Position numbers and translations under genes: made by a program. The notes beneath the pieces are model-generated. The model was not told where the DNA came from, made no database searches, and was given only the letters and a program-made list of their open reading frames with translations. Below are positions 1-64,000 of a DNA stretch of 64,000 bases, in pieces. The number at the start of each line of letters is the position of its first letter. Within the stretch, counting starts at the first letter, position 1. The stretch comes from Mytilus galloprovincialis (Eukaryota; Mollusca; Bivalvia; Mytilida; Mytilidae), in NCBI RefSeq assembly GCF_965363235.1, contig NC_134843.1:4154001-4218000 (forward strand), written 5' to 3'.

Positions 1-835
1 GCCCCTGAATTGGTAATTTTAACTAAATTTTGCTGTTTTTGGTTATTATCTTGAATATTATTATAGATAGAGATAAACTGTAAACAGCAATAATGTTCAG
101 CAAAGTAAGATTTACAAATAAGTCAAACATAACCAAAATGGTCAGTTGACCCTCTTAAGGAGTTATTGCCCTTTATAGTCAATTTTTAACCATTTTTCGT
201 AGATCTTAGACTTAGTAATCTTTTACAAAAATCTTCTCCTCTGAAACTGCTGGGCCAAATTAAACAAAACTTGGCCATAATCATCATTAGGGTATCTAGT
301 TTAAAAAATGTGTCCGGTGACCCGGCATACCAACCAAGATGGCTGCCATGGCTAAAAATAGAACATAGGGATAAAATGCAGTTTTTGGCTTATATCTCAA
401 AAACCAAAGCATTTAGAGCAAATCTGACATGGGGGTAATTGTTAATCAGGTCAAGATCTACAAAATGATGTATCTGCCCTGCATTTCTCAGATGAATTGG
501 ACAACCCGTTGTTAGGTTGCTGCCCCTAAATTTGTAATTTTAAGAAATTTTGCTGTTTTTGGTTATTATCTTGAATTTTATTATAGACAGAGATAAACAG
601 TTTTTCATAATTTTCATAAAATTTGTAAATTTTTACTAACATTTTCCATTGTAACTACTGGGCCAAGTTCATTATAGATAGAGATAATTGTAAGCAGCAA
701 GAATGTTCAGTAAAGTAAGATCTACAAACAGATCACCATCACCAAAACACAAGTTTGTCATGAATCCATCTGTGTCCTTTGTTTGATATTCACATAGACC
801 AAGGTGAGCGACACAGGCTCTTTAGACCCATTAGT
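1..835 (-). mobile_element. Pearl-like element, GCTCAC family, partial
   Basis: Read on the minus strand this starts with GAGCCTGTGTCGCTCACC (near 800-820) and continues with the same text as the complete copy at 27003-28258, including the CATCTTGGTTGG and GGTCACCGGACAC blocks. Its other end lies left of the window. The outer hairpin arm next to 825 has diverged. It is a non-coding, non-autonomous element; the small frames inside it are chance. Confidence 0.75.
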
Positions 836-2044
836 TTTATATAAAGATGTCCGTTTGTCTGTTGTAAGAACTAACACATTTTTTTTTCTCTATTTCAGGA
901 CATACACATGGCGGTCAAATGTTTCCATACATAATAAGTTCCTACTTAATAAATCCTTTTTATGCAGGACTGTATCAGCATGGGGACACCTTTATCTATG
1001 TATCAATGGGAACGTACTATTGGGGCTTTCCTATGAGAATTGGAACCCAACATGAAATTACAAAAATAACCTTAGTAGCAGTATGATTAAACAGTTGAGA
1101 ATCTTGTGACAAAAATACCTCATTTACAAACTTCAAAAATAGATCTTTTCATTGTTTGGCAGGCATCTGTTATAATTTCACAAATTATATTTTTCTGGTA
1201 ATATGTAACAATGAAAAAAAATATTAACAGAACTACCATATCAATGTTATCCATTTACCGCATCAATATGTACGAAGCGACAAAAAATATTTTCAAATGT
1301 TGCTTTGGGAGTAAATTCCTTACATACCAAACTCAATGTATGTTTCTAGTTGCTGAATACATCTCTGACACATTCCTATTTTCCGTTTGAGTATTATTAG
1401 CTAGTCAATAGAGGTTCAATAAAAATATGTCAAAAGAATCGATTCAATTCAGCATAGATTTATTCTTTCCATTAGTACAAGTCACTACGCAAATTCAAAC
1501 TGATCTTAGTTCGATGTAACCATTTAATACAAATGACACAAAAAAGACTGCGCATATTTTTTTATATACTAGTATGTTTAAAAAAATCGAGACGATCAAT
1601 TCGTTAAATTGTTTTTAAAGAAAGTAAATTAATTGAAATTGAAATTGTAATTCTCTGAAATCTAGCTTGAGAGGAGGAATACCACAACCGATAACGAGGG
1701 TATATATTGGCTTTATTTACAGCCATTGCAACAACTCGAAAAAAATCTTAACTGATTTCTTTAACACCTTGACATTCAGACTTGGAATGCTATTTCGTTG
1801 ATTTACGGGTATCGTCGAACTTGTTTTACTTCTGACTATTAAACTAAACTCACCAATAATTGGAATTGTTATTGATTTCAGTAAAATTGCTTAAACCAAA
1901 CTTACTTGTATTTCATATGTATATAATGTGTTTATGTTTAAACCGATTTTTTTTTAAAATTTATAATATACTACTTAGTAACATATGTTGTATATTTTTT
2001 TCTGGGTGTTTTATTTTATTTTTATTTTGTTTCATTTTCTATAT
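836..2044. other. AT-rich intergenic sequence, nothing recognised
   Basis: No gene, RNA or clear repeat boundary was seen here. Short open frames are AT-rich chance frames without recognisable residues. Confidence 0.5.
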
Positions 2045-2440
2045 AAAAAAGAAGATGTGGTATGATTGCCAATGAGACAACTATCCTCAAAAGACCAAAA
2101 TGACACAGACATTAACAACTATAGCTCACCGTACGGCCTTCAACAATGAGCAAAGCCTATACCGCATAGTCAGCTATAAAAGGCCCCGATAAGACAATGT
2201 AAAACAATTCAAACGAGAAAACTAACGGCCTTATTTATGTAAAAAAAAATGAACGAAAAACAAATATGTAACACATAAACAAACGACAACCACTGAATTA
2301 CAGGCTCCTCACTTGGGACAGGCACATGCATAAATAATGTGGCGGGGTTAAACATGTTAGCGGGATACCAACCCTCTATGTCGTGATAAAATTCTAAAAA
2401 TACAGAATGAAGAAGACTATACTAAAAGGGAATGAACGAC
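2045..2440 (+). repeat. Mussel interspersed repeat (GAAGATGTGGTATG family)
   Basis: Begins with GAAGATGTGGTATGATTGCC followed by AATGAGACAACTATCC, then GTACGGCCTTCAACAATGAG and ACATAAACAAACGACAACC. The same sequence recurs at 10972-11175 (+) and, as minus-strand fragments, at 9690-9775 and 59020-59155. I recognise it as one of the commonest mussel repeats. Its class (SINE, MITE or retroelement tail) is not clear from these copies. Confidence 0.75.
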
Positions 2441-2717
2441 GCTACCTCTCTAGTTATGTTATACATATGTGCTGTTGTAATAAAATATAAAAAAAAACCT
2501 AATATCAATTCATTGCATGCGTTCGAAGCGCTTTCTTGAATTATTTTCACCAGGAAAGCGCAAAGCCGAATATTTAAAAGAGTTCTATGACAAAAAAAGA
2601 ACCTAGAATAATGATCAACACCAACTTTGCCTTAGCAAGTTGATACCTTAGTTTCTTAAAAATTCATCAATTTATAAAAAGAAAAAATAATGGAATTAAG
2701 GTTTGTTATGAATCATG

Positions 2718-2915
2718 GAATACCGTTCTCGAGCACCTGAGGTCACCCCGGTGTTTGGTAGGGTTCGTGTTCCTCAGTCTTTAGTTTTCTATGTTGTATT
2801 GTGTATAAAAAGTAAAATCCCAAAAATACTGAACTCCGAGGAAAATTCAATACGGAATGTTTCTAATCAAATGGCAAAATCAAAAGCTCAAACACATCAA
2901 ACGAATGGATAACAA
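2718..2915 (+). repeat. Mussel interspersed repeat fragments
   Basis: GAGCACCTGAGGTCACCCC and TTTAGTTTTCTATGTTGT match the block at 17830-17910. The AAAATACTGAACTC stretch matches 60230-60365. Two repeat pieces appear to be joined here. The 65-residue open frame over them is not a gene. Confidence 0.6.
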
Positions 2916-3236
2916 CTTATATAATGCCTTTTTAAAGTTGACGAAACAAGAAAAGAGAAGCTTAGGGCCCATTTGAGTATATGTTGCTATTAATGTTTTG
3001 AGAACAAACATATGGTCACTTGTGGGTTCTCTTCTTCTTGCAAAAACATATCTGTTCTTTACATATTATATTTCTCTTGGATAAAAAAAAAACAACTCTC
3101 TAGCCTTGTGTTCAATATTTTTGCAAAAACCATTCCTAGTGCACTTCAAATTGTTATTATACCTCTATAATTTGAGGGTCATCAGTAGAACCACTTTTAA
3201 ATAAATCCTTTTGTCCACATAGCAGGAAATGAATTC

Positions 3237-3495
3237 ATCATAGTTACCAGGATTAAATTTTGTATCTACGCCCTACGCGCGTTTCGTCTACAAAAGACTC
3301 GTCAGTGACGCTCGAATCCAAAAAGGTTAAAAGGCCAAATAAAGTACGTAGTTGAAGAATATTGAGGACCAAAATTCCTAAAAGTTTTGCCAAGAACAGC
3401 TAAGGTACCCTATTCATGAGGTAGAAAAGCCTTAGTATTTCAAAAATTCAAAAGTTTTGTAAACAGATAATTTATAAATATGACCACATCAATGA
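3237..3495 (-). repeat. Mussel repeat with CGCGCGTTTCGTCTAC motif
   Basis: On the minus strand this carries the GTAGACGAAACGCGCG block familiar from mussel genomes, followed by an AT-rich tail. A related sequence lies at 18770-18960 (+), where GTGTGGACGAGGCGCG occupies the same place. Confidence 0.55.
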
Positions 3496-3599
3496 AGGAA
3501 CCAGTTAAAAGAATATGATTAAATATTTTTTTTTAAACTTGTTATCAAAAATGAATGGCAACATTTTAGCATTTCATTTAAGATCATGTCAAATTCACT

Positions 3600-4033
3600 T
3601 GACTTCTTATTCTTTAATGTATATATTGCTGCAATTACTTCTTTATCATTAATCTGAACAAGTTCTACAAATATTTTTTTTCCTTTTCCAATTGCTTAAA
3701 TCGTTGAATAATATTGTTATCAGTTGTATAGCAAACAGTCGTCTGCAAAAAGTCGGACTGACGAATTTACTGCATCTGGTAGATCGTTTGTGTGACACAA
3801 GAAGATGATGGGTCCTAGCACCGTTCCTTGGGGGGTCCGGATTCAACCTCAGTTTGCTCCTTTAAGTTGGACTCGCATTTTTCTTTCTGTTAGGAATGAA
3901 GTAAGGCATTTGGGGTGATAATTACTCTAATTCCATATTGATTCATTTTGTGCAGGAGTCGATCATGAGGTAAAGTTGATTGATTTGGAAAAATCCAGAA
4001 TCGCAATGTCTACCTGGTTTCCTTTATCGTATG
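3600..4033 (-). mobile_element. LINE reverse transcriptase, C-terminal part (decayed)
   Basis: The minus strand reads VDIAILDFSK just inside 4028, then [18 protein letters not shown] around 3790-3830 and [11 protein letters not shown] around 3730-3760. These are the palm motifs of a non-LTR reverse transcriptase, with FADD as the catalytic box, resembling Jockey/CR1-type LINEs. Stops and frame changes interrupt it, so it is dead. It is the downstream half of the LINE whose upstream half lies at 16804-19700; the two halves are separated by the integrase element at 4034-16803. Confidence 0.85.
4028..4033. repeat. Left target-site duplication of the integrase element
   Basis: CGTATG here is repeated exactly at 16804-16809, directly outside the two inverted-repeat ends. 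Removing the element and one copy of CGTATG makes the minus-strand LINE read straight through (LQSYDKGNQVDIAIL), which fixes the insertion point to the base. Confidence 0.9.
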
Positions 4034-4477
4034 TATGGAAGCGCATATGGTACACCCCTTGTAAAGTTATTTTGTTGCTAATAAGTCGGAATTATTAGTC
4101 AAGTTGTGTGTTATAAGCTGGAATCTTATCATCAAGTTGAAGTCAAGTTGTCGGAATGATGTAGAAAAATTGTTTTACAATGTCGACTTGCTGATATAAA
4201 TATAATGGCATAGTAATAAGAAGTCGACACGTTGAATTCAACTTATTAATTGATTAAGTCGACACAACTTGTTTATTTGATATTAAATCATCATGTTGAA
4301 GTCAACTTGTCGGAATGATGTAGATAAAGTTTTTATTACAATGTCGACTTGCTAATATAAATGTAAATGACATAAAATAAGAAGTCGACTTGTTTATTAA
4401 TTAAGTCAACTTGCTTATTTGATGTTAACTTTATTCGTTCTCACGGTCAGATTCCCACGGTCCGTATTTTACTTCCT
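4034..4477 (+). repeat. Left terminal inverted repeat of the integrase element
   Basis: The reverse complement of 16362-16803 matches this segment almost base for base. Inside it a unit of roughly 170-180 bp occurs twice: GTCGGAATGATGTAGA with TACAATGTCGACTTGCT near 4150-4195 and again near 4310-4355. The motif GTCGACTT/AAGTCGAC recurs several times and is a candidate integrase binding site. The match stops at ACTTCCT (4471-4477). Confidence 0.95.
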
Positions 4478-4494
4478 GTGCTGACACATTAAAG

Positions 4495-4545
4495 ATGGAG
4501 ATCGACAGCAACAACATCAGCGGGAGCAGTGGAAACGAGTCATAA
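4495..4545 (+). other. Possible 5' leader exon of the integrase gene, with a short upstream frame
   Basis: Seventeen bases inside the left inverted repeat lies a GC-richer patch with a 16-codon frame (ATG at 4495, TAA at 4543-4545), followed at once by a consensus splice donor GTAAGT (4546-4551). It could be the non-coding first exon of the integrase transcript, joined to the acceptor at 5226. This is inference from splice motifs only. Confidence 0.35.
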
Positions 4546-4944
4546 GTAAGTTTATATTTGTTTTCTTTGGAGACTTAGCGTTATATTTTAATATGAAGCA
4601 ATACTGAACACAAAATGAAAAAGATCATAGGGAGAAAAAACGTTATTGTTTGAATGAAAGGGCATTGAAAAGTTACAGTTTAACGTGACCTGTGATAAGA
4701 TCTAGAGTAAGACGTCTGCTATTATTAAAGATATATTCTTCTTAAAGGGTTTCACCCCTCTCCCCACCATCCCATCACAAGTACACTACCCGTTCTGTAC
4801 GACTGTCAATGAAAAATGGAAAAAACTGAATGGTCCCTCCCTTTCGCCTTTCAGAGTCCTTTGTAGATCAATCTCCATGACTCATTTAATTCATAACAGC
4901 TAAGCAAAAAAAAAATTAGTAATCTAAACAAATAATTTGATTCA

Positions 4945-5110
4945 CAACTAGCAGGGTGGATCTTGTCATTTATAAGGGTTGGGTATGGGGATCCTAGCCC
5001 ACGATAAAGGGGAGTTCCAACTATATGTCCCCATTCAATTGCATTGATCTTCCAAATAAATGTAAAAAAGGGTTCCAACCCCGGACCCCCTGGATTCGCC
5101 ACTAATGCCA
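4945..5110 (-). mobile_element. Small hAT-like MITE
   Basis: On the minus strand this starts TTAGTGGCGAATCCAGGGGG and ends near GGATCCACCCTGCTAG, the imperfect inverted ends of a common non-autonomous hAT-like repeat. Related sequence is seen at 39449-39800 and 45406-45540. The 90-residue frame over it is spurious. Confidence 0.5.
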
Positions 5111-5225
5111 GGTAGAAAAGCATGATGCGAAACGAAATATGTGTTCACTTTATTTTGATATTGACCGATTAGAAGATTTTGCTATTCATTAAACATTTCA
5201 ATTGAAGAAATATCGTCTATTTCAG

Positions 5226-5289
5226 CTGCTTGGTCACCTGCCCGTCTAATAAATGGTCAAAGACTATGGAATCAAGCAATATTTTAAAG
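5226..5289 (+). other. Predicted first coding exon of the integrase gene
   Basis: A good acceptor (CGTCTATTTCAG ending at 5225) and a donor (AAAG|GTAATG, GT at 5290-5291) bound a 64-bp segment. An ATG at 5266 gives eight codons (MESSNILK) ending in phase 0. Joined to 5421-5457 and then to 6684, the frame stays open into the integrase frame. This is a prediction from splice signals and phase; no transcript was seen. Confidence 0.5.
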
Positions 5290-5420
5290 GTAATGTTGAA
5301 AGTAAAACAAAGAAATATGTTGCTGACATCGAACATCAAATCAACACACTTTGGCTTAAAAACAAACAAAATTTGTCAAAACTTTCTTGTATAGTTTTTA
5401 TAATGTTTTTCTTCATTTAG

Positions 5421-5457
5421 ACTAATCAGCTCCATCTTCGTGGAAAGTATGAAAAAG
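5421..5457 (+). other. Predicted second coding exon of the integrase gene
   Basis: Acceptor TTCTTCATTTAG ends at 5420 and donor AAAAAG|GT begins at 5458. The 37-bp exon adds TNQLHLRGKYEK and one base; that base plus GA at 6684-6685 forms a glycine codon, continuing as GIPYPGDDAS in the integrase frame. The phase match over both junctions is the main support. Confidence 0.5.
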
Positions 5458-6625
5458 GTTTAATACTGTATTGTGATTTATTTTTTGTAAAAACTGCACC
5501 TTAAACGGCCAAAAATTACAAAAAATAAAGGATTACCAAAATAGGAAAAATGAGCACACATTTACACGGCTCTAGCGAAAAATATAGTGAACCATGATAT
5601 AAAGTTTTCTTCATATTTTGTCTAGCATGCGCAGTAAAAGCGAGACATGTAGGTACGATTTTACAGGCGACGGTGAATATATGGCGTTAACATTGCAACC
5701 AAGTTTGCTGTTCATGTCTTTATCTCGTGAAGCATAACGAGTAAGGTTCTTATATTTAGGATGCAGATTTCCTACATATTGTTCTTGCCAGTCAGTCATG
5801 TGCCATTTATCTTTGACCTATTTTGAATGCTTGAATGACCCTGAAGAACTCTAATAGTCAATTTTGCAACCATATCTCAAGAAATAGAAGTCTAAGGTTG
5901 ATAATATTTGGCATTAACGTCTCCAACTACAAGGGGATGATAGTCTGAAGTGTAATTTTAGCTTTGACTTAGGTTGATGATATTAGACAAGGAGGTTCCC
6001 CACTACCAGGGGATGTCATTTTGATACCTGTAATTTGATCTTGGCCTTGTTTTTATGGTTGATTGACTTTGACAATATGCGACCAAATTTTATAAATTAG
6101 TCAATGATTGATAAAGAACTAGATATCATGTTTAAGGAGGCATGATGTTACAACAAATTTAGCAAAAATTGAAACATATTTTTTTCATAACAAATTTTAT
6201 TCATTAGGTACACTATTCGTTGTTTCTTTAAGATATGGTACAAAAATCAACCAAACAAAATAAATTCGTTTAGGCATCAGATGACTTTTAAAATGTTTAT
6301 TCGATTGCAATATGCTGGAAGAAGATATGTCCTCTTGTTTGAAAATGAAAACATGTTCAAATGTAAAAATATCATATGCTTATACCTGATACCTATAACG
6401 GGTAAATTTAAAAATGAAATATGTTATAAATATCGCCATGAAGATTTATTTTGGATTGTCAAAACTTACTGTGTATTTTTCCATTTCGTATTCCATTAAA
6501 TGTGAAGGCGCAGCGCATTTCCTAGTAGTTTTATAGTAAGCTGATGACGTCACAGTGAACACCCTATTTAGATATCAAGCCAATCGGATTTTTCATTTTA
6601 TCATTACATCATACGTGTAATTTCT

Positions 6626-7882
6626 ATGTTTATGTTTCAGTTACTCTGTTGTCTCCTTTGTGTTGCTGATCATGACGTTACAGGAATACCTTACCCAGGC
6701 GATGATGCTTCTGTGCCTGAACTAGTCCAATACTATCATCAATTATGCTACACGTCCCTTCAAATATGTGGATTTCTCTTGTTTGTTCACGGAACATTCA
6801 TGAGTTGTTCCATGTTAAAAAGACTTAAGAGAAGATTAAATATCAGACGGCGTAACAACCAGTCGCCATTACCTACAGTTGTAAGGACAATCCTGGCTTT
6901 ACACCGTAATGGCCTGTCTAATGTTGGATACAGGTATATGTGGAGGACTCTGGACATAGGCTTTGGACTTTGCGTCACACAATCAAGAGCAAGGCTTTGC
7001 TTAAGAACAATAGACCAACAGGGTGTACTTAACAGATCGCATCGAGTTCTTCGAAGGAGAGTGTACTACAATAGAGGACCAAAATATCTGATTCATGTCG
7101 ATGGTTACGATAAATTAAAACCCTACGGCATAGCTATACATGGGGCAATCGATGGATACTCTCGTAAACTTTTATGGTTGATAGCAAGTCCCTCCAACAA
7201 TAACCCCAGATATGTCGGTTACTGGTATCTTAATTGGATCAAACAAAGAAAGATGCTTCCAAGGGTTGTTCGATCGGATGCAGGAACAGAAAACGTCATA
7301 ATGAGGGATTTACAAAGATCGTTGCGACATAATCAAAACGATGAAATGTCGGGACAAAATTCTTTTCTCGTCGGCAGATCTGTTGCAAATCAAAGAATAG
7401 AAAGGCTTTGGGGTACACTAAAAACGAGTTTCACCCAGTTTTGGAGAAACCGTTTCCAGGATTTCCAAGACACTGGACTTCTTAATGTATCGTGTCCAGT
7501 ACATAAAGAATGTGTTCGATTTTGTTTCCTCTCCGTTATCCAACATCAATTGGACATGTTTGCTGAGAACTGGAACTCACATAGAATAAGAAGACAACGT
7601 GCTGAAGTTGTAACACCAAGTGGTATTCCAAATATGTTATACTATCAGCCAGAGTTCTTTGGTGGAAGAGACTGTTCATTTCCTTTACCATGTAACTTAC
7701 AAACAATTGACAATCTCATAGAGGAATATACAGATACCTTTCCAGAGCATGGCTGTAGCAATGAATTTATTAACATTGTCGAGTTGCTTACTGGAAACAG
7801 ACGAGATCAGTTTCCCATCATCACATCATACGATGACGCAGAGCTATTGTTTCGGACATTGATTGCTGCCTTACCGAATTGA
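6626..7882 (+). CDS. Integrase (DDE, retroviral-integrase-like core) of the large inverted-repeat transposon
   Basis: This 418-residue frame ends at TGA 7880-7882. Residues 31-80 form a basic helix-turn-helix-like region (KRLKRRLNIRRRN). The catalytic core reads HVDGYDKLKPYG (D159), VVRSDAGTENV (D218) and NQRIERLWGTL (E259): a D-59-D-41-E layout typical of retroviral-type integrases that catalyse DNA strand transfer in the nucleus. The C-terminal part (SHRIR, SGIPNMLYYQP) matches, from memory, the integrase core family found in many fish, cnidarian and mollusc genes. The first residues (MFMFQ) overlap a likely intron end; the real coding start may be in exons at 5266-5289 and 5421-5457, with an acceptor at 6681-6683, giving 419 residues. 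It is the only clear gene within the 4034-16803 element and looks whole. A cAMP-response-like TGACGTCA lies at 6544-6551, just upstream. Confidence 0.9.
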   Translation: MFMFQLLCCLLCVADHDVTGIPYPGDDASVPELVQYYHQLCYTSLQICGFLLFVHGTFMSCSMLKRLKRRLNIRRRNNQSPLPTVVRTILALHRNGLSNVGYRYMWRTLDIGFGLCVTQSRARLCLRTIDQQGVLNRSHRVLRRRVYYNRGPKYLIHVDGYDKLKPYGIAIHGAIDGYSRKLLWLIASPSNNNPRYVGYWYLNWIKQRKMLPRVVRSDAGTENVIMRDLQRSLRHNQNDEMSGQNSFLVGRSVANQRIERLWGTLKTSFTQFWRNRFQDFQDTGLLNVSCPVHKECVRFCFLSVIQHQLDMFAENWNSHRIRRQRAEVVTPSGIPNMLYYQPEFFGGRDCSFPLPCNLQTIDNLIEEYTDTFPEHGCSNEFINIVELLTGNRRDQFPIITSYDDAELLFRTLIAALPN

Positions 7883-8340
7883 ACATTTGCTATACATTTT
7901 TTATACAATAATGATTTTGCATAAACATTTTTTTAGAAATTAATTATATATATAATATAAGTAGGTTTGATATTTGGTTTTACCATACAAGAATTAAATC
8001 AAACAAAATTACTAGGAGTTACTATATACTGTTTCTTGGTCTAGATTTTTTGTTGTTGATTATGGTAAATATAAAAGAAAATACTCTCTACGCCTAGTGC
8101 AGCATGATACGATCACATTTATCAAGGGAACAAACAGTAGGGCAAGTGTTGACACAAAGCTCATGCCTGATTTGTAACGCCTGGTCTCGGCACAAAAAAG
8201 TTTGCCAATGGGATATGATATTCCTATGTTGATCGCATTCGTTTGAATGGTTTTGTTTCTACTTTCTTGTACTCAAGGATCTAGTTTAATGACAAACTTT
8301 TTGCGCCAATACTTTAGGATATGAAACAAAAGACTATTAA
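7883..8340. other. Non-coding sequence downstream of the integrase
   Basis: AT-rich sequence with a TATATA run near 7945-7965. No gene or clear repeat was recognised. Confidence 0.5.
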
Positions 8341-8900
8341 GAGGCTGTATCGCTCACATCAACCGTGGCTACATAAGCCAGCCCAATTTAGACCCCGATA
8401 TAATAGGTATGTTCCCCGTTATTGCCCATCAAGGATGGATATAGCACTGCTTGAAAAGTGTTCATACAAAAACAAATGTTATCAAGTTTGGTCTCAGTAG
8501 TTTTGTTTAAGATCTTTGATCCCCCTGGCCCTCAGCTCAGGGTCCAATGTTAAACTATGTTGTTAGTAATTCCTGCAATCTTGGGTTATAGTCTTGAACC
8601 TACCAGACATAGTTTGCCTGTGCATTTTAAAAGATCATTGTGACCAAGTTTCATTGTAATTTGCACTGTACTTTTAGAAAATATCTTTCAATAAATTTCG
8701 CCATATGGTATAATCTCAACTACGTTCGTCACTGGCAATCAAGTTGGATTGTACCCTGTCCTGCCGAACACAATTTTGCTAGAAGGCCATCCAATGATAA
8801 GTTTTGCTTCAATTTGCTTAGTAGTTTCTAAGTAGAAGATCTTTCTATGCATTTCCAAATAAGATGCACTTACACTACGTTTTCCGCGGGCGGCCATCTA
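8341..8900 (+). repeat. Old pearl-like remnant
   Basis: GAGGCTGTATCGCTCAC at the left end and the scattered GACCAAGTTT and AGTAGTTT blocks resemble a very diverged GCTCAC-family element (compare 27003-28258). Boundaries are uncertain. Confidence 0.35.
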
Positions 8901-9689
8901 CGATTGGAGACATACCTGACAGATATATTTATTGTAAGGATTTACTAGTAGTTTGTTTGCAATTAGTTCTATAAATTCTGTGTAAAAATGTGCTCCGTAG
9001 AGCGTAGCAAGTAACGACCGTATAAAGGGTACTTCGGGTAAGTGTTGACACAAAGTAAATGTAGACATATTAAATTGCTAGACTCCATCCAATTCAATCC
9101 TCCGAAAGGGCCAATCACATCTCTAGACCCGATTTGGGCCTCTTGTTTGTTGGAAACGATAAACTAAAAACTTAAAAAATTAAGTAAAACACAATGTATG
9201 AAATCTACAAAATAAAAATATAAATCTATAAAGTATACACATGTCGAACAACATTTTTCGTTTCATCAAGTTGAAGCATTTTCAGTCTAGATCCTTTTTG
9301 GTACTCTTCTTTTTCAAAACCGCCAACAAATTACATAATCCATTAAAATACCTTCATATGATTTCTGTTCCAAACATCTTCATCAAAATCGGACAAAAAA
9401 AATTGATTTCCAATTTGTTCTTGGTTCACCCCTTTTGGCCTTGTGTTTCTCAAAAACGGTAAATTCAACATCAAATATTTAAAACTATCTCCTACAGGGT
9501 CCAATGTGAAATCGTTGTTCCCCTCGGAGGCCTTGGATCAAACCAAAACCGGCCGAAAACAATTTGCAAAGGGAACTAGGTTTTGTTCCAATTGGTTGTT
9601 TTGAGCAACTGTTTAACTATGTTCCCGCTATGCCAGATCGTTTAAAAAGAATCAATACAAGAACCAATGTAAACAAGTTTGGTTCCAAT

Positions 9690-9775
9690 TGACCTATAAT
9701 TGTTAATGTTTGTGTCATTTTGGTCTTTTGTGGATAGTTGTCTCATTGGCAATCATACCACATCTTCTTTTTTAT
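9690..9775 (-). repeat. Fragment of the GAAGATGTGGTATG mussel repeat
   Basis: The minus strand begins GAAGATGTGGTATGATTGCC and runs about 85 bp to AACATTAAC, matching 2051 onward and 10977 onward. Only the 5' end of the repeat is present. Confidence 0.7.
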
Positions 9776-9834
9776 AAGTAAGTTCAGAGAAGATATTTGA
9801 ATGCATTTCATACAAGTGTGGCAGTTAGTAGATA

Positions 9835-10160
9835 GATATAGGAAGATGTGGTGTGAGTGCCAATGAGACAACTCTCCATCCAAATAACAATTTAAAAATT
9901 AAACCATTATAGGTTAAAGTACGGCCTTCAACACGGAGCCTTGGCTCACACCGAACAACAAGCTATAAAGGGCCCCAAAATTATTAGTGTAAAACCATTC
10001 AAACGGGAAAACCAACGGTCTAATCTATATAAACAAAACGAGAAACACGTATATATTACATAAACAAACGACAACTACTGTACATCAGATTCCTGACTTA
10101 GGACAGGTGCAAACATTTGCAGCGAGTTTCTGATTTAGGTCTGGCATATCTGGAAAGTAG
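9835..10160 (+). repeat. Mussel repeat, GTGTGAGTGCC subfamily
   Basis: Starts GGAAGATGTGGTGTGAGTGCC, includes GAGCCTTGGCTCACACCGAA and ends near GACAGGTGCAAACATTTGC. An inverted copy lies at 14342-14655, and shorter minus-strand copies lie at 23904-24040 and 48776-48975. It is a relative of the 2045-2440 repeat. Confidence 0.75.
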
Positions 10161-10971
10161 GATGAAAACAATTTTAAAACTAGATCATCATTGCTGAGTG
10201 TTATCCATGCCCGCCGTCATTTTACACCAAATTTATGAAATTTTGGAAGTCTTTTCGAATATTCTCTAGAAAATCTTCAATGGGTTTTTAAATTTTTATT
10301 GTAAATATACACACTGCAGTTTAATATTCATAGATCAGTAAAAAAAATATATTGTACTCTTGCATCCAATCACGGCGTTACTAAGTTGACTTCCTTCATC
10401 TGCCTTGGGTACACAAAAGGCCAACCTAATGTTGGGGAAATGTAATATATTGTAGTACCGGTTTCCCTTTAAATGATGTTTTAATTTATTTTTTTTTTAA
10501 TTTTTTTTTTACAAAACTTTGGAATTTGCCCAACAAATTTTGCATGCAGTATCACAATAATAATGATTTGTCCTCTGAAACGTCAAATATTACTTTTGAA
10601 TCATATATTTTCTTGTTTTCCAAAAACAAATGCGTTAAATTTCCATCTTAGAAACTGCCAACTTTAAGTTTGAGAGATTTACTCGAGGATGGTATTAAAT
10701 TTATGTCTTCATCAGTCCAATGATCCTTGATTATATGTGCATCGAAAATTTTAATAAAAAGAGTCACTAAATAACAAAATGATTTTGGTTTTGGGATTTA
10801 AAGGTGACTACTAACACCATAAATTGAGGTGTATACCCAATTAAAAGTGCTAAAATACAAAAATGTGACCACAAAACTTTTTATGAACAGAAAGAAATTT
10901 AAATCTATATACTAGTCTATCATTTAAAACAATTTGCAGCCGTGTTTTATTCCGGAACTGTTATATTATAA

Positions 10972-11175
10972 AAAAGAAGATGTGGTATGATTGCCAATGA
11001 GGCAACTATAAATATCCACAAAAATGACCCAAACATTAACAACTATAGGTCATCGTACGGCCTTCAACAATGAGCAAAGCCCATACCGCATAGTCAGCTA
11101 TAAAAGGCCACGATAAGACCGGTAAAACAATTCAAACGAGAAAACTAACGGCCTTATTTATGTAAAAAAAAAATG
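10972..11175 (+). repeat. GAAGATGTGGTATG mussel repeat, 3' shortened
   Basis: It matches the first 200 bp of 2045-2440 closely (GTACGGCCTTCAACAATGAG, then AAAACTAACGGCCTTATTT) and stops in an A-rich run. Confidence 0.75.
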
Positions 11176-13764
11176 AACATTAAACTGTTAACTAAGCGTC
11201 TCTTTTGAGATCAGTTGCAGTACTGTAATGCCAATTATATAAAGAGGCACAGCCTGGACACTGTGTTATGGCTGGACGACCTGATCACTATAAGGCATCA
11301 GCCACATTTTGTAGCTGGGTCCTAATAAACCAATACATAACTGAACATACAAAATGCGTTTACAAAGAAAGATACAAGAATAACAGATACTAATAACATC
11401 TGTTTCATTGTTAATTTTGACTCAATCAGTGCCCAGATGAAGTATAAAGTCAAGTATATTCAACTTTTTAAAATGAATACTTGAATGTTTTGATAACCCA
11501 AGTCAAAGTGGACAGCAGTTTATTAGCATTCACAGTTCTAACTAATGACAGCAGTTCATTAGCATTCACAGTTGACAAATTCAAGGCAATGGCTAGTTTG
11601 CATAATAGGCATTTCATAGCAGTTTATTTAGCCTTCACAATTATTAGCAGGTTTTTGTGACGAAAATTTTAAATGAGATACATGTACCCAAAAAAACTGA
11701 TGTCAGCACTGAATATTCATGAGAACTGGTATACTAACAGCTATCAATAATGCATATTCATACAAAGTGCTAAGTTGATTTTCTAAGCTATACATCAGAG
11801 AAACAGATTTCACCACTAATAACTCGTGTATTACAATATTTCTCCATTCTCCACAGTAAAATTTAAAAAAACTAAGAAAGCCTAGCACTTAAAATATTGA
11901 AAATTGACTGTCTCCAGTGGAGAAATATTGCAACACACTTGTTGCAGTGGTGAAACTATATTAATTCTCTTTCTCTTTTGGATTTAAACAAAAAAAAATA
12001 ATACACGTAATAATAATGTTACGTAATATGTAAAACATTGTATTATGTTTCCAAAATTATGTTTCCAATTTTGGAAACAAACTTCAGTAACATACATCAA
12101 CTTCATTAAAAGAGGGACGAAAGATACCAGAGGGACAGTCAAACTCATAAAATGGATTGTTTGGTCAATATTAACCATAACCAATCGGCTATTTGCAGCC
12201 TATGTTTACCTAATACTCCCTCCCCGTTTTTCAAGTCTTCAATAATGAATATGATGTATTTTTGTTTTTTAACAAAATCATATTAAAATAGTCGTATCTT
12301 CATTTTCAAATAACATCTTGCACTGCAAGTATATGATATTAGTTTATTACATTCCTGCCAACATCAACTATTCTATTTGAATAAACCAGTATCCCCCCTT
12401 TTTGGGCTGTCTGTGTGATTTCTGTTTTCCCCTACAAATTTATGTCAGAATATACACATGCATTAACTGTAACTTCAACTTACTGTACTGTGGGTTTGTG
12501 AATGCATTCCATTTAGCCTAAATTATAATTTATAATTGACAAAAATAGTTTTTCACTAGCAAGAATTTACACACAGTTTGGAGCCAAAAATGCACATTTG
12601 ATCATTCAAATGAAGGTTTACTTTCAAGCTGAAAACACAAGTCAGGTCCAAGCATTTTTATAACAAAGATTAAAATCCAATCAGCTATCTAACTGCTATG
12701 GAACTGCTGTCATAACTGTTGTCCAATTGACAACACTTTAAAAGGTACCATGACTGCTAAGAAATGGTCAAATTAGACAGGTTTTTCAAACTGGTATTAT
12801 ATGGAATGCTAAGAACAGCTAAAATAATGCCAAAAATATGAAGAAGTGGTAAATAACAGCTATTAGCTAACGATAGCAGTTCAGTTTGACTTGGTAAATT
12901 CATAGTTTGGGTGGAATTAATAAAGTGATGACTTCACCGAATATTAATCACATTTTTCTCAGCAACTACCCATCTTTGAATCCTGATGGACAATTCATTA
13001 TGTATTAATGCCATACCCTGGGTGCAATCAGAGAGCAATTAAACATTCACTTCCTCTTTATCGTGGACTTCATTTTATATGGCCTCAAACAGTTTTTGTG
13101 GTTGCATATTGGTATGGCATGAATTGTGAGATCTGTTCCTTCCTATGCCAATTAGAACCAAACTCTATCACAAGTATTCACGGATGGCGTCCTTAAAAAA
13201 TTGTGTCTGGTAGGTTCAATCTATAAGATTACTGCCAGCATGGAACATAGTTAAACATTGGACCATAAGGAAAGTCTTTGAAACTACTTGCCAAATTGTA
13301 ACCAAACATGGTCAAAATGGGTATCCAGAAGGTTCGGGTCCGATCCAAGATGGTTAACAACATGCCACAGATCTTAATTGAACATTTGAACTTAAAAGGG
13401 AAACACAATCTAAGATAGCTGAAAGTATTTGGCCAATAAGGATCAAAATTGATCATGGTGGTCCTTGGAATGTAACCTTTTTATGCAGTTAAGCTGCTTT
13501 ATGCAAGCACCCTGGATTTGTGTTCTACCCAATAAATGCTGAAATACTTGCCATTGTCCTTATCTAGCTGGTAACTTTGCTATTTATAACTTAAAGGATA
13601 GTTTTTTAATACTTTTCGTTCTGGATTACAAAAGATATGACCAGAAAAACCTTAAATGATCGATTTTCCCAAAAGTTTTGAAGTTGCACATAGGAAGTAG
13701 AGCACATTAGGATTCCTTATGTTGTTTATAATCCCCCGAGTCGAAACAGTCGAGATCCCCACCT
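11176..13764. other. Interior of the integrase element without recognisable genes
   Basis: Contains a short duplication (GACAGCAGTTTATTAGCATT-like text near 11512 and again near 11550), a minus-strand scrap of a mussel repeat near 12110-12150 (GGACGAAAGATACCAGAGG), and at 13200-13620 a repeat-like block that resembles 15600-15960. Frames here are short and show no family motif. Confidence 0.45.
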
Positions 13765-14220
13765 TTAAATTAAACCATATATATTCATGATTGAGAACTA
13801 ATCAAATGAAATATAGGGAGAGTCCTTAGGGTCACCCTACAAACTCCTGTTTGATAACTTAGAAACAGAAATTTATATCCAAAATTTTCCACTTTATTTC
13901 ATCTAGATTATAAGTCTGCTAGTCACTGATTTTTCAAATAATGCTTCCTCAACCATATATATCCATGTATTGGACAACATAACAAATCAAATGAAATATA
14001 CTAGGATCATCCCACCCCTCCTGTTTGAAAACTTGATAACGATTGAGATCCCCACCCCAAACCATATATATGCATGTATGGGACAAGATACAAAAACATT
14101 AAATGAAATATTAGGGCAGTCCCTAGGGTCACCCCATCCCCTCTTGTGTGTGTTTTGAGAACTTGTAAAAGATTGAAAAACCAACTCCTAAACTAAATCA
14201 TATTCATTCCTGTTTGTCAT
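13765..14220. repeat. Diverged tandem repeat, about three units
   Basis: The phrases AACCATATATATCCATGTAT, AAATGAAATATA and GATCCCCACC recur around 13780, 13955 and 14055, each followed by a short C-rich stretch. Unit length is irregular, so it is an old array. Confidence 0.45.
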
Positions 14221-14341
14221 TTCAAAAAGATTGAATGACATACAATGTCAATCTCATAGGCGTCACATATGCATGTCTTTCTATGTTGTGATGTTATGCT
14301 ATTGTTTCTGTAAAAGGGAGAAGGTTTGGATCCATTAAAAC

Positions 14342-14655
14342 GTTTAATCCCGCTGCAAATGTTTGCACCTGTCCTAAGTCAGGAATCTGATGTACAGTAG
14401 TTGCCGTTTGTTTATGTAATTTATACGTGTTTCTCGTTTCTCGTTTTTTTATAGGTTAGACCGTTGGTTTTCCCGTTTGAATGGTTTAACACTAGTAATT
14501 TTGGGGCCCTTTATAGCTTGTTGTTTGGTGTGAGCCAAGGATCCGTGTTGAAGGCCGTACATTGACCTATACTGATTTACTTTTTTGAAATTGTTATTTG
14601 GATGGAGCGTTGTCTCATTAGCAGTCACACCATATCGTCCTATATCTATGTCACT
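14342..14655 (-). repeat. Mussel repeat, GTGTGAGTGCC subfamily, inverted copy
   Basis: The reverse complement of this segment matches 9835-10160 over nearly its full length, with ends GGACGATATGGTGTGACTGC and GTGCAAACATTTGCAGCG. The two copies face each other inside the integrase element. Confidence 0.75.
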
Positions 14656-15964
14656 TTGATAGACCTAACCAACGTGTACTAGATCTTGCCCAATTTTCGG
14701 TGACCATAGGAATGAATAATTATTGAAGTTTTGTTTGAAAGACTTCATAACAGCATTATGTAACAATATTTTTTTTTGATAATTGTAAAATTTTATTGAT
14801 GGAAAATAATTAGTAGGTTTAAAGAATTTCCCTTAATTATAATTTGAATTATTACTGGTCCTATAAAAATTTGCATTTTCATATGGCTCATTATAAAGAA
14901 AACATATCTTTCAAGCCCAAGAATGTTTGACCAACTGTTTTTATAATTACCTGCCATTTTATTCCAAACTCTGACATCATAAACTTGGGGTTAAGGTGGG
15001 GGACATTAACATTTACTATGGACAGGTTAGTCAGACCTCACCTTTGATCCTTGTAGTAGTAAACATTTGTCTGATTTGTGTCTCATAACTTTTGTACTGT
15101 TGAACACAGACTCAGTTTTCTTTCCAGGGAAGCAAGTCCATTCATACTTTTACGAGCTCTTACTAAAGGCAACTTGAACTACTAACAGTCAACTTATACC
15201 AACGTTAACTATCAACTAGAAGAACTACAATCATTGCAAACTTGTACCACTGCAGACTCATTACCATGAAAAAAATATACTTGATATATGCGATGCTTTT
15301 AAAACTTTGACAAAATATGAATTATTTGCCTTAATGATTAATTCATTAAATGAACATAAATGTACAATATATGACTGTCTAATGTTTGTTCATTTTAAAA
15401 AAATCTTTAAAAAAATTGAAGCAACATTGCCACAGTTTTTATAATTATGTTTGGCTTGGTTTTTGGTTAACTGCCTACAGCGCTTACGGTGCTTTGATTA
15501 AATTATGTCAGCAGTTTATGGTACCATCCAAGATTACCGCAAGAGGGAAACATTAAAACATTCGACCCTATAGGAAACATTCAAAGATATTTTCCAAGAT
15601 GACCAACAGCTGTTAACAGAGTTTAACATTTAAACCTATGGTAAAACTTTCACAATTGTTTCCCTCTGGAACTAAATGGTCAATTAGAACCATATTTGGT
15701 CTCAACGACTCTTAAATGGTACCCTTTGAAAATTGTGTTCGACAGGTCAAGGTCCGTTCCAGTACATATCATACATCATGGAACTTAGTTTAACAATGGA
15801 CCTTTAATAAGGAAAAATACTTCACAGATCTTTTCTGAAACTTAGTCACAATGGTCCTTGGATCACTTGCTTTAAAATGTTAGTCCAGTAAGTTCGTTTC
15901 TAAACAAAAATTGTTGACAACATACATGTAACATATCAAAACATAACAGGACCTTAACATTGAA

Positions 15965-16325
15965 GAATCTTTTCCTCTGAAATTACTTGGCCAATGGGGT
16001 TATTGAGTGCAAACAATACATTTTCTTTTAAGATAGGGTTGTTGTATATCAAATGAAAGGTCATGATATGAACATATGAAATATCAAATTCCCGACCTCC
16101 AAAAATAAGTTGAATAGGGTTATTAAGTGCAAAAATCAAACTTTATAGAACATGGAGTTGTCGCATATAAAATGAAAGCTCATATACTCTATGTTACATA
16201 TATCATACTTCCGATCTAAAAAAAAATAGGCGGATGAGACCATTAAGTGTTATAAGCGAAAAGTTTTAGAAGGTATGCTTGTCGTATATCAAACGAAAGG
16301 TCGTACAAAGTACATTACGAAAACA
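15965..16325. repeat. Tandem repeat, about three units of 120-130 bp
   Basis: GTTGTTGTATATCAAATGAA (about 16028), GTTGTCGCATATAAAATGAA (about 16157) and CTTGTCGTATATCAAACGAA (about 16278) mark three successive units, each with a nearby TTAAGTG or TTGAGTG. It lies next to the right inverted repeat of the element. Confidence 0.6.
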
Positions 16326-16361
16326 TCACTTTAACAGGAAAGACCTTTCAATTGTTTTACA

Positions 16362-16803
16362 AGGAAGTAAAATACGGACCGTGGGAATCTGACCGTGAGA
16401 ACGAATAAAGTTAACATCAAATAAGCAAGTTGACTTAATTAATAAACAAGTCGACTTCTTATTTTATGTCATTTACATTTATATTAGTAAGTCGACATTG
16501 TAATAAAAACTTTATCTACATCATTCCGACAAGTTGACTTCAACATGATGATTTAATATCAAATAAACAAGTTGTCGACTTAATCAATTAATAAGTTGAA
16601 TTCAACGTGTCGACTTCTTATTACTATGCCATTATTTTTATATCAGCAAGTCGACATTGTAAAACAATTTTTCTACATCATTCCGACAACTTGACTTCAA
16701 CTTGATGATAAGATTCCAGCTTATAACACACAACTTGACTAATAATTCCGACTTATTAGCAACAAAATAACTTTACAAGGGGTGTACCATATGCGCTTCC
16801 ATA
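16362..16803 (-). repeat. Right terminal inverted repeat of the integrase element
   Basis: Reverse complement of 4034-4477; the differences seen by eye are two substitutions and one missing AC dinucleotide. It ends CCATATGCGCTTCCATA at 16803, directly followed by the CGTATG duplication. Confidence 0.95.
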
Positions 16804-16809
16804 CGTATG
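16804..16809. repeat. Right target-site duplication of the integrase element
   Basis: CGTATG, an exact copy of 4028-4033. Confidence 0.9.
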
Positions 16810-17470
16810 ACTGGAGCATGTCGTGGATTGTGATGGCAAATTGGGTGTCACAGAAGTATCCGGATCTGAAGCCTTGGTTTAGCGATGTCAATACATTATG
16901 CTTTTTAAGAAGTTTAAGCATATGTCGGTATATGATGTGCTCAAGTAGCTTACATGGTACTGATGCCAGTGCGACGGGTCTGTATTTTTCAGCCGCATGT
17001 CGGTCTCCTTTCTAGAAGATGCAGGAGATGTTGGCATTTCTCCAGTCCTCTGATAGGGAACCAATGTCTAGGTATATTTGGAATATGGGTGTCAGTATTG
17101 GTGCAAGATGTTCGGTGTATTGTTTCAGTACTCTATTTGGTATTTGTCTGGACCCGATGCTTTGGATGTTGTTTGTGTGAAACAGCTTATTTACACCATC
17201 TATTTGGATGGTAATTTGATGTACGTAGTCTTTTACCATGATATTTGTTTTCGGTAATTTTTGTGTTGTTTTATTTTATGTTGTTTGTGATCGTTTGTGT
17301 GTAACAGCTTTTTCACACCTTCTATTCTGATGGTAATTTGATGTATGGAGTCTAAATACCATGATGTTTGTTTTCGGTGACAGACGCAAATTGCTTCAGT
17401 AGAATTCGGACCTTCTCCTTGCTGTTGTTTATGAGCTGTCTTTGCCTCTTTTATGGTGCAACCCAATTGT
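16810..17470 (-). mobile_element. LINE reverse transcriptase, N-terminal part (decayed)
   Basis: The minus strand reads SEDWRNANISCIF (about 17015-17055), KYRPVALASVPCKLLEHII (about 16930-16990) and GFRSGYFCDTQFAITIHD (about 16825-16880): fingers and palm motifs 1-2 of a Jockey/CR1-like reverse transcriptase. The frame continues into 4027 and below on the far side of the integrase element. Stops are present. A stretch around 17190-17360 is duplicated (HQITIQIDGV and HQITIRIEGV), a local tandem copy within the LINE. Confidence 0.85.
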
Positions 17471-17499
17471 TATCCAATTTTATGTTGTATCATTCCAGC

Positions 17500-18003
17500 A
17501 GCGCATGCATACGAATATATATCTAGATAGGATATTCCCGGGCTTGTATTTCCTTTTATGATTTCCTTGATAGAGTGTTGATGCTCAAAAGGTAGCTATT
17601 ATTCCAAGAGTTCCAAATGGCGAAGTTGAAATCTTCCCTTCGTAAATTTTACGGACGCCATCACGAGTTGGTTATTGTTATGGAATATCCATTTCACAGA
17701 TGATAGCGAATATGTTCCTTACGTATCAACAATTCCGTTCCCTTTTCACAAATGTGACCTACCGAACTACTTACCGGGTTTGTAATAACATGAGCAACAA
17801 GACGGGTGCCACATGTGGAGCAGGATTTTCTTACCCTTCCGGAGCACCCGAGATCCCTCTTGAAGTTTTTGATTAGTCTTTAGTTTTCTATGTTGTGTCT
17901 TGTGTACTATTATTTGTCTGTTTGTCTTTTTCATTTTAGCAATGACGTTGTCAGTTTATTTTCGATCTATGAGTTTGAATGTCCCTCTAATATCTTTTCG
18001 CCC
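17500..18003 (+). repeat. Mussel interspersed repeat inserted in the LINE
   Basis: CCTTCCGGAGCACCCGAGAT, TTTAGTTTTCTATGTTGTG and GAATGTCCCTCTAATATC are blocks of a common mussel repeat (compare 2718-2800 and 24240-24285). It separates the reverse transcriptase part of the LINE from the linker part at 18004-18270. Confidence 0.65.
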
Positions 18004-18270
18004 CTCTTTTATCCTGTTTACTTGATTTAACATATTTCCAAAAGGTTTTGTATTGTTCTTATTAATTCCTCCTATTATGGCGTTGTTAATATAAATATGT
18101 TCTGCTTTCCTGATTTCTCTTTTGCATATTTTTGGGTAATGGTGGTAGTTTGTCCATGATTTTGATCTTTTGGCTTGGTTATACAGGTTTTTTTTTTATT
18201 CAGCATTTTCTTGATCGTGTGTGTTATCCATGGCAGTCTGTGGTTGGACTATTTTGATGGTACGATAATT
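18004..18270 (-). mobile_element. LINE linker between endonuclease and reverse transcriptase
   Basis: The minus strand contains LPWITHTIKKMLNKKK, then pieces reading KPFWKYVKSSKQDKRG near 18000-18050. This is the usual linker of Jockey-like LINEs between the endonuclease and the polymerase. It is broken by frame changes. It belongs with 16810-17470 and 19480-19700. Confidence 0.7.
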
Positions 18271-18769
18271 TAAGTTTGAAGTTGGATTCATAACACACTG
18301 CACATATAAATATTATAGTTAATTGCTATTAATAAGTATTGCAATATGCATTGTGTTTAAATGCAATATCAGTATTTAGTTCTATTTTAATCTTTAATCA
18401 ATCCTAATTCTATCTTACTTTTGAGATATAGTTTTTCATATGTGACGTAATTTTTCAGCTGTTTCAGAAATTTCATATGTTCAAATTTTTAATGCCTTTT
18501 CACCATCGTATGTGACGTAATTTTTAATGCCTTTTCACCGTCGTATGTGACATCATTTTCATAATTTACTGCGTTGAGGCCTGGACTGATTCGGGTGTGT
18601 CTATTCTGTGTTGGTCATTCATTATGTATTCGTGTTTGTTTTATGTAATGAGTTAATACTTCAGTTTCATTATGTATATCTGTTATATTCATTTGATAAA
18701 ATTTACTGTTTGCAATAGCATTAATTGTTCTAAATAACTAGGATGTTCTTATCACCAGCATACAAACTT

Positions 18770-19000
18770 AGCCGTATTTGACACAACCTTTTTCAACTTT
18801 TGATCTTCAGTGCTGTACAGCTTTGTACTTTTTTTCGCTTTCGATCTTTTATATCTGGGCGTCACTTGTGAGTCTTGTGTGGACGAGGCGCGTTTTTGAC
18901 GTATTAAATTTTAAACCTGATGCTTTTTGTTATTCATTAATCATGTGTTTCTTTGTCTAATACGTTTATCTATTTATTTGTATTGTAGTCCTGTAATATT
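18770..19000 (+). repeat. Mussel repeat related to 3237-3495
   Basis: AGCCGTATTTGACACAACC, TTCAGTGCTGTACAGCTTTG and GTGTGGACGAGGCGCG are phrases I know from mussel repeats; the last aligns with the CGCGCGTTTCGTC block at 3280-3300. Open frames here are chance. Confidence 0.55.
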
Positions 19001-19014
19001 ATGTTGTCATTTCT

Positions 19015-19130
19015 ATGTTATATTTAACATTGCCATTAAAGTGCGAGGTTTGGCATGCCACAAAACCAGGTTCAACCCACCATTTTTTCCTTTAAAAATG
19101 TCCTGTACCAAGTCAGGAATATGGCCATTG
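19015..19130 (+). repeat. Interspersed repeat, parent sequence of the 62-bp minisatellite
   Basis: GTGCGAGGTTTGGC, AAAACCAGGTTCAACCCACC and ACCAAGTCAGGAATATGGCC match 63206-63310 in order (GTGAGAGGTTTAGC, AAAACCAGGTTAAATCCACC, ACCAAGTCAGGAGTATGACA). It is a dispersed mussel repeat in single-copy form. Confidence 0.65.
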
Positions 19131-19479
19131 TTATATTATAGTTCGTTTCTCTGTGTGTTACAATTTAACGTTGCGTCGTTTGTTTTCTCTTATTTTTGAG
19201 TGTAAATTGACATTGCGATAAGACGTGTCACGGTACTTGTCTATCCCAAATTCATGTATTTGGTTTTGATGTGATATTTGTTATTCTCGTGGGATTTTGT
19301 CTGATGCTTGGTCCGTTTCTGTGTGTGTTAGTTACATTGTAGTGTTGTGTCGTTGTTCTCTTATATTTATGCGTTTCCGTCAGTTTTAGTTTGTTACCCC
19401 GATTTTTTTTTTGTCCATGGATTTATGAGTTTGAACAGCGGTATACTACTGTTGCCTTTATTGATGGTATATGTTTTTC

Positions 19480-19700
19480 TAGGCTGGCAATTAGGTGTTT
19501 CTTAAATGTCAATCATTCTTCGTTGACATTTTGGTTGTTTTGGATGTTAATCCTCATTTGTGGTGACAGTGAATCTATATCTTTATTCACTTTATCGCAG
19601 CTAAATTGGCTCTTGCCCTGGTGTAAACTTTCCGATAGCTAGATTTGGAAAGAAAGGATTGATGTCTGTATCAGTTATGATGATGGCATGGTCAGAAATA
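19480..19700 (-). mobile_element. LINE endonuclease end (decayed)
   Basis: The minus strand reads GISDHAIIITDTDINP near 19645-19695. SDH is the conserved C-terminal motif of the apurinic-type endonuclease of non-LTR retrotransposons, and a QPRKTYT stretch follows. Placed upstream of the linker and reverse transcriptase on the same strand, it completes the order endonuclease-linker-polymerase of one old LINE. Confidence 0.65.
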
Positions 19701-20010
19701 CCTGGTATGTTCGTTGACGTTTTCATTAGTTAGAAAGTTTTAATTGATGTTTATACTAATGTTTCATGTTCTGTCCGACTCGGCTTCTGTAAAAATAATT
19801 ATTTTAGGTGGACGATACACATTTTATTACTAAATTTATGATGCCTGTGGTAGAGACGACAATGTTTTCTTAACCGTCTCATGAACTTGGTGCACGTGTT
19901 AATTTTTCAATCTTTCAAGTTGTCAGGTTTATTGAGTCAGTTGCATTATTTGGTAGTAGAAGTATAGCAGTGCAAAAATTCAAATCACAACTTTTCACAA
20001 CTTCCTTAAA

Positions 20011-20193
20011 ATGCCGCCAGTTCGTAAAACGCGTGTTTCCAGTAAAAAAAGTAAGAAAAGTGACACACCAGCTGTACAGAATTCCAGTAATACGGAATTG
20101 ACATTTGACGAAGTTAAAGAAAAACTAAGGAAGCAATTTAAGGCATCAGGGCTCCATCCAATTTCACCAAAGAGCAGTTATTGGAACTATTAA
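20011..20193 (+). other. Short basic open frame, unrecognised
   Basis: A 60-residue frame starts MPPVRKTRVSSKKSKKS, strongly basic, and continues with an acidic, charged stretch (FDEVKEKLRKQF). It ends just before a pearl-like element (20255). It could be the beginning of a retroelement ORF or of a host gene cut short by the insertion. I do not recognise the family. Confidence 0.3.
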
Positions 20194-20254
20194 ATGAGAA
20201 TTCAGGACAAGATAATACAGTTATGCCCGAAATTCCAGCATTAACTCAACTTAC

Positions 20255-21452
20255 CACCAAGTAAAACAAAGGAAGCAGATGGATTCATGACAAAAATGTG
20301 TTTTGGTGTCAGATGGTGATGTGTTTGTACATCTTACTTTACTGAACCTTCTTGCTGCTTACAATTATCTCTATTTATAATGAACTTGGCCTAGTAGTTT
20401 CAGTGGAAAATGTTAGTAAAAATTTACAAATTTTATGAAAATGGTTAAAAATTGACTATTAAGGACAATAACTCCTTAGGGGGTCGATTGACCATTTCGT
20501 TCATGTTGACTTATTTGTAAATCTTACTATGCTGAACATTATTGCTGTTTACAGTTTATCTTTATCTATAATAATATTCAAGATAACCAAAAACAGCAAA
20601 ATTTCCTTAAAATTACCAATTTAGGGGCAGCAACCCAACAAAGGGTTGTCTGATTCATCTGCAAATTTCAGGGCAGATAGATCTTGACCTGATAAACAAT
20701 TTTACCCATGTCAGATTTGCTCTAAATGCTTTGGTTTTTGAGTGATAAGCCAAACACTGCATTTTACCCCTATGTTTCTATTTTTAGCCGTGGCGGCCAT
20801 CTTGGTTAGATGGCTGGGTCTCCGGACACATTTTTTAAACTAGATACCCCAAAGATAATTGTGGCCAAGTTTGGATGAATTTGGCCTAGTAGTTTCAGAG
20901 GAGAAGATTTTTGTAAAAGATTACTAAGATTTACGAAAAATGGTTAAACATTGACTATAAAGGGCAATAACTGCTAAAGGGGTCAATTGACCATTTCGGT
21001 CATGTTGATTTATTTAATAATATAATAAGATAATAACCAAAAACAGTAAAATTTCCTTAAAATTACCAATTTAGGGGCAGCAACCCAACAACGGGTTGTC
21101 CGATTCATCTGAAAATTTCAGGGCAGATAGATCTTCACCTGATAAACAAATTTACTCATTTCAGATTTGCTCTAAATGCTTTGGTTTTTGAGTTATAAGC
21201 CAAAAACTGCATTTTACCCCTATGTTCTATTTTTAGCCATGGTGGCCATCTTGGTTGGTTGGCCGGGTCACCGGACACATTTTTTAAACTAGATACCTAA
21301 ATGATGATTGTGGCCAAGTTTGGTTTAATTTGGCCCAGTAGTTTTAGAGGAGAAGATTTTGTAAAAGTTAACGACGACTAACGATGGACGACAGACGACG
21401 GACGCAAAGTGATGGGAAAAGCTCACTTGGCCCTTTGGGCCAGGTGAGCTAA
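20255..21452 (+). mobile_element. Pearl-like element, GCTCAC family, lacking the 5' hairpin
   Basis: It enters the family sequence at ACAAAGGAAGCAGATGGATT, contains two core units (the GGGCAGATAGATCTT phrase occurs near 20671 and 21121), then an ACGACGGACG-type tail and the terminal palindrome GGCCCTTTGGGCC ending in GGTGAGCT (21452). It lacks the GAGGCTCTAAAGAGCC start seen at 27007. Confidence 0.8.
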
Positions 21453-22645
21453 AAACATGAAAATAAGGTAAAGGTCAGATGTACCTCATCAGACAAACAC
21501 GTTAACCTTTCAATCATTCTGTATACCAAATACAGTTAACCATTTTTTAATATCTTTTATATGCACACGCTGAAATGTCTCTCCTTCTTTACCAATCATT
21601 GATAGTATGTTGATAGTCCTAAATATAAAGCTTTATTACAACTGTCATATAAACTTAACATAAACCAAAAAAAAAATAAACATTGACCATTGAACCATGA
21701 AAATGAGGTCAAGGTCAGATGAACCATGCCAGGCAGACATGTACAGCTAACAATTCTTCGATACAACAAACATAGTTGACCTATTGCTTATAGTTTAAGA
21801 AAAACACACCAAAACACAAAAAACTAAACACTGAGCAATGAACTGTGAAAATTAGGTCAAGGTCAAATAAAACCTATGTGACTGACATACAGATCATAAA
21901 ATATTTCCAAACACCAAATATAGTTGACCTATTGCATATAGTATTAGAAAAAAAGACCAAAACACAAAAACTTAACTTTTGACCACTAAACCATGAAAAT
22001 GAGGTCAAGGTCAGATGACACCTGCACCCTAGACATGAACACCTTACAATCATTCCATACAACAAATATAGTAGACCTTTTGCATACAATATAAGTAAAA
22101 CAGACCAAAACACAAAAACTTAACTATAACCACTGAACCATGAAAATGAGGTCAAGGTCAGATGACATCTGCCAGTTGGACATGTACACCTTATAGTCCT
22201 TCCATATACCGAATATACAAGACCTATTGCTTATAGTATCTAAGATATGGACTTGACCACCAAAACATAACCTTGTTCACTGATCCATGAAATGAGGTGG
22301 AGGTCAAGTGCAAACTGTCTGACGGGCATGAGGACCTTGCAAGGTACGCACATACTAAATATAGTTATCCTATTACTAGTAATAAGAGAGAATTTAATAT
22401 TACAAAAAATCTTAACTTTTTTCAAGTAGTCACTGAACCATGAAAATGAGGTCAAAGACATTGGACATGTGACTGACGGTAACTTCGTAACATGAGACAT
22501 CTATATACAAAGTATGAAGCATCCAGGTCTTCAACCTTCTCAAATATAAAGCTTTTAAGAAGTTAGCTAACACCGCTGCCACCACCAGATCACTATCCTT
22601 ATTTCAAGCTTTCTGTGACAAAAGTCGCAGGCTCGACAAAAAAAA
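21453..22645 (+). repeat. Tandem array, about 147-bp unit, ending in a hairpin
   Basis: The phrase CCATGAAAATGAGGTCAAGG recurs at about 21695, 21842, 21991, 22138, 22285 and 22437, a period of 147-152 bp, with diverged units. The array ends in GTGACAAAAGTCGCAGGCTC, a short hairpin. Tandem core plus terminal hairpin is the plan of the pearl-like elements in this window. Frames here are spurious. Confidence 0.75.
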
Positions 22646-23420
22646 AATATGGACTAAAATATCCATGAAAATAAGGTCAAGGTCAGATGAACCTTGTTAG
22701 ACAGACGTGTGAACCTTACAATTATTTTATTCATTGAATAAACATAATGAATTACTTAGTTTCAGAGAAACAAATACCTAATCCCAAAACTGAACATTAA
22801 TCACTGAACCATGACTTTGTTAGGCTAGGCGATCTCTCATGATGGTAATGATGGACAACTGTTAAAAGTCCTGTGGCAATTAAATGCATATTCAGGACAG
22901 GTACATGAAAATTAACCCTGCTTTGTGCAATCCACATGAAGAGCAGCAGCAAGTACCAATTTTTGAGTCGTTTAGGTTTTAACATGCCAGAGTTCCAACT
23001 TGAGGCGAACACACTAATACAAGACCACTGATGTTATTGTATAAAAGACTCCTTAGTTGTAAATGTCTGTCATTTGGTCTCTTGTGAAGAGTTGTCTCAT
23101 TAGGACACTTCTTTTTTATATGTATACCTAGCAATGAATCCATATACATTTGTACCAAATATAGTTGTCCATATAACACATAAAAATGGGGTAACTAGTC
23201 AAATAAAAAGACCATTTGGCATCTTCATACAAATATGAAGCTATCCAGCACCTTTAAAGTTTGGACAATAAAGTTTTAAAAATGACAACCCTGTTTAGTA
23301 TCCCTAAGTTCTGCTGATAATACACTGCCAAGCCAATGATGATGATAGACGCCAAGTGATGGAAATATAAATAAATATAATTAAATATAAATAAATATAA
23401 TTAAAGCATCTGCATGTGTC
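22646..23420 (+). repeat. Second, decayed copy of the 147-bp repeat element
   Basis: CCATGAAAATAAGGTCAAGG near 22665 and CACTGAACCATGAC near 22803 continue the family after the hairpin. A minus-strand scrap of the GAAGATGTGG mussel repeat lies at about 23060-23115, and the end is AT-rich (AAATATAAATAAATATAAT). Confidence 0.5.
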
Positions 23421-23903
23421 ATACCCTCGACCACAGAAAACTCTTCCCCCTTACTTGTCCTCCAGATACAATTAAGATAAGATGATTTTCCAAATAAATT
23501 TTAATTACCAATTATTATGATCCTACATGATACAAAATAACCAAATGAAACCAAACACAATCTGCTTCTTTTAAGATGTGTGTAAATATCAAACAAACAG
23601 TTACTTGTGATATGCTTTTGATCACGGTTGTAAATTATCTTTAAATAAAAAGGAGGAAAAGGATCTGCATCATGGGTATGGTATCAGTAGCAAAATATTA
23701 CATAATGCAAAATAAATGACAGTACTGAGGATACTATCTATTTTCCTGGTTGTTTTTATTATAGGGGGGAAATAATCCTAATGTAATTTCTTAGTCTATA
23801 TAATTACATATAAAAGTTTATGAATTAAAATAAAATCATGTTAATTTTTTGATACATGTAATAAATTTTGTAATCATTTTTTGACTATTCTTTGTTTAAT
23901 ATA

Positions 23904-24040
23904 TAAACTTGTTGTTCGGTGTGAGCCAAGGCTCCGTGTTGAAGGCCATACATTGACCTATAATGGTTTACTTTTTTTAAATTGTTATTGGATGGAGGTT
24001 TGTCTCATTGGCACTCACACCACATCTTCCTACATCTAAT
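23904..24040 (-). repeat. Mussel repeat, GTGTGAGTGCC subfamily, fragment
   Basis: The minus strand starts GGAAGATGTGGTGTGAGTGC and ends at the GAGCCTTGGCTCACACCGAA block. It matches the first 135 bp of 9835-10160. Confidence 0.75.
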
Positions 24041-26811
24041 TAAGGCTTTTTAGTCCTTACTTAACTTATAAATAAATAATAGAATTCCATATTAAAAAAG
24101 AATCCTCAGTTTGTCTCAACTTTTAAAAATGACATCCAAAAACAATACAATTCTTATACAAAGTAAAACTGTGGTAAAAGCTATAATATAAAAATATCAA
24201 AACATGCATGTACAAATTATTTTTTGAGAATTACTCAACTTGACTGTCCCTTTGGTATCTTTCGTCTCTCTTTTATTTACTGGGAAAATAAAACAAACTA
24301 AATATTTGATCGGTGCAAAAATGATTAGATTACCAATGAAATAGCAGAGGTGGGAAAAATTTGGTTGATTATTTAGGAAATCACTGAAGTACCACTGGAG
24401 GAGGCCCCTCTAACAATCAGTGAGCACCCCCTTTTTTTTCCCTTTATGAAAATTTCTGGATCCTCCAGGGAACAGATTACATTTCATTCATTCACATTTT
24501 TAACCTCAAGCTGTTTTAAACTATATAGTTTCTTTACTCCTTCCAAATTTCTAAGCTATTTGTTTTTAAAATTAAGTAGTATATTTTTATATTTATTTAT
24601 GGAACCCTGAGGAGGGCAGATAACTAGTGTTCAGTTATTATTTTATAGAATGATTTATGCATTAGGCCGGGATGTGGTATAGTGATTCAGTGTATGATAT
24701 GTTTGCTCATCCATCTTCAACCTTAACCCACAATTATCAAGATTAAATGGGACTTTCCGGATACTTTCAAATAATCTTCAGTCTCTGCCGACGTTGTGTA
24801 CTATTTTTTATAACTTCTAAAGGTTCTCTAATCAAAGAATGGATTTTTTCTTTTCTTATATCTTATTACTCATATTGAAGGATAGGTTAGTTCAGCTGAT
24901 ATCAACATAGATTTAGTTAGAGCAGATTCTCAACTTACATCCACAAATCTAACAGTTTGATCAATCTTCCAAGGACTGCATCAATAGTTGAAGGGTGAAA
25001 AAGAATGTTTATGAGTTAAAAGCATAAAAATGTCAGATCTCATTATGAAAATAAATATCTGCATGTAAAAGTAATTTTTTTTAGTTTCTGAACAAACCCA
25101 ACCATATTAAGGCTTGGTATAACAAGATTTTACAATAAAAACAAATAAATTCAGATAAAAACCACTAAAATCAGATAAAATCATATAAAACACAAATGTT
25201 GTTATAGCAAACCTTTATATATACTTCAAAGCTACAGTGGTAATATACTATTGTCTTGAAGTAGAATACATTGAAAATTTGTATTAATGTCATGACAATT
25301 TTGTCATAATGAGATCCAACTTTTTAAGACAAGATTAAATGCAGGATAAAAACATAATAAAAAAAGGTCCATTCTTTCAATTGGGAACCCCAAAATTTCA
25401 TTATAATAAAAAAAAATACACACTGCCATTAGTTACAGAAGATAATCTGAAAGTTTCAATGAAAATCTACCAATAGTTTATAAGCCGTGGATGAGAGATG
25501 ATGATGGACAAACAGACAGAAAACACAAATCTTCCCATTGCAGAGGCGGTTTAGAGGGTCCCCCCCCCCCCTTTTGTGGGAAAAAAATTGTTGATTATAA
25601 AATAAATCACTTGGGCTGGCCTAGTCCCCTCTTAGGCATTCAGTGGAGTAAAACCCAACCCAAAACCCAAACATTTTTATTTGGGGTCAAAAACTTAGTA
25701 GTTAAAATATTTAACAGGGGACTAGTTTCATATTCTCTTTTCATAGTGTTTGGCCATCAAAATCCTACTATTTTGGATTCTAACCAACAAAATTCATTTC
25801 ACAAAGCACTTGTAAGGCTTACATGTACATAACTTAAAAATATGTAAACCTATGTACGTCTTGTGGGTACTTTGAGAAACCATATGGCATACCTTTGGGA
25901 CCCCTCAAATAACAATAATTTCAGTTTAATTTTTCATCAATCACAAAACAATAATTGAATGCAAGTAATATAAATAAAAAAAATCTATAATTTGAAATTC
26001 AATATAGCAATAAAAATACAATTTGTTAAAAACTCATTCTGCTTACAAGACTACTGCCTACAGATTGTTCCAATAGAGATAGTAACAGTTCATCCGATTG
26101 TTTGCAGGATTATTGTCTGAGGATTTTACCATACAAGGCAGCAACTGTTACACTTTAAACTGAAAAGAAATAAAGTTAAGTTTCAATTATTTAATCAAAT
26201 AATCTTAAGGGTATATACCCGGTAATAAAATTCAATTTAAAAAAAAACATATCATTGAATGTGAAAACTACTCTTATTTTTGCTACTTCATTTGAAATCT
26301 GTCAATACACAAAAATAATTTTTCCAAACTTTACAATTATGAGATTTGACATCAAATACCTGAGCAATTATTGGAAACACAGTGAATGCAGAAGCTGCTG
26401 GTTAGTTCACTTAATAAAAAGTAAAATTTAATGAATATTTTGTTATTTGTTGTTTTATTGACCCTTACTGAGATCAAAACAAAATTTTCTCCATGATGAA
26501 AAAGTAGGAATAAATTCTTTTGAAATTTGTAGTGAAAATATGAATGACAATGTAAAGCAGTTATCATACATGATCATCTTTTTTATGATAGCTAGGTTTT
26601 ACTTGATATCAGATTATCTCCCCTTCACGTCTGGCCCATGGCCACAATTATGGCCCCCCTTTTCGTTGTCCACGAGTATAGTTCCCTTTAATTATAATGT
26701 ATTTTTTCTTATTTTTTTTTCTTTCCCTTTCTCATACATTTCTTAGTTTTTCTGGGGTGGAAATGAAAGGGGAGAGCTGAAATAAACTTTTGGATGTTTT
26801 ATTTTAACAGA
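24041..26811. other. Gene-poor stretch with small repeat fragments
   Basis: GACTGTCCCTTTGGTATC near 24243 is a mussel repeat scrap. CCTCCAGGG near 24470 and a poly-C run at about 25560-25571 belong to hAT-like GGATCC-type MITE remnants. No gene was recognised; the 113-residue frame at 25491-25832 crosses the poly-C run and has no family motif. Confidence 0.4.
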
Positions 26812-28570
26812 TTTTGATAAGGAAAGAGTAATTCGGCTAGGTGGATTGAGATCACAATTAATTCGTAGTGCATTTCTTTTAGAACATAAATGAAAATTAA
26901 AAAAATCCCACCTGGGCTTTCTCGATGATTTTTTTACAGTGTGTTGTACTACTTTTGGGACAAATTATATCAAAATTATAGAAAACTTCATCAGCTCTAA
27001 CTTAAACTAGAGGCTCTAAAGAGCCTGTGTCGCTCACCTTGGTCTATGTGAATATTAAACAAAGGAAGCAGATGGATTCATGACAAAATTGTGTTTTGGT
27101 GATGGTGATGTGTTTGTACATCTTACTTTACTGAACATTCTTGCTGCTTACAATTATCTCTATCTATAATGAACTCGGCCCAGTAGTTTCAGTGGAAAAT
27201 GTTAGTTAAAATTTACAAATTTTATGAAAATTGTTAAAAATTGACTATAAAGGACAATAACTCTTTAGGGGTCAATTGACCATTTCCGTCATGTTGATTT
27301 ATTTGTAAATCTTACTTTGCTTAACATTATTGATGTTTACAGTTTATCTCTATCTATAATAATATTCAAGATAATAACCAAAATCAGCAAAATTTCCTTA
27401 AAATTACCAATTCAGGGGCAGCAACCTATCAACGGGTTGTCCAATTCATCTCAAAATTTCAGGGCAGATAGATCTTGACCTGATAAACAATTTTACCCGA
27501 TGTCAGATTTGCTCTAAATGCTTTGGTTTTTGAGTGATAAGCCAAAAACTGCCTTTTACCCCTATGTTCTATTTTAAGCCATGGCGGCCATCTTGGTTGG
27601 TTGGCCAGGTCACCGGACACAATTTTTTAATTAGATACCCCAATGATGATTGTGGTCAAGTTTGGTTTAATTTGGCCCAGTAGTTTCAGAGGAGAAGATT
27701 TTTGTAAAAGATGACTAAGATTTACGAAAAATGGTTAAAAATTGACTATAAAGGGCAATAACTTCTTAAGGGGTCAACAGATCATTTTGGTCCTGTTGAC
27801 TTATTTGTAGATCTTACTTTACTGAACATTTTTGTTGTTTACAGTTTATCTCTATCTATGATAATATTCAAGATAATAACCAAAAACAGCAAAATTTCCT
27901 TAAAATTACCAATTCAGGGGGGCAGCAACCTATCAACGGGTTGTCCGATTCATCTCAAAATTTCAGGGCAGATAGATCTTGACCTGATTAACAATTTTAC
28001 CCCATGTTAGATTTGCTCTAAATGCTTTGGTTTTTGAGTTATAAGCCAAAAACTGCATTTTACCCCTATATTCTATTTTTAGCCATGGCCGCCATTTTGG
28101 TTGGTTGGCCGGGTCACCGGACACTATTTTTTAACTAGATACCCCAATGATGATTGTAACCAAGTTTGGTTGAAATTGGCTCAGTAGTTTCATTGAAGAT
28201 TTTTGTAAAAGTTAACGACGGACGACGACGACGGACCACGGACGCCAAGTGAGCTAAAAATGGACAATTTTATGTTTAAAACGTCTTAAAAATCTTTTGA
28301 CATCTTCCGAAGTGCTAATTTTTAACCTTTTTCAGCTGGACCAAATCACTACTTTACTTTAAAATTCTGGACCCAAATTTTTTTAGTGTAATTTCACCCC
28401 CTACTTCCAATTTGAGGTATAAAACATGGAGAAATAAATTTCGAAGGGGTATGAAAAATATTGGCAAGTAACCCACTGTCAACACTAGGGATTTATATAT
28501 TTGTGAACAACGAAAATCAAGGGATGACAATTGTGGCCTTGGACCTAATAGGTGCAAAAAGGTAGTATTT
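26812..28570 (-). mobile_element. GGTCCGAG element, split by a pearl-like insertion
   Basis: The minus strand reads CACCTATTAGGTCC (about 28540-28553), then the same sequence as 60785-61235 down to about 28259. It resumes at 27006 and ends near 26850 with ACGAATTAATTGTG. The two halves are separated by the pearl-like element at 27003-28258. This copy is clearly older than the two near 60.8 and 62.5 kb. Confidence 0.75.
27003..28258 (+). mobile_element. Pearl-like element, GCTCAC family, complete copy
   Basis: It starts AACTAGAGGCTCTAAAGAGC with a GAGGCTCT/AGAGCCT hairpin and GTGTCGCTCACC. It has two core units of about 570 bp (GGGCAGATAGATCTTGACC at about 27463 and 27967), an ACGACGGACGACGACGACGG tail near 28215, and ends in AAGTGAGCT. 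It splits the GGTCCGAG element; the flanking host text joins CTAACTTAAA to AAATGGACAATTTT. Confidence 0.8.
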
Positions 28571-28973
28571 ACACTTTTCGGAACATCTCTTGACTTGCCT
28601 ACAGGGGTATGGATGTGTATTGGGCCAAATTTGTATGATGTAAACATGCAATTTTTCTGAAAATTGCATATATTGTTGGACTTGAACTGTACATTGCACA
28701 CACCAAAATTAAGACAAAAAGATTAGGCAAATTTTTTTTAATGCGACAAAACGTTATAAAGAACTGATCGAGGAATTAATTGTAGTCTCGAGCCTAATCT
28801 GGTTCAGAGCAGGGAAGACAAATCAGTTAATATAGATACACTTATAAAGTAAAGGTACAGCATTTTACATTGACATATATTTAGGATAGATATATAAATA
28901 TCAAGGGGCATTTAAAATTAGATACATGTATAATTAATAAATTTAAATTGTTTGTTGATTAAATAATTCTCAC

Positions 28974-29033
28974 CTTAAAACAGCTCTAATAACTCCCCAA
29001 GCAAGTAACCCCAAGGAAACTTGTGATGCTAAC
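28974..29033 (-). other. Exon-like segment b' of the duplicated locus
   Basis: The minus strand shows an acceptor (TTTTACAG before 29033) and a donor (TTAAG|GTGAG after 28974). The 60-bp segment is open in one frame (LASQVSLGLLAWGVIRAVLR), hydrophobic enough for part of a membrane helix. Its homologues at 31927-31990 and 37127-37190 keep both splice sites but carry a stop in that frame. The protein is not recognised. Confidence 0.4.
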
Positions 29034-29355
29034 CTGTAAAACAAAGTTCAAGGTCAGTTATTCTCAACTTTCAAAAAATATGTACATCATAATAATTGTT
29101 TAAAAGTTCTCAGATAACAAACAAAATTCTGCAAGAAAATAATTGGTATTCAAAATCAAACTAATGGTTATGTTTTTGCCCTTTGTAAGGTTTTTTTATC
29201 TCTCCAACACATTCCCGATTTACATTTTCAATTTTAATAAGTTAGCAATAAATAAACTTGTATTTCATCATATTGTATAGTATTTCAAACCTTCAAAAAA
29301 CTTATTGATGTCAAATACTAATAAAATTATTAAAAGTAAAAGCTTTAATACCTAC

Positions 29356-29395
29356 CAACATGTTAACACCAGGAAAACATTGTAATTTCAACAAC
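29356..29395 (-). other. Exon-like segment a' of the duplicated locus
   Basis: Minus-strand acceptor TTATTTCAG|GTTGTTG and donor TGTTG|GTAGG. It resembles the start of the 68-bp segments at 32841-32908 and 37525-37592 (TGTTTTCMTGGTGTT in common) but is shorter. Confidence 0.35.
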
Positions 29396-29599
29396 CTGAA
29401 ATAAAAAAAAATGTTTAAAAGATAAAATTAAGAAGAGAAACAAAATTATGCCTTGTATCATTTCTTATGAATTTGTTATATAATATCTTCAAAATATTGA
29501 CTTGATACATAAGGTAGAAAACATTTTCATTAAATACAAGTTATAAAAAAATGTTATGAAATGATGAAGTTTAGTATGGTGTTCATTATCACTGAACTA

Positions 29600-29760
29600 G
29601 TATATATTTGTTTAGGGGCCAGCTGAAGGACGACTCCGGGTACGAGAATTTCTCGTTGCATTGAAGACCTGTTGGTGACCTTCTGCTGTTGTCTGCTCTA
29701 TGCTCGGGTTGTTGTCTCTTTGGCGCATTCCCCATTTCCATTCTCAATTGTATCTTCAAT
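29600..29760 (+). repeat. Mussel repeat (GGTTGTTGTCTC family)
   Basis: TGAAGACCTGTTGGTGACCT and GGGTTGTTGTCTCTTTGGC are phrases of a common mussel repeat. The same block is at 48330-48500 (+) and, inverted, inside 51530-51605. Confidence 0.65.
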
Positions 29761-29799
29761 ATCACACAAAAACCCTTAATAAATAAAAAGTTTTAAAAG

Positions 29800-32700
29800 T
29801 CTATAATAATATTATTATAAATTTTGTGGAACATTTCAACTCACCACAGATTTTTCCTGGTAAAGCCTCAGACTTGGTTGAAGATATAATTGACCATCTT
29901 CCTTAGAGCTGCTATCATAACTGCCAAGGAGGTCCATGTCATCATTATCTTATTGTCCATTTGCTTTCAGAAATAACATTATACATGTATAAAAAAAAAT
30001 ATCAGATGCACTTTACAGTTTTAACAAAATCAGTTTTTTTGAAAACTTCCCCTCATCAATTGTAGTTACCCACTATTTCTCAAACCATCCAAATCTATTA
30101 TCTATATATAGAGCTCTGCTTACATATTTTTTTTTATTTACAGAGCTCTAAATAATAGTTATTTTAGCTAGTATACATCTGATATTTAAAGAAAATGTGT
30201 AAAAAAAGTGAATATTTAAATAAAAAAAGTTATATTCCCTATAAACACTTAGGAAATTTAAAGTATGAGGAGTATAACAAGGGAATTACCTCCCCTTGCC
30301 TAGAAAATATGACCCTGTCAAGACTCCATATCCTTCCTATATTTAACAAAAATACAAAATATAGTATAAATAAAATGAAAAAAAATATACGATATGTAAA
30401 AACTACGACACATTTCAATAACTAATTTAGTACTTTAACTTTTACCTAAGGGCCTTAGTGGCAGTGGTCTAAGAAGTATTATTGTATCTCTAGCATGTCA
30501 AAATGAGGTTGAGAATTCAAAGCCAACCTGTGGTAGGTGTGTTTGACTCGAAGCTTAATTGACTAAAATTGACAGTTCCCTCAGGGGAAAAGTTGGTGGG
30601 TATCTACTGTTACTTTTAACTTTTTCAACCCATAAAAAATGGCCATCACGATAATACAAATTGGGCTGAAAGTGGCATTATACACCAAAATTCTATCAAT
30701 CAATCAATCTTTTTTCACCGATATGTTCTACTCTGCTTCTAGTGAAATAATTTTGATTTTTTAGCTAAAAGCACTGCCAAAAAATAACAAAAAGTTGGAA
30801 AAATATATAACAATTCAGGCAACACAAAAACACAATATATTCTTTTTAAATTTTTTTTTTTTTTTTTTTTTTTTTAGATTCTCCATTCTTAACCGACTGA
30901 AGCCTTTGGACTAGACAGACCATTATTAAATTTACCAGTAAATTTTTTCTGTTTCATTTCATTTTCAAAGTAAAAATGAAACAGAGTTACAGGGTGTTGG
31001 GGGAATAACGAATAAGATCTAAATTATGAAACATATAAAGTTCAGTTTCTATAAGCATGACAAGAAAAGTACCGTAAGAGTAATTTTGAAATTTTAAATA
31101 CAAGCTTCCAATCTAGTTGAAAGTAGAGAATCTTCACACATTCTTTTTTTTTTTTTTTTTTTGTTATTGTAAAAAATTACATTTTCTGAAACATATACAA
31201 AAGTTTTCTGAATAACTTTCTTCACTGTTATATCATATAATCATTTAATGTGGCAGCCGCAGTCAAAGTTTCCTGAAAAAGAAATAAATATGCTTAAACA
31301 TATCTGTCAAAACATATGATCAAGCCTATATCAAAATTTAAACTATATCTAATACAATTATTAGCAAATAAGGATGAAAAACTAACCAATGGTTGGTGTG
31401 TGTCATGTTTATTTTTTTCGATTATTCTTTTTCATGAAACAATGTGTTGGTTTTCTTGTTTGAAATTGTTTTCCATTTTGTCCTATTCAGTACCTCTTAT
31501 AGCTTACTTTAAAACTGATACTGTAAATTCAGAAATCATTGCATGCATCTATTCTTGATTTTTTAATAAATGGATAAATATGATTAATAATCCCGATTTC
31601 AGAAAAATCCGCCTTCAAAGATATGCATCAGAGATTAAAATATTGTGATATTCAACCAGTTGCATTATTAACATTCATATAGATATTTGCTCATTGCTGA
31701 ACATCCTACAGTGACTGTAATTTGCTTCCTTTATTGATAGTTGTGTAGTTGGCAATCTTATAACATCTCTTTATTCTTATATCCCCCTATCCAGATTACC
31801 GGTATAAATAAACTTATATTTTGGATTTTTTTTTTTAAATGTTAGATCTACACATGTACATAAAAAAGTCCATGGTGCATTTACATACTCTTAGATGAAT
31901 AGTTCAATCTATTTTTTAATTCTTACATAAAATTCAGCTCCAATGGCCCTTTCCCAGCTTCAATCCCTACAGACAAGCTGTGGTGCTAACCTGAAATATA
32001 AAATGCTTAGTCAATCAAAATTGTTTTAAAGGATCACTTCTGGAATACCGTATCTACTTTATATAAAATGGGTTATATACATGTGACAGGTTTTGAGAAC
32101 ATTGATAAGACATCAATCCAACAACCCAATTCAATCCTTAAAAGTTGTAGGTTAAAAAGGGCTAAAGTTGGCCACAAGATTTTAATCTTTTTTAATTCAG
32201 GTCCAAATGCTACATATAAATTGTTGTGGTATCATTTTTGATACAAAATAACCACTTCTTTTTTTGACATGTAACAATATAAACTACAAAGTTATGACCT
32301 CTTGATTATGCAATTCTGGTGTTTTTCGCAAAACCGCCAATTAAGCTCCAATTTTTCACAAGTTAGAACTATTTTCAGCATAATTCACTTTCCCTGATCC
32401 AGTAATAGTGTATGTCTTGTAATTTAAATATTACCCTTGGCACCTTTAGGTTACTTAACATTTTGGATCAAAGGTACTGTATTCTTTAAGTTTTTAGGTA
32501 AGAACATCACATTTTGATAATATCTCCCAATTTAGCTAATTATGGAGTCTACAGTGTATTATAAAGAAGCTTTTTCTTTTATGTCGCCATAAGTCTCTTG
32601 ATATATCCATTTAACAAACCATATTTGGGCCTTTTTGGAATTCTATGATGAAAGTTGAAATTTAAAATCTATAATAAGGCCATATTTGCCAAGTGAACAT

Positions 32701-32910
32701 TGTCATATGGTATTGATAAAATCAAGAGTATACTGTTGACCAAACTTTTATAAACCTTTAACCCTAGTCGGTATTCATTTCCAAATAATATTATTAATAG
32801 AATAATTTTTTTTAAACAGGATTAACATACTGGTACCTACCTTCATATTAGCTGTATTTGACCACCAAGTCTTATTCCAACACCATGAAAACATGTCACA
32901 GAAAGTACCT
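29800..32910 (-). repeat. Segmental duplication, unit A
   Basis: From right to left on the minus strand it holds exon-like segments a (32841-32908), b (31927-31990), c (ending at 31272) and d (29845-29963), each with AG and GT signals. The same four occur in the same order and spacing class in unit B. Intron text is also shared (AAAATATCAGATGCAC, GCTAGTATACATCTGATAT, GATTCTCCATTCTT). Segment d reads IMMT...AALRKMVNYIFNQV followed by a stop. No known protein was recognised. Confidence 0.7.
30446..30711 (+). repeat. tRNA-derived SINE
   Basis: The head GGGCCTTAGTGGCAGTGGTC contains a box-A-like TAGTGGCAGTGG, and GGTTGAGAATTCAAAGC is a weak box B about 55 bp on. The tail has GGCCATCACGATAAT, GGGCTGAAAGTGGCATTATA and ends in (AATC)n. 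This is the layout of molluscan tRNA-derived SINEs. A partial copy sits at the same place in unit B (about 35915-36018), so it was there before the duplication. Confidence 0.7.
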
Positions 32911-33317
32911 AAAAAGAAATTAACACATTTATTAATTTTACAAACCAGTTTCTAGGTCAACCTAAAGATTACTTTACAAATGTTCTGATTTCTTACTTCA
33001 TGTACCAAAAGTATAACATCCACATATTCTGTAAAATTTATAAAGATTGAAAAACAAACAAAAATTGTCAGTTTTATGATTTGAATTTCAACTGAACTCA
33101 ACTAATTTGAATAATGAAAATGAGTTGCCTCCCATTGAATGAACAAATCTTGCTGTTAATAAAACTAGTCTCCCCTTGAGGTATAATTCCTATCTCAGGA
33201 TTTACTCCAGTAATTGTGATAGAAATTCTTGTTAATGTAACTGGTATCTCAAAATATTAAACTGGTAAATACATTCTTCAAAGATGTTTTTCACACAGAA
33301 AAGAAAGATGATTAAAG

Positions 33318-35211
33318 AACCTTAGTGAGCACGCTCACATACCCCATGTCCCCACATTGTCATTGGAGAAATTAAATAAGTATAAGAAAAAATATTGAAT
33401 AATAATTTCCTGTCAATATACATAGTATGTCCTTATTATCTACAAAATTTCATGAAATTCTGTTGTGTGTTTTCAGAGGAGTTGAGATGACAAACTGTTG
33501 CAGAAGTACATTGAAGCAAATAAGTTCAAAGGGGCATAACTCCTAGAAAAAAATTGAACCGTAATTTCCTGTTGATATGCACATCTACATAGTATGTCCT
33601 TATTATCTACAAAGTTTCATGAAATTCTGTTGTGTGGTTTGAGAGGAGTTGTGATGACAAACTGTTGCAGTAATACATTAAAGTAAATAAGTTCAAAGGG
33701 GCATAACTCCTAGAAAAAAAATTGAATCGCAATTTCCCGTCGATATGCACAACTACATAGTATGTCCTTATTATCTGAAAAGGTTTCATGAAATTCTGTT
33801 GTGTGGTTTGAGAGGAGTTGCGATGACAAACTGTTGCAGTATTACATTAAAGTAAATAAGTTCAAAAGGGCATAACTCCTAGAAAAAAAATTGAATCACA
33901 ATTTCCCGTCGATATGCACAACTACATAGTATGTCCTTATTATCTGAAAAGGTTTCGTGAAATTCTGTTGTGTGGTTTGAGAGGAGTTGCGATGACAAAC
34001 TGTTGCAGTAATACATTAAAGTAAATAAGTTCAAAGAGGCGTAACTCCTAGAAAAAAAATTGAATCGCAATTTCCCGTCGATATGCACAACTACATAGTA
34101 TGTCCTTATTATCTGAAAAGGTTTCGTGAAATTCTGTTGTGTGGTTTGAGAGGAGTTGCGATGACAAACTGTTGCAGTATTACATTAAAGTAAATAAGTT
34201 CAAAGGGGCATAACTCCTAGAAAAAAAATTGAATCACAATTTCCCGTCGATATGCACAACTACATAGTATGTCCTTATTATCTGAAAAGGTTTCGTGAAA
34301 TTCTGTTGTGTGGTTTGAGAGGAGTTGCGATGACAACCTGTTGCAGTAATACATTAAAGTAAATAAGTTCAAAGGGGCGTAACTCCTAGAAAAAAAATTG
34401 TATCGCAATTTCCGGTAGATATGCACAACTACATAGTATGTCCTTATTATCTGAAAAGGTTTCGTGAAATTCTGTTGTGTGGTTTGAGAGGAGTTGCGAT
34501 GACAACCTGTTGCAGTAATACATTAAAGTAAATAAGTTCAAAGGGGTGTAACTCCTAGAAAAAAAATTGAATCGCAATTTCCCGTCGATATGCACAACTA
34601 CATAGTATGTCCTTATTATCTGAAAAGGTTTTCATGAAATTCTGTTGTGTGGTTTGAGAGGAGTTGTGATGACAAACTGTTGCAGTAATACATTAAAGTA
34701 AATAAGTTCAAAGGGGCGCAACTCCTAGAAAAAAAAATTGAATCGCAATTTCCCGTCGATATGCACAACTACATAGTATGTCCTTATTATCTGAAAAGGT
34801 TTCGTGAAATTCTGTTGTGTGGTTTGAGAGGAGTTGCGATGACAACCTGTTGCAGTAATACATTAAAGTAAATAAGTTCAAAGGGGTGTAACTCCTAGAA
34901 AAAAAATTGAATCGCAATTTCCCGTCGATATGCACAACTACATAGTATGTCCTTATTATCTGAAAAGGTTTCGTGAAATTCTGTTGTGTGGTTTGAGAGG
35001 AGTTGTGATGACAAACTGTTGCAGTAATACATTAAAGTAAATAAGTTCAAAGGGGCGCAACTCCTAGAAAAAAAAATTGAATCGCAATTTCCCGTCGATA
35101 TGCACAACTACATAGTATGTCCTTATTATCTGAAAAGGTTTCGTGAAATTCTGTTGTGTGGTTTGAGAGGAGTTGCGATGACAAGAAACAGGACTGATGG
35201 ATGGACTGACG

Positions 35212-35247
<36 letters not shown>

Positions 35248-35268
35248 TCGTTGCGTGGGGTATAAATA
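33318..35268 (+). mobile_element. Pearl-like element with about eleven 169-bp core units
   Basis: Starts TAGTGAGCACGCTCACATAC (hairpin), then tandem units recurring at 33534, 33701, 33870, 34039, 34208, 34377, 34546, 34716, 34886 and 35055, a period of 167-170 bp. The later units are nearly identical. It then has GACGGACGGACG near 35210 and ends in the palindrome TACCCTCCGCAACTTCG with GTGGGGTATAA. This matches the published plan of bivalve pearl elements (tandem core, ACGG microsatellite, hairpin end). It interrupts the duplicated locus between units A and B. Confidence 0.85.
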
Positions 35269-35299
35269 TATATGCACTTTTTATTAAATATTTCTAGAA

Positions 35300-37600
35300 A
35301 ATGTATAAAAATTGTTTGACTTCAATAAACTTGCCTTCTCAATTTCATGGTAAAGCCTCAGACTTGGTTGAAGATTTTATTGACCATCTTCCTTAGAGCT
35401 GCTCTCCTGGCTGCCAGGATGGCTGTCATCATTATCTGATTGTCAATCTGTCATTTTTTGGTCCATTATTTATAGAAATGAATAAAGATATCAGATGCAC
35501 TTTCAATTAATCTCCTATCTTGAAAATTTCACCCAATCAATTCTACAAGAAGTAACCCATGATTTCTCCCACCCTCAAATCTATTATCTAGAGCTCTGTT
35601 TACATTTTTTTATTTACAGAACTCTGAATAATAGTCCTTATTAGCTAGTATACATCTGATATTAAACCCAAAACTTGTACAAATGTGAAATTAAAGTAAA
35701 TAGTTATATATTCCCTACCATGAGGAAATTTCAAGAATAAGGAGTTAAACAGGGGAATAATAAATTACCTCCCTTTGCCAAAAATTTCACCTGTTTGGAC
35801 TCCATATCATTGCTATATCTAACAACAAAAAAATAGTATAGCTATAATTAAAAATAAATAATTTGATATAAAATATTCAAACATTTAAAAAAAATATTTA
35901 GTACATCAATTTTCAAATTGGTGGTTCTCTCCCATTACATCTCAACCAATAAAAAAAATGGCCACCAAGATATAATCAATATTGCTGAAAGAGATGTTTA
36001 ACACTTAAAATCAATCAATTTTTTTTCACCAGGATGTTTCTTTACTATGCTTCTTTTGAAATAATTTGTTTGAGCTAAAACATTGCTAAAAATAAGTATA
36101 ACAAAACAATGGAAAAATATTTATATAATACAAATCAGAAAAATAAAAAAAATACATTTCTTTTTCTTTTCTTTTTGTTTTTTTTTTGTTTTTTTTTTTA
36201 GATTCTCCATTCTTTAACTACTAGAAATGTTTTGGATACACAAAGACCATCATTAAGATAACTTGAGTAGGTCTATAAGTAATAAAGTAAAATTATGAAG
36301 TATCAATTTAGCCTACAACTTCCAGCTTTGTTGAAAATGGAGAATCTTTACAATTCTTTTTTTAAACATACACAAAAATAGTCTGAATTACATTCTTTTT
36401 TGTTTCAGTTGAATTGCACAATAATTTCCTGCAGCCACAGTTGAAGTCACCTGAAAAAGAAATATACATTCTAATATCTGTCAGAACAATAATCAATGCA
36501 AAGAAACAAGTACATGTAACTGGCAATTACACTTATGATGCATAGAACATTGCTTTTACCATTATTTTGAAGTGATGTGAAGACATGAATTTACAATCAA
36601 CCAGTCTTCCTTTGCAAACAAGGGATTTTTTATTATTTCATTGTTTCATCATAAATCACAAGCTATTGGTTTTCTTGTTTGAATTGTTTCACATTTTGTC
36701 ATGTTGCAGACTTTCATAGTTATATGTAAGGTATAGGTTTTGCTCATTGTTGAAGGTCATACAGTGACTATTAGAAGAATGCATCAATGTCATTTGGTCT
36801 ATGGGAAATCTTTATTTCATTAGCAATTAAGCCACATCTCATTTCCTTTATTTACAGGTACAATTTTAGATATCGTTAAACAGATTGAAAGATTTTTTTT
36901 AAGTTACAGCATAATTTTTGATTTCGTTTATTTATCTTGTTACCACCTTCCGGATTATATATACAGATATAGTTTTAGAAAAAATAAAATATAACACTTC
37001 TCTACACAATTTAAATATAATACTTCTATGCATAATCAAAATATAAAACTTCTTTGCATAATAATATTCTATGGTATTTACATGCTCTTGGCTGAATAAT
37101 TCATTAATTTTTGAATTGGTTCTTACCATAAAAGTCAGCTCCATTGCCCACTCCCAGCTTCAATCCTTACAGACAAGCAGTGATGCTAAGCTGAAATTTA
37201 AAAGAACATAAAATGCTTAGTTAACCAAATTATTTTGAAAGGATCACTGTTAATGTATGAAAATTATAAAGAAATGGGTCATATTCATGTAATAGATGTT
37301 GAGAACAGACGAGAGAGCTATCCAACTAAATAATCAGGTTAGAGCCTTTAATTTATACATATATACATTGTATTTGTACTCATAAAAAAAGTGAGAGTAG
37401 AAATTAATCACAGAAATTAAATGTTTGAATATGTCAAGGCCAAGAGAGTAAAAAACATGTATCTTTATGTATTTTTATAATACATTGATAATTTATTTCT
37501 TTTCAAAACAGTACTGGTACATACCTATATATAAGCTTTATCAGACCACCAAGTCTTATTCCCACACCAGAAACACATCTCACAGAAAGAACCTAAAATA
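35300..37600 (-). repeat. Segmental duplication, unit B
   Basis: Carries segments a (37525-37592, 68 bp), b (37127-37190, 64 bp), c (ending at 36450) and d (about 35340-35440). Segments a and b have exactly the lengths and splice sites of their unit A partners. Segment a is open as VLSVRCVSGVGIRLGG. Segment d reads DNQIMMTAILAARRAALRK and then VNKIFNQV with a stop. It could be a decayed gene cluster or repeated non-coding exons. Confidence 0.7.
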
Positions 37601-37959
37601 TAAAAATTGACAATTTATATACTTTACATTTCAATTTCCCTGACATTAACAAAATATTGTTCCGATTTCTTACTATAACCTAAATAACTGAAAAATCAAT
37701 ATAAAAGATAACAAAAAAAAAAGTTTATTATTTGAATTTCCAACTCCACAAAAATAATGATTTAAATATATTCCATTGTTCATAAAAGTAAATTATGAGT
37801 TATCTCCCATTGAATTGCAAAAATATCATTTTACATTAGCAACATCATTATCTCCACTGTAACTCTATCATATGCCCTAAATATACATTTTAATAAAATT
37901 ACCGATAGCATGTATAGAAATTTTTGGCTTATTTATTTGGTATTTAAACTTGCCTTCTT

Positions 37960-38430
37960 ATTTTCTTGGTAAAGCCTCAGACTTGGTTGAAGATTTATTG
38001 AATCATCTTCCTTGGAGCTGCTACCATGGCTACTTTTATATGCTTTTCAACATTGGTTTTTGTACTGATCAGTTCACTGAATCCATTTTATCCAATTAAT
38101 GAAATGTCCTTTCTGTTGTATTTCACCAAATATACAATTGTCCCAAGAATGTGCCAAAGCATCTCACAATATTTTCTTTTTCGTGGCAGCTGAAGTAATT
38201 CTCAATATAAAACACAAATAATTGTTTGAATTCATACATAAAACAGTAAAAATATCAGATGTGCTTTTAAACATGTAACTTGTATTTTCAAAATTGACCA
38301 AATGTTTTTTGAAGTACCCACAATTTCTCTTTCCCATTATTATTTAAAATGTTTACATTTTGTTTATTTACAGAGCTAAAACAATAACTTTTATATAAAT
38401 TAGCAGACATCTGATATGTAAAAACTTAAA
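37960..38430 (-). repeat. Segmental duplication, unit C (partial)
   Basis: Segment d (about 37970-38040; GCCTCAGACTTGGTTGAAG on the plus strand) and the adjoining intron text (AAAATATCAGATGTGC, AGCAGACATCTGATATG) repeat those of units A and B. The rest of the unit is absent or unrecognisable. Confidence 0.6.
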
Positions 38431-38589
38431 GAGGCAACACAAAAAGAACAAAATAGTAATTGGCTAAAACCAATAAATCACACAACATTTTTTAATATTT
38501 TGGAGCATTGTTTAATAAAATATCCCTTGTTTAAAGTTTTGCATCATGCACATCATAAGCATGCAAATTATACTCCAAAAATTAATCAT

Positions 38590-38695
38590 AGCCTGAGGTA
38601 GCTCAGTTGTGCAATTTTGGTGATGACAATCAACCTTAATCAATTTGCATGCTCATTATGAGAGTTCCAAAGATATGAGTTCAAAACAAAAATTG
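38590..38695 (+). repeat. Possible tRNA-derived SINE head
   Basis: AGCCTGAGGTAGCTCAGTTG contains a perfect box-A-like TAGCTCAGTTG, and ATGAGTTCAAAAC about 75 bp on resembles box B. The spacing is too long and the sequence too decayed for a functional tRNA. A SINE head or tRNA pseudogene is likely. Confidence 0.4.
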
Positions 38696-39195
38696 TTACC
38701 TCCTTAAAAAGTTTTATACAAAAAGCTCCCAATTCAAGAAAAATTAGAAAAAATTATAAACATTTCAAACTGCAGATTGAAAAAATGGGGGAAAACTCCT
38801 CAAGCAATTTCATACTAGGAAATACACAACTTTAACATGTGTGCAATCTTTCTGCAAAGTTTCGATGGTGCAGAACACTTAATATAGAAAATACAAATAT
38901 ATGCAAAATGGTGCTATATAGTGAAATATTTACACAAAGGACCAAATTTAGTAATGTAAAAGTGTACTCAAAGATGATAAAAATACTGATTCTTTAAAAT
39001 AAAAAATAATTGTCCATATTCAAATTGCATGTAGAATCTAATACTTCATTAATTTAGTTTAAACTTTAGTACGTTAAGAAAAATAGTTCTGAAATTAACA
39101 AACCAAAAAATGATGTTTTTTGTTCCCAAATTTAGTTTCAGATAGCATTTAGATTGGTGATATAAAAATTTGTTTTTTTTTATAAGATTGGCTTC

Positions 39196-39381
39196 CTATG
39201 ACTTCTGTTGGAAAAGAAGTGAAAACACAGATATCCTGACATTGACTGACACAAGGTAACCTTTTGGAATGACTGGTTCCTTAAATGGAGGATAACAGTC
39301 AATACGGAACCAGCTCCATTTAATACACAGACTTACAGGAAACAGCTCATTTTGTCCATTTGGAGAGGAAACAAATGTCAT
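39196..39381 (-). CDS. Unrecognised 61-residue frame, possible exon or old coding repeat
   Basis: The frame begins MTFVSSPNGQNELFPVSL and continues through KWSWFRIDCYPPFKEP and PKGYLVSVNVRIS to a TAG. Composition is protein-like (W, P, C, balanced charge), unlike the AT-rich chance frames nearby. Internal GTAAGT and AAAG|GT motifs mean it could also be spliced. No family is recognised and there is no clear acceptor upstream. It may be a fragment of an unknown mobile element. Confidence 0.3.
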   Translation of the reverse strand: MTFVSSPNGQNELFPVSLCIKWSWFRIDCYPPFKEPVIPKGYLVSVNVRISVFSLLFQQKS

Positions 39382-39448
39382 GTAATAACTTACAAAGATT
39401 TTTTTCCATCTTCAAATGATAAAAATGCAATTATTGAACACACCCCGA

Positions 39449-39800
39449 CCCCCTACAGGGGTGGATCATGCCATTTCTAAAGAGAGGGGGTTCCCAACCC
39501 AGGATAAAAGGCTAGTCCTATAACATATGACCGCTGGGGCATTATTTACTATTTCTATTTACTGTTCTGATATTTTATTTTACTATCAATGTGCCACCCG
39601 ATAATATCAGTATAAAAATGTTAAAAATTGAATAAGAATGGGAAGTCATATGTTATAGGACTAGATAAAAGGCTAGGTTCAAACTAGTTTATGTTCTCAT
39701 TCAATTGCATTGTCGATCATCAAAAAAAATTGTAAGGGTGCCGCAGAACCCAGTGTCTTGCCTACTTTTGCTGTCAATTGCAGGCTCAACAAAAATGAGG
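39449..39800 (+). mobile_element. hAT-like MITE remnant with a smaller element inside
   Basis: CAGGGGTGGATCATGCC, TTCCCAACCCAGGATAAAAG and TCATTCAATTGCATTG match the related MITE at 4945-5110. Between them, 39515-39663 is an insertion. Confidence 0.5.
39515..39663. mobile_element. 149-bp palindromic-ended MITE
   Basis: Starts GTCCTATAACATATGAC and ends GTCATATGTTATAGGAC, perfect 17-bp inverted repeats. GATAAAAGGCTA stands on both sides (39503-39514 and 39664-39675) although the host MITE should have it once, so the insertion duplicated about 12 bp. Confidence 0.7.
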
Positions 39801-39879
39801 GGGGGAAATCAATAAAAATATTCCTCTTGGTAGTATCTTTTGAATGTAAAAAGCTTCTGTCAAAGTTTGGTAAAAATCC

Positions 39880-40300
39880 AGGATACCGGTAGTTTATAAA
39901 TCTCATAAATGTTTTTTACTGCAGACTATTTTATATTACTGGAAGGAAAACTAAGTCCATTAATAAGTAAAATACGGATAAATAGATACAAAATTTTAAC
40001 AAGACATTTGCTTCAGTCCAAGATTGGTACATTATCCAGGATAGCATAAACTTATTAAAAATTTAAAAACTTTATCCACAGAGTGAATGTATTGTATCCT
40101 GGCATTAATAAGTAAAATATGGAAAAATTAGTTTGTTTTATTTACAAAATCTACTTCTGGATACAATCTTATGATCATTAACAACCTTCTGTCCAAGTTT
40201 GGTAGAAATCCAGAATAGTTTAAGAAAGATATGAAAATTTCAAAACTCTAACCAAAGAGTGAATATTTGTGATTGCCAACGCCGCACGTAGGTGGGACAT
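39880..40300. repeat. Molluscan interspersed repeat (AACTAAGTCCAT family)
   Basis: AAACTAAGTCCATTAATAAG, TCCAAGTTTGGTAGAAATCC and ACCAAAGAGTGAATATTTGT recur at 40890-41070 (ACTAAGTCCATATATAAG, CCACAGAGTGAATATTTGT) and in part at 54290-54360. It is a dispersed, non-coding repeat. Confidence 0.55.
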
Positions 40301-40374
40301 AAAAAATAAAAGAAGGTATGAAGGTAAACTCTAAAAAGAATGTTAAATAAAATTTGTTGAATAGTGTTGAATCA

Positions 40375-40600
40375 AATTTTGCAGAGGTACATGCTTCCAA
40401 TTGGCTTCGCTCAGAGTTACTGCCTCTAATTGGGACCACTCTGCCGGGGGTACTGCTTCTAATTAGCTTTAGCAGACAGAGGTATATATGTACTGCTTCC
40501 AATCGGCTTCGCAACAAGACAGAGGGTATGTGCTCCCAATTAGCTTCACTAAGAGGTACGTGCTTCCAATTGGCTTCGCTCAGACAAACGTACTATTTCC
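40375..40600 (+). repeat. Minisatellite, TGCTTCCAATTGGCTTCG type
   Basis: The phrase TGCTTCCAATTGGCTTCGC occurs with variations at about 40391, 40464, 40494, 40532 and 40561, giving irregular units of about 30-70 bp. Confidence 0.55.
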
Positions 40601-41159
40601 AGTGTTGAAAAGGTACCGTAAGCAAGTCTGTACTACATCCAGCATAGTAAATGGTACATAATTGCAAGTCAAATGTCGTCCAAATTTACAAAAACATATT
40701 TTATTTTTACATTCTTGATCCAGTTAAAGATAATTCACATCTACCTTCACTCCCTATTTATAATTAATCCTGATGGTGTCATTGTGAAATGCAAATTATC
40801 ATTACAAAATTCTGTACTTTCCTGAAGTTGCAATCCTGATGATGTGCCATAGGAACCAAAATATGTCTATCTTATTAAATCACTGTTAACTTGAAGAAAA
40901 ACTAAGTCCATATATAAGTGTTTAACAGAAAAAACGGAATTTTATTTTTACAAAATTGACTTCTGGATACTATTTTATGATCATAAACAAGCTTTTGTCC
41001 AAGCTTGGTATAAATCCAGGAGAGTTTAAGAAAGTTATTAAAATTTCAAACTTTAACCACAGAGTGAATATTTGTTGACGCTGCCAAAGACGACGCCAAC
41101 GACAGAATGTAGGACCGCTATGTCTCACTTTTTCAACTAAAGTCAAAGGCTCAAAATGA

Positions 41160-41318
41160 CATGGAGAAGAACTGTACAGGCAGAGGCTAATAAATACCAA
41201 CAGACATGGGGCACACTACAGAAAACCGTCAACGACTGAGAAAAGTGGAAAATCTTTGTTACTGCCCTACACGCCAATGGCGTACAAGGGCAGTATTAAG
41301 TAAGTAAGTAAACACCAA
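41160..41318 (+). mobile_element. LINE 3' end, strongly 5'-truncated
   Basis: The plus strand reads TWRRTVQAEANKYQQTWGTL, then KTVND, a stop, EKWKIFVTALHANGVQGQY and a stop, followed by a (TAAG)n tail at about 41298-41312. This resembles the C terminus of many animal LINE proteins (TW.RTVEAE ... W...VAALH). A simple-repeat tail and loss of the 5' part are normal for LINE insertions. Confidence 0.65.
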
Positions 41319-43783
41319 AACTCCCACCCTCTGAATCTTCCACTGCCCTCAAAGTATGGTACATGATCCAATTGGAACCTGCTTGGTAAATATAACTGAT
41401 TGTGTGCAATTTTTAAAAGAAATTTAAGGGGAATTTCGAAAAGAAATGTCAAAATCATCTACAAATCATGATGAGCAATTGTTAAATGTGACGAAAAGGT
41501 TTAAATTAAAAATAGTTGTCAATTATGTACTGATAATTATAAACCAAATAGTTACTTAATATTTCTAAATCAAATAAAAATTACACTGATTTTAGAATAA
41601 TATGATGTTGAATGGACAAAGAAGACATAAACAAATAGCCAGAAATTGTTTTTAGAATTTTCATCAAAAATTAAAATTTGAAACAAGTTATCTCCCTTGC
41701 TTAAAAGTAATGGATTTCAATGTGTAAAGACAAAGATACAAACAACCAATGTTGCTTATATACAACATTTGAGGCTTAATAATAAAACTTGATTACAAAT
41801 TTTTTCAAGCAAAAAGTGAATACTGTGGATTCAATATTATTGACAGTTTTTTTTTTATTATTATTCATGAGAACCACAAATTTTAGTTTTTTACAAGATT
41901 ATTTTTTGGGGATTTGTATGGATTTGTATGGAGAATTTGTAAAATGTCTGAATGAAAGCATTTTATTGGGGATTAGAGTTGAAAAATTAACCCAAGAATG
42001 AGATATCTGAAGCAAAATAGATTTTACTACCATTTAACGTGAGGGATCATTATTTAAATTTCTCTGGGAAATGATGATAGTTTTAGATAACTCAGAATGA
42101 AGTTTTTTTTTAGGGGGGGTGTGTGAAATGATTTAATTAATTGCTTTCCCATTTGGTTAAAGATTTAAGTGATTTTTATAGATAAGAGATACATCCAATT
42201 AGATTATAATTTTGAAATGTTACTTTTACTTCACCATTACCTTGTTTGCAATAAGTGCTTTAAAGAAACAGATACCCGGAAATAATTTTGTTGACACTCG
42301 AGTAAATAACATTTTGGGTAATTTTTCACAATACTGTATTTGAATTCAATTTAAGATACACATATATACATTTAATTTTTTCGTTTCCAATACATCATAA
42401 TATGTCAAATACAATTTAGAATTTGATTTAAGACATTTGCTTTTGACATTGTTTCAAAAATTATAAAAAGTTCAAAGTAGCTTTAAGCTCCAAATTGTTT
42501 TTTTTTTAATATTTAAATGACTGTACAAATATCAAATACTTTCATTTCAGAATTACATATGCAGATTCCTTTGAAAGCAGAACACTTGAAAACCATAACA
42601 CCATCCAAAGAACAAATGAAAAAACAGAAGTAATAACCAGACCCTACCCACTACAAGCTACACCAAAAAGAAACTATGTTATATGTTAGTAAGAGACGCA
42701 GCGCTCAAAGCTCAATGTATTTCTGAAATGATAATTTGATATTTGTTTAATCTTCAAAAACAACTTTCAAGATGAACAATAATGTTCAGCTATGAAACTT
42801 TAAATGCAGATGACTATGACCTAAATTTAGTTTGAAGTACAAATGTACTATGTTATTCTCCAATTTGACAATCAAGATGTATTGAAAACAGTAAAAATAT
42901 TGGGGAAATTGTTTAATTATAAATCTGAAATTTCAGTTTTTATCCTTTTAAACTGGTGTACATTTGTACCACCAAAAATTGCATGAATTGCTATGCAAAC
43001 CCAATTTCAACCACCCAAAAGCACTGGCAATGCAAACAAGACAATGTTTAAAATTGTTTTATTAATATCAGTTGATCATTGGACCCAACGACCTAAAATG
43101 TTTTACAACTTAATAAACCTCATCTAAAGTTATTTCAACTATCACCATTTCTACATAAATCAATTTGAGAAAATATTATAAACAAATCAAATAAGCGGGC
43201 TTTCCACTCTGGGTTAATCTCCAACCTCTTTTTTTAGCCTTGACTGTTGTTGCATATTAAAGTATGCCAAATTGATGGGCAAATCATTTTACTGCATTCC
43301 AGAAGAAAATTTTGTTCAATGGTTTAATAATCGGAGACACTTTTTGTGTATGTTGTAATCAAATCAAATCAATCTTCTTTCTGAGTTTTTTTATTTAATT
43401 TCCAGTTTTTATAGTACTTTCTAAATTGTATCTATATAATGAATGCCCGAATTTTTTTTATTTATTTTTCCGGTCAAAATTCTAACTACGTTGTTCTCAT
43501 GAAATGCTTACTAAAAATACTGTCATCTATGTATTCAAACTGAATATGTTCTAATGGAAAATACTTTTTGGTAAGTTTTAAATATTAAATGAAACTTATT
43601 TAAGAATCCACCGACAAGAATGTAATAAGTACCATGTGGGTTTATATTGGCATATTTATCTCTATTTTTTTTAATTATGAGAATAAAGAAGGTGTTATGT
43701 ACTTGGCTATTATTAATCAAATGATCATTTGGCTTCTGTAATAAATAACATGAGGAAAACTTTTATAACAAGTGAAACTGCGA
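41319..43783. other. AT-rich stretch, nothing recognised
   Basis: No gene, RNA or named repeat was seen. Long A and T runs and chance frames only. Confidence 0.5.
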
Positions 43784-44950
43784 GCTACTGCTCACTGATG
43801 ATACCCCCGCCGCAAGTGGATAATATTAATAGTGTAAAAATATGAAAGTGTTCGGTAAACAGGAAGTTGTCGAGTGATGAATCTGAAAACGCATCACACG
43901 GTATAGCTGACTTATATAAATCCTGAAACCAAATTTCAGAAATCCTTGTATTGTAGTTCCTGAGAAAAATGTGACGAAAATTTTTAACTTGGTTATCATG
44001 TGTAAAATCATACAAGTGTTCGGTAAACAGGAAGTTGTCGAGTGATGAATCTGAAAACGCATCACACGGTATAGCTGACTTATATAAATGTTGAAACCAA
44101 ATTTCAGAAATCATTGTATTGTAGTTCCTGAGAAAAATGTGACGAAAATTTTCAACTTGGCTATCATGTGTAAAATCATACAAGTGTTCGGTAAACAGGA
44201 AGTTGTCGAGTGATGAATCTGAAAACGCATCACACGGTATAGCTGACTTATATAAATCCTGAAACCAAATTTCAGAAATCCTTGTATTGTAGTTCCTGAG
44301 AAAAATGTGACGAAAATTTTTAACTTGGTTATCATGTATAAAATCATACAAGTGTTCGGTAAACAGGAAGTTGTCGAGTGATGAATCTGAAAACGCATCA
44401 CACGGTATAGCTGACTTATATAAATCCTGAAACCAAATTTCAGAAATCCTTGTATTGTAGTTCCTGAGAAAAATGTGACGAAAATTTTTAACTTGGTTAT
44501 CATGTGTAAAATCATACAAGTGTTCGGTAAACAGGAAGTTGTCGAGTGATGAATCTGAAAACGCATCACACGGTATAGCTGACTTATATAAATGTTGAAA
44601 CCAAATTTCAGAAATCATTGTATTGTAGTTCCTGAGAAAAATGTGACGAAAATTTTCAACTTGGCTATCATGTGTAAAATCATACAAGTGTTCGGTAAAC
44701 AGGAAGTTGTCGAGTGATGAATCTGAAAACGCATCACACGGTATGGCTGACATATATAAATGTTGATACCAAATTACAGAAAGGGTGGATGTGTAGTTCC
44801 TGAGAAAAATGTGACGAAAGTTTCATGGGACGGACTGACTGACGGACGGACTGACGGACTGACGGACTGACGGACTGATGGACGGACTGACGGACGGACA
44901 GACAGAGGTAAAACAGTATACCCCCCCTTTTTTAAAGCGGGGGTATAATT
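43784..44950 (+). mobile_element. Pearl-like element with six 168-bp core units
   Basis: Starts GCGAGCTACTGCTCAC and GATACCCCCGCC. Tandem units recur at 43851, 44019, 44187, 44355, 44523 and 44691, exactly 168 bp apart. They are followed by GACGGACTGACGGACTGACG at 44829-44900 and the palindromic end TATACCCCCCC with GCGGGGGTATAA. Because 168 is a multiple of three, any stop-free unit stays open through the array, which explains the 322-residue repetitive minus-strand frame at 43785-44753. Confidence 0.85.
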
Positions 44951-45405
44951 AAAAATGGCTCATCATAATCCAGAAACATTGTTAAAAATTTTGATGGTGA
45001 ATATTTGTGATAATCACAAATGATTTTGTTTTATATATATAAATATTAACTAATTTCAGAAATTCAGAATCAAATTCAATCACATTTTCCCAATTACTAA
45101 ATGCTTCTACCATAAAATAGTGGAGGAGGCTTTTTCACCTGGGCAAACTGATTTCAATTCAGATAGAATCACATTTAAGCAGTATATATTAATAATAAAA
45201 TACCCTAGATTTAATAATGTACCCCCTCAACTTTCCCAAGAGTAAAATATACATGAATTTTGATCTTGGCATTGTGTACCTGAATTTTACTTCACAAATT
45301 TAGAGCAAAATTGCATCACTTAATTGAAATACTATATGGTATCGAAACCCTCATTTCATACGAGTTACCTCCCCTTCTAATTTAGTGAATTTTTATTTCA
45401 CTACT

Positions 45406-45540
45406 CAGTGGCGAATCCAGAACTTTTCATGAGGGGGCCTGCTCCAGTCATGCTACAGTGATTTCTTATATAATCTTCCCACAAAAGGTGGGGGGGGGGG
45501 GGGGGGGGCAAGGCTCCCTGGATCCACCTTTGCTACTGTC
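45406..45540 (+). mobile_element. hAT-like MITE (CAGTGGCGAATCCAG)
   Basis: Starts CAGTGGCGAATCCAG and ends CTGGATCCACCTTTGCTACTG, imperfect inverted repeats. A run of about 20 G near 45489-45509 lies between them. It is a typical short non-autonomous element of animal genomes. Confidence 0.6.
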
Positions 45541-46029
45541 ATTCAAGATATCAGTGTTTTCATGTAAACCCGAGTCATTATTTGTTATTTTACCTTATAT
45601 TTTCTGTAAAAAAAAGATACATTATTAAATTTTGGAACAGTTCAATTGTAAAAATTCATAGAAGCATATCTTAATTTACTCCAAAAAATATAGAATTTGT
45701 TATTTATAATCTTTTATTTAACACATTTAATAATTTGGTTATGCATGAAAAGGTTCGAACATTTATTTTTTCATTCGTTGATTAAAGTAAATTAACATTT
45801 CCAATTTGTTTTTCTATTCATGAAATTATTTACTTATTATGTTAAGTAAAACATTTTGAAGAAAGAGATGAAAAAACACATAAAAAATTCATGTTGCATT
45901 TTGACAGTTTTTGATAGAAAAAATGGAGCAAAGAATGAAAAAAAACCATTTAACTTGAACAATTAATAAATAAGTTAACATATCAAATACTTGCCACCAT
46001 TCTGTGGTGCCTGATATCACCCTTATTTT

Positions 46030-46495
46030 TTTTGGTTGGTGCTTGGTGTCTGAGATCATTCCTGGTCTTTGGTACCGTTGGTGTGTTGTGTCTGAAATCA
46101 TCCCTGGTCTTTGGAAAGGTTGGTGCTTGGTGCCTGAGATCATCCCTGGCTCTTTAGTTTGGTTGGTGCATGGTGCCTAAAAACCTCTTAGGTCTTTGGT
46201 TGGGTTGGTGCTCTTTGCCCTAGTTCATGCCTGTTCTTTGTTTTGGTTGGTGCTGGAGATCATCCCTGGTCTTTGGTTGGATTGGTGATTGGTGCCCGAG
46301 ATCATCCCTGGCTCTTTAGTTTGGTTGGTGCATGGTGCCTGAAAACCTCTTAGGTCTTTGGTTGGGTTGGTGCTCTTTGCCCTAGTTCATGCCTGTTCTT
46401 TGTTTTGGTTGGTGCTCGGTGCTGGAGATCATCCCTGGTCTTGGTGCTTGGTGCCTGAGAACCTCTCAGGTCTTTGGTTGGGTTGTTGCTGTACA
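46030..46495 (+). repeat. Minisatellite of GGTTGGTGCTTGGTGCCTGA units with higher-order repeat
   Basis: Units of about 40-45 bp (GGTTGGTGC..GGTGCC, GATCATCCCTGGTCTTTGG) repeat about ten times. A longer block starting CCTGGCTCTTTAGTTTGG recurs at about 46146 and 46307, so a four-unit block of about 161 bp was duplicated as a whole. Confidence 0.7.
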
Positions 46496-46599
46496 ATATT
46501 TTGTTATCAGTGTAGACAATTTTCCGTCACTTCTTTTGTTTGTCTTTTTTCACCACATGGTTTAAGATTGGCCCTTTGGTATCTTCCTTTTTTTTTATG

Positions 46600-47370
46600 T
46601 ATGATCTTGTTTATCATTATACCTCACTGTTTGAATTTTGAGGATTATATTATGGAAATACCATTAGAGATATGCTATTCCCAGATGTTCCAGGACATGG
46701 ATACCTTCTTGATTACACTGTGTGTGCTGCTTCATTGAAAAAAGGTGAAAATTAAGATGTCTGGTGTGTTAAATTTTGTGAGATAGGATATTTCTTGTGT
46801 TCCTTCTCAAATTTGTACACCAGTTAATACTTCTGATTGTTTTTTTCTGTGTGTTTTATCTCATTGACAAAAACACACAAAAAGACAGAAACAATAAATA
46901 CCGTATACCTATGTTGGTGAACTCTGAAATGAAATATAAATACATATACAACATTACACATATATAAGAATAAAATCAATTAAACTTTATTTTATTTTCT
47001 TTGAGGTAAATTTCAAAAATTAAATATAAATTTTTTTTTAAATTAAGTTTTTTTACTTTATTTTTAGTGTAGCTCTTGTTGATCATTATACCAGACTGTT
47101 TACTATTAGAGATATTCTATTTCTAGATGTTCAAGGACATGCATACATTCTTGATTACACTGTGTGTGCTGCTTCAATGAAAAAAGGTGAAAATAAGATG
47201 TTGTGTTGAATTTTGTGAGGTAGGATATTTTTTGTGTTCCAGGGTGTTCTGTCTCAAATTACACCAGTTTTTAAATACTTCTGATTGATTTGTTCTGTAT
47301 GTTTTCTCTCATTGACAAAAACACACAAAAAGACAAAAATATAAATATTGTATACCTATACATCTTTGTA
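46600..47370 (+). repeat. Direct duplication with coding-like character
   Basis: About 46608-46880 and 47075-47340 are copies. In both, one frame is open over the same stretch: RDMLFPDVPGHGYLLDYTV then CAASLKKG in the first, and RDILFLDVQGHAYILDYTV then CAASMKKG in the second. Differences fall partly at third positions. The adjoining AT-rich block (GGTGAACTCTGAAAT) at about 46915 recurs at about 47835. The protein is not recognised; it may be a dead duplicated exon. Confidence 0.45.
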
Positions 47371-47479
47371 AGAACTCTGAAATGGATATGATTAAGAGCG
47401 ATTAGTAATTTGTCACTTTTATACAAAGAAATGGACATACAGAAATCTATATGCCACTTTTCTTCATCTGTTACAACCC

Positions 47480-47680
47480 AGCCATACTCTGGGGTTTATG
47501 ACTGAGGTTGCATCTAAAACAAAAACAAATTTGTAAATTATTAGTGTTGGAGAATTGGTGTCACTTCCATCAAATGGGTTCATGACTGAAAAATCCTCTC
47601 GGCTGCATCTGTAACAAAAAATCTGTAGTGTTTTGGAGAACGTTGGTGTCACTTTCATCAAACGGGCCCTTTAACAAGCT
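47480..47680. repeat. Two-unit tandem repeat of about 110 bp
   Basis: GTTTATGACTGAGGTTGCAT with GGAGAATTGGTGTCACTTCC recurs as GTTCATGACTGAAAAATCC with GGAGAACGTTGGTGTCACTT. Confidence 0.45.
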
Positions 47681-48054
47681 CATGGTAGAGTGATCTTGTT
47701 ACTATTGTATAGTGCTGCGGAAACTATGCGCTACCCTCCCTGGCCTAGTACAACGGAGTCTATTCAAGGTCTATGACTGTAACATCCCCCTCCTGCAATC
47801 TGCAAAAATCAAAATTATAGAATTAAACATCTGTTGGTGAACTCTGAAATAAAACATAAATAAATATACAAAATTACATACGGGCATATAAGAATAAAAT
47901 CAATTAAACTTTATTTTATTTTCTTTAAAGTAAAATTCTAAATTTAAATTCAAAATTTAAATATTTTTACTTTATTTTTCCATGAAAGTTAGCATTGTAA
48001 CTGCTGTAAAAATACCAAAACTATTGCCATTTGGCTTAGTTAGTCTGTTTCTTA

Positions 48055-48115
48055 TGTTACCTTTTCTGACGTGGAACACCTTTTCTGACGTAGAACACCT
48101 TTTCTGACGTGGGAC
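48055..48115 (+). repeat. Three-unit 21-bp tandem repeat
   Basis: ACCTTTTCTGACGTGGAAC is repeated three times with single-base changes. Confidence 0.6.
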
Positions 48116-48299
48116 ACAGACTTCTTTTTAAATGAGTTTTACTGTGCGAATTGCTGTGTGTTTGTTTTTTCTACATTGGCTCCTAGAGGTATAGGTGTGG
48201 GTTGAGATCTCTCAAACCTCTTTAACCCACTGTATGTATGCACCTGTCTCTAGTTAGAATCCTCTGGCCTTTGTTAGTCTTGTATGTTTTTTAATTTTA

Positions 48300-48500
48300 G
48301 TTCATTTAATTATATGTTTTTGAGTTTAGTATGACATCCACTTTTACCGAACTAGTACACATTTTTGTGTAGGGCCTGCTGAAGCTTGCCTCCTGATGCA
48401 GAATTTTCTGGTTGAGTTGAAGAGCCATTAGTGGCCTTCGGTTGTTTTCTGCTCTTTGGTTGGGTTGTTGTCTCTGACATTATTTTCAATTTTGTATAAG
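48300..48500 (+). repeat. Mussel repeat (GGTTGTTGTCTC family)
   Basis: GAACTAGTACACATTTTTG, AGGGCCTGCTGAAGCTTGCC and GGGTTGTTGTCTCTGAC parallel 29600-29760. Confidence 0.6.
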
Positions 48501-48775
48501 ATTCATATTTTTTGTTGGAAAAACCAGTCACCAAACCTGTTGTGTGCAGTGGCTTCCTTGTTTCATTTTTTTATTTTGACATTCTGTTCTTTTTATTATC
48601 TGACCAAGCTGAGCAACCTTCTACTACAATGGTACCTATTAAATGTTGCATGCATACAGACCAAAATGATGTTAAATTATAGTTTTGGAAAAAAATGTTA
48701 AATTATAGTTTTGGAAAAAAATAATAAATATGCAAAGTTTTTAGCTCATTTTTACAAAATTTAACTAAACAGACT

Positions 48776-48975
48776 GCTACCCGTTGGTTTTCTATTTTGA
48801 ATAGTTTTACACTAGTAATTTTTTTGGGCCCTTTATAGCTTGTTGTTCGGTGTGAGCCAAGGCTCCGTGTGGAAGAACGTTCATTGACCTATAATGGTTT
48901 ACTTTTCATAAATTGTTATTTGGATGGAGAGTTGTCTCATTGGCACTCACACCACATCTTCCTGTATCTACTTGC
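48776..48975 (-). repeat. Mussel repeat, GTGTGAGTGCC subfamily
   Basis: The minus strand begins GGAAGATGTGGTGTGAGTGC and runs through GAGCCTTGGCTCACACCGAA to TAGTGTAAAAC, matching 9835-10010. Confidence 0.75.
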
Positions 48976-49919
48976 TAATTGCAGGTCATTACTTCATTAT
49001 TCCACTTTAATTTATGTTTATCAAAAATGAAGTGCTGTTATTTATTGTCTTTTTTTTTTATAGCAAATACCTCTTTAGGTGATAAATTATCTTAATGTAT
49101 TTTAAAAAGTGAATGGAAGCTGACTAAAATACACAAGATATTCAGTAATTTTTTTTTTAACAATTTCAAGCTCCTATGTGTGTTACATATCAAACCTTAA
49201 GCTTAGCTTTACAAATTTGATGGATTCTTTAATGTTTTTTGAGTGAGAGTGACAAGCTCCTTGTGAAAAAAAGCATATTCTAGTATTGTACAAACCATAA
49301 GCCTTGCTATCAACAGTAAATTTGGTGAAAATTTTAAAATCAAATCTTATCATGTAGAAAAAGTTATGCTGCATTTTGTTCAAACTCATTTATACTCTTC
49401 AGAAACTAAAAAAAATCAGTCAAAGTCAATCAAATGTTTAGCATTGACAATGCATTGAACATTTCAATAGAACTAACATACATAAGGTCTTTATGACTCA
49501 AGAGGTCAAAGCCAATAAAACAACCAAAAATGACAAAATGCTTTCCATGTCCTCAACCAAGTCATCACTAAAGCCATTCAACTTCAATAAACATTTGTCT
49601 TAGTCAAAGTCAAAGTGCAGTGAAATAGTCTCAACAGAGTAGAAATGAGTAAAAAAAAAAAATGTTTTTGAAGATATTTGAACATTTATAAAATGATATT
49701 TATTTCAAGATGTAGGACACACATTGGACATTTTAGTGTGCTGATTTGGGTCTACATGCTGTGGTATTTTGTTAGAAGAATGGCATCCTACATCTTAGCC
49801 TTGGAATTTATTTTGGAAAATGAAAAAAAAAAATCTTTTGTTGATGAAAGCATGGCAAAAGGCAATTTAATGTAAACAATTTCTGTATTTCTTTCATCTT
49901 AATTATCAATTATAGATAT
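48976..49919. other. AT-rich stretch, nothing recognised
   Basis: No gene or clear repeat was recognised. TCAAAGTCAAAG-like short repeats occur around 49420-49615. Confidence 0.4.
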
Positions 49920-50110
49920 GAGGGTAGATAGGACCTTTATCGGGACTCCTGGATTGGGTGTTTTTAAGCTTGGGATTTCGGGATTTCGGGATTGACCCTT
50001 TCAAGATCCGGAAATTCTTTTTTCGAATTTCGGGATGTTGGGATTTAAATTTATTTAAATTCGGGACCTCAGGATTTCGAGTTTTTAAGCCCAGGATTTC
50101 AGGATAAGTT
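49920..50110 (+). repeat. GGGATTTCGGGAT simple-type repeat
   Basis: GGGATTTCGGG, with variants such as GGGATGTTGGGATTT and AGGATTTCAGG, recurs about eight times. The minus-strand 133-residue frame covering it (SRNPKLKN-like text) is a by-product of the repeat. Confidence 0.6.
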
Positions 50111-50957
50111 TTCAGAATTATGATCCATGTGTCACAGTTATCTCCCATTGATTTAAGGTAAGCTTCATCAAAACAACTCCATTCACTTGTTAAATTTTGA
50201 AAAATGACCAGAGCAACTGAATTAATTTTAAAGACCATTGAGGTAGTGGCCATTTTCCTCAATAATAAGAGTGACATTTTTCTCTTGCGGGGAGTCAATA
50301 TTTCCAAATATTTTGTTGTTTTTTAATTGCATCTGGCATTTTTTTTTTTAAAAGAACAAATTAGCTTATTCAAAATTTGAAACCCTTCAATTTGAAAAGT
50401 TTTCTGTATGAAATTTTGTAGTTTGGTTAGGCATTGCACAAAAAGGGTGGGCTTATGTTTTATATAAAAAAGTTTCACCCTGCAACATGCTCATGTGCTT
50501 AGGTCAGATATTGGTGTGTATGTAAGTTATTTGTTAGTCTGTTCATTTTATTCACAAATCTTTTAGAATTTGGATGATTTACAAGTTCATGTATTGTATA
50601 AACAACAGTCTATAGTTGAAGACCTGTAGATGTCTTTGGTTATTTATTTTCATTGGGTAGCTGCCTTGTTGATTTATACCCTACATCCCCCTTTTTTCAT
50701 AATGATACATAATATCTAACCAACAAAAAGAATACTCACCAAGTTTGATTATAGATGAGGTTCTTACCATAATATTTGGTAACCCCAGATATACTTAACA
50801 GCTGTCTTACTGTTCACATTGCTTACTCTTCAAGGTCATCAATCTCTCGTCTGCTCTCTGCTCAGTTGTTGGCTCCTCTAAAACATCATTTCTTTTTAAT
50901 AAATATGAAAGAATGGAACTTAAAACTCTATATTATCTATCATTCTATTTAAATCTT
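50111..50957. other. AT-rich stretch, nothing definite
   Basis: Scraps of mussel repeat occur near 50600-50680 (GTTGAAGACCTGTAGATGTC). No gene was recognised. Confidence 0.4.
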
Positions 50958-51167
50958 GGTTGGTTGGCCGGGTCACCGGACACATTTTTAAAACTAGATA
51001 CCCCAATGATGATTGTGGTCAAGTTTGGTTTAATTTGGCCAAGTATTTTCATGGGAGAAGATTTTCTGTAAGAGTTAAGGACGACAGACTACAGACGACA
51101 ACGACGGACGCCAAGTGATGAGAAAAGCTCACTTGGCCTTTTAGGCCAAAAGACTGGTGAGCTAAAA
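50958..51167 (+). mobile_element. Pearl-like element, GCTCAC family, 3' end only
   Basis: Enters at CTTGGTTGGTTGGCCGGGTC and ends with an ACGACGGACG tail and the hairpin GGCCTTTTAGGCC followed by GGTGAGCT. Confidence 0.8.
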
Positions 51168-51310
51168 AAGACTACTTAACTTATATTACCAGATATGAAC
51201 AAAAAATTTAGGTATATTTAGTTTAGATCATCACAGAAACTTACAATCTAATTGTTAATATACATATAGTACAATATATTATCAGATAAACCTGCTAGTA
51301 TTCCGGATGG

Positions 51311-53092
51311 TAAAAAAACTAGAGGCTCTCAAGAGCCTGTGTCGCTCACCTGTTACCTTATTTACTGATGTCGGCCATCTTGGTTGGTAGGCGGGGTCAT
51401 TTGACACTTTTTTTAAATAGATACCCTAGTAATGATTGTGGCAAAGTTTGGTTAAATTTGGTCCATACGTTTTAGAAAAGAAGATTTTTGTACAAGTTAC
51501 AAAAATGACGAAAATAAAATTGAGAAAGGCAATGGGGAATGTGTCAAAGCGACAACAACCCGACCATAGAGCAGACAACAGCCGAAGGCCACTAATGGGT
51601 CTTCAATGTATCGAGAAGTTGTTTAATATTGACTATAAAGGGTAATAACTCCGTAAGGGGTCATTTGACTTATTTGTAGATCTTAATTTGCTGAACAGTA
51701 TTGCTGTTTACAGTTTATCTCTATCTATAATAGTATTTAAGATAATAATGAACCAGATGCTCCGCAGGGCGCAGCTTTATACGACCGCAGAGGTTGAACC
51801 CTGAACAGTTGGGGCAAGTATGGACACAACATTCAAGCTGGATTCAGCTCTAAATTTGGATTGTGATTAAATAGTTGATACAGCATAGGTTTCGGACACA
51901 GAATGAATGTGGTCTAATGAACTTAAAATATTTTTTTTGCCTTTGAGCAATTCACTATGCTGTTGAATATTAATCCTCTCAAAAAAATGTTTGAAGAAAT
52001 TTTCTTTTTATTTATGAAATCTGAAATGAGAAAAATTTAACCCCCCCCCCCCCCACCCCATTTTTTTTCACATCCCCCTTTCCCTTATTCCAAAACTGAT
52101 CTCAATTCAAATTTCTAATGGAGTTTGCAACAATAACTACTCATTTAAATACATTATAAAATATTAAAATGTAACAAAAGGTGCTTGTTATCACTGAATG
52201 GTAAAGATTGTTTTAATTTATCAGTTGGTAGTAAAAGTGAATATACATTTTATATTGTATAAAACAATGATTTAAGTTGATTCAACTACTATTCTGGACA
52301 AAGAAAGATAACTCCAATCAATTGAAAATTTCTTGCTATTGCACAATATTGTCAAAGAACCCCAATTATTCAATTTTTGATGAAACAAAGTTTAATTTTG
52401 GACACTTTGGGCCCCAAATTCCTAAACTGTTGGGACCAAAACTCCCAAAATCAATACCTACCTTCCTTTTTTGGTCATAAACCTTGTGTTTAAATTTAAT
52501 AGATTTCTATTCACTTATACTAAAGTTATAATGTGAAAACCAAGAAAAATGCTTATTTGGGCCCCTTTTTGGCCCCAAATTCCTAAACTGTTGGGATCTC
52601 AACTCCCCAAATCAATACCAACCTTCCTTTTGTGGTCATGAACCTTGTGTTTAAATTTCATAGATTTCTATTTACTTAAACTTAAAATGTAGCGAGAAGT
52701 TGTTTAATATCGACTATAAAGGGCAATAACTCCTTAAGGGGTTGACTGACAATTTTGATCTTATTTTGCTGAACATTATTGCTGTTTACAGTTTATCTCT
52801 ATCTATAATAGTATTCAAGATAATAACCAAAAACTGCAAAATTTCCTTAAAATTACCAATTCAGGGGCAGCAACCCAACAACAGGTTGTCTGATTTGTCT
52901 GAAAATTTCAGGGCAGATAGATATTCGGACACATTTTTTAAACTAGATACCCCAAGGATGATTGTGTTTAAATTTGGCCCAGTATTTTCAGAGGAGAAGA
53001 TTTTTGTAAAAGTTTACGGAGGATGGACGCCGGACGACGGACGCCAAGTGATGAGAAATGCTCACTTGACCTTTCATGTCAGGTGAGCTAAA
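51311..53092 (+). mobile_element. Pearl-like element, GCTCAC family, with two internal insertions
   Basis: Starts ACTAGAGGCTCTCAAGAGCC, GTGTCGCTCACC, and ends GGACGCCAAGTGATGAG and GGTGAGCT. Inside, 51530-51605 is a mussel repeat fragment (inverted copy of the 29600 family), and about 51745-52690 is another repeat starting GAACCAGATGCTCCGCAGGG, which I know as a separate common mussel element. After it the GCTCAC-family core resumes (GACTATAAAGGGCAATAAC). Confidence 0.75.
51745..52690 (+). repeat. Mussel repeat (CCAGATGCTCCGCAGGG family), inserted
   Basis: Starts GAACCAGATGCTCCGCAGGG and CAGCTTTATACGACCGCAGA. It contains a poly-C run near 52040-52056 and two tandem copies of a block of roughly 180 bp (GGCCCCAAATTCCTAAACTG at about 52390 and 52570). 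Non-coding. Confidence 0.65.
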
Positions 53093-53545
53093 AATTGATT
53101 AAGTTTTGTAATAAACTATTTGACTATACCTGTATTCACTTGGTCTACTGTATCAAGGGAAATGAAGTTGATATACTGTCTTGCTTTCCTAGATGCATCT
53201 GAATACCAATTTAGATTTTAGATTACTAAGTTTGTAGTGTCAAAGTACTGAAAAGAAACATTTAATATTAAAATTATTCCAGAAAATATGTTGCAAACAA
53301 AAAAGGTATGAGTGTTTACTGTACCCATACCTTCCCTAAAGTTTTGTTGGGAAATTTTTTGATTTAGCACTGTTGCTCCCATAGACTCAATATTTTTGAG
53401 TCTATTGACCCTACAATACAAGGTTTTCAACATAGACCTTTTCAGTCAGTTTTGCCAACCCAAAAACTTTACCCACATTTGATTGGTTAAACTGTTAATT
53501 GTTCCCTAGACAGATACATGAATGTGAGCTCTATTCTTCTTGTTA

Positions 53546-54529
53546 TATTTGCCACTGGACATTATGCAACCAACAATCAATCAATTCATGAATCTTAAAT
53601 GGTTAAAGTAAAAGCTCTATGCTGTTACTCCAGTAAAGCTTGTATATATAGACATGCAGACATTAAGAATATGTTTTACATCTCTAGTAGTAAATCAAAC
53701 AAAACAGATCACATTAAAGAAATTTATGATAAATAAATGATACCTTAAATCTTCTATAACTTTGAACTCATTTGATGTCCACAAAAATTTTAAGGAAAAA
53801 CACAGGGGTTTGTCCAAGTAAAGATCAATTTAAACTAAAATGAAGCCCTGTTGATCACTCAAATCCAATCGGAACTACTCGGCCTTTCTGGTTGCACGAA
53901 GAAATTGTACTGCATAGCGAGAATGGCCGAGTAGTTACGATTGACTCAAATCTACTCACTTCACACTTGAGTAACCAGCCGTGTAGCCAAATATTATCAC
54001 CTGACAAAAGTATTGCAAACTATGTAACTGAATTTTGCTCAGATAACAAAGAATTGCCCTCAAGGGAATTCTTTTTTTGCGGGGAATACTTTTTAACTTG
54101 TTAAAGAACAGTAAAATCTGAAGCATGAGGCTGAAAGAACCTGCATTCAAATTTTTAAGTTTGACCACGAAAACTGATAAACTAAAAACTTGGACCAAGG
54201 ACAGATATGAAGAATCAAGTTCTTCTACCTTTTGAAATATAGCTTAATCGTATATACATTTCAACCCCAGGCTGCATCTTTATGTTAACTGTAAAAAAAA
54301 AATATAAGTCCATTTATCAGTAAAATACGAAAAAAATAAAATAAAAATTTTCAAAACTTTGCTACCGATAGTTGAGCAAAACATATATGCTATCTATGAT
54401 GAATATTCCTTTTCAGTTGGTGTGACTTTTACAAACATCAATATATTTGCTATTGCAAAGTTGACAAATCATGACTGCATCAACCCAGTCTAGATAATTG
54501 TTGGTTGCTTAATGTCCAGTGGCAAATAT
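53546..54529. mobile_element. 0.98-kb element with 32-bp inverted ends
   Basis: TATTTGCCACTGGACATTAT with GCAACCAACAAT at the left and ATTGTTGGTTGC with TTAATGTCCAGTGGCAAATA at the right are inverted repeats with one mismatch. No transposase is visible between them. A second palindrome lies inside (53870-53945). It could be a non-autonomous DNA transposon or two facing copies of a repeat. Confidence 0.55.
53870..53945. repeat. Imperfect palindrome (ACTACTCGGCC)
   Basis: CAATCGGAACTACTCGGCC and GGCCGAGTAGTTACGATTG are inverted around a spacer of about 37 bp, able to form a stem of roughly 19 bp. Confidence 0.6.
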
Positions 54530-55501
54530 TTCATGCATATCTAGAACGATAATTGAACACGAGCCAGCTTCTTCAGATGGTCTTCTGTTTTTATATCCAA
54601 AATTTTTGAGAAAAGATTTTAAAAGCGGTGTTCTAAATGATCCATATAATGAAAATAATCTGGAAGCATATCAAGGGGTGAATATTTTATACCTGGAAAA
54701 CCGGATTTGTTTTTTTCTCAATCGATTTATGAATTTCACACAGCGGTATACTACTGTTGCCTTTATTTATTTCCGAATAAAAGTCGTTACCGATTCCATT
54801 TTTGCTCTTTTTCTTAGTTTTATGCGTAGTGATGTGCTCCCAACTTGATATGATTATTTCCTGCTTTATATTTTGTAATCTCCAATTGTTAATAAAAAAT
54901 ACAAAAGTATCCCAAATTGATTTTACAGATTAAAAACTTACTAAAATTCAGTTTTATCATCGAAACATTTTGTGATTTTTTTATGTCGTACGTAACCGGA
55001 AAAGGAGCTGTTAGGCACATTATCATTTGACATTTTTACGGAAAATCAACATATATCGAACCTATTGGTTTATTCAGTGTATTTCTTCAAATGTAGAGGG
55101 GACCATTGTTTGTATTTAGTAAATCATATCTGTTAGTATTATTCTATACAGAAAATTGTGTAACTGATTAAAAATAAGAAGTATTTTAGATCATCTAACA
55201 TCTGTTTCTGTGACAGGCACTTGCAAAATCACGATTTGTTTCTGTATATAGAGAAAAACTTATGCCTTGTTACAACATAAACAAGTTTTACTTCTCGTTC
55301 TGCACACTACGTAAATAATGACATTTTCTCCTCCAGCACACTAAGCCTTAGATATTTATAAAATATATACATTTGAGAGCTTCAAGGCTGCTCTCCAACA
55401 TCGTCAAGAGGTGTATCTCTCTCCCATTGAGTTAAAGCCAGAATTGGTATATTCAACATTATCCTATAGATACACAGACACAGATTTTGACCTTTTACCA
55501 T
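54530..55501. other. AT-rich stretch with a repeat scrap
   Basis: CAGCGGTATACTACTGTTGC near 54740 also occurs near 19440 and is a mussel repeat phrase. No gene was recognised. Confidence 0.45.
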
Positions 55502-55991
55502 ATATCGTCGCTGTTATGCAAAAACCTCGTATCTCAATTTTTTGCGGAAATCTTTTTATCGAAGATTTAGAATTAAATATGTATGTTCCACTGTATGCGA
55601 GAATATCTGATCTTCTAACCAATCATTAACCCGAATTCTGACATGTGACGAAAAAGTGTAGTCGGATTGGTGGGAAATTTTGTTGTGCGAAAATATCGTA
55701 TCTCAAAAGAAAAACACTTTGCACGGCAGCTGACATTATCACAGGTACAGTTTTATCAATTTTAGGTTCTCAAAGCTAATATATTAGCTTAAAAATAATG
55801 AAAATACAATATAGGTGCAGAAATATTTGCTCGTCTTGGTAATTGACTGGTTAGAAGATCAGATATTTTCGCATACAGCGGAACATACATATTAAATTCT
55901 AAATAATCGATAAAAAGATTTCAGTTTTTACTGCCTGGTGTAAAATTATCAAAACCTTAGATACGAGGTTTTTGCATAACAGCGACGATAT
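55502..55991. mobile_element. MITE copy 1 (ATATCGTCGCTGTTATGC)
   Basis: Ends ATATCGTCGCTGTTATGC and GCATAACAGCGACGATAT are perfect inverted repeats. With interruptions the symmetry extends about 130 bp inward (AATCTTTTTATCGA, TATCTGATCTTCTAACCA). 490 bp, non-coding. The next copy begins at the following base. Confidence 0.85.
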
Positions 55992-56484
55992 ATATCGTCG
56001 CTGTTATGCAAAAATCTCGTATCTCAATTTTTTGCGGAAATCTTTTTATCGATTAATTAGAATTTAAATATGTATCTTCAACTGTATGCGAAAATATCTG
56101 ATCTTCTAACCAATCATTAACCCGAATTCTGACATGTGACGAAAAAGTGTAGTCGGATTGATGACACATTTTGTTGTGCGAAAATATCGTATCTCAAAAG
56201 AAAAACACATGTCACGGCAGCTGACATTATAACAGGTACAGTTTTATCAATTTTAGGTTCTAATATAGCTTAGAAATAATGAAAAGCTTTGAAATTACAA
56301 TATATAGGTGCAGAAATTTTTGCTCGTCTTGGTAATTGATTGGTTAGAAGGTCAGATATTTTTGCATACAGTGGAACATACATATTTAATTCTAAATAAT
56401 CGATAAAAAGATTTCAGTTTTTACTGCCTGGTGTAAAATTATCAAAACCTTAGATACGAGGTTTTTGCATAACAGCGACGATAT
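55992..56484. mobile_element. MITE copy 2 (ATATCGTCGCTGTTATGC), head-to-tail with copy 1
   Basis: The same 493-bp element in the same orientation, joined to copy 1 at CGACGATATATATCGTCG. The copies differ by scattered substitutions and short indels, so the pair is not brand new. Confidence 0.85.
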
Positions 56485-56497
56485 ACATGTTTATATG

Positions 56498-59004
56498 ACT
56501 CTAAAGTGCATGGTACTCTAAAGTATGATGGTCACGCTAAAGTGCGATGGTCTACGCTAATGTACGATGGTGTATCACGCTAAAGTGCGATGGTTGTTTG
56601 TTCGCTCAAGTACGATGGACCAATATAGGCTTGGCGGCTTAAAACATTAAAATACATGGATTTAAAAAAAATAGTCTTTTTATAAAGCTACATTTAGTAT
56701 AAGGTATAACATATGTGATTGGCTTTATTATTTATCAGTAAGCTTAAGTGATAGTTTCTAAATTTAGAAGACCTACCACATTGTCGGAATAAGTAATATT
56801 TATTTGTACAAGGCGTTTAGCTTTAATTTTAAACGCCAGTAAATGGTGATACTCGTTGAGCTTTCTCTTTTCCGTAAAAAATATATGTTATATTTTCCTG
56901 CATTGTTCAAACTATGTTTTAGCCAACAATTTATTAATTTACGCTTAGAAACATGAACCTATACATGCTATATTTTACTGATGTTACTTTTCAATAAAAT
57001 CGAGAATATTTTAACGGGGACTGCAATGTAAATTGCAACGTGAACAATGATTTCAGTGCATCCGTTTGCTACCAATAGAAGCAGGATATACGATTCCCAT
57101 GCATATATTGTTATGTATCTATAAGGCCAATTAAAATTAATTGATAGATTTTCATCCCCGCCCGCCTATCTGAAATCGTCCCGCCCCGATTTTTTTTATT
57201 TTGAAAAATTTACGATTTCCGGATTTGGTTCATCTCCGTCTCCGGTAGCCGTCAAAAATTTTGTTTCCTTCCAAATCCTGTTTCAAATTTCGGTTTTTGT
57301 ATGTTTCCTCGAGTAATTAAAAAATATTCTGCAGCTCTATGATGACAAAATCGTCTATAGAGAATAGAGATTGATTTCGAGAAGGGCATGTAATAATCGG
57401 GTTACAAGTAATACGTTGTGTCCAAGATGGTAAATCGCGACATGACTCAAATTTCTGTGATTAGAAAACCGTTGATTTTTTTATTGATAAAATGACTTTG
57501 TGGCAGGAATTTTGGACTGTGAATTATACCCAAAGAGCAAGAATAGTGGAACACATTGGTACAAAAACATTACTGTATAAACAAAATGACGCAAGCACGA
57601 ACTTGTTTGATTTATGACAATATTTTGAGTTCAAAAAGTCGGTAAACATACACTTAGATTTCTTCTTCTTTTTTTAGTTACAGAAAACCATCAACATTTT
57701 GAAGATTACATTCTGGCACATGTCTGATTGAGGTTGCTTTTTAAAGTTATTTTCAATTTTTCTTTTTTTTTAAACTACAATTTTTGATTGAACTTAAAAT
57801 TTTTATATTTTTTTTAATTTAAAAAAAAATTAAGACAAAAAACAATAGGTAGATACATTTAGTTTAAGTGAGAAAAGGTTTAAAGGAGTGCTTCATGGGT
57901 AAGTGCATCCTTAAAGTTGTATGTAGAAGTTTTGTTTGAAATTTCAGGTAGTAATTTATTCCAATCTTTGATTGTTTGGCTGAAGAATGAGAATTTCAAA
58001 CTCTTTATTGCATTGGAGCTGTCTGAATGTTAATTGATGAGTAGATCTTGTTTTTGACTGGCTTTTTATGAGAATATCCTGAGATGGTATTGCAATTTCG
58101 TTTACCCATGGCTATTTTTTGTTGACAAACAGCAAACACCTTCTGTCAAAATACCCTCAATAGAGCCATTACACAACTTCTACTTTTTGGTTAAGTTCAT
58201 GTTTTACATACTAATAACTACTTATATTTGCATCTATAAGAAGAATCATAAAAGCACCAACCCTTTTGTTTTCAAAACTGTTTCATTTTATTCTGTACTC
58301 GTAATTCTTTAGTTGCATATTTGTTTCATTTTATGGAGACAAACAAATGCGTCGCTTAGAAAGACACATTTGGTGAAGGTAGTCCAACTGAAGAGAGCAT
58401 TCTTCTTTTATGTTTTTGCTGTTTAGGTTTCTAAAGCAGCAATTACATGTAGAACAGTGGTTGTCAATCAGAGATTTTTATCAATGTTAAGATTCGAAGT
58501 ATTATGTACGATTCCTTATACATGTATATACATGATATAAGCTTATTATTACACTTGCGTATTTGAAGAACGTGTCACAAGAGGGTTTCATAAGAAATAA
58601 AAAATAAAAAATAAAATCCTCCCACCCGCCCCATTTAAAAAAAAAATTTGGATGAAAATCTACTAATTAATTTTAGTTGGCCTAAAGTAAAATGGCCGAC
58701 TGCAGGACACAAGTCCTTCTTCCAGCATCCAAAATAAATCAACAGAGTTGCTTCTGCCGAAGAAGCACGGTTAGGTCTGAAATTAAGTCGTGGACATTTG
58801 GTTTAAAAGTTGTCAGTCAAATATTCTTAATTTATCTTGTGGTTTGTATAAATGACTGTTAACGTCATAATCCATGTACAATTCTTACGTCTATACTTTT
58901 GCGGACCATCAGACTTTAGCATATGGAGTCATCACACTTTAGCGTATGCCATCACTCTTTAGGGTGACCATCATATTTTAGCATCCCCATCACACTTTTA
59001 GAGT
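56498..59004. mobile_element. 2.5-kb element with clustered inverted subterminal repeats
   Basis: The left end has at least five copies of CGCTAAAGTGCGATGGT-like text (56498-56625). The right end has their reverse complements (ACCATCAGACTTTAGCATAT and similar, 58905-59004). The extreme ends ACTCTAAAGTG and CACTTTTAGAGT match. Many DNA transposons use such repeat clusters for transposase binding. No transposase frame is seen. It contains a second element (57124-58683). Confidence 0.6.
57124..58683. mobile_element. Element with AGGCCAA inverted ends nested in the 2.5-kb element
   Basis: AGGCCAATTAAAATTAATTG with ATAGATTTTCATCC at the left is mirrored by GGATGAAAATCTACTAATTA with ATTTTAGTTGGCCT at the right, with C-rich CCCGCCCGCC/CCCACCCGCC next to each. 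About 34-bp inverted repeats, about 1.56 kb, no gene recognised inside. Confidence 0.6.
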
Positions 59005-59019
59005 TCTACATATATATAA

Positions 59020-59155
59020 AAAGGGGCCTTTTATAGCTGACTATGGGGTACAGGCTTAGTTCATTGTTGAAGGCTGTACAGTGACCTATAGTTGATAATT
59101 TCTTTGTCATTTGGTCTCCTAGGCAATCATACCACATCTTCTTTTTTATAATACA
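59020..59155 (-). repeat. GAAGATGTGGTATG mussel repeat, fragment
   Basis: The minus strand begins AAAAAAGAAGATGTGGTATG and covers the first 130 bp of the repeat at 2045-2440. Confidence 0.7.
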
Positions 59156-59637
59156 GTTATACACACTACAAATCTTTCTATTTCTCAAAATTATCAGATG
59201 ACTCGAGCTCCTTATTGGAGAAGTTTCAAATAAAGAATTTTTCTTGATGCATGTTTGCCTTTTTATGTCTGGAAAACTGTGATAGGTTCAACTTGTAATT
59301 TATAATCAGTAAAAACAAGGATGTGTATAGTAAGTCTTACTATACAAATTTTTGGTAAAAATAAAAGATTGTTTTTGATTTACTTAATTTGAGCAAGAGT
59401 TACTTCCCTTTTGTACCCATGGTCTACATGTATGTCCACAAGTTCTCACACATTTTGGCAGAAAAAACATTTAGATAATTAGTTTTATTGTGTTGTTACA
59501 TCAAGCCATATATATAGGTTGCTGTTTTATCAACATTAATGCTACACTACTATGCCTCTTACACATACATGTACATATATATACATGTATTCTTGATTTT
59601 TATACAGTTTTACATTTGCCTTTATCTTTTATTGCAG
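59156..59637. other. WDR7: Sequence upstream of the first WDR7 coding exon
   Basis: No promoter or 5' untranslated exon can be fixed by eye. The segment ends in a polypyrimidine tract and acceptor (CTTTTATTGCAG, AG at 59636-59637), so an untranslated first exon must lie further left. Confidence 0.45.
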
Positions 59638-59649
59638 ATAGAATTTAAA

Positions 59650-59811
59650 ATGTCTACAGGTGGAAATCTTGTTGTGCCGATGGTATTATGGGGAGATAAC
59701 TGTCCTACTCACTGTATATCAGCTGTGTTGATGACACCCGACCAGAGAACTATTATCACTGGATGTAATGATGGACAGCTTGGTATATGGGATGTCACAG
59801 AAAATTGGCAG
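59650..59811 (+). CDS. WDR7: WDR7 (rabconnectin-3 beta), first coding exon
   Basis: Fifty-four codons begin at ATG 59650 and end at CAG|GTAAAT (donor GT at 59812). The acceptor is at 59637, so 12 bases of 5' untranslated sequence precede the ATG. The peptide starts MSTGGNLVVPMVLWGDN and contains PTHCISAVLMTPD, GCNDGQL and IWDVTENWQ, the first WD40 blade (W47-D48). It follows the N terminus of vertebrate WDR7 (LVLPIVLWG, PTHCISAVLLT, TGCHDGQI, LWDL) nearly residue for residue, from memory. WDR7 is a large WD-repeat protein that partners DMXL proteins and promotes V-ATPase assembly and vesicle acidification. The frame leaves the exon in phase 0; no second exon was found before 64000. Longer frames starting upstream at 59539 read through intron. 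Confidence 0.87.
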
Positions 59812-60590
59812 GTAAATGCACCACTGTTCTTTATTTTTTTTATTTTATATAGTTGATAAAGACTAATACACATATTCAGGTAAACATAACATTGTTATAA
59901 AATCATTGTTATTCTTTCCAATAAGTCCTTAAATATGATATAATCAACAAAAGAGAGAAGTAATAATTTTTTCAAACACAAAAATTGGACGAAATTAGTG
60001 TATTGATCTGACACTAATAGATTAGGAACAAAAATTTATAAGAAAATAATTTCTGACAGCAAAACATTCAAGCAATATAATATACTGTATGGTTAAAATT
60101 CCCGACAAAGAACACTGAGAACCAGTTTATTACATGTATAAGTGGAAAAATATTGCTAGCTAAAACACACATACATGTATTATAAGATATAAACTCTGTA
60201 TTCAATGTACAAAAAAATAAAATGTATATAAAAAAAAGTAAAATCACAAAAATACTGAACTCAGGAAAATTCAAAATGGAAAGTCCCTAATCAAATGGCA
60301 AAATCAATAATAAAACACATCAAATGAATGGACAACTGTCATATTCCTGACTTGGTACAGGATTATTGCATTTAAGCTTTTTGAGAGAAATTGTACCAGA
60401 TTACCCTTATCATAGACATTTTTATGTTTGATATTCAGAAAGAGAATTCAAAATTGTTCTTAGATATAACCTATGCTCTCAATATCAACAAAAAAGGAAA
60501 CAAACAGCTTATAACCAATAAATAAGGTGAACAAATACTAAAGCTCCGCCCTTGTAATAGTGATTAAGATTATAACAAATTGACTGTTGT
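59812..60590 (+). other. WDR7: WDR7 intron, proximal part
   Basis: AT-rich, no exon found. 60230-60365 is a mussel repeat (AAAATACTGAACTCAGG, ATGGACAACTGTCATATTCC) shared with 2805-2915. Confidence 0.6.
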
Positions 60591-60784
60591 CAGGGTTCTC
60601 ACTAAGAATTTTTGAAGGCGAGTCCAGGGACTCATCATTTTTAGCCATGATGAGTCCAACAGCAAGAAGTAAATATTTTATTGCAATATAATGTAATATT
60701 TTAGTCTACATTTCCTAACGGAGCAATGAAATGACAGATCACTTTTAAACATTTGTTACAAAATGATGATATTTTTGTTTAACT

Positions 60785-61235
60785 GGTCCGAGACCACAAT
60801 TGTCGTCCCTTGATTTTCGTTGTTCACGAATATAGTCCCTAGTGTTAACAGTGGGCTACTTGCCAATAATTTTTATACCCCTTCCAAATTTATTTCTCCG
60901 AGTTTAATGCCTCAAATTGTAAGTAGGGGGGTGAAATTACACTGTAAAAAAATTTGGGTCCAGAATTTTACAGGAAAGTAGTGATTTGGTCTAGCTGAAA
61001 AAGGTTAAAAATTAGCACTTCGGAAGCTGTCAAAAGATTTCAAGACACCCTAAACACAAAATTGTCCATATTTTGAGTTAGAGGCGATGAAGTTTTCTAT
61101 AATTTTGATATAATTTGTCCCAAAAGTAGTACAACACACTGTAAAAGTTTCATTGGGAAAGCGCAGGTGGGATTTTTTTTATTTTCATTTATGTTCTAAA
61201 AGAAATGCACTACGAATTAATTGTGTTCTCGGACC
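60785..61235 (+). repeat. 451-bp repeat, left copy
   Basis: Continues on its right with TAAGAGGTG, the mirror of CACCTATTA that precedes the older copy near 28550. The original single element therefore seems to have ends CACCTMTTAGGTCCGAGA. Confidence 0.8.
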
Positions 61236-62532
61236 TAAGAGGTGAAGTCTGTAAATATAGAATCTGTACTTTGGCAACTTCCCTAAATGATTTGGTGGTG
61301 TCACTTTGTCAAATAGCATGAAACTAAAGGATTTAAACTTTTATTTTATAGAATTTCTGCAAAAATGACCAACTTTGGCATTTTATGGTCAAAATAGGCA
61401 TTTCAAGGTTTTTTCAATATTGATGCATACATGGCATCCTGACTTTCTATCTGACAGGTTTTCATGTGTCAATACTTGTGTTTATATGCCTTTATCTAGT
61501 ACTTTTACTTGTTTATGAACTCAGAATCTACAGAAAAGAAGGATATTTCAGATAATATGTACAAAATGTGTTGTATAAATGACCCTTGTCTAACGCCCTG
61601 TTTGGATGAAGTCAAAAGTGGGGTTCTTGGTACATAAAATTTGAAGTCTATAATAAAGACCTCACTAAATTTGTATCAAAAGCACTTTACAATGTCTAAT
61701 GTACCTGTTCCATTTCACATAATATCTTTCTTTTCTTCTGTAGGATAGCAAGTGGTTTAAATATAAGCCTGTTGAGACTAAAATTGCATTCAAGTTTTTC
61801 ATTAAAAAGGCAAAAATCTTTGTATCAGACCATACTGTCTGTAAGAAAAGTTAATTGCAAGAGCCTTTTTGTGCTCAGATTTGTTGTATCATGTCACATG
61901 AGTATAGAAATGATAAAAAGGGCACAATTTTTTATTTCTTATAGCCTCAATATGCATTTTTTAATGTAAATATGTGGCACGGCTTAAATTGACCCTTATT
62001 TTTTTCCAGTCTTGCTTGGCTTAAGACCCTTTTAAAGTAATATGATATGCTATTTGTAACTTTTCTTTCTATTTAAAGTACATTCAATACATATGTAAGG
62101 ATTATTTATAACCAAAAAGCTTCACAAATTTAAAATTGCTGGAATATATTACATCTTCATGTAAGGCCCCCTTTCATTGAAAAACCTCAAATTTTAGGCC
62201 CAGGCTGATATAAATTTGACTTTTGAATAATTATGCTAAGTCTGATAAATCAAATGAGTACTCTATTGCTTTTAGTACATAATAAATGATATATTAGGGC
62301 ATTTGAAAAGTATTTTTTTGCAACATTTTAATTTTCAAAGCCCAAAATGTTGATAGTTGAAATTTTTCAATTTTAACGTCAAAATTTAACACGCAAAGAT
62401 GAGTATAGAATTTAACATAGTGTCTATAATATATATCCTATTGTTATGAAACTTTGCAAGCAGTGTTATAATTAATTAAGCTTTGGTCATACCAAGTTTT
62501 TTTAAGATTTGTCAACTCTTTCTATCCTATTA

Positions 62533-62983
62533 GGTCCGAGACCACAATTGTCGTCCCTTGATTTTCGTTGTTCACGAATATAGTCCCTAGTGTTAACAGT
62601 GGGCTACTTGCCAATAATTTTTATACCCCTTCCAAATTTATTTCTCCGAGTTTAATGCCTCAAATTGTAAGTAGGGGGGTGAAATTACACTGTAAAAAAA
62701 TTTGGGTCCAGAATTTTACAGGAAAGTAGTGATTTGGTCTAGCTGAAAAAGGTTAAAAATTAGCACTTCGGAAGCTGTCAAAAGATTTCAAGACACCCTA
62801 AACACAAAATTGTCCATATTTTGAGTTAGAGGCGATGAAGTTTTCTATAATTTTGATATAATTTGTCCCAAAAGTAGTACAACACACTGTAAAAGTTTCA
62901 TTGGGAAAGCGCAGGTGGGATTTTTTTTATTTTCATTTATGTTCTAAAAGAAATGCACTACGAATTAATTGTGTTCTCGGACC
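62533..62983 (+). repeat. 451-bp repeat, right copy
   Basis: Preceded by TCCTATTA, the family's own left end, and followed by AACT. It is identical to the left copy as far as I can read. Confidence 0.8.
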
Positions 62984-63194
62984 AACTTTATACAAAATAT
63001 TTCAATCTTAATGCATCTGTGGACTCACCAGTTTTGAAAATGGTGAGTCCAGACAGATTTTGATGAGTCCGGGACTCATGGACTCGCCTTAGTGAGAACC
63101 CTGCTGCTGTACCCCTTATTTTGACATTTATACCTATTATGTCTGTTTATTTTTGTTCACAAATTGTTTTCATTATAATGGATTTTTTATGTGA

Positions 63195-63247
63195 CTGTCA
63201 TACAAGTGAGAGGTTTAGCTACATGAAGCTATAAAACCAGGTTAAAT
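63195..63247 (+). repeat. Interspersed repeat from which the minisatellite grew
   Basis: GTGAGAGGTTTAGCTACATG and AAAACCAGGTTAAATCCACC match 19015-19075. The tandem array begins inside this repeat. Confidence 0.65.
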
Positions 63248-64000
63248 CCACCATTTCTACATAGTAAATGTCTAGATACCAAGTCAGGAGTATGACAGTT
63301 GTTATCCATCCACCATTTCTACATAGTAAATGTCTAGATACCAAGTCAGGAGTATGACAGTTGTTATCCATCCACCATTTCTACATAGTAAATGTCTAGA
63401 TACCAAGTCAGGAGTATGACAGTTGTTATCCATCCACCATTTCTACATAGTAAATGTCTAGATACCAAGTCAGGAGTATGACAGTTGTTATCCATCCACC
63501 ATTTCTACATAGTAAATGTCTAGATACCAAGTCAGGAGTATGACAGTTGTTATCCATCCACCATTTCTACATAGTAAATGTCTAGATACCAAGTCAGGAG
63601 TATGACAGTTGTTATCCATCCACCATTTCTACATAGTAAATGTCTAGATACCAAGTCAGGAGTATGACAGTTGTTATCCATCCACCATTTCTACATAGTA
63701 AATGTCTAGATACCAAGTCAGGAGTATGACAGTTGTTATCCATCCACCATTTCTACATAGTAAATGTCTAGATACCAAGTCAGGAGTATGACAGTTGTTA
63801 TCCATCCACCATTTCTACATAGTAAATGTCTAGATACCAAGTCAGGAGTATGACAGTTGTTATCCATCCACCATTTCTACATAGTAAATGTCTAGATACC
63901 AAGTCAGGAGTATGACAGTTGTTATCCATCCACCATTTCTACATAGTAAATGTCTAGATACCAAGTCAGGAGTATGACAGTTGTTATCCATCCACCATTT
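63248..64000 (+). repeat. Perfect 62-bp minisatellite, at least 12 copies
   Basis: The unit begins CCACCATTTCTACATAGTAA and contains ACCAAGTCAGGAGTATGACA. Starts at 63248 and 63310 fix the period at 62, and copies look identical to the window edge. It lies in the WDR7 intron and continues beyond 64000. It is not a CRISPR array: there are no variable spacers and the genome is animal. Confidence 0.95.

Follow-up and report, generated by a model that had tools for sequence, protein, structure and literature searches.

Structure of the element in the window

The window, a 64,000-nucleotide stretch of Mytilus galloprovincialis DNA, contains a transposable element whose features are given in Table 1. 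An earlier note made from the sequence alone had claimed three features for it: long inverted ends, a duplicated CGTATG and an integrase-type frame that is open. All three were confirmed, the ends measuring 444 and 442 bp. Aligned with each other, the two ends (4034-4477 versus 16362-16803) were 98.7% identical over 451 columns, flank bases counted in, and a search of the genome with the 444-bp left end gave 99% identity. The same note had described a 12.8-kb element with 444-bp ends; the ends are real, but the 444 bp form the outer part of an arm of ~6 kb, and 12.8 kb is a shortened length.

Table 1. Features of the window element (positions are those of the window).
Feature	Position	Strand	Remarks
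Left target-site duplication CGTATG	4028..4033	.	sequence read
Left terminal inverted repeat	4034..4477	+	starts TATGGAAGCGCATATGG; subrepeats ~159 bp apart
Retained arm	4034..10052	+	~6.02 kb; present twice, inverted, in other copies; inner end approximate
Transposase exon 1 (MESSNILK)	5266..5289	+	GT directly after
Intron, GT..AG	5290..6640	+	predicted
Transposase exon 2, including stop; PF24764 core	6641..7882	+	D154, D213 and E254 numbered in exon 2
Left-over spacer between arms	10053..16361	.	no frame >83 aa
Deletion junction	16361..16362	.	1-bp overlap, read by eye
Right terminal inverted repeat, sole remnant of second arm	16362..16803	-	442 bp
Right target-site duplication CGTATG	16804..16809	.	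sequence read

Relative to the full-length form found elsewhere in the genome, the window copy has lost ~6.9 kb, comprising all that would complete the second arm together with the 1.3 kb of spacer next to it. What remains is a deletion derivative with a single arm, both ends and a transposase gene that is not interrupted. Overlapping BLAST ends had pointed to a 14-bp homology at the deletion junction, and this was rejected upon direct reading, which shows 1 bp only. Since the overlap is this short, end joining would have removed the greater part of one arm, both tips being kept. The inner end of the arm was set at the point, ~6020-6026 bases in, where the match between arms breaks off in copies A, C, D, E, F, I and J; the arms fetched for copy G run only to about base 6015 on the scale of the window arm and so are uninformative on where they part. 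At eight fetched loci, the main pieces matching the window spacer were 98-99.6% identical to it.

The transposase frame (6572-7882, plus strand) is open for 436 codons from stop to stop and matched PF24764 with E=4.2e-34. An M. edulis protein (P0001) has a spliced start identical to that of the window transposase. Residues D154, D213 and E254 were invariant in 40 aligned transposase sequences, with a gap of 40 residues between D213 and E254, and are probably catalytic. The NCBIfam models for IS481 and IS3 each matched 33 of the 40 sequences, the window transposase reaching the IS3 model at E=0.0059 only; an IS3-type helix-turn-helix (HTH_21) was present in 22, the window member not among them, and PF00665 (rve) was matched by 15. 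IS3EU/GingerRoot transposases are expected to lack an HHCC zinc domain ahead of the core; domain matches to the listed Pfam families included no zinc domain in any of the 40. No solved structure matched the transposase apart from one chance match (E=0.68), and none of five pattern matches in viral contigs encodes a relative.

Full-length copies in the genome

A search with the left end revealed 12 further copies with paired ends, each 19.0-21.4 kb long. Ends were fetched for ten of these, and eight had perfect, distinct 6-bp duplications, one had a 7-bp duplication and one (copy J) had none. Further copies with different 6-bp duplications, which the earlier note had proposed to look for, are therefore present. 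The note was also right in reading the locus as a real, recently moved transposon with 6-bp duplications in which no Polinton gene is found. A local inversion-duplication was ruled out, since the same ends occur at 12 more sites with other duplications where these were read. The termini were TATGG..CCATA in the window and in all ten fetched full copies, and TACGG..CCGTA in an element at C1:125.96 Mb.

The full-length form consists of a pair of ~6-kb arms in inverted orientation, both with a transposase gene, and between them a spacer of ~7.6 kb that has no long frames. Two inverted transposase matches, whole or partial, were found in 12/12 full copies, and in copy A the arms were 99.4-99.5% alike. 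The inner-arm segment was present twice in 11 of the 12; beyond these, single matches to it lay in copy B, in the window and in a lone C8 copy, while C9 held an older pair and C14 a single weak match. The arm retained in the window falls within the diversity of the other arms. Short relatives of ~3.4 kb carry the same 17-bp tips as the full element, and two of them were flanked by 6-bp duplications (GATAAG and GATAAA). The older C9 relative also has two inverted transposase copies, and inverted transposase pairs were seen in a further two families, with protein identities of 44-53%. The ends of the C4:90.72/C5:15.17 Mb family, the C7:93.2 Mb family (one end found) and the C1:57.0-Mb pair were sought and not all located; TA..TA termini were not found in the first two, whose ends were incompletely located.

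Other coding content

Apart from the transposase, the window element contained no frame longer than 102 aa. The longest frame in 7883-16361 was 83 aa, a length equaled or exceeded in 193 of 200 dinucleotide shuffles (mean 110). For 20 of 35 non-transposase frames (58 aa or longer) of the window element there was no Pfam match above the cut-off, and six weak matches were obtained for its non-transposase frames, the best with E=0.019. Of eight pieces (9.7-10 kb) fetched from full-length copies, seven had no frame of at least 120 aa except the transposase in a frame-based scan, which would miss genes in many short exons; one arm of the eighth, L011, contained frames of 793 aa and 124 aa. No frame for a Polinton polymerase, protease, ATPase or capsid was found in the pieces searched. 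As to which genes the longest copies carry, a question raised by the earlier note, the common form is a ~20-kb inverted repeat with a pair of transposase genes, which the window sequence alone could not reveal, and no Polinton gene was recognized in the pieces searched.

Exchange of sequence between arms

Arm comparisons were performed on eight of the 12 full copies (A, C, D, E, F, G, I and J); the B_L and H_L arms, which have large insertions, were dropped from the second arm alignment and K and L were fetched as one half each, so that B, H, K and L were out. The counts exclude gapped sites, sites showing three or more letters and sites whose minor letter occurred a single time. The arms of one element agreed at 366 of 424 variable cells, against a permutation mean of 302.6, and none of 20,000 permutations was as high, under an assumption of independent elements, although I and J are near-copies of each other. 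Variants confined to a single element among the eight stood in both of its arms (seven sites in E and two each in A, C, F and G), and no site consistently distinguished the arms of one side from those of the other. Copy G had the same 383-bp insertion with a 9-bp duplication in both arms, with 0/383 mismatches, and this insertion breaks the transposase gene. Taken together, the shared variants and the doubled insertion show that sequence has passed between the arms of a given element, i.e., that these arms copy each other.

Arm-arm differences numbered 22-34 per copy in the first 5800 bases of the eight copies measured. Copies I and J had 24 arm-arm differences in common, in the same state, and their 200-bp flanks were unrelated; a move, therefore, need not reset the arms. 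Five variants common with I and J were found in the right arm of C and were missing from its left arm. Difference-free tracts between arms were no longer than expected by chance (lowest P 0.05, copy A). The C9 transposase pieces were 93.3% alike, and 92.6% and 95.2% alike to the window arm; being no closer mutually than to the window arm, they gave no sign of exchange at C9. The exchange is probably gene conversion or break repair between arms, and not a fixed step of each transposition.

Classification and comparison with other transposons

The window element is very probably an internally deleted copy of an IS3EU/GingerRoot DNA transposon whose common form, of ~20 kb, has two ~6-kb transposase arms and a spacer, an assignment that draws on termini, duplication length and similarity to IS3 and IS481. 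In two reports, IS3EU/GingerRoot elements have 6-bp duplications, TA..TA termini, with a fungal form TAYGG..CCRTA, and an integrase-like transposase related to IS3 and IS481, and their fungal members have terminal inverted repeats (TIRs) of >30 bp and genes for a transposase, an alpha-kinase and TET/JBP (PMC10045372, PMC12730594). The mussel element agrees with that description in its duplications, in termini that fit the fungal form and in its IS3- and IS481-related transposase, and this combination argues for IS3EU/GingerRoot and not for Polinton. It differs from the fungal members described there in that its repeats are 6-kb arms, each with a whole transposase gene. The earlier suggestion that integrase-only elements form a class of their own holds insofar as such a class exists, but it has already been named IS3EU/GingerRoot in the same reports.

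Two other groups with long repeated ends were compared. Galileo, a Drosophila member of the P superfamily, has long TIRs that contain internal repeats and lengthen by incorporating sequence from further inside the element, and its ends recombine; the TIRs reach ~1.26 kb in D. mojavensis, the longest only in copies without a transposase frame (PMC3573991). Long TIRs with internal repeats and recombining ends are shared by the mussel element, but its arms, at 6 kb, contain the transposase, and this is the predominant form. KolobokP composite-like transposons, which are rich in bivalves, resemble it in having long repeats at both ends; these repeats are direct, of ~450 or 660 bp, with the transposase in a unique interior (PMC9587614), whereas those of the mussel element are inverted and contain the transposase.

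Alternative explanations

Like Polinton/Maverick elements, the mussel element has 6-bp duplications, long inverted repeats and an integrase core, and the rve matches would also suit a non-autonomous, stripped Polinton that kept these parts and relies on complete Polintons. Such an origin is extremely unlikely. The 6-bp duplications seen in the window and eight of ten full copies, and the long inverted repeats, are shared with Polintons but are not specific to them, the termini, the IS3/IS481-like transposase and the IS3-type HTH set the element apart, and the scarcity of long frames in seven of the eight full-copy pieces (L011 being the exception) and of Pfam matches among the smaller window frames speaks against it. 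A Polinton derivative was rejected, as no supporting gene was present in what was searched. Dependence on other elements, as the earlier note had envisaged, was not borne out either: the copy lost only most of one arm, and because its remaining transposase gene is uninterrupted, nothing here shows it. The window form might instead be ancestral, given its simpler, ordinary-transposon anatomy, with the two-arm form derived by end extension. This is very unlikely, since the window lacks 1.3 kb of spacer beside the lost arm that is present in copy A, the junction overlap is 1 bp only, the retained arm lies within the diversity of other arms and the older C9 relative is also two-armed.

The arrangement, an inverted pair of transposase-bearing arms flanking a spacer in which no genes were recognized, could also represent two complete IS3EU elements in opposite orientation that move as one around captured host DNA, as in bacterial composites, with KolobokP as a composite-like precedent, albeit with direct repeats (PMC9587614). 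We consider this rather unlikely, as the terminal repeat was not found at the inner arm ends in the window element and copy A (possibly lost) and the inner-arm segment was not seen as a separate, complete single-arm element in the copies that were worked out. As for the exchange itself, the similar numbers of arm-arm differences in all eight copies and the lack of a fixed side difference would fit fold-back copying, in which each transposition rebuilds one arm from the other instead of gene conversion. Fold-back copying is quite unlikely, because the differences common to I and J outlived a move, provided that J, which has no duplication, moved by transposition. We thus favor a two-armed IS3EU/GingerRoot transposon in which the transposase would bind repeated motifs in the long ends, cut the element out and insert it elsewhere with 6-bp duplications, and could also mobilize the ~3.4-kb relatives through their identical tips. 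Exchange between its arms would proceed through gene conversion or break repair.

Significance

Long inverted transposon ends are commonly viewed as binding-site arrays. In the mussel element they include a whole transposase gene, and this form predominates in the family. The new part is this architecture of inverted arms with whole transposase genes that copy each other; word searches of the open literature (titles and abstract starts) brought up no evident account of a eukaryotic transposon whose inverted arms hold complete transposase genes. The element is an example of the IS3EU superfamily, which is mentioned in only 35 papers of the literature searched, and a caution that 6-bp duplications, long inverted repeats and an integrase alone do not make a Polinton. 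It is possible, though doubtful, that inverted transposase arms are a recurrent, maintained design of bivalve IS3EU elements, similar to sex-chromosome palindromes, in which arm conversion keeps the transposases alike and can rescue or spread damage. If so, the design either arose several times or has been kept since before families that are ~50% identical in protein split. The element provides a natural system for asking whether intra-element gene conversion extends the life of a transposon or brings it to an end.

Structure and Copies of the Element

Comparison and reading of the window sequence bore out the inverted ends, the CGTATG target duplication and the open integrase frame claimed in the earlier note, and a Pfam search placed one PF24764 integrase-core domain in that frame. 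Splicing of an upstream exon (MESSNILK) to position 6641 gives a 421-aa protein that has the same kind of start as P0001 of Mytilus edulis; P0001 and the query (6626-7879) share 97% identity. A genome search with the left end returned 43 matches, all counts being lower bounds, and 27 of these had at least 97% identity: 24 formed 12 convergent pairs spaced 19.0-21.4 kb apart (full-length copies A-L), two belonged to the window copy and one stood alone on contig C8. There were also 13 matches at 89-92%, limited to the outer 245-247 bases, one at 86% on contig C9 and two further short matches. Among the ten copies with both ends fetched (A-J), eight had perfect and distinct 6-bp duplications, copy G had a 7-bp duplication and copy J none. 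The element inserts with target duplication, and the further copies with different duplications that the earlier note asked for do exist.

Copy A has two ~6-kb arms, one the inverted repeat of the other (99.4-99.5% alike) and each with a transposase frame, on either side of a ~7.6-kb spacer. The arms part ~6020 bases in for copies A, C, D, E, F, I, and J; the fetched pieces of copy G stop short of this point. Each of the 12 full copies gave a pair of inverted transposase matches (some incomplete or in pieces); the full-length form has doubled arms. By hand count, 16 of 26 exon-2 copies in the family (24 in full copies, one in the window and one on C8, with C9 excluded) were full length and lacked a stop. 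The window copy matches copy A throughout except for ~6.9 kb, with a 1-bp overlap at junction 16361/16362, and is a shortened form of the full-length element. The left arm of copy B carries an inserted 793-aa frame, the start of which, by eye, resembles a retroelement reverse transcriptase.

A pair of inverted transposase copies is also present in an older relative on C9. It matches the window at 86-91% in transposase protein, 93-95% in transposase DNA and 88% in inner-arm DNA; the outer portion of the right arm was searched for and not found. Two short relatives (~3.4-3.5 kb) share 17-bp tips with the family and have the duplications GATAAG and GATAAA. One of them (L050), read whole, contained no frame of at least 100 aa; both are likely non-autonomous partners.

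Coordinates of elements and sequence features
Feature	Location	Remarks
Inverted ends	window 4034-4477, 16362-16803	
Upstream exon	window 5266-5289	
Integrase frame	window 6572-7882	
Tandem array	window 33419-35184	169 bp, 10.4 copies
Tandem repeat	window 43832-44823	168 bp, 5.9 copies, 96% matches; open for 345 codons on minus strand
Tandem array	window 63246-64000	62 bp, 12.2 copies, 100% matches; runs to window end
Frame in copy B	L011:3735-6113 (-)	793 aa
Short relative L050	C14:28672952-28676379	
Short relative	C8:29069047-29072574	
Convergent transposase pair	C1:125.96 Mb	
Convergent transposase pair	C1:57.0 Mb	

Classification of the Transposase

IS3EU families are described as having TA..TA ends, as a rule with duplications of 6 bp (PMC10045372, in part), and fungal members as ending in TAYGG..CCRTA (PMC12730594, in part). 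The window family fits this description in its termini, including the fungal form, and in its 6-bp duplication. Among 40 aligned sequences, hand-picked from 120 listed relatives plus the window, PF24764 was found in all 40, the IS481 and IS3 models in 33 each, HTH_21 in 22 and rve in 15. No Polinton genes were found in the pieces searched, and judging from sequence the family would be filed under IS3EU/GingerRoot.

A hydrophobic, signal-peptide-like N-terminus precedes the conserved domain in homologs P0001, P0010, P0036, P0038, P0047, P0054, P0087, and P0093. Such starts, odd in a nuclear enzyme, occurred in 41 of the 118 M-starting proteins (of 120), against an expectation of 1.4 derived from stretches elsewhere in these proteins. 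They look to be, in part, translated splice-acceptor tracts in unspliced records; they also occur in proteins from annotated genomes.

Exchange Between Arms

Within each of copies A, C, D, E, F, G, I, and J, 22-34 differences separated one arm from the other over the first 5800 bases. At 53 variable sites, both arms of one element agreed in 366 of 424 cells, whereas dealing right arms randomly gave a mean agreement of 302.6 and never reached 366 in 20000 permutations. Variants private to one of these eight elements occupied both arms at seven sites in E and at two each in A, C, F, and G, and no site up to base 6015 separated eight arms of one side from nine of the other. Copy G, moreover, has a 383-bp insertion at the identical base in both arms (L029 and L030), with no mismatches and a 9-bp duplication; it is a miniature element whose inverted tips are identical for 30 bases or more. 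The arms of one element have exchanged sequence. Contrary to exchange, the right arm of copy C has five variants of I/J that are absent from its left arm, and the C9 pieces are no closer to one another (93.3%) than each is to the window arm (92.6% and 95.2%). A third point against is that tracts free of differences did not exceed chance length in the eight copies (P 0.05 to 0.83).

Mechanism and Other Two-Armed Families

An element-encoded enzyme would act by cut-and-paste, with the transposase probably binding subrepeats within the ends; arms may exchange via gene conversion or break repair, and the window copy may have lost its second arm by end joining. As for how the arms doubled, a fusion of two elements appears unlikely since an inner terminal repeat was looked for and not found; extension of the ends is favored, for which Galileo (PMC3573991, in part) is the nearest precedent among those seen.

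Two further convergent transposase pairs occur on contig C1, with within-pair DNA identities over the compared stretch of 94% (125.96 Mb) and 92% (57.0 Mb). The two families share 64-79% DNA identity in alignable blocks, and their transposases are 44-53% identical to that of the window in protein. The outer ends of the 125.96-Mb element read TACGG..CCGTA and are identical over their last 40 bases. Its flanks are GTCAAA/GTAAAG (4/6 alike), and outside the transposase its arms are 90-94% alike. The arms of the 57.0-Mb pair are inverted; its outer ends were looked for and not found. No other convergent same-family pairs within 25 kb were seen by eye in two lists of matches, one with 101 scored out of 284 candidates and the other with 102 out of 282, implying that two arms are not required for spread.

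Copies I and J have 24 arm-arm differences in common (of 31 and 35) and unrelated 200-bp flanks. If J moved by transposition, as we assume although it has no duplication, arms can pass through a move without being rebuilt. Copying between arms can also spread damage, since the 383-bp insertion splits both transposase copies of G.
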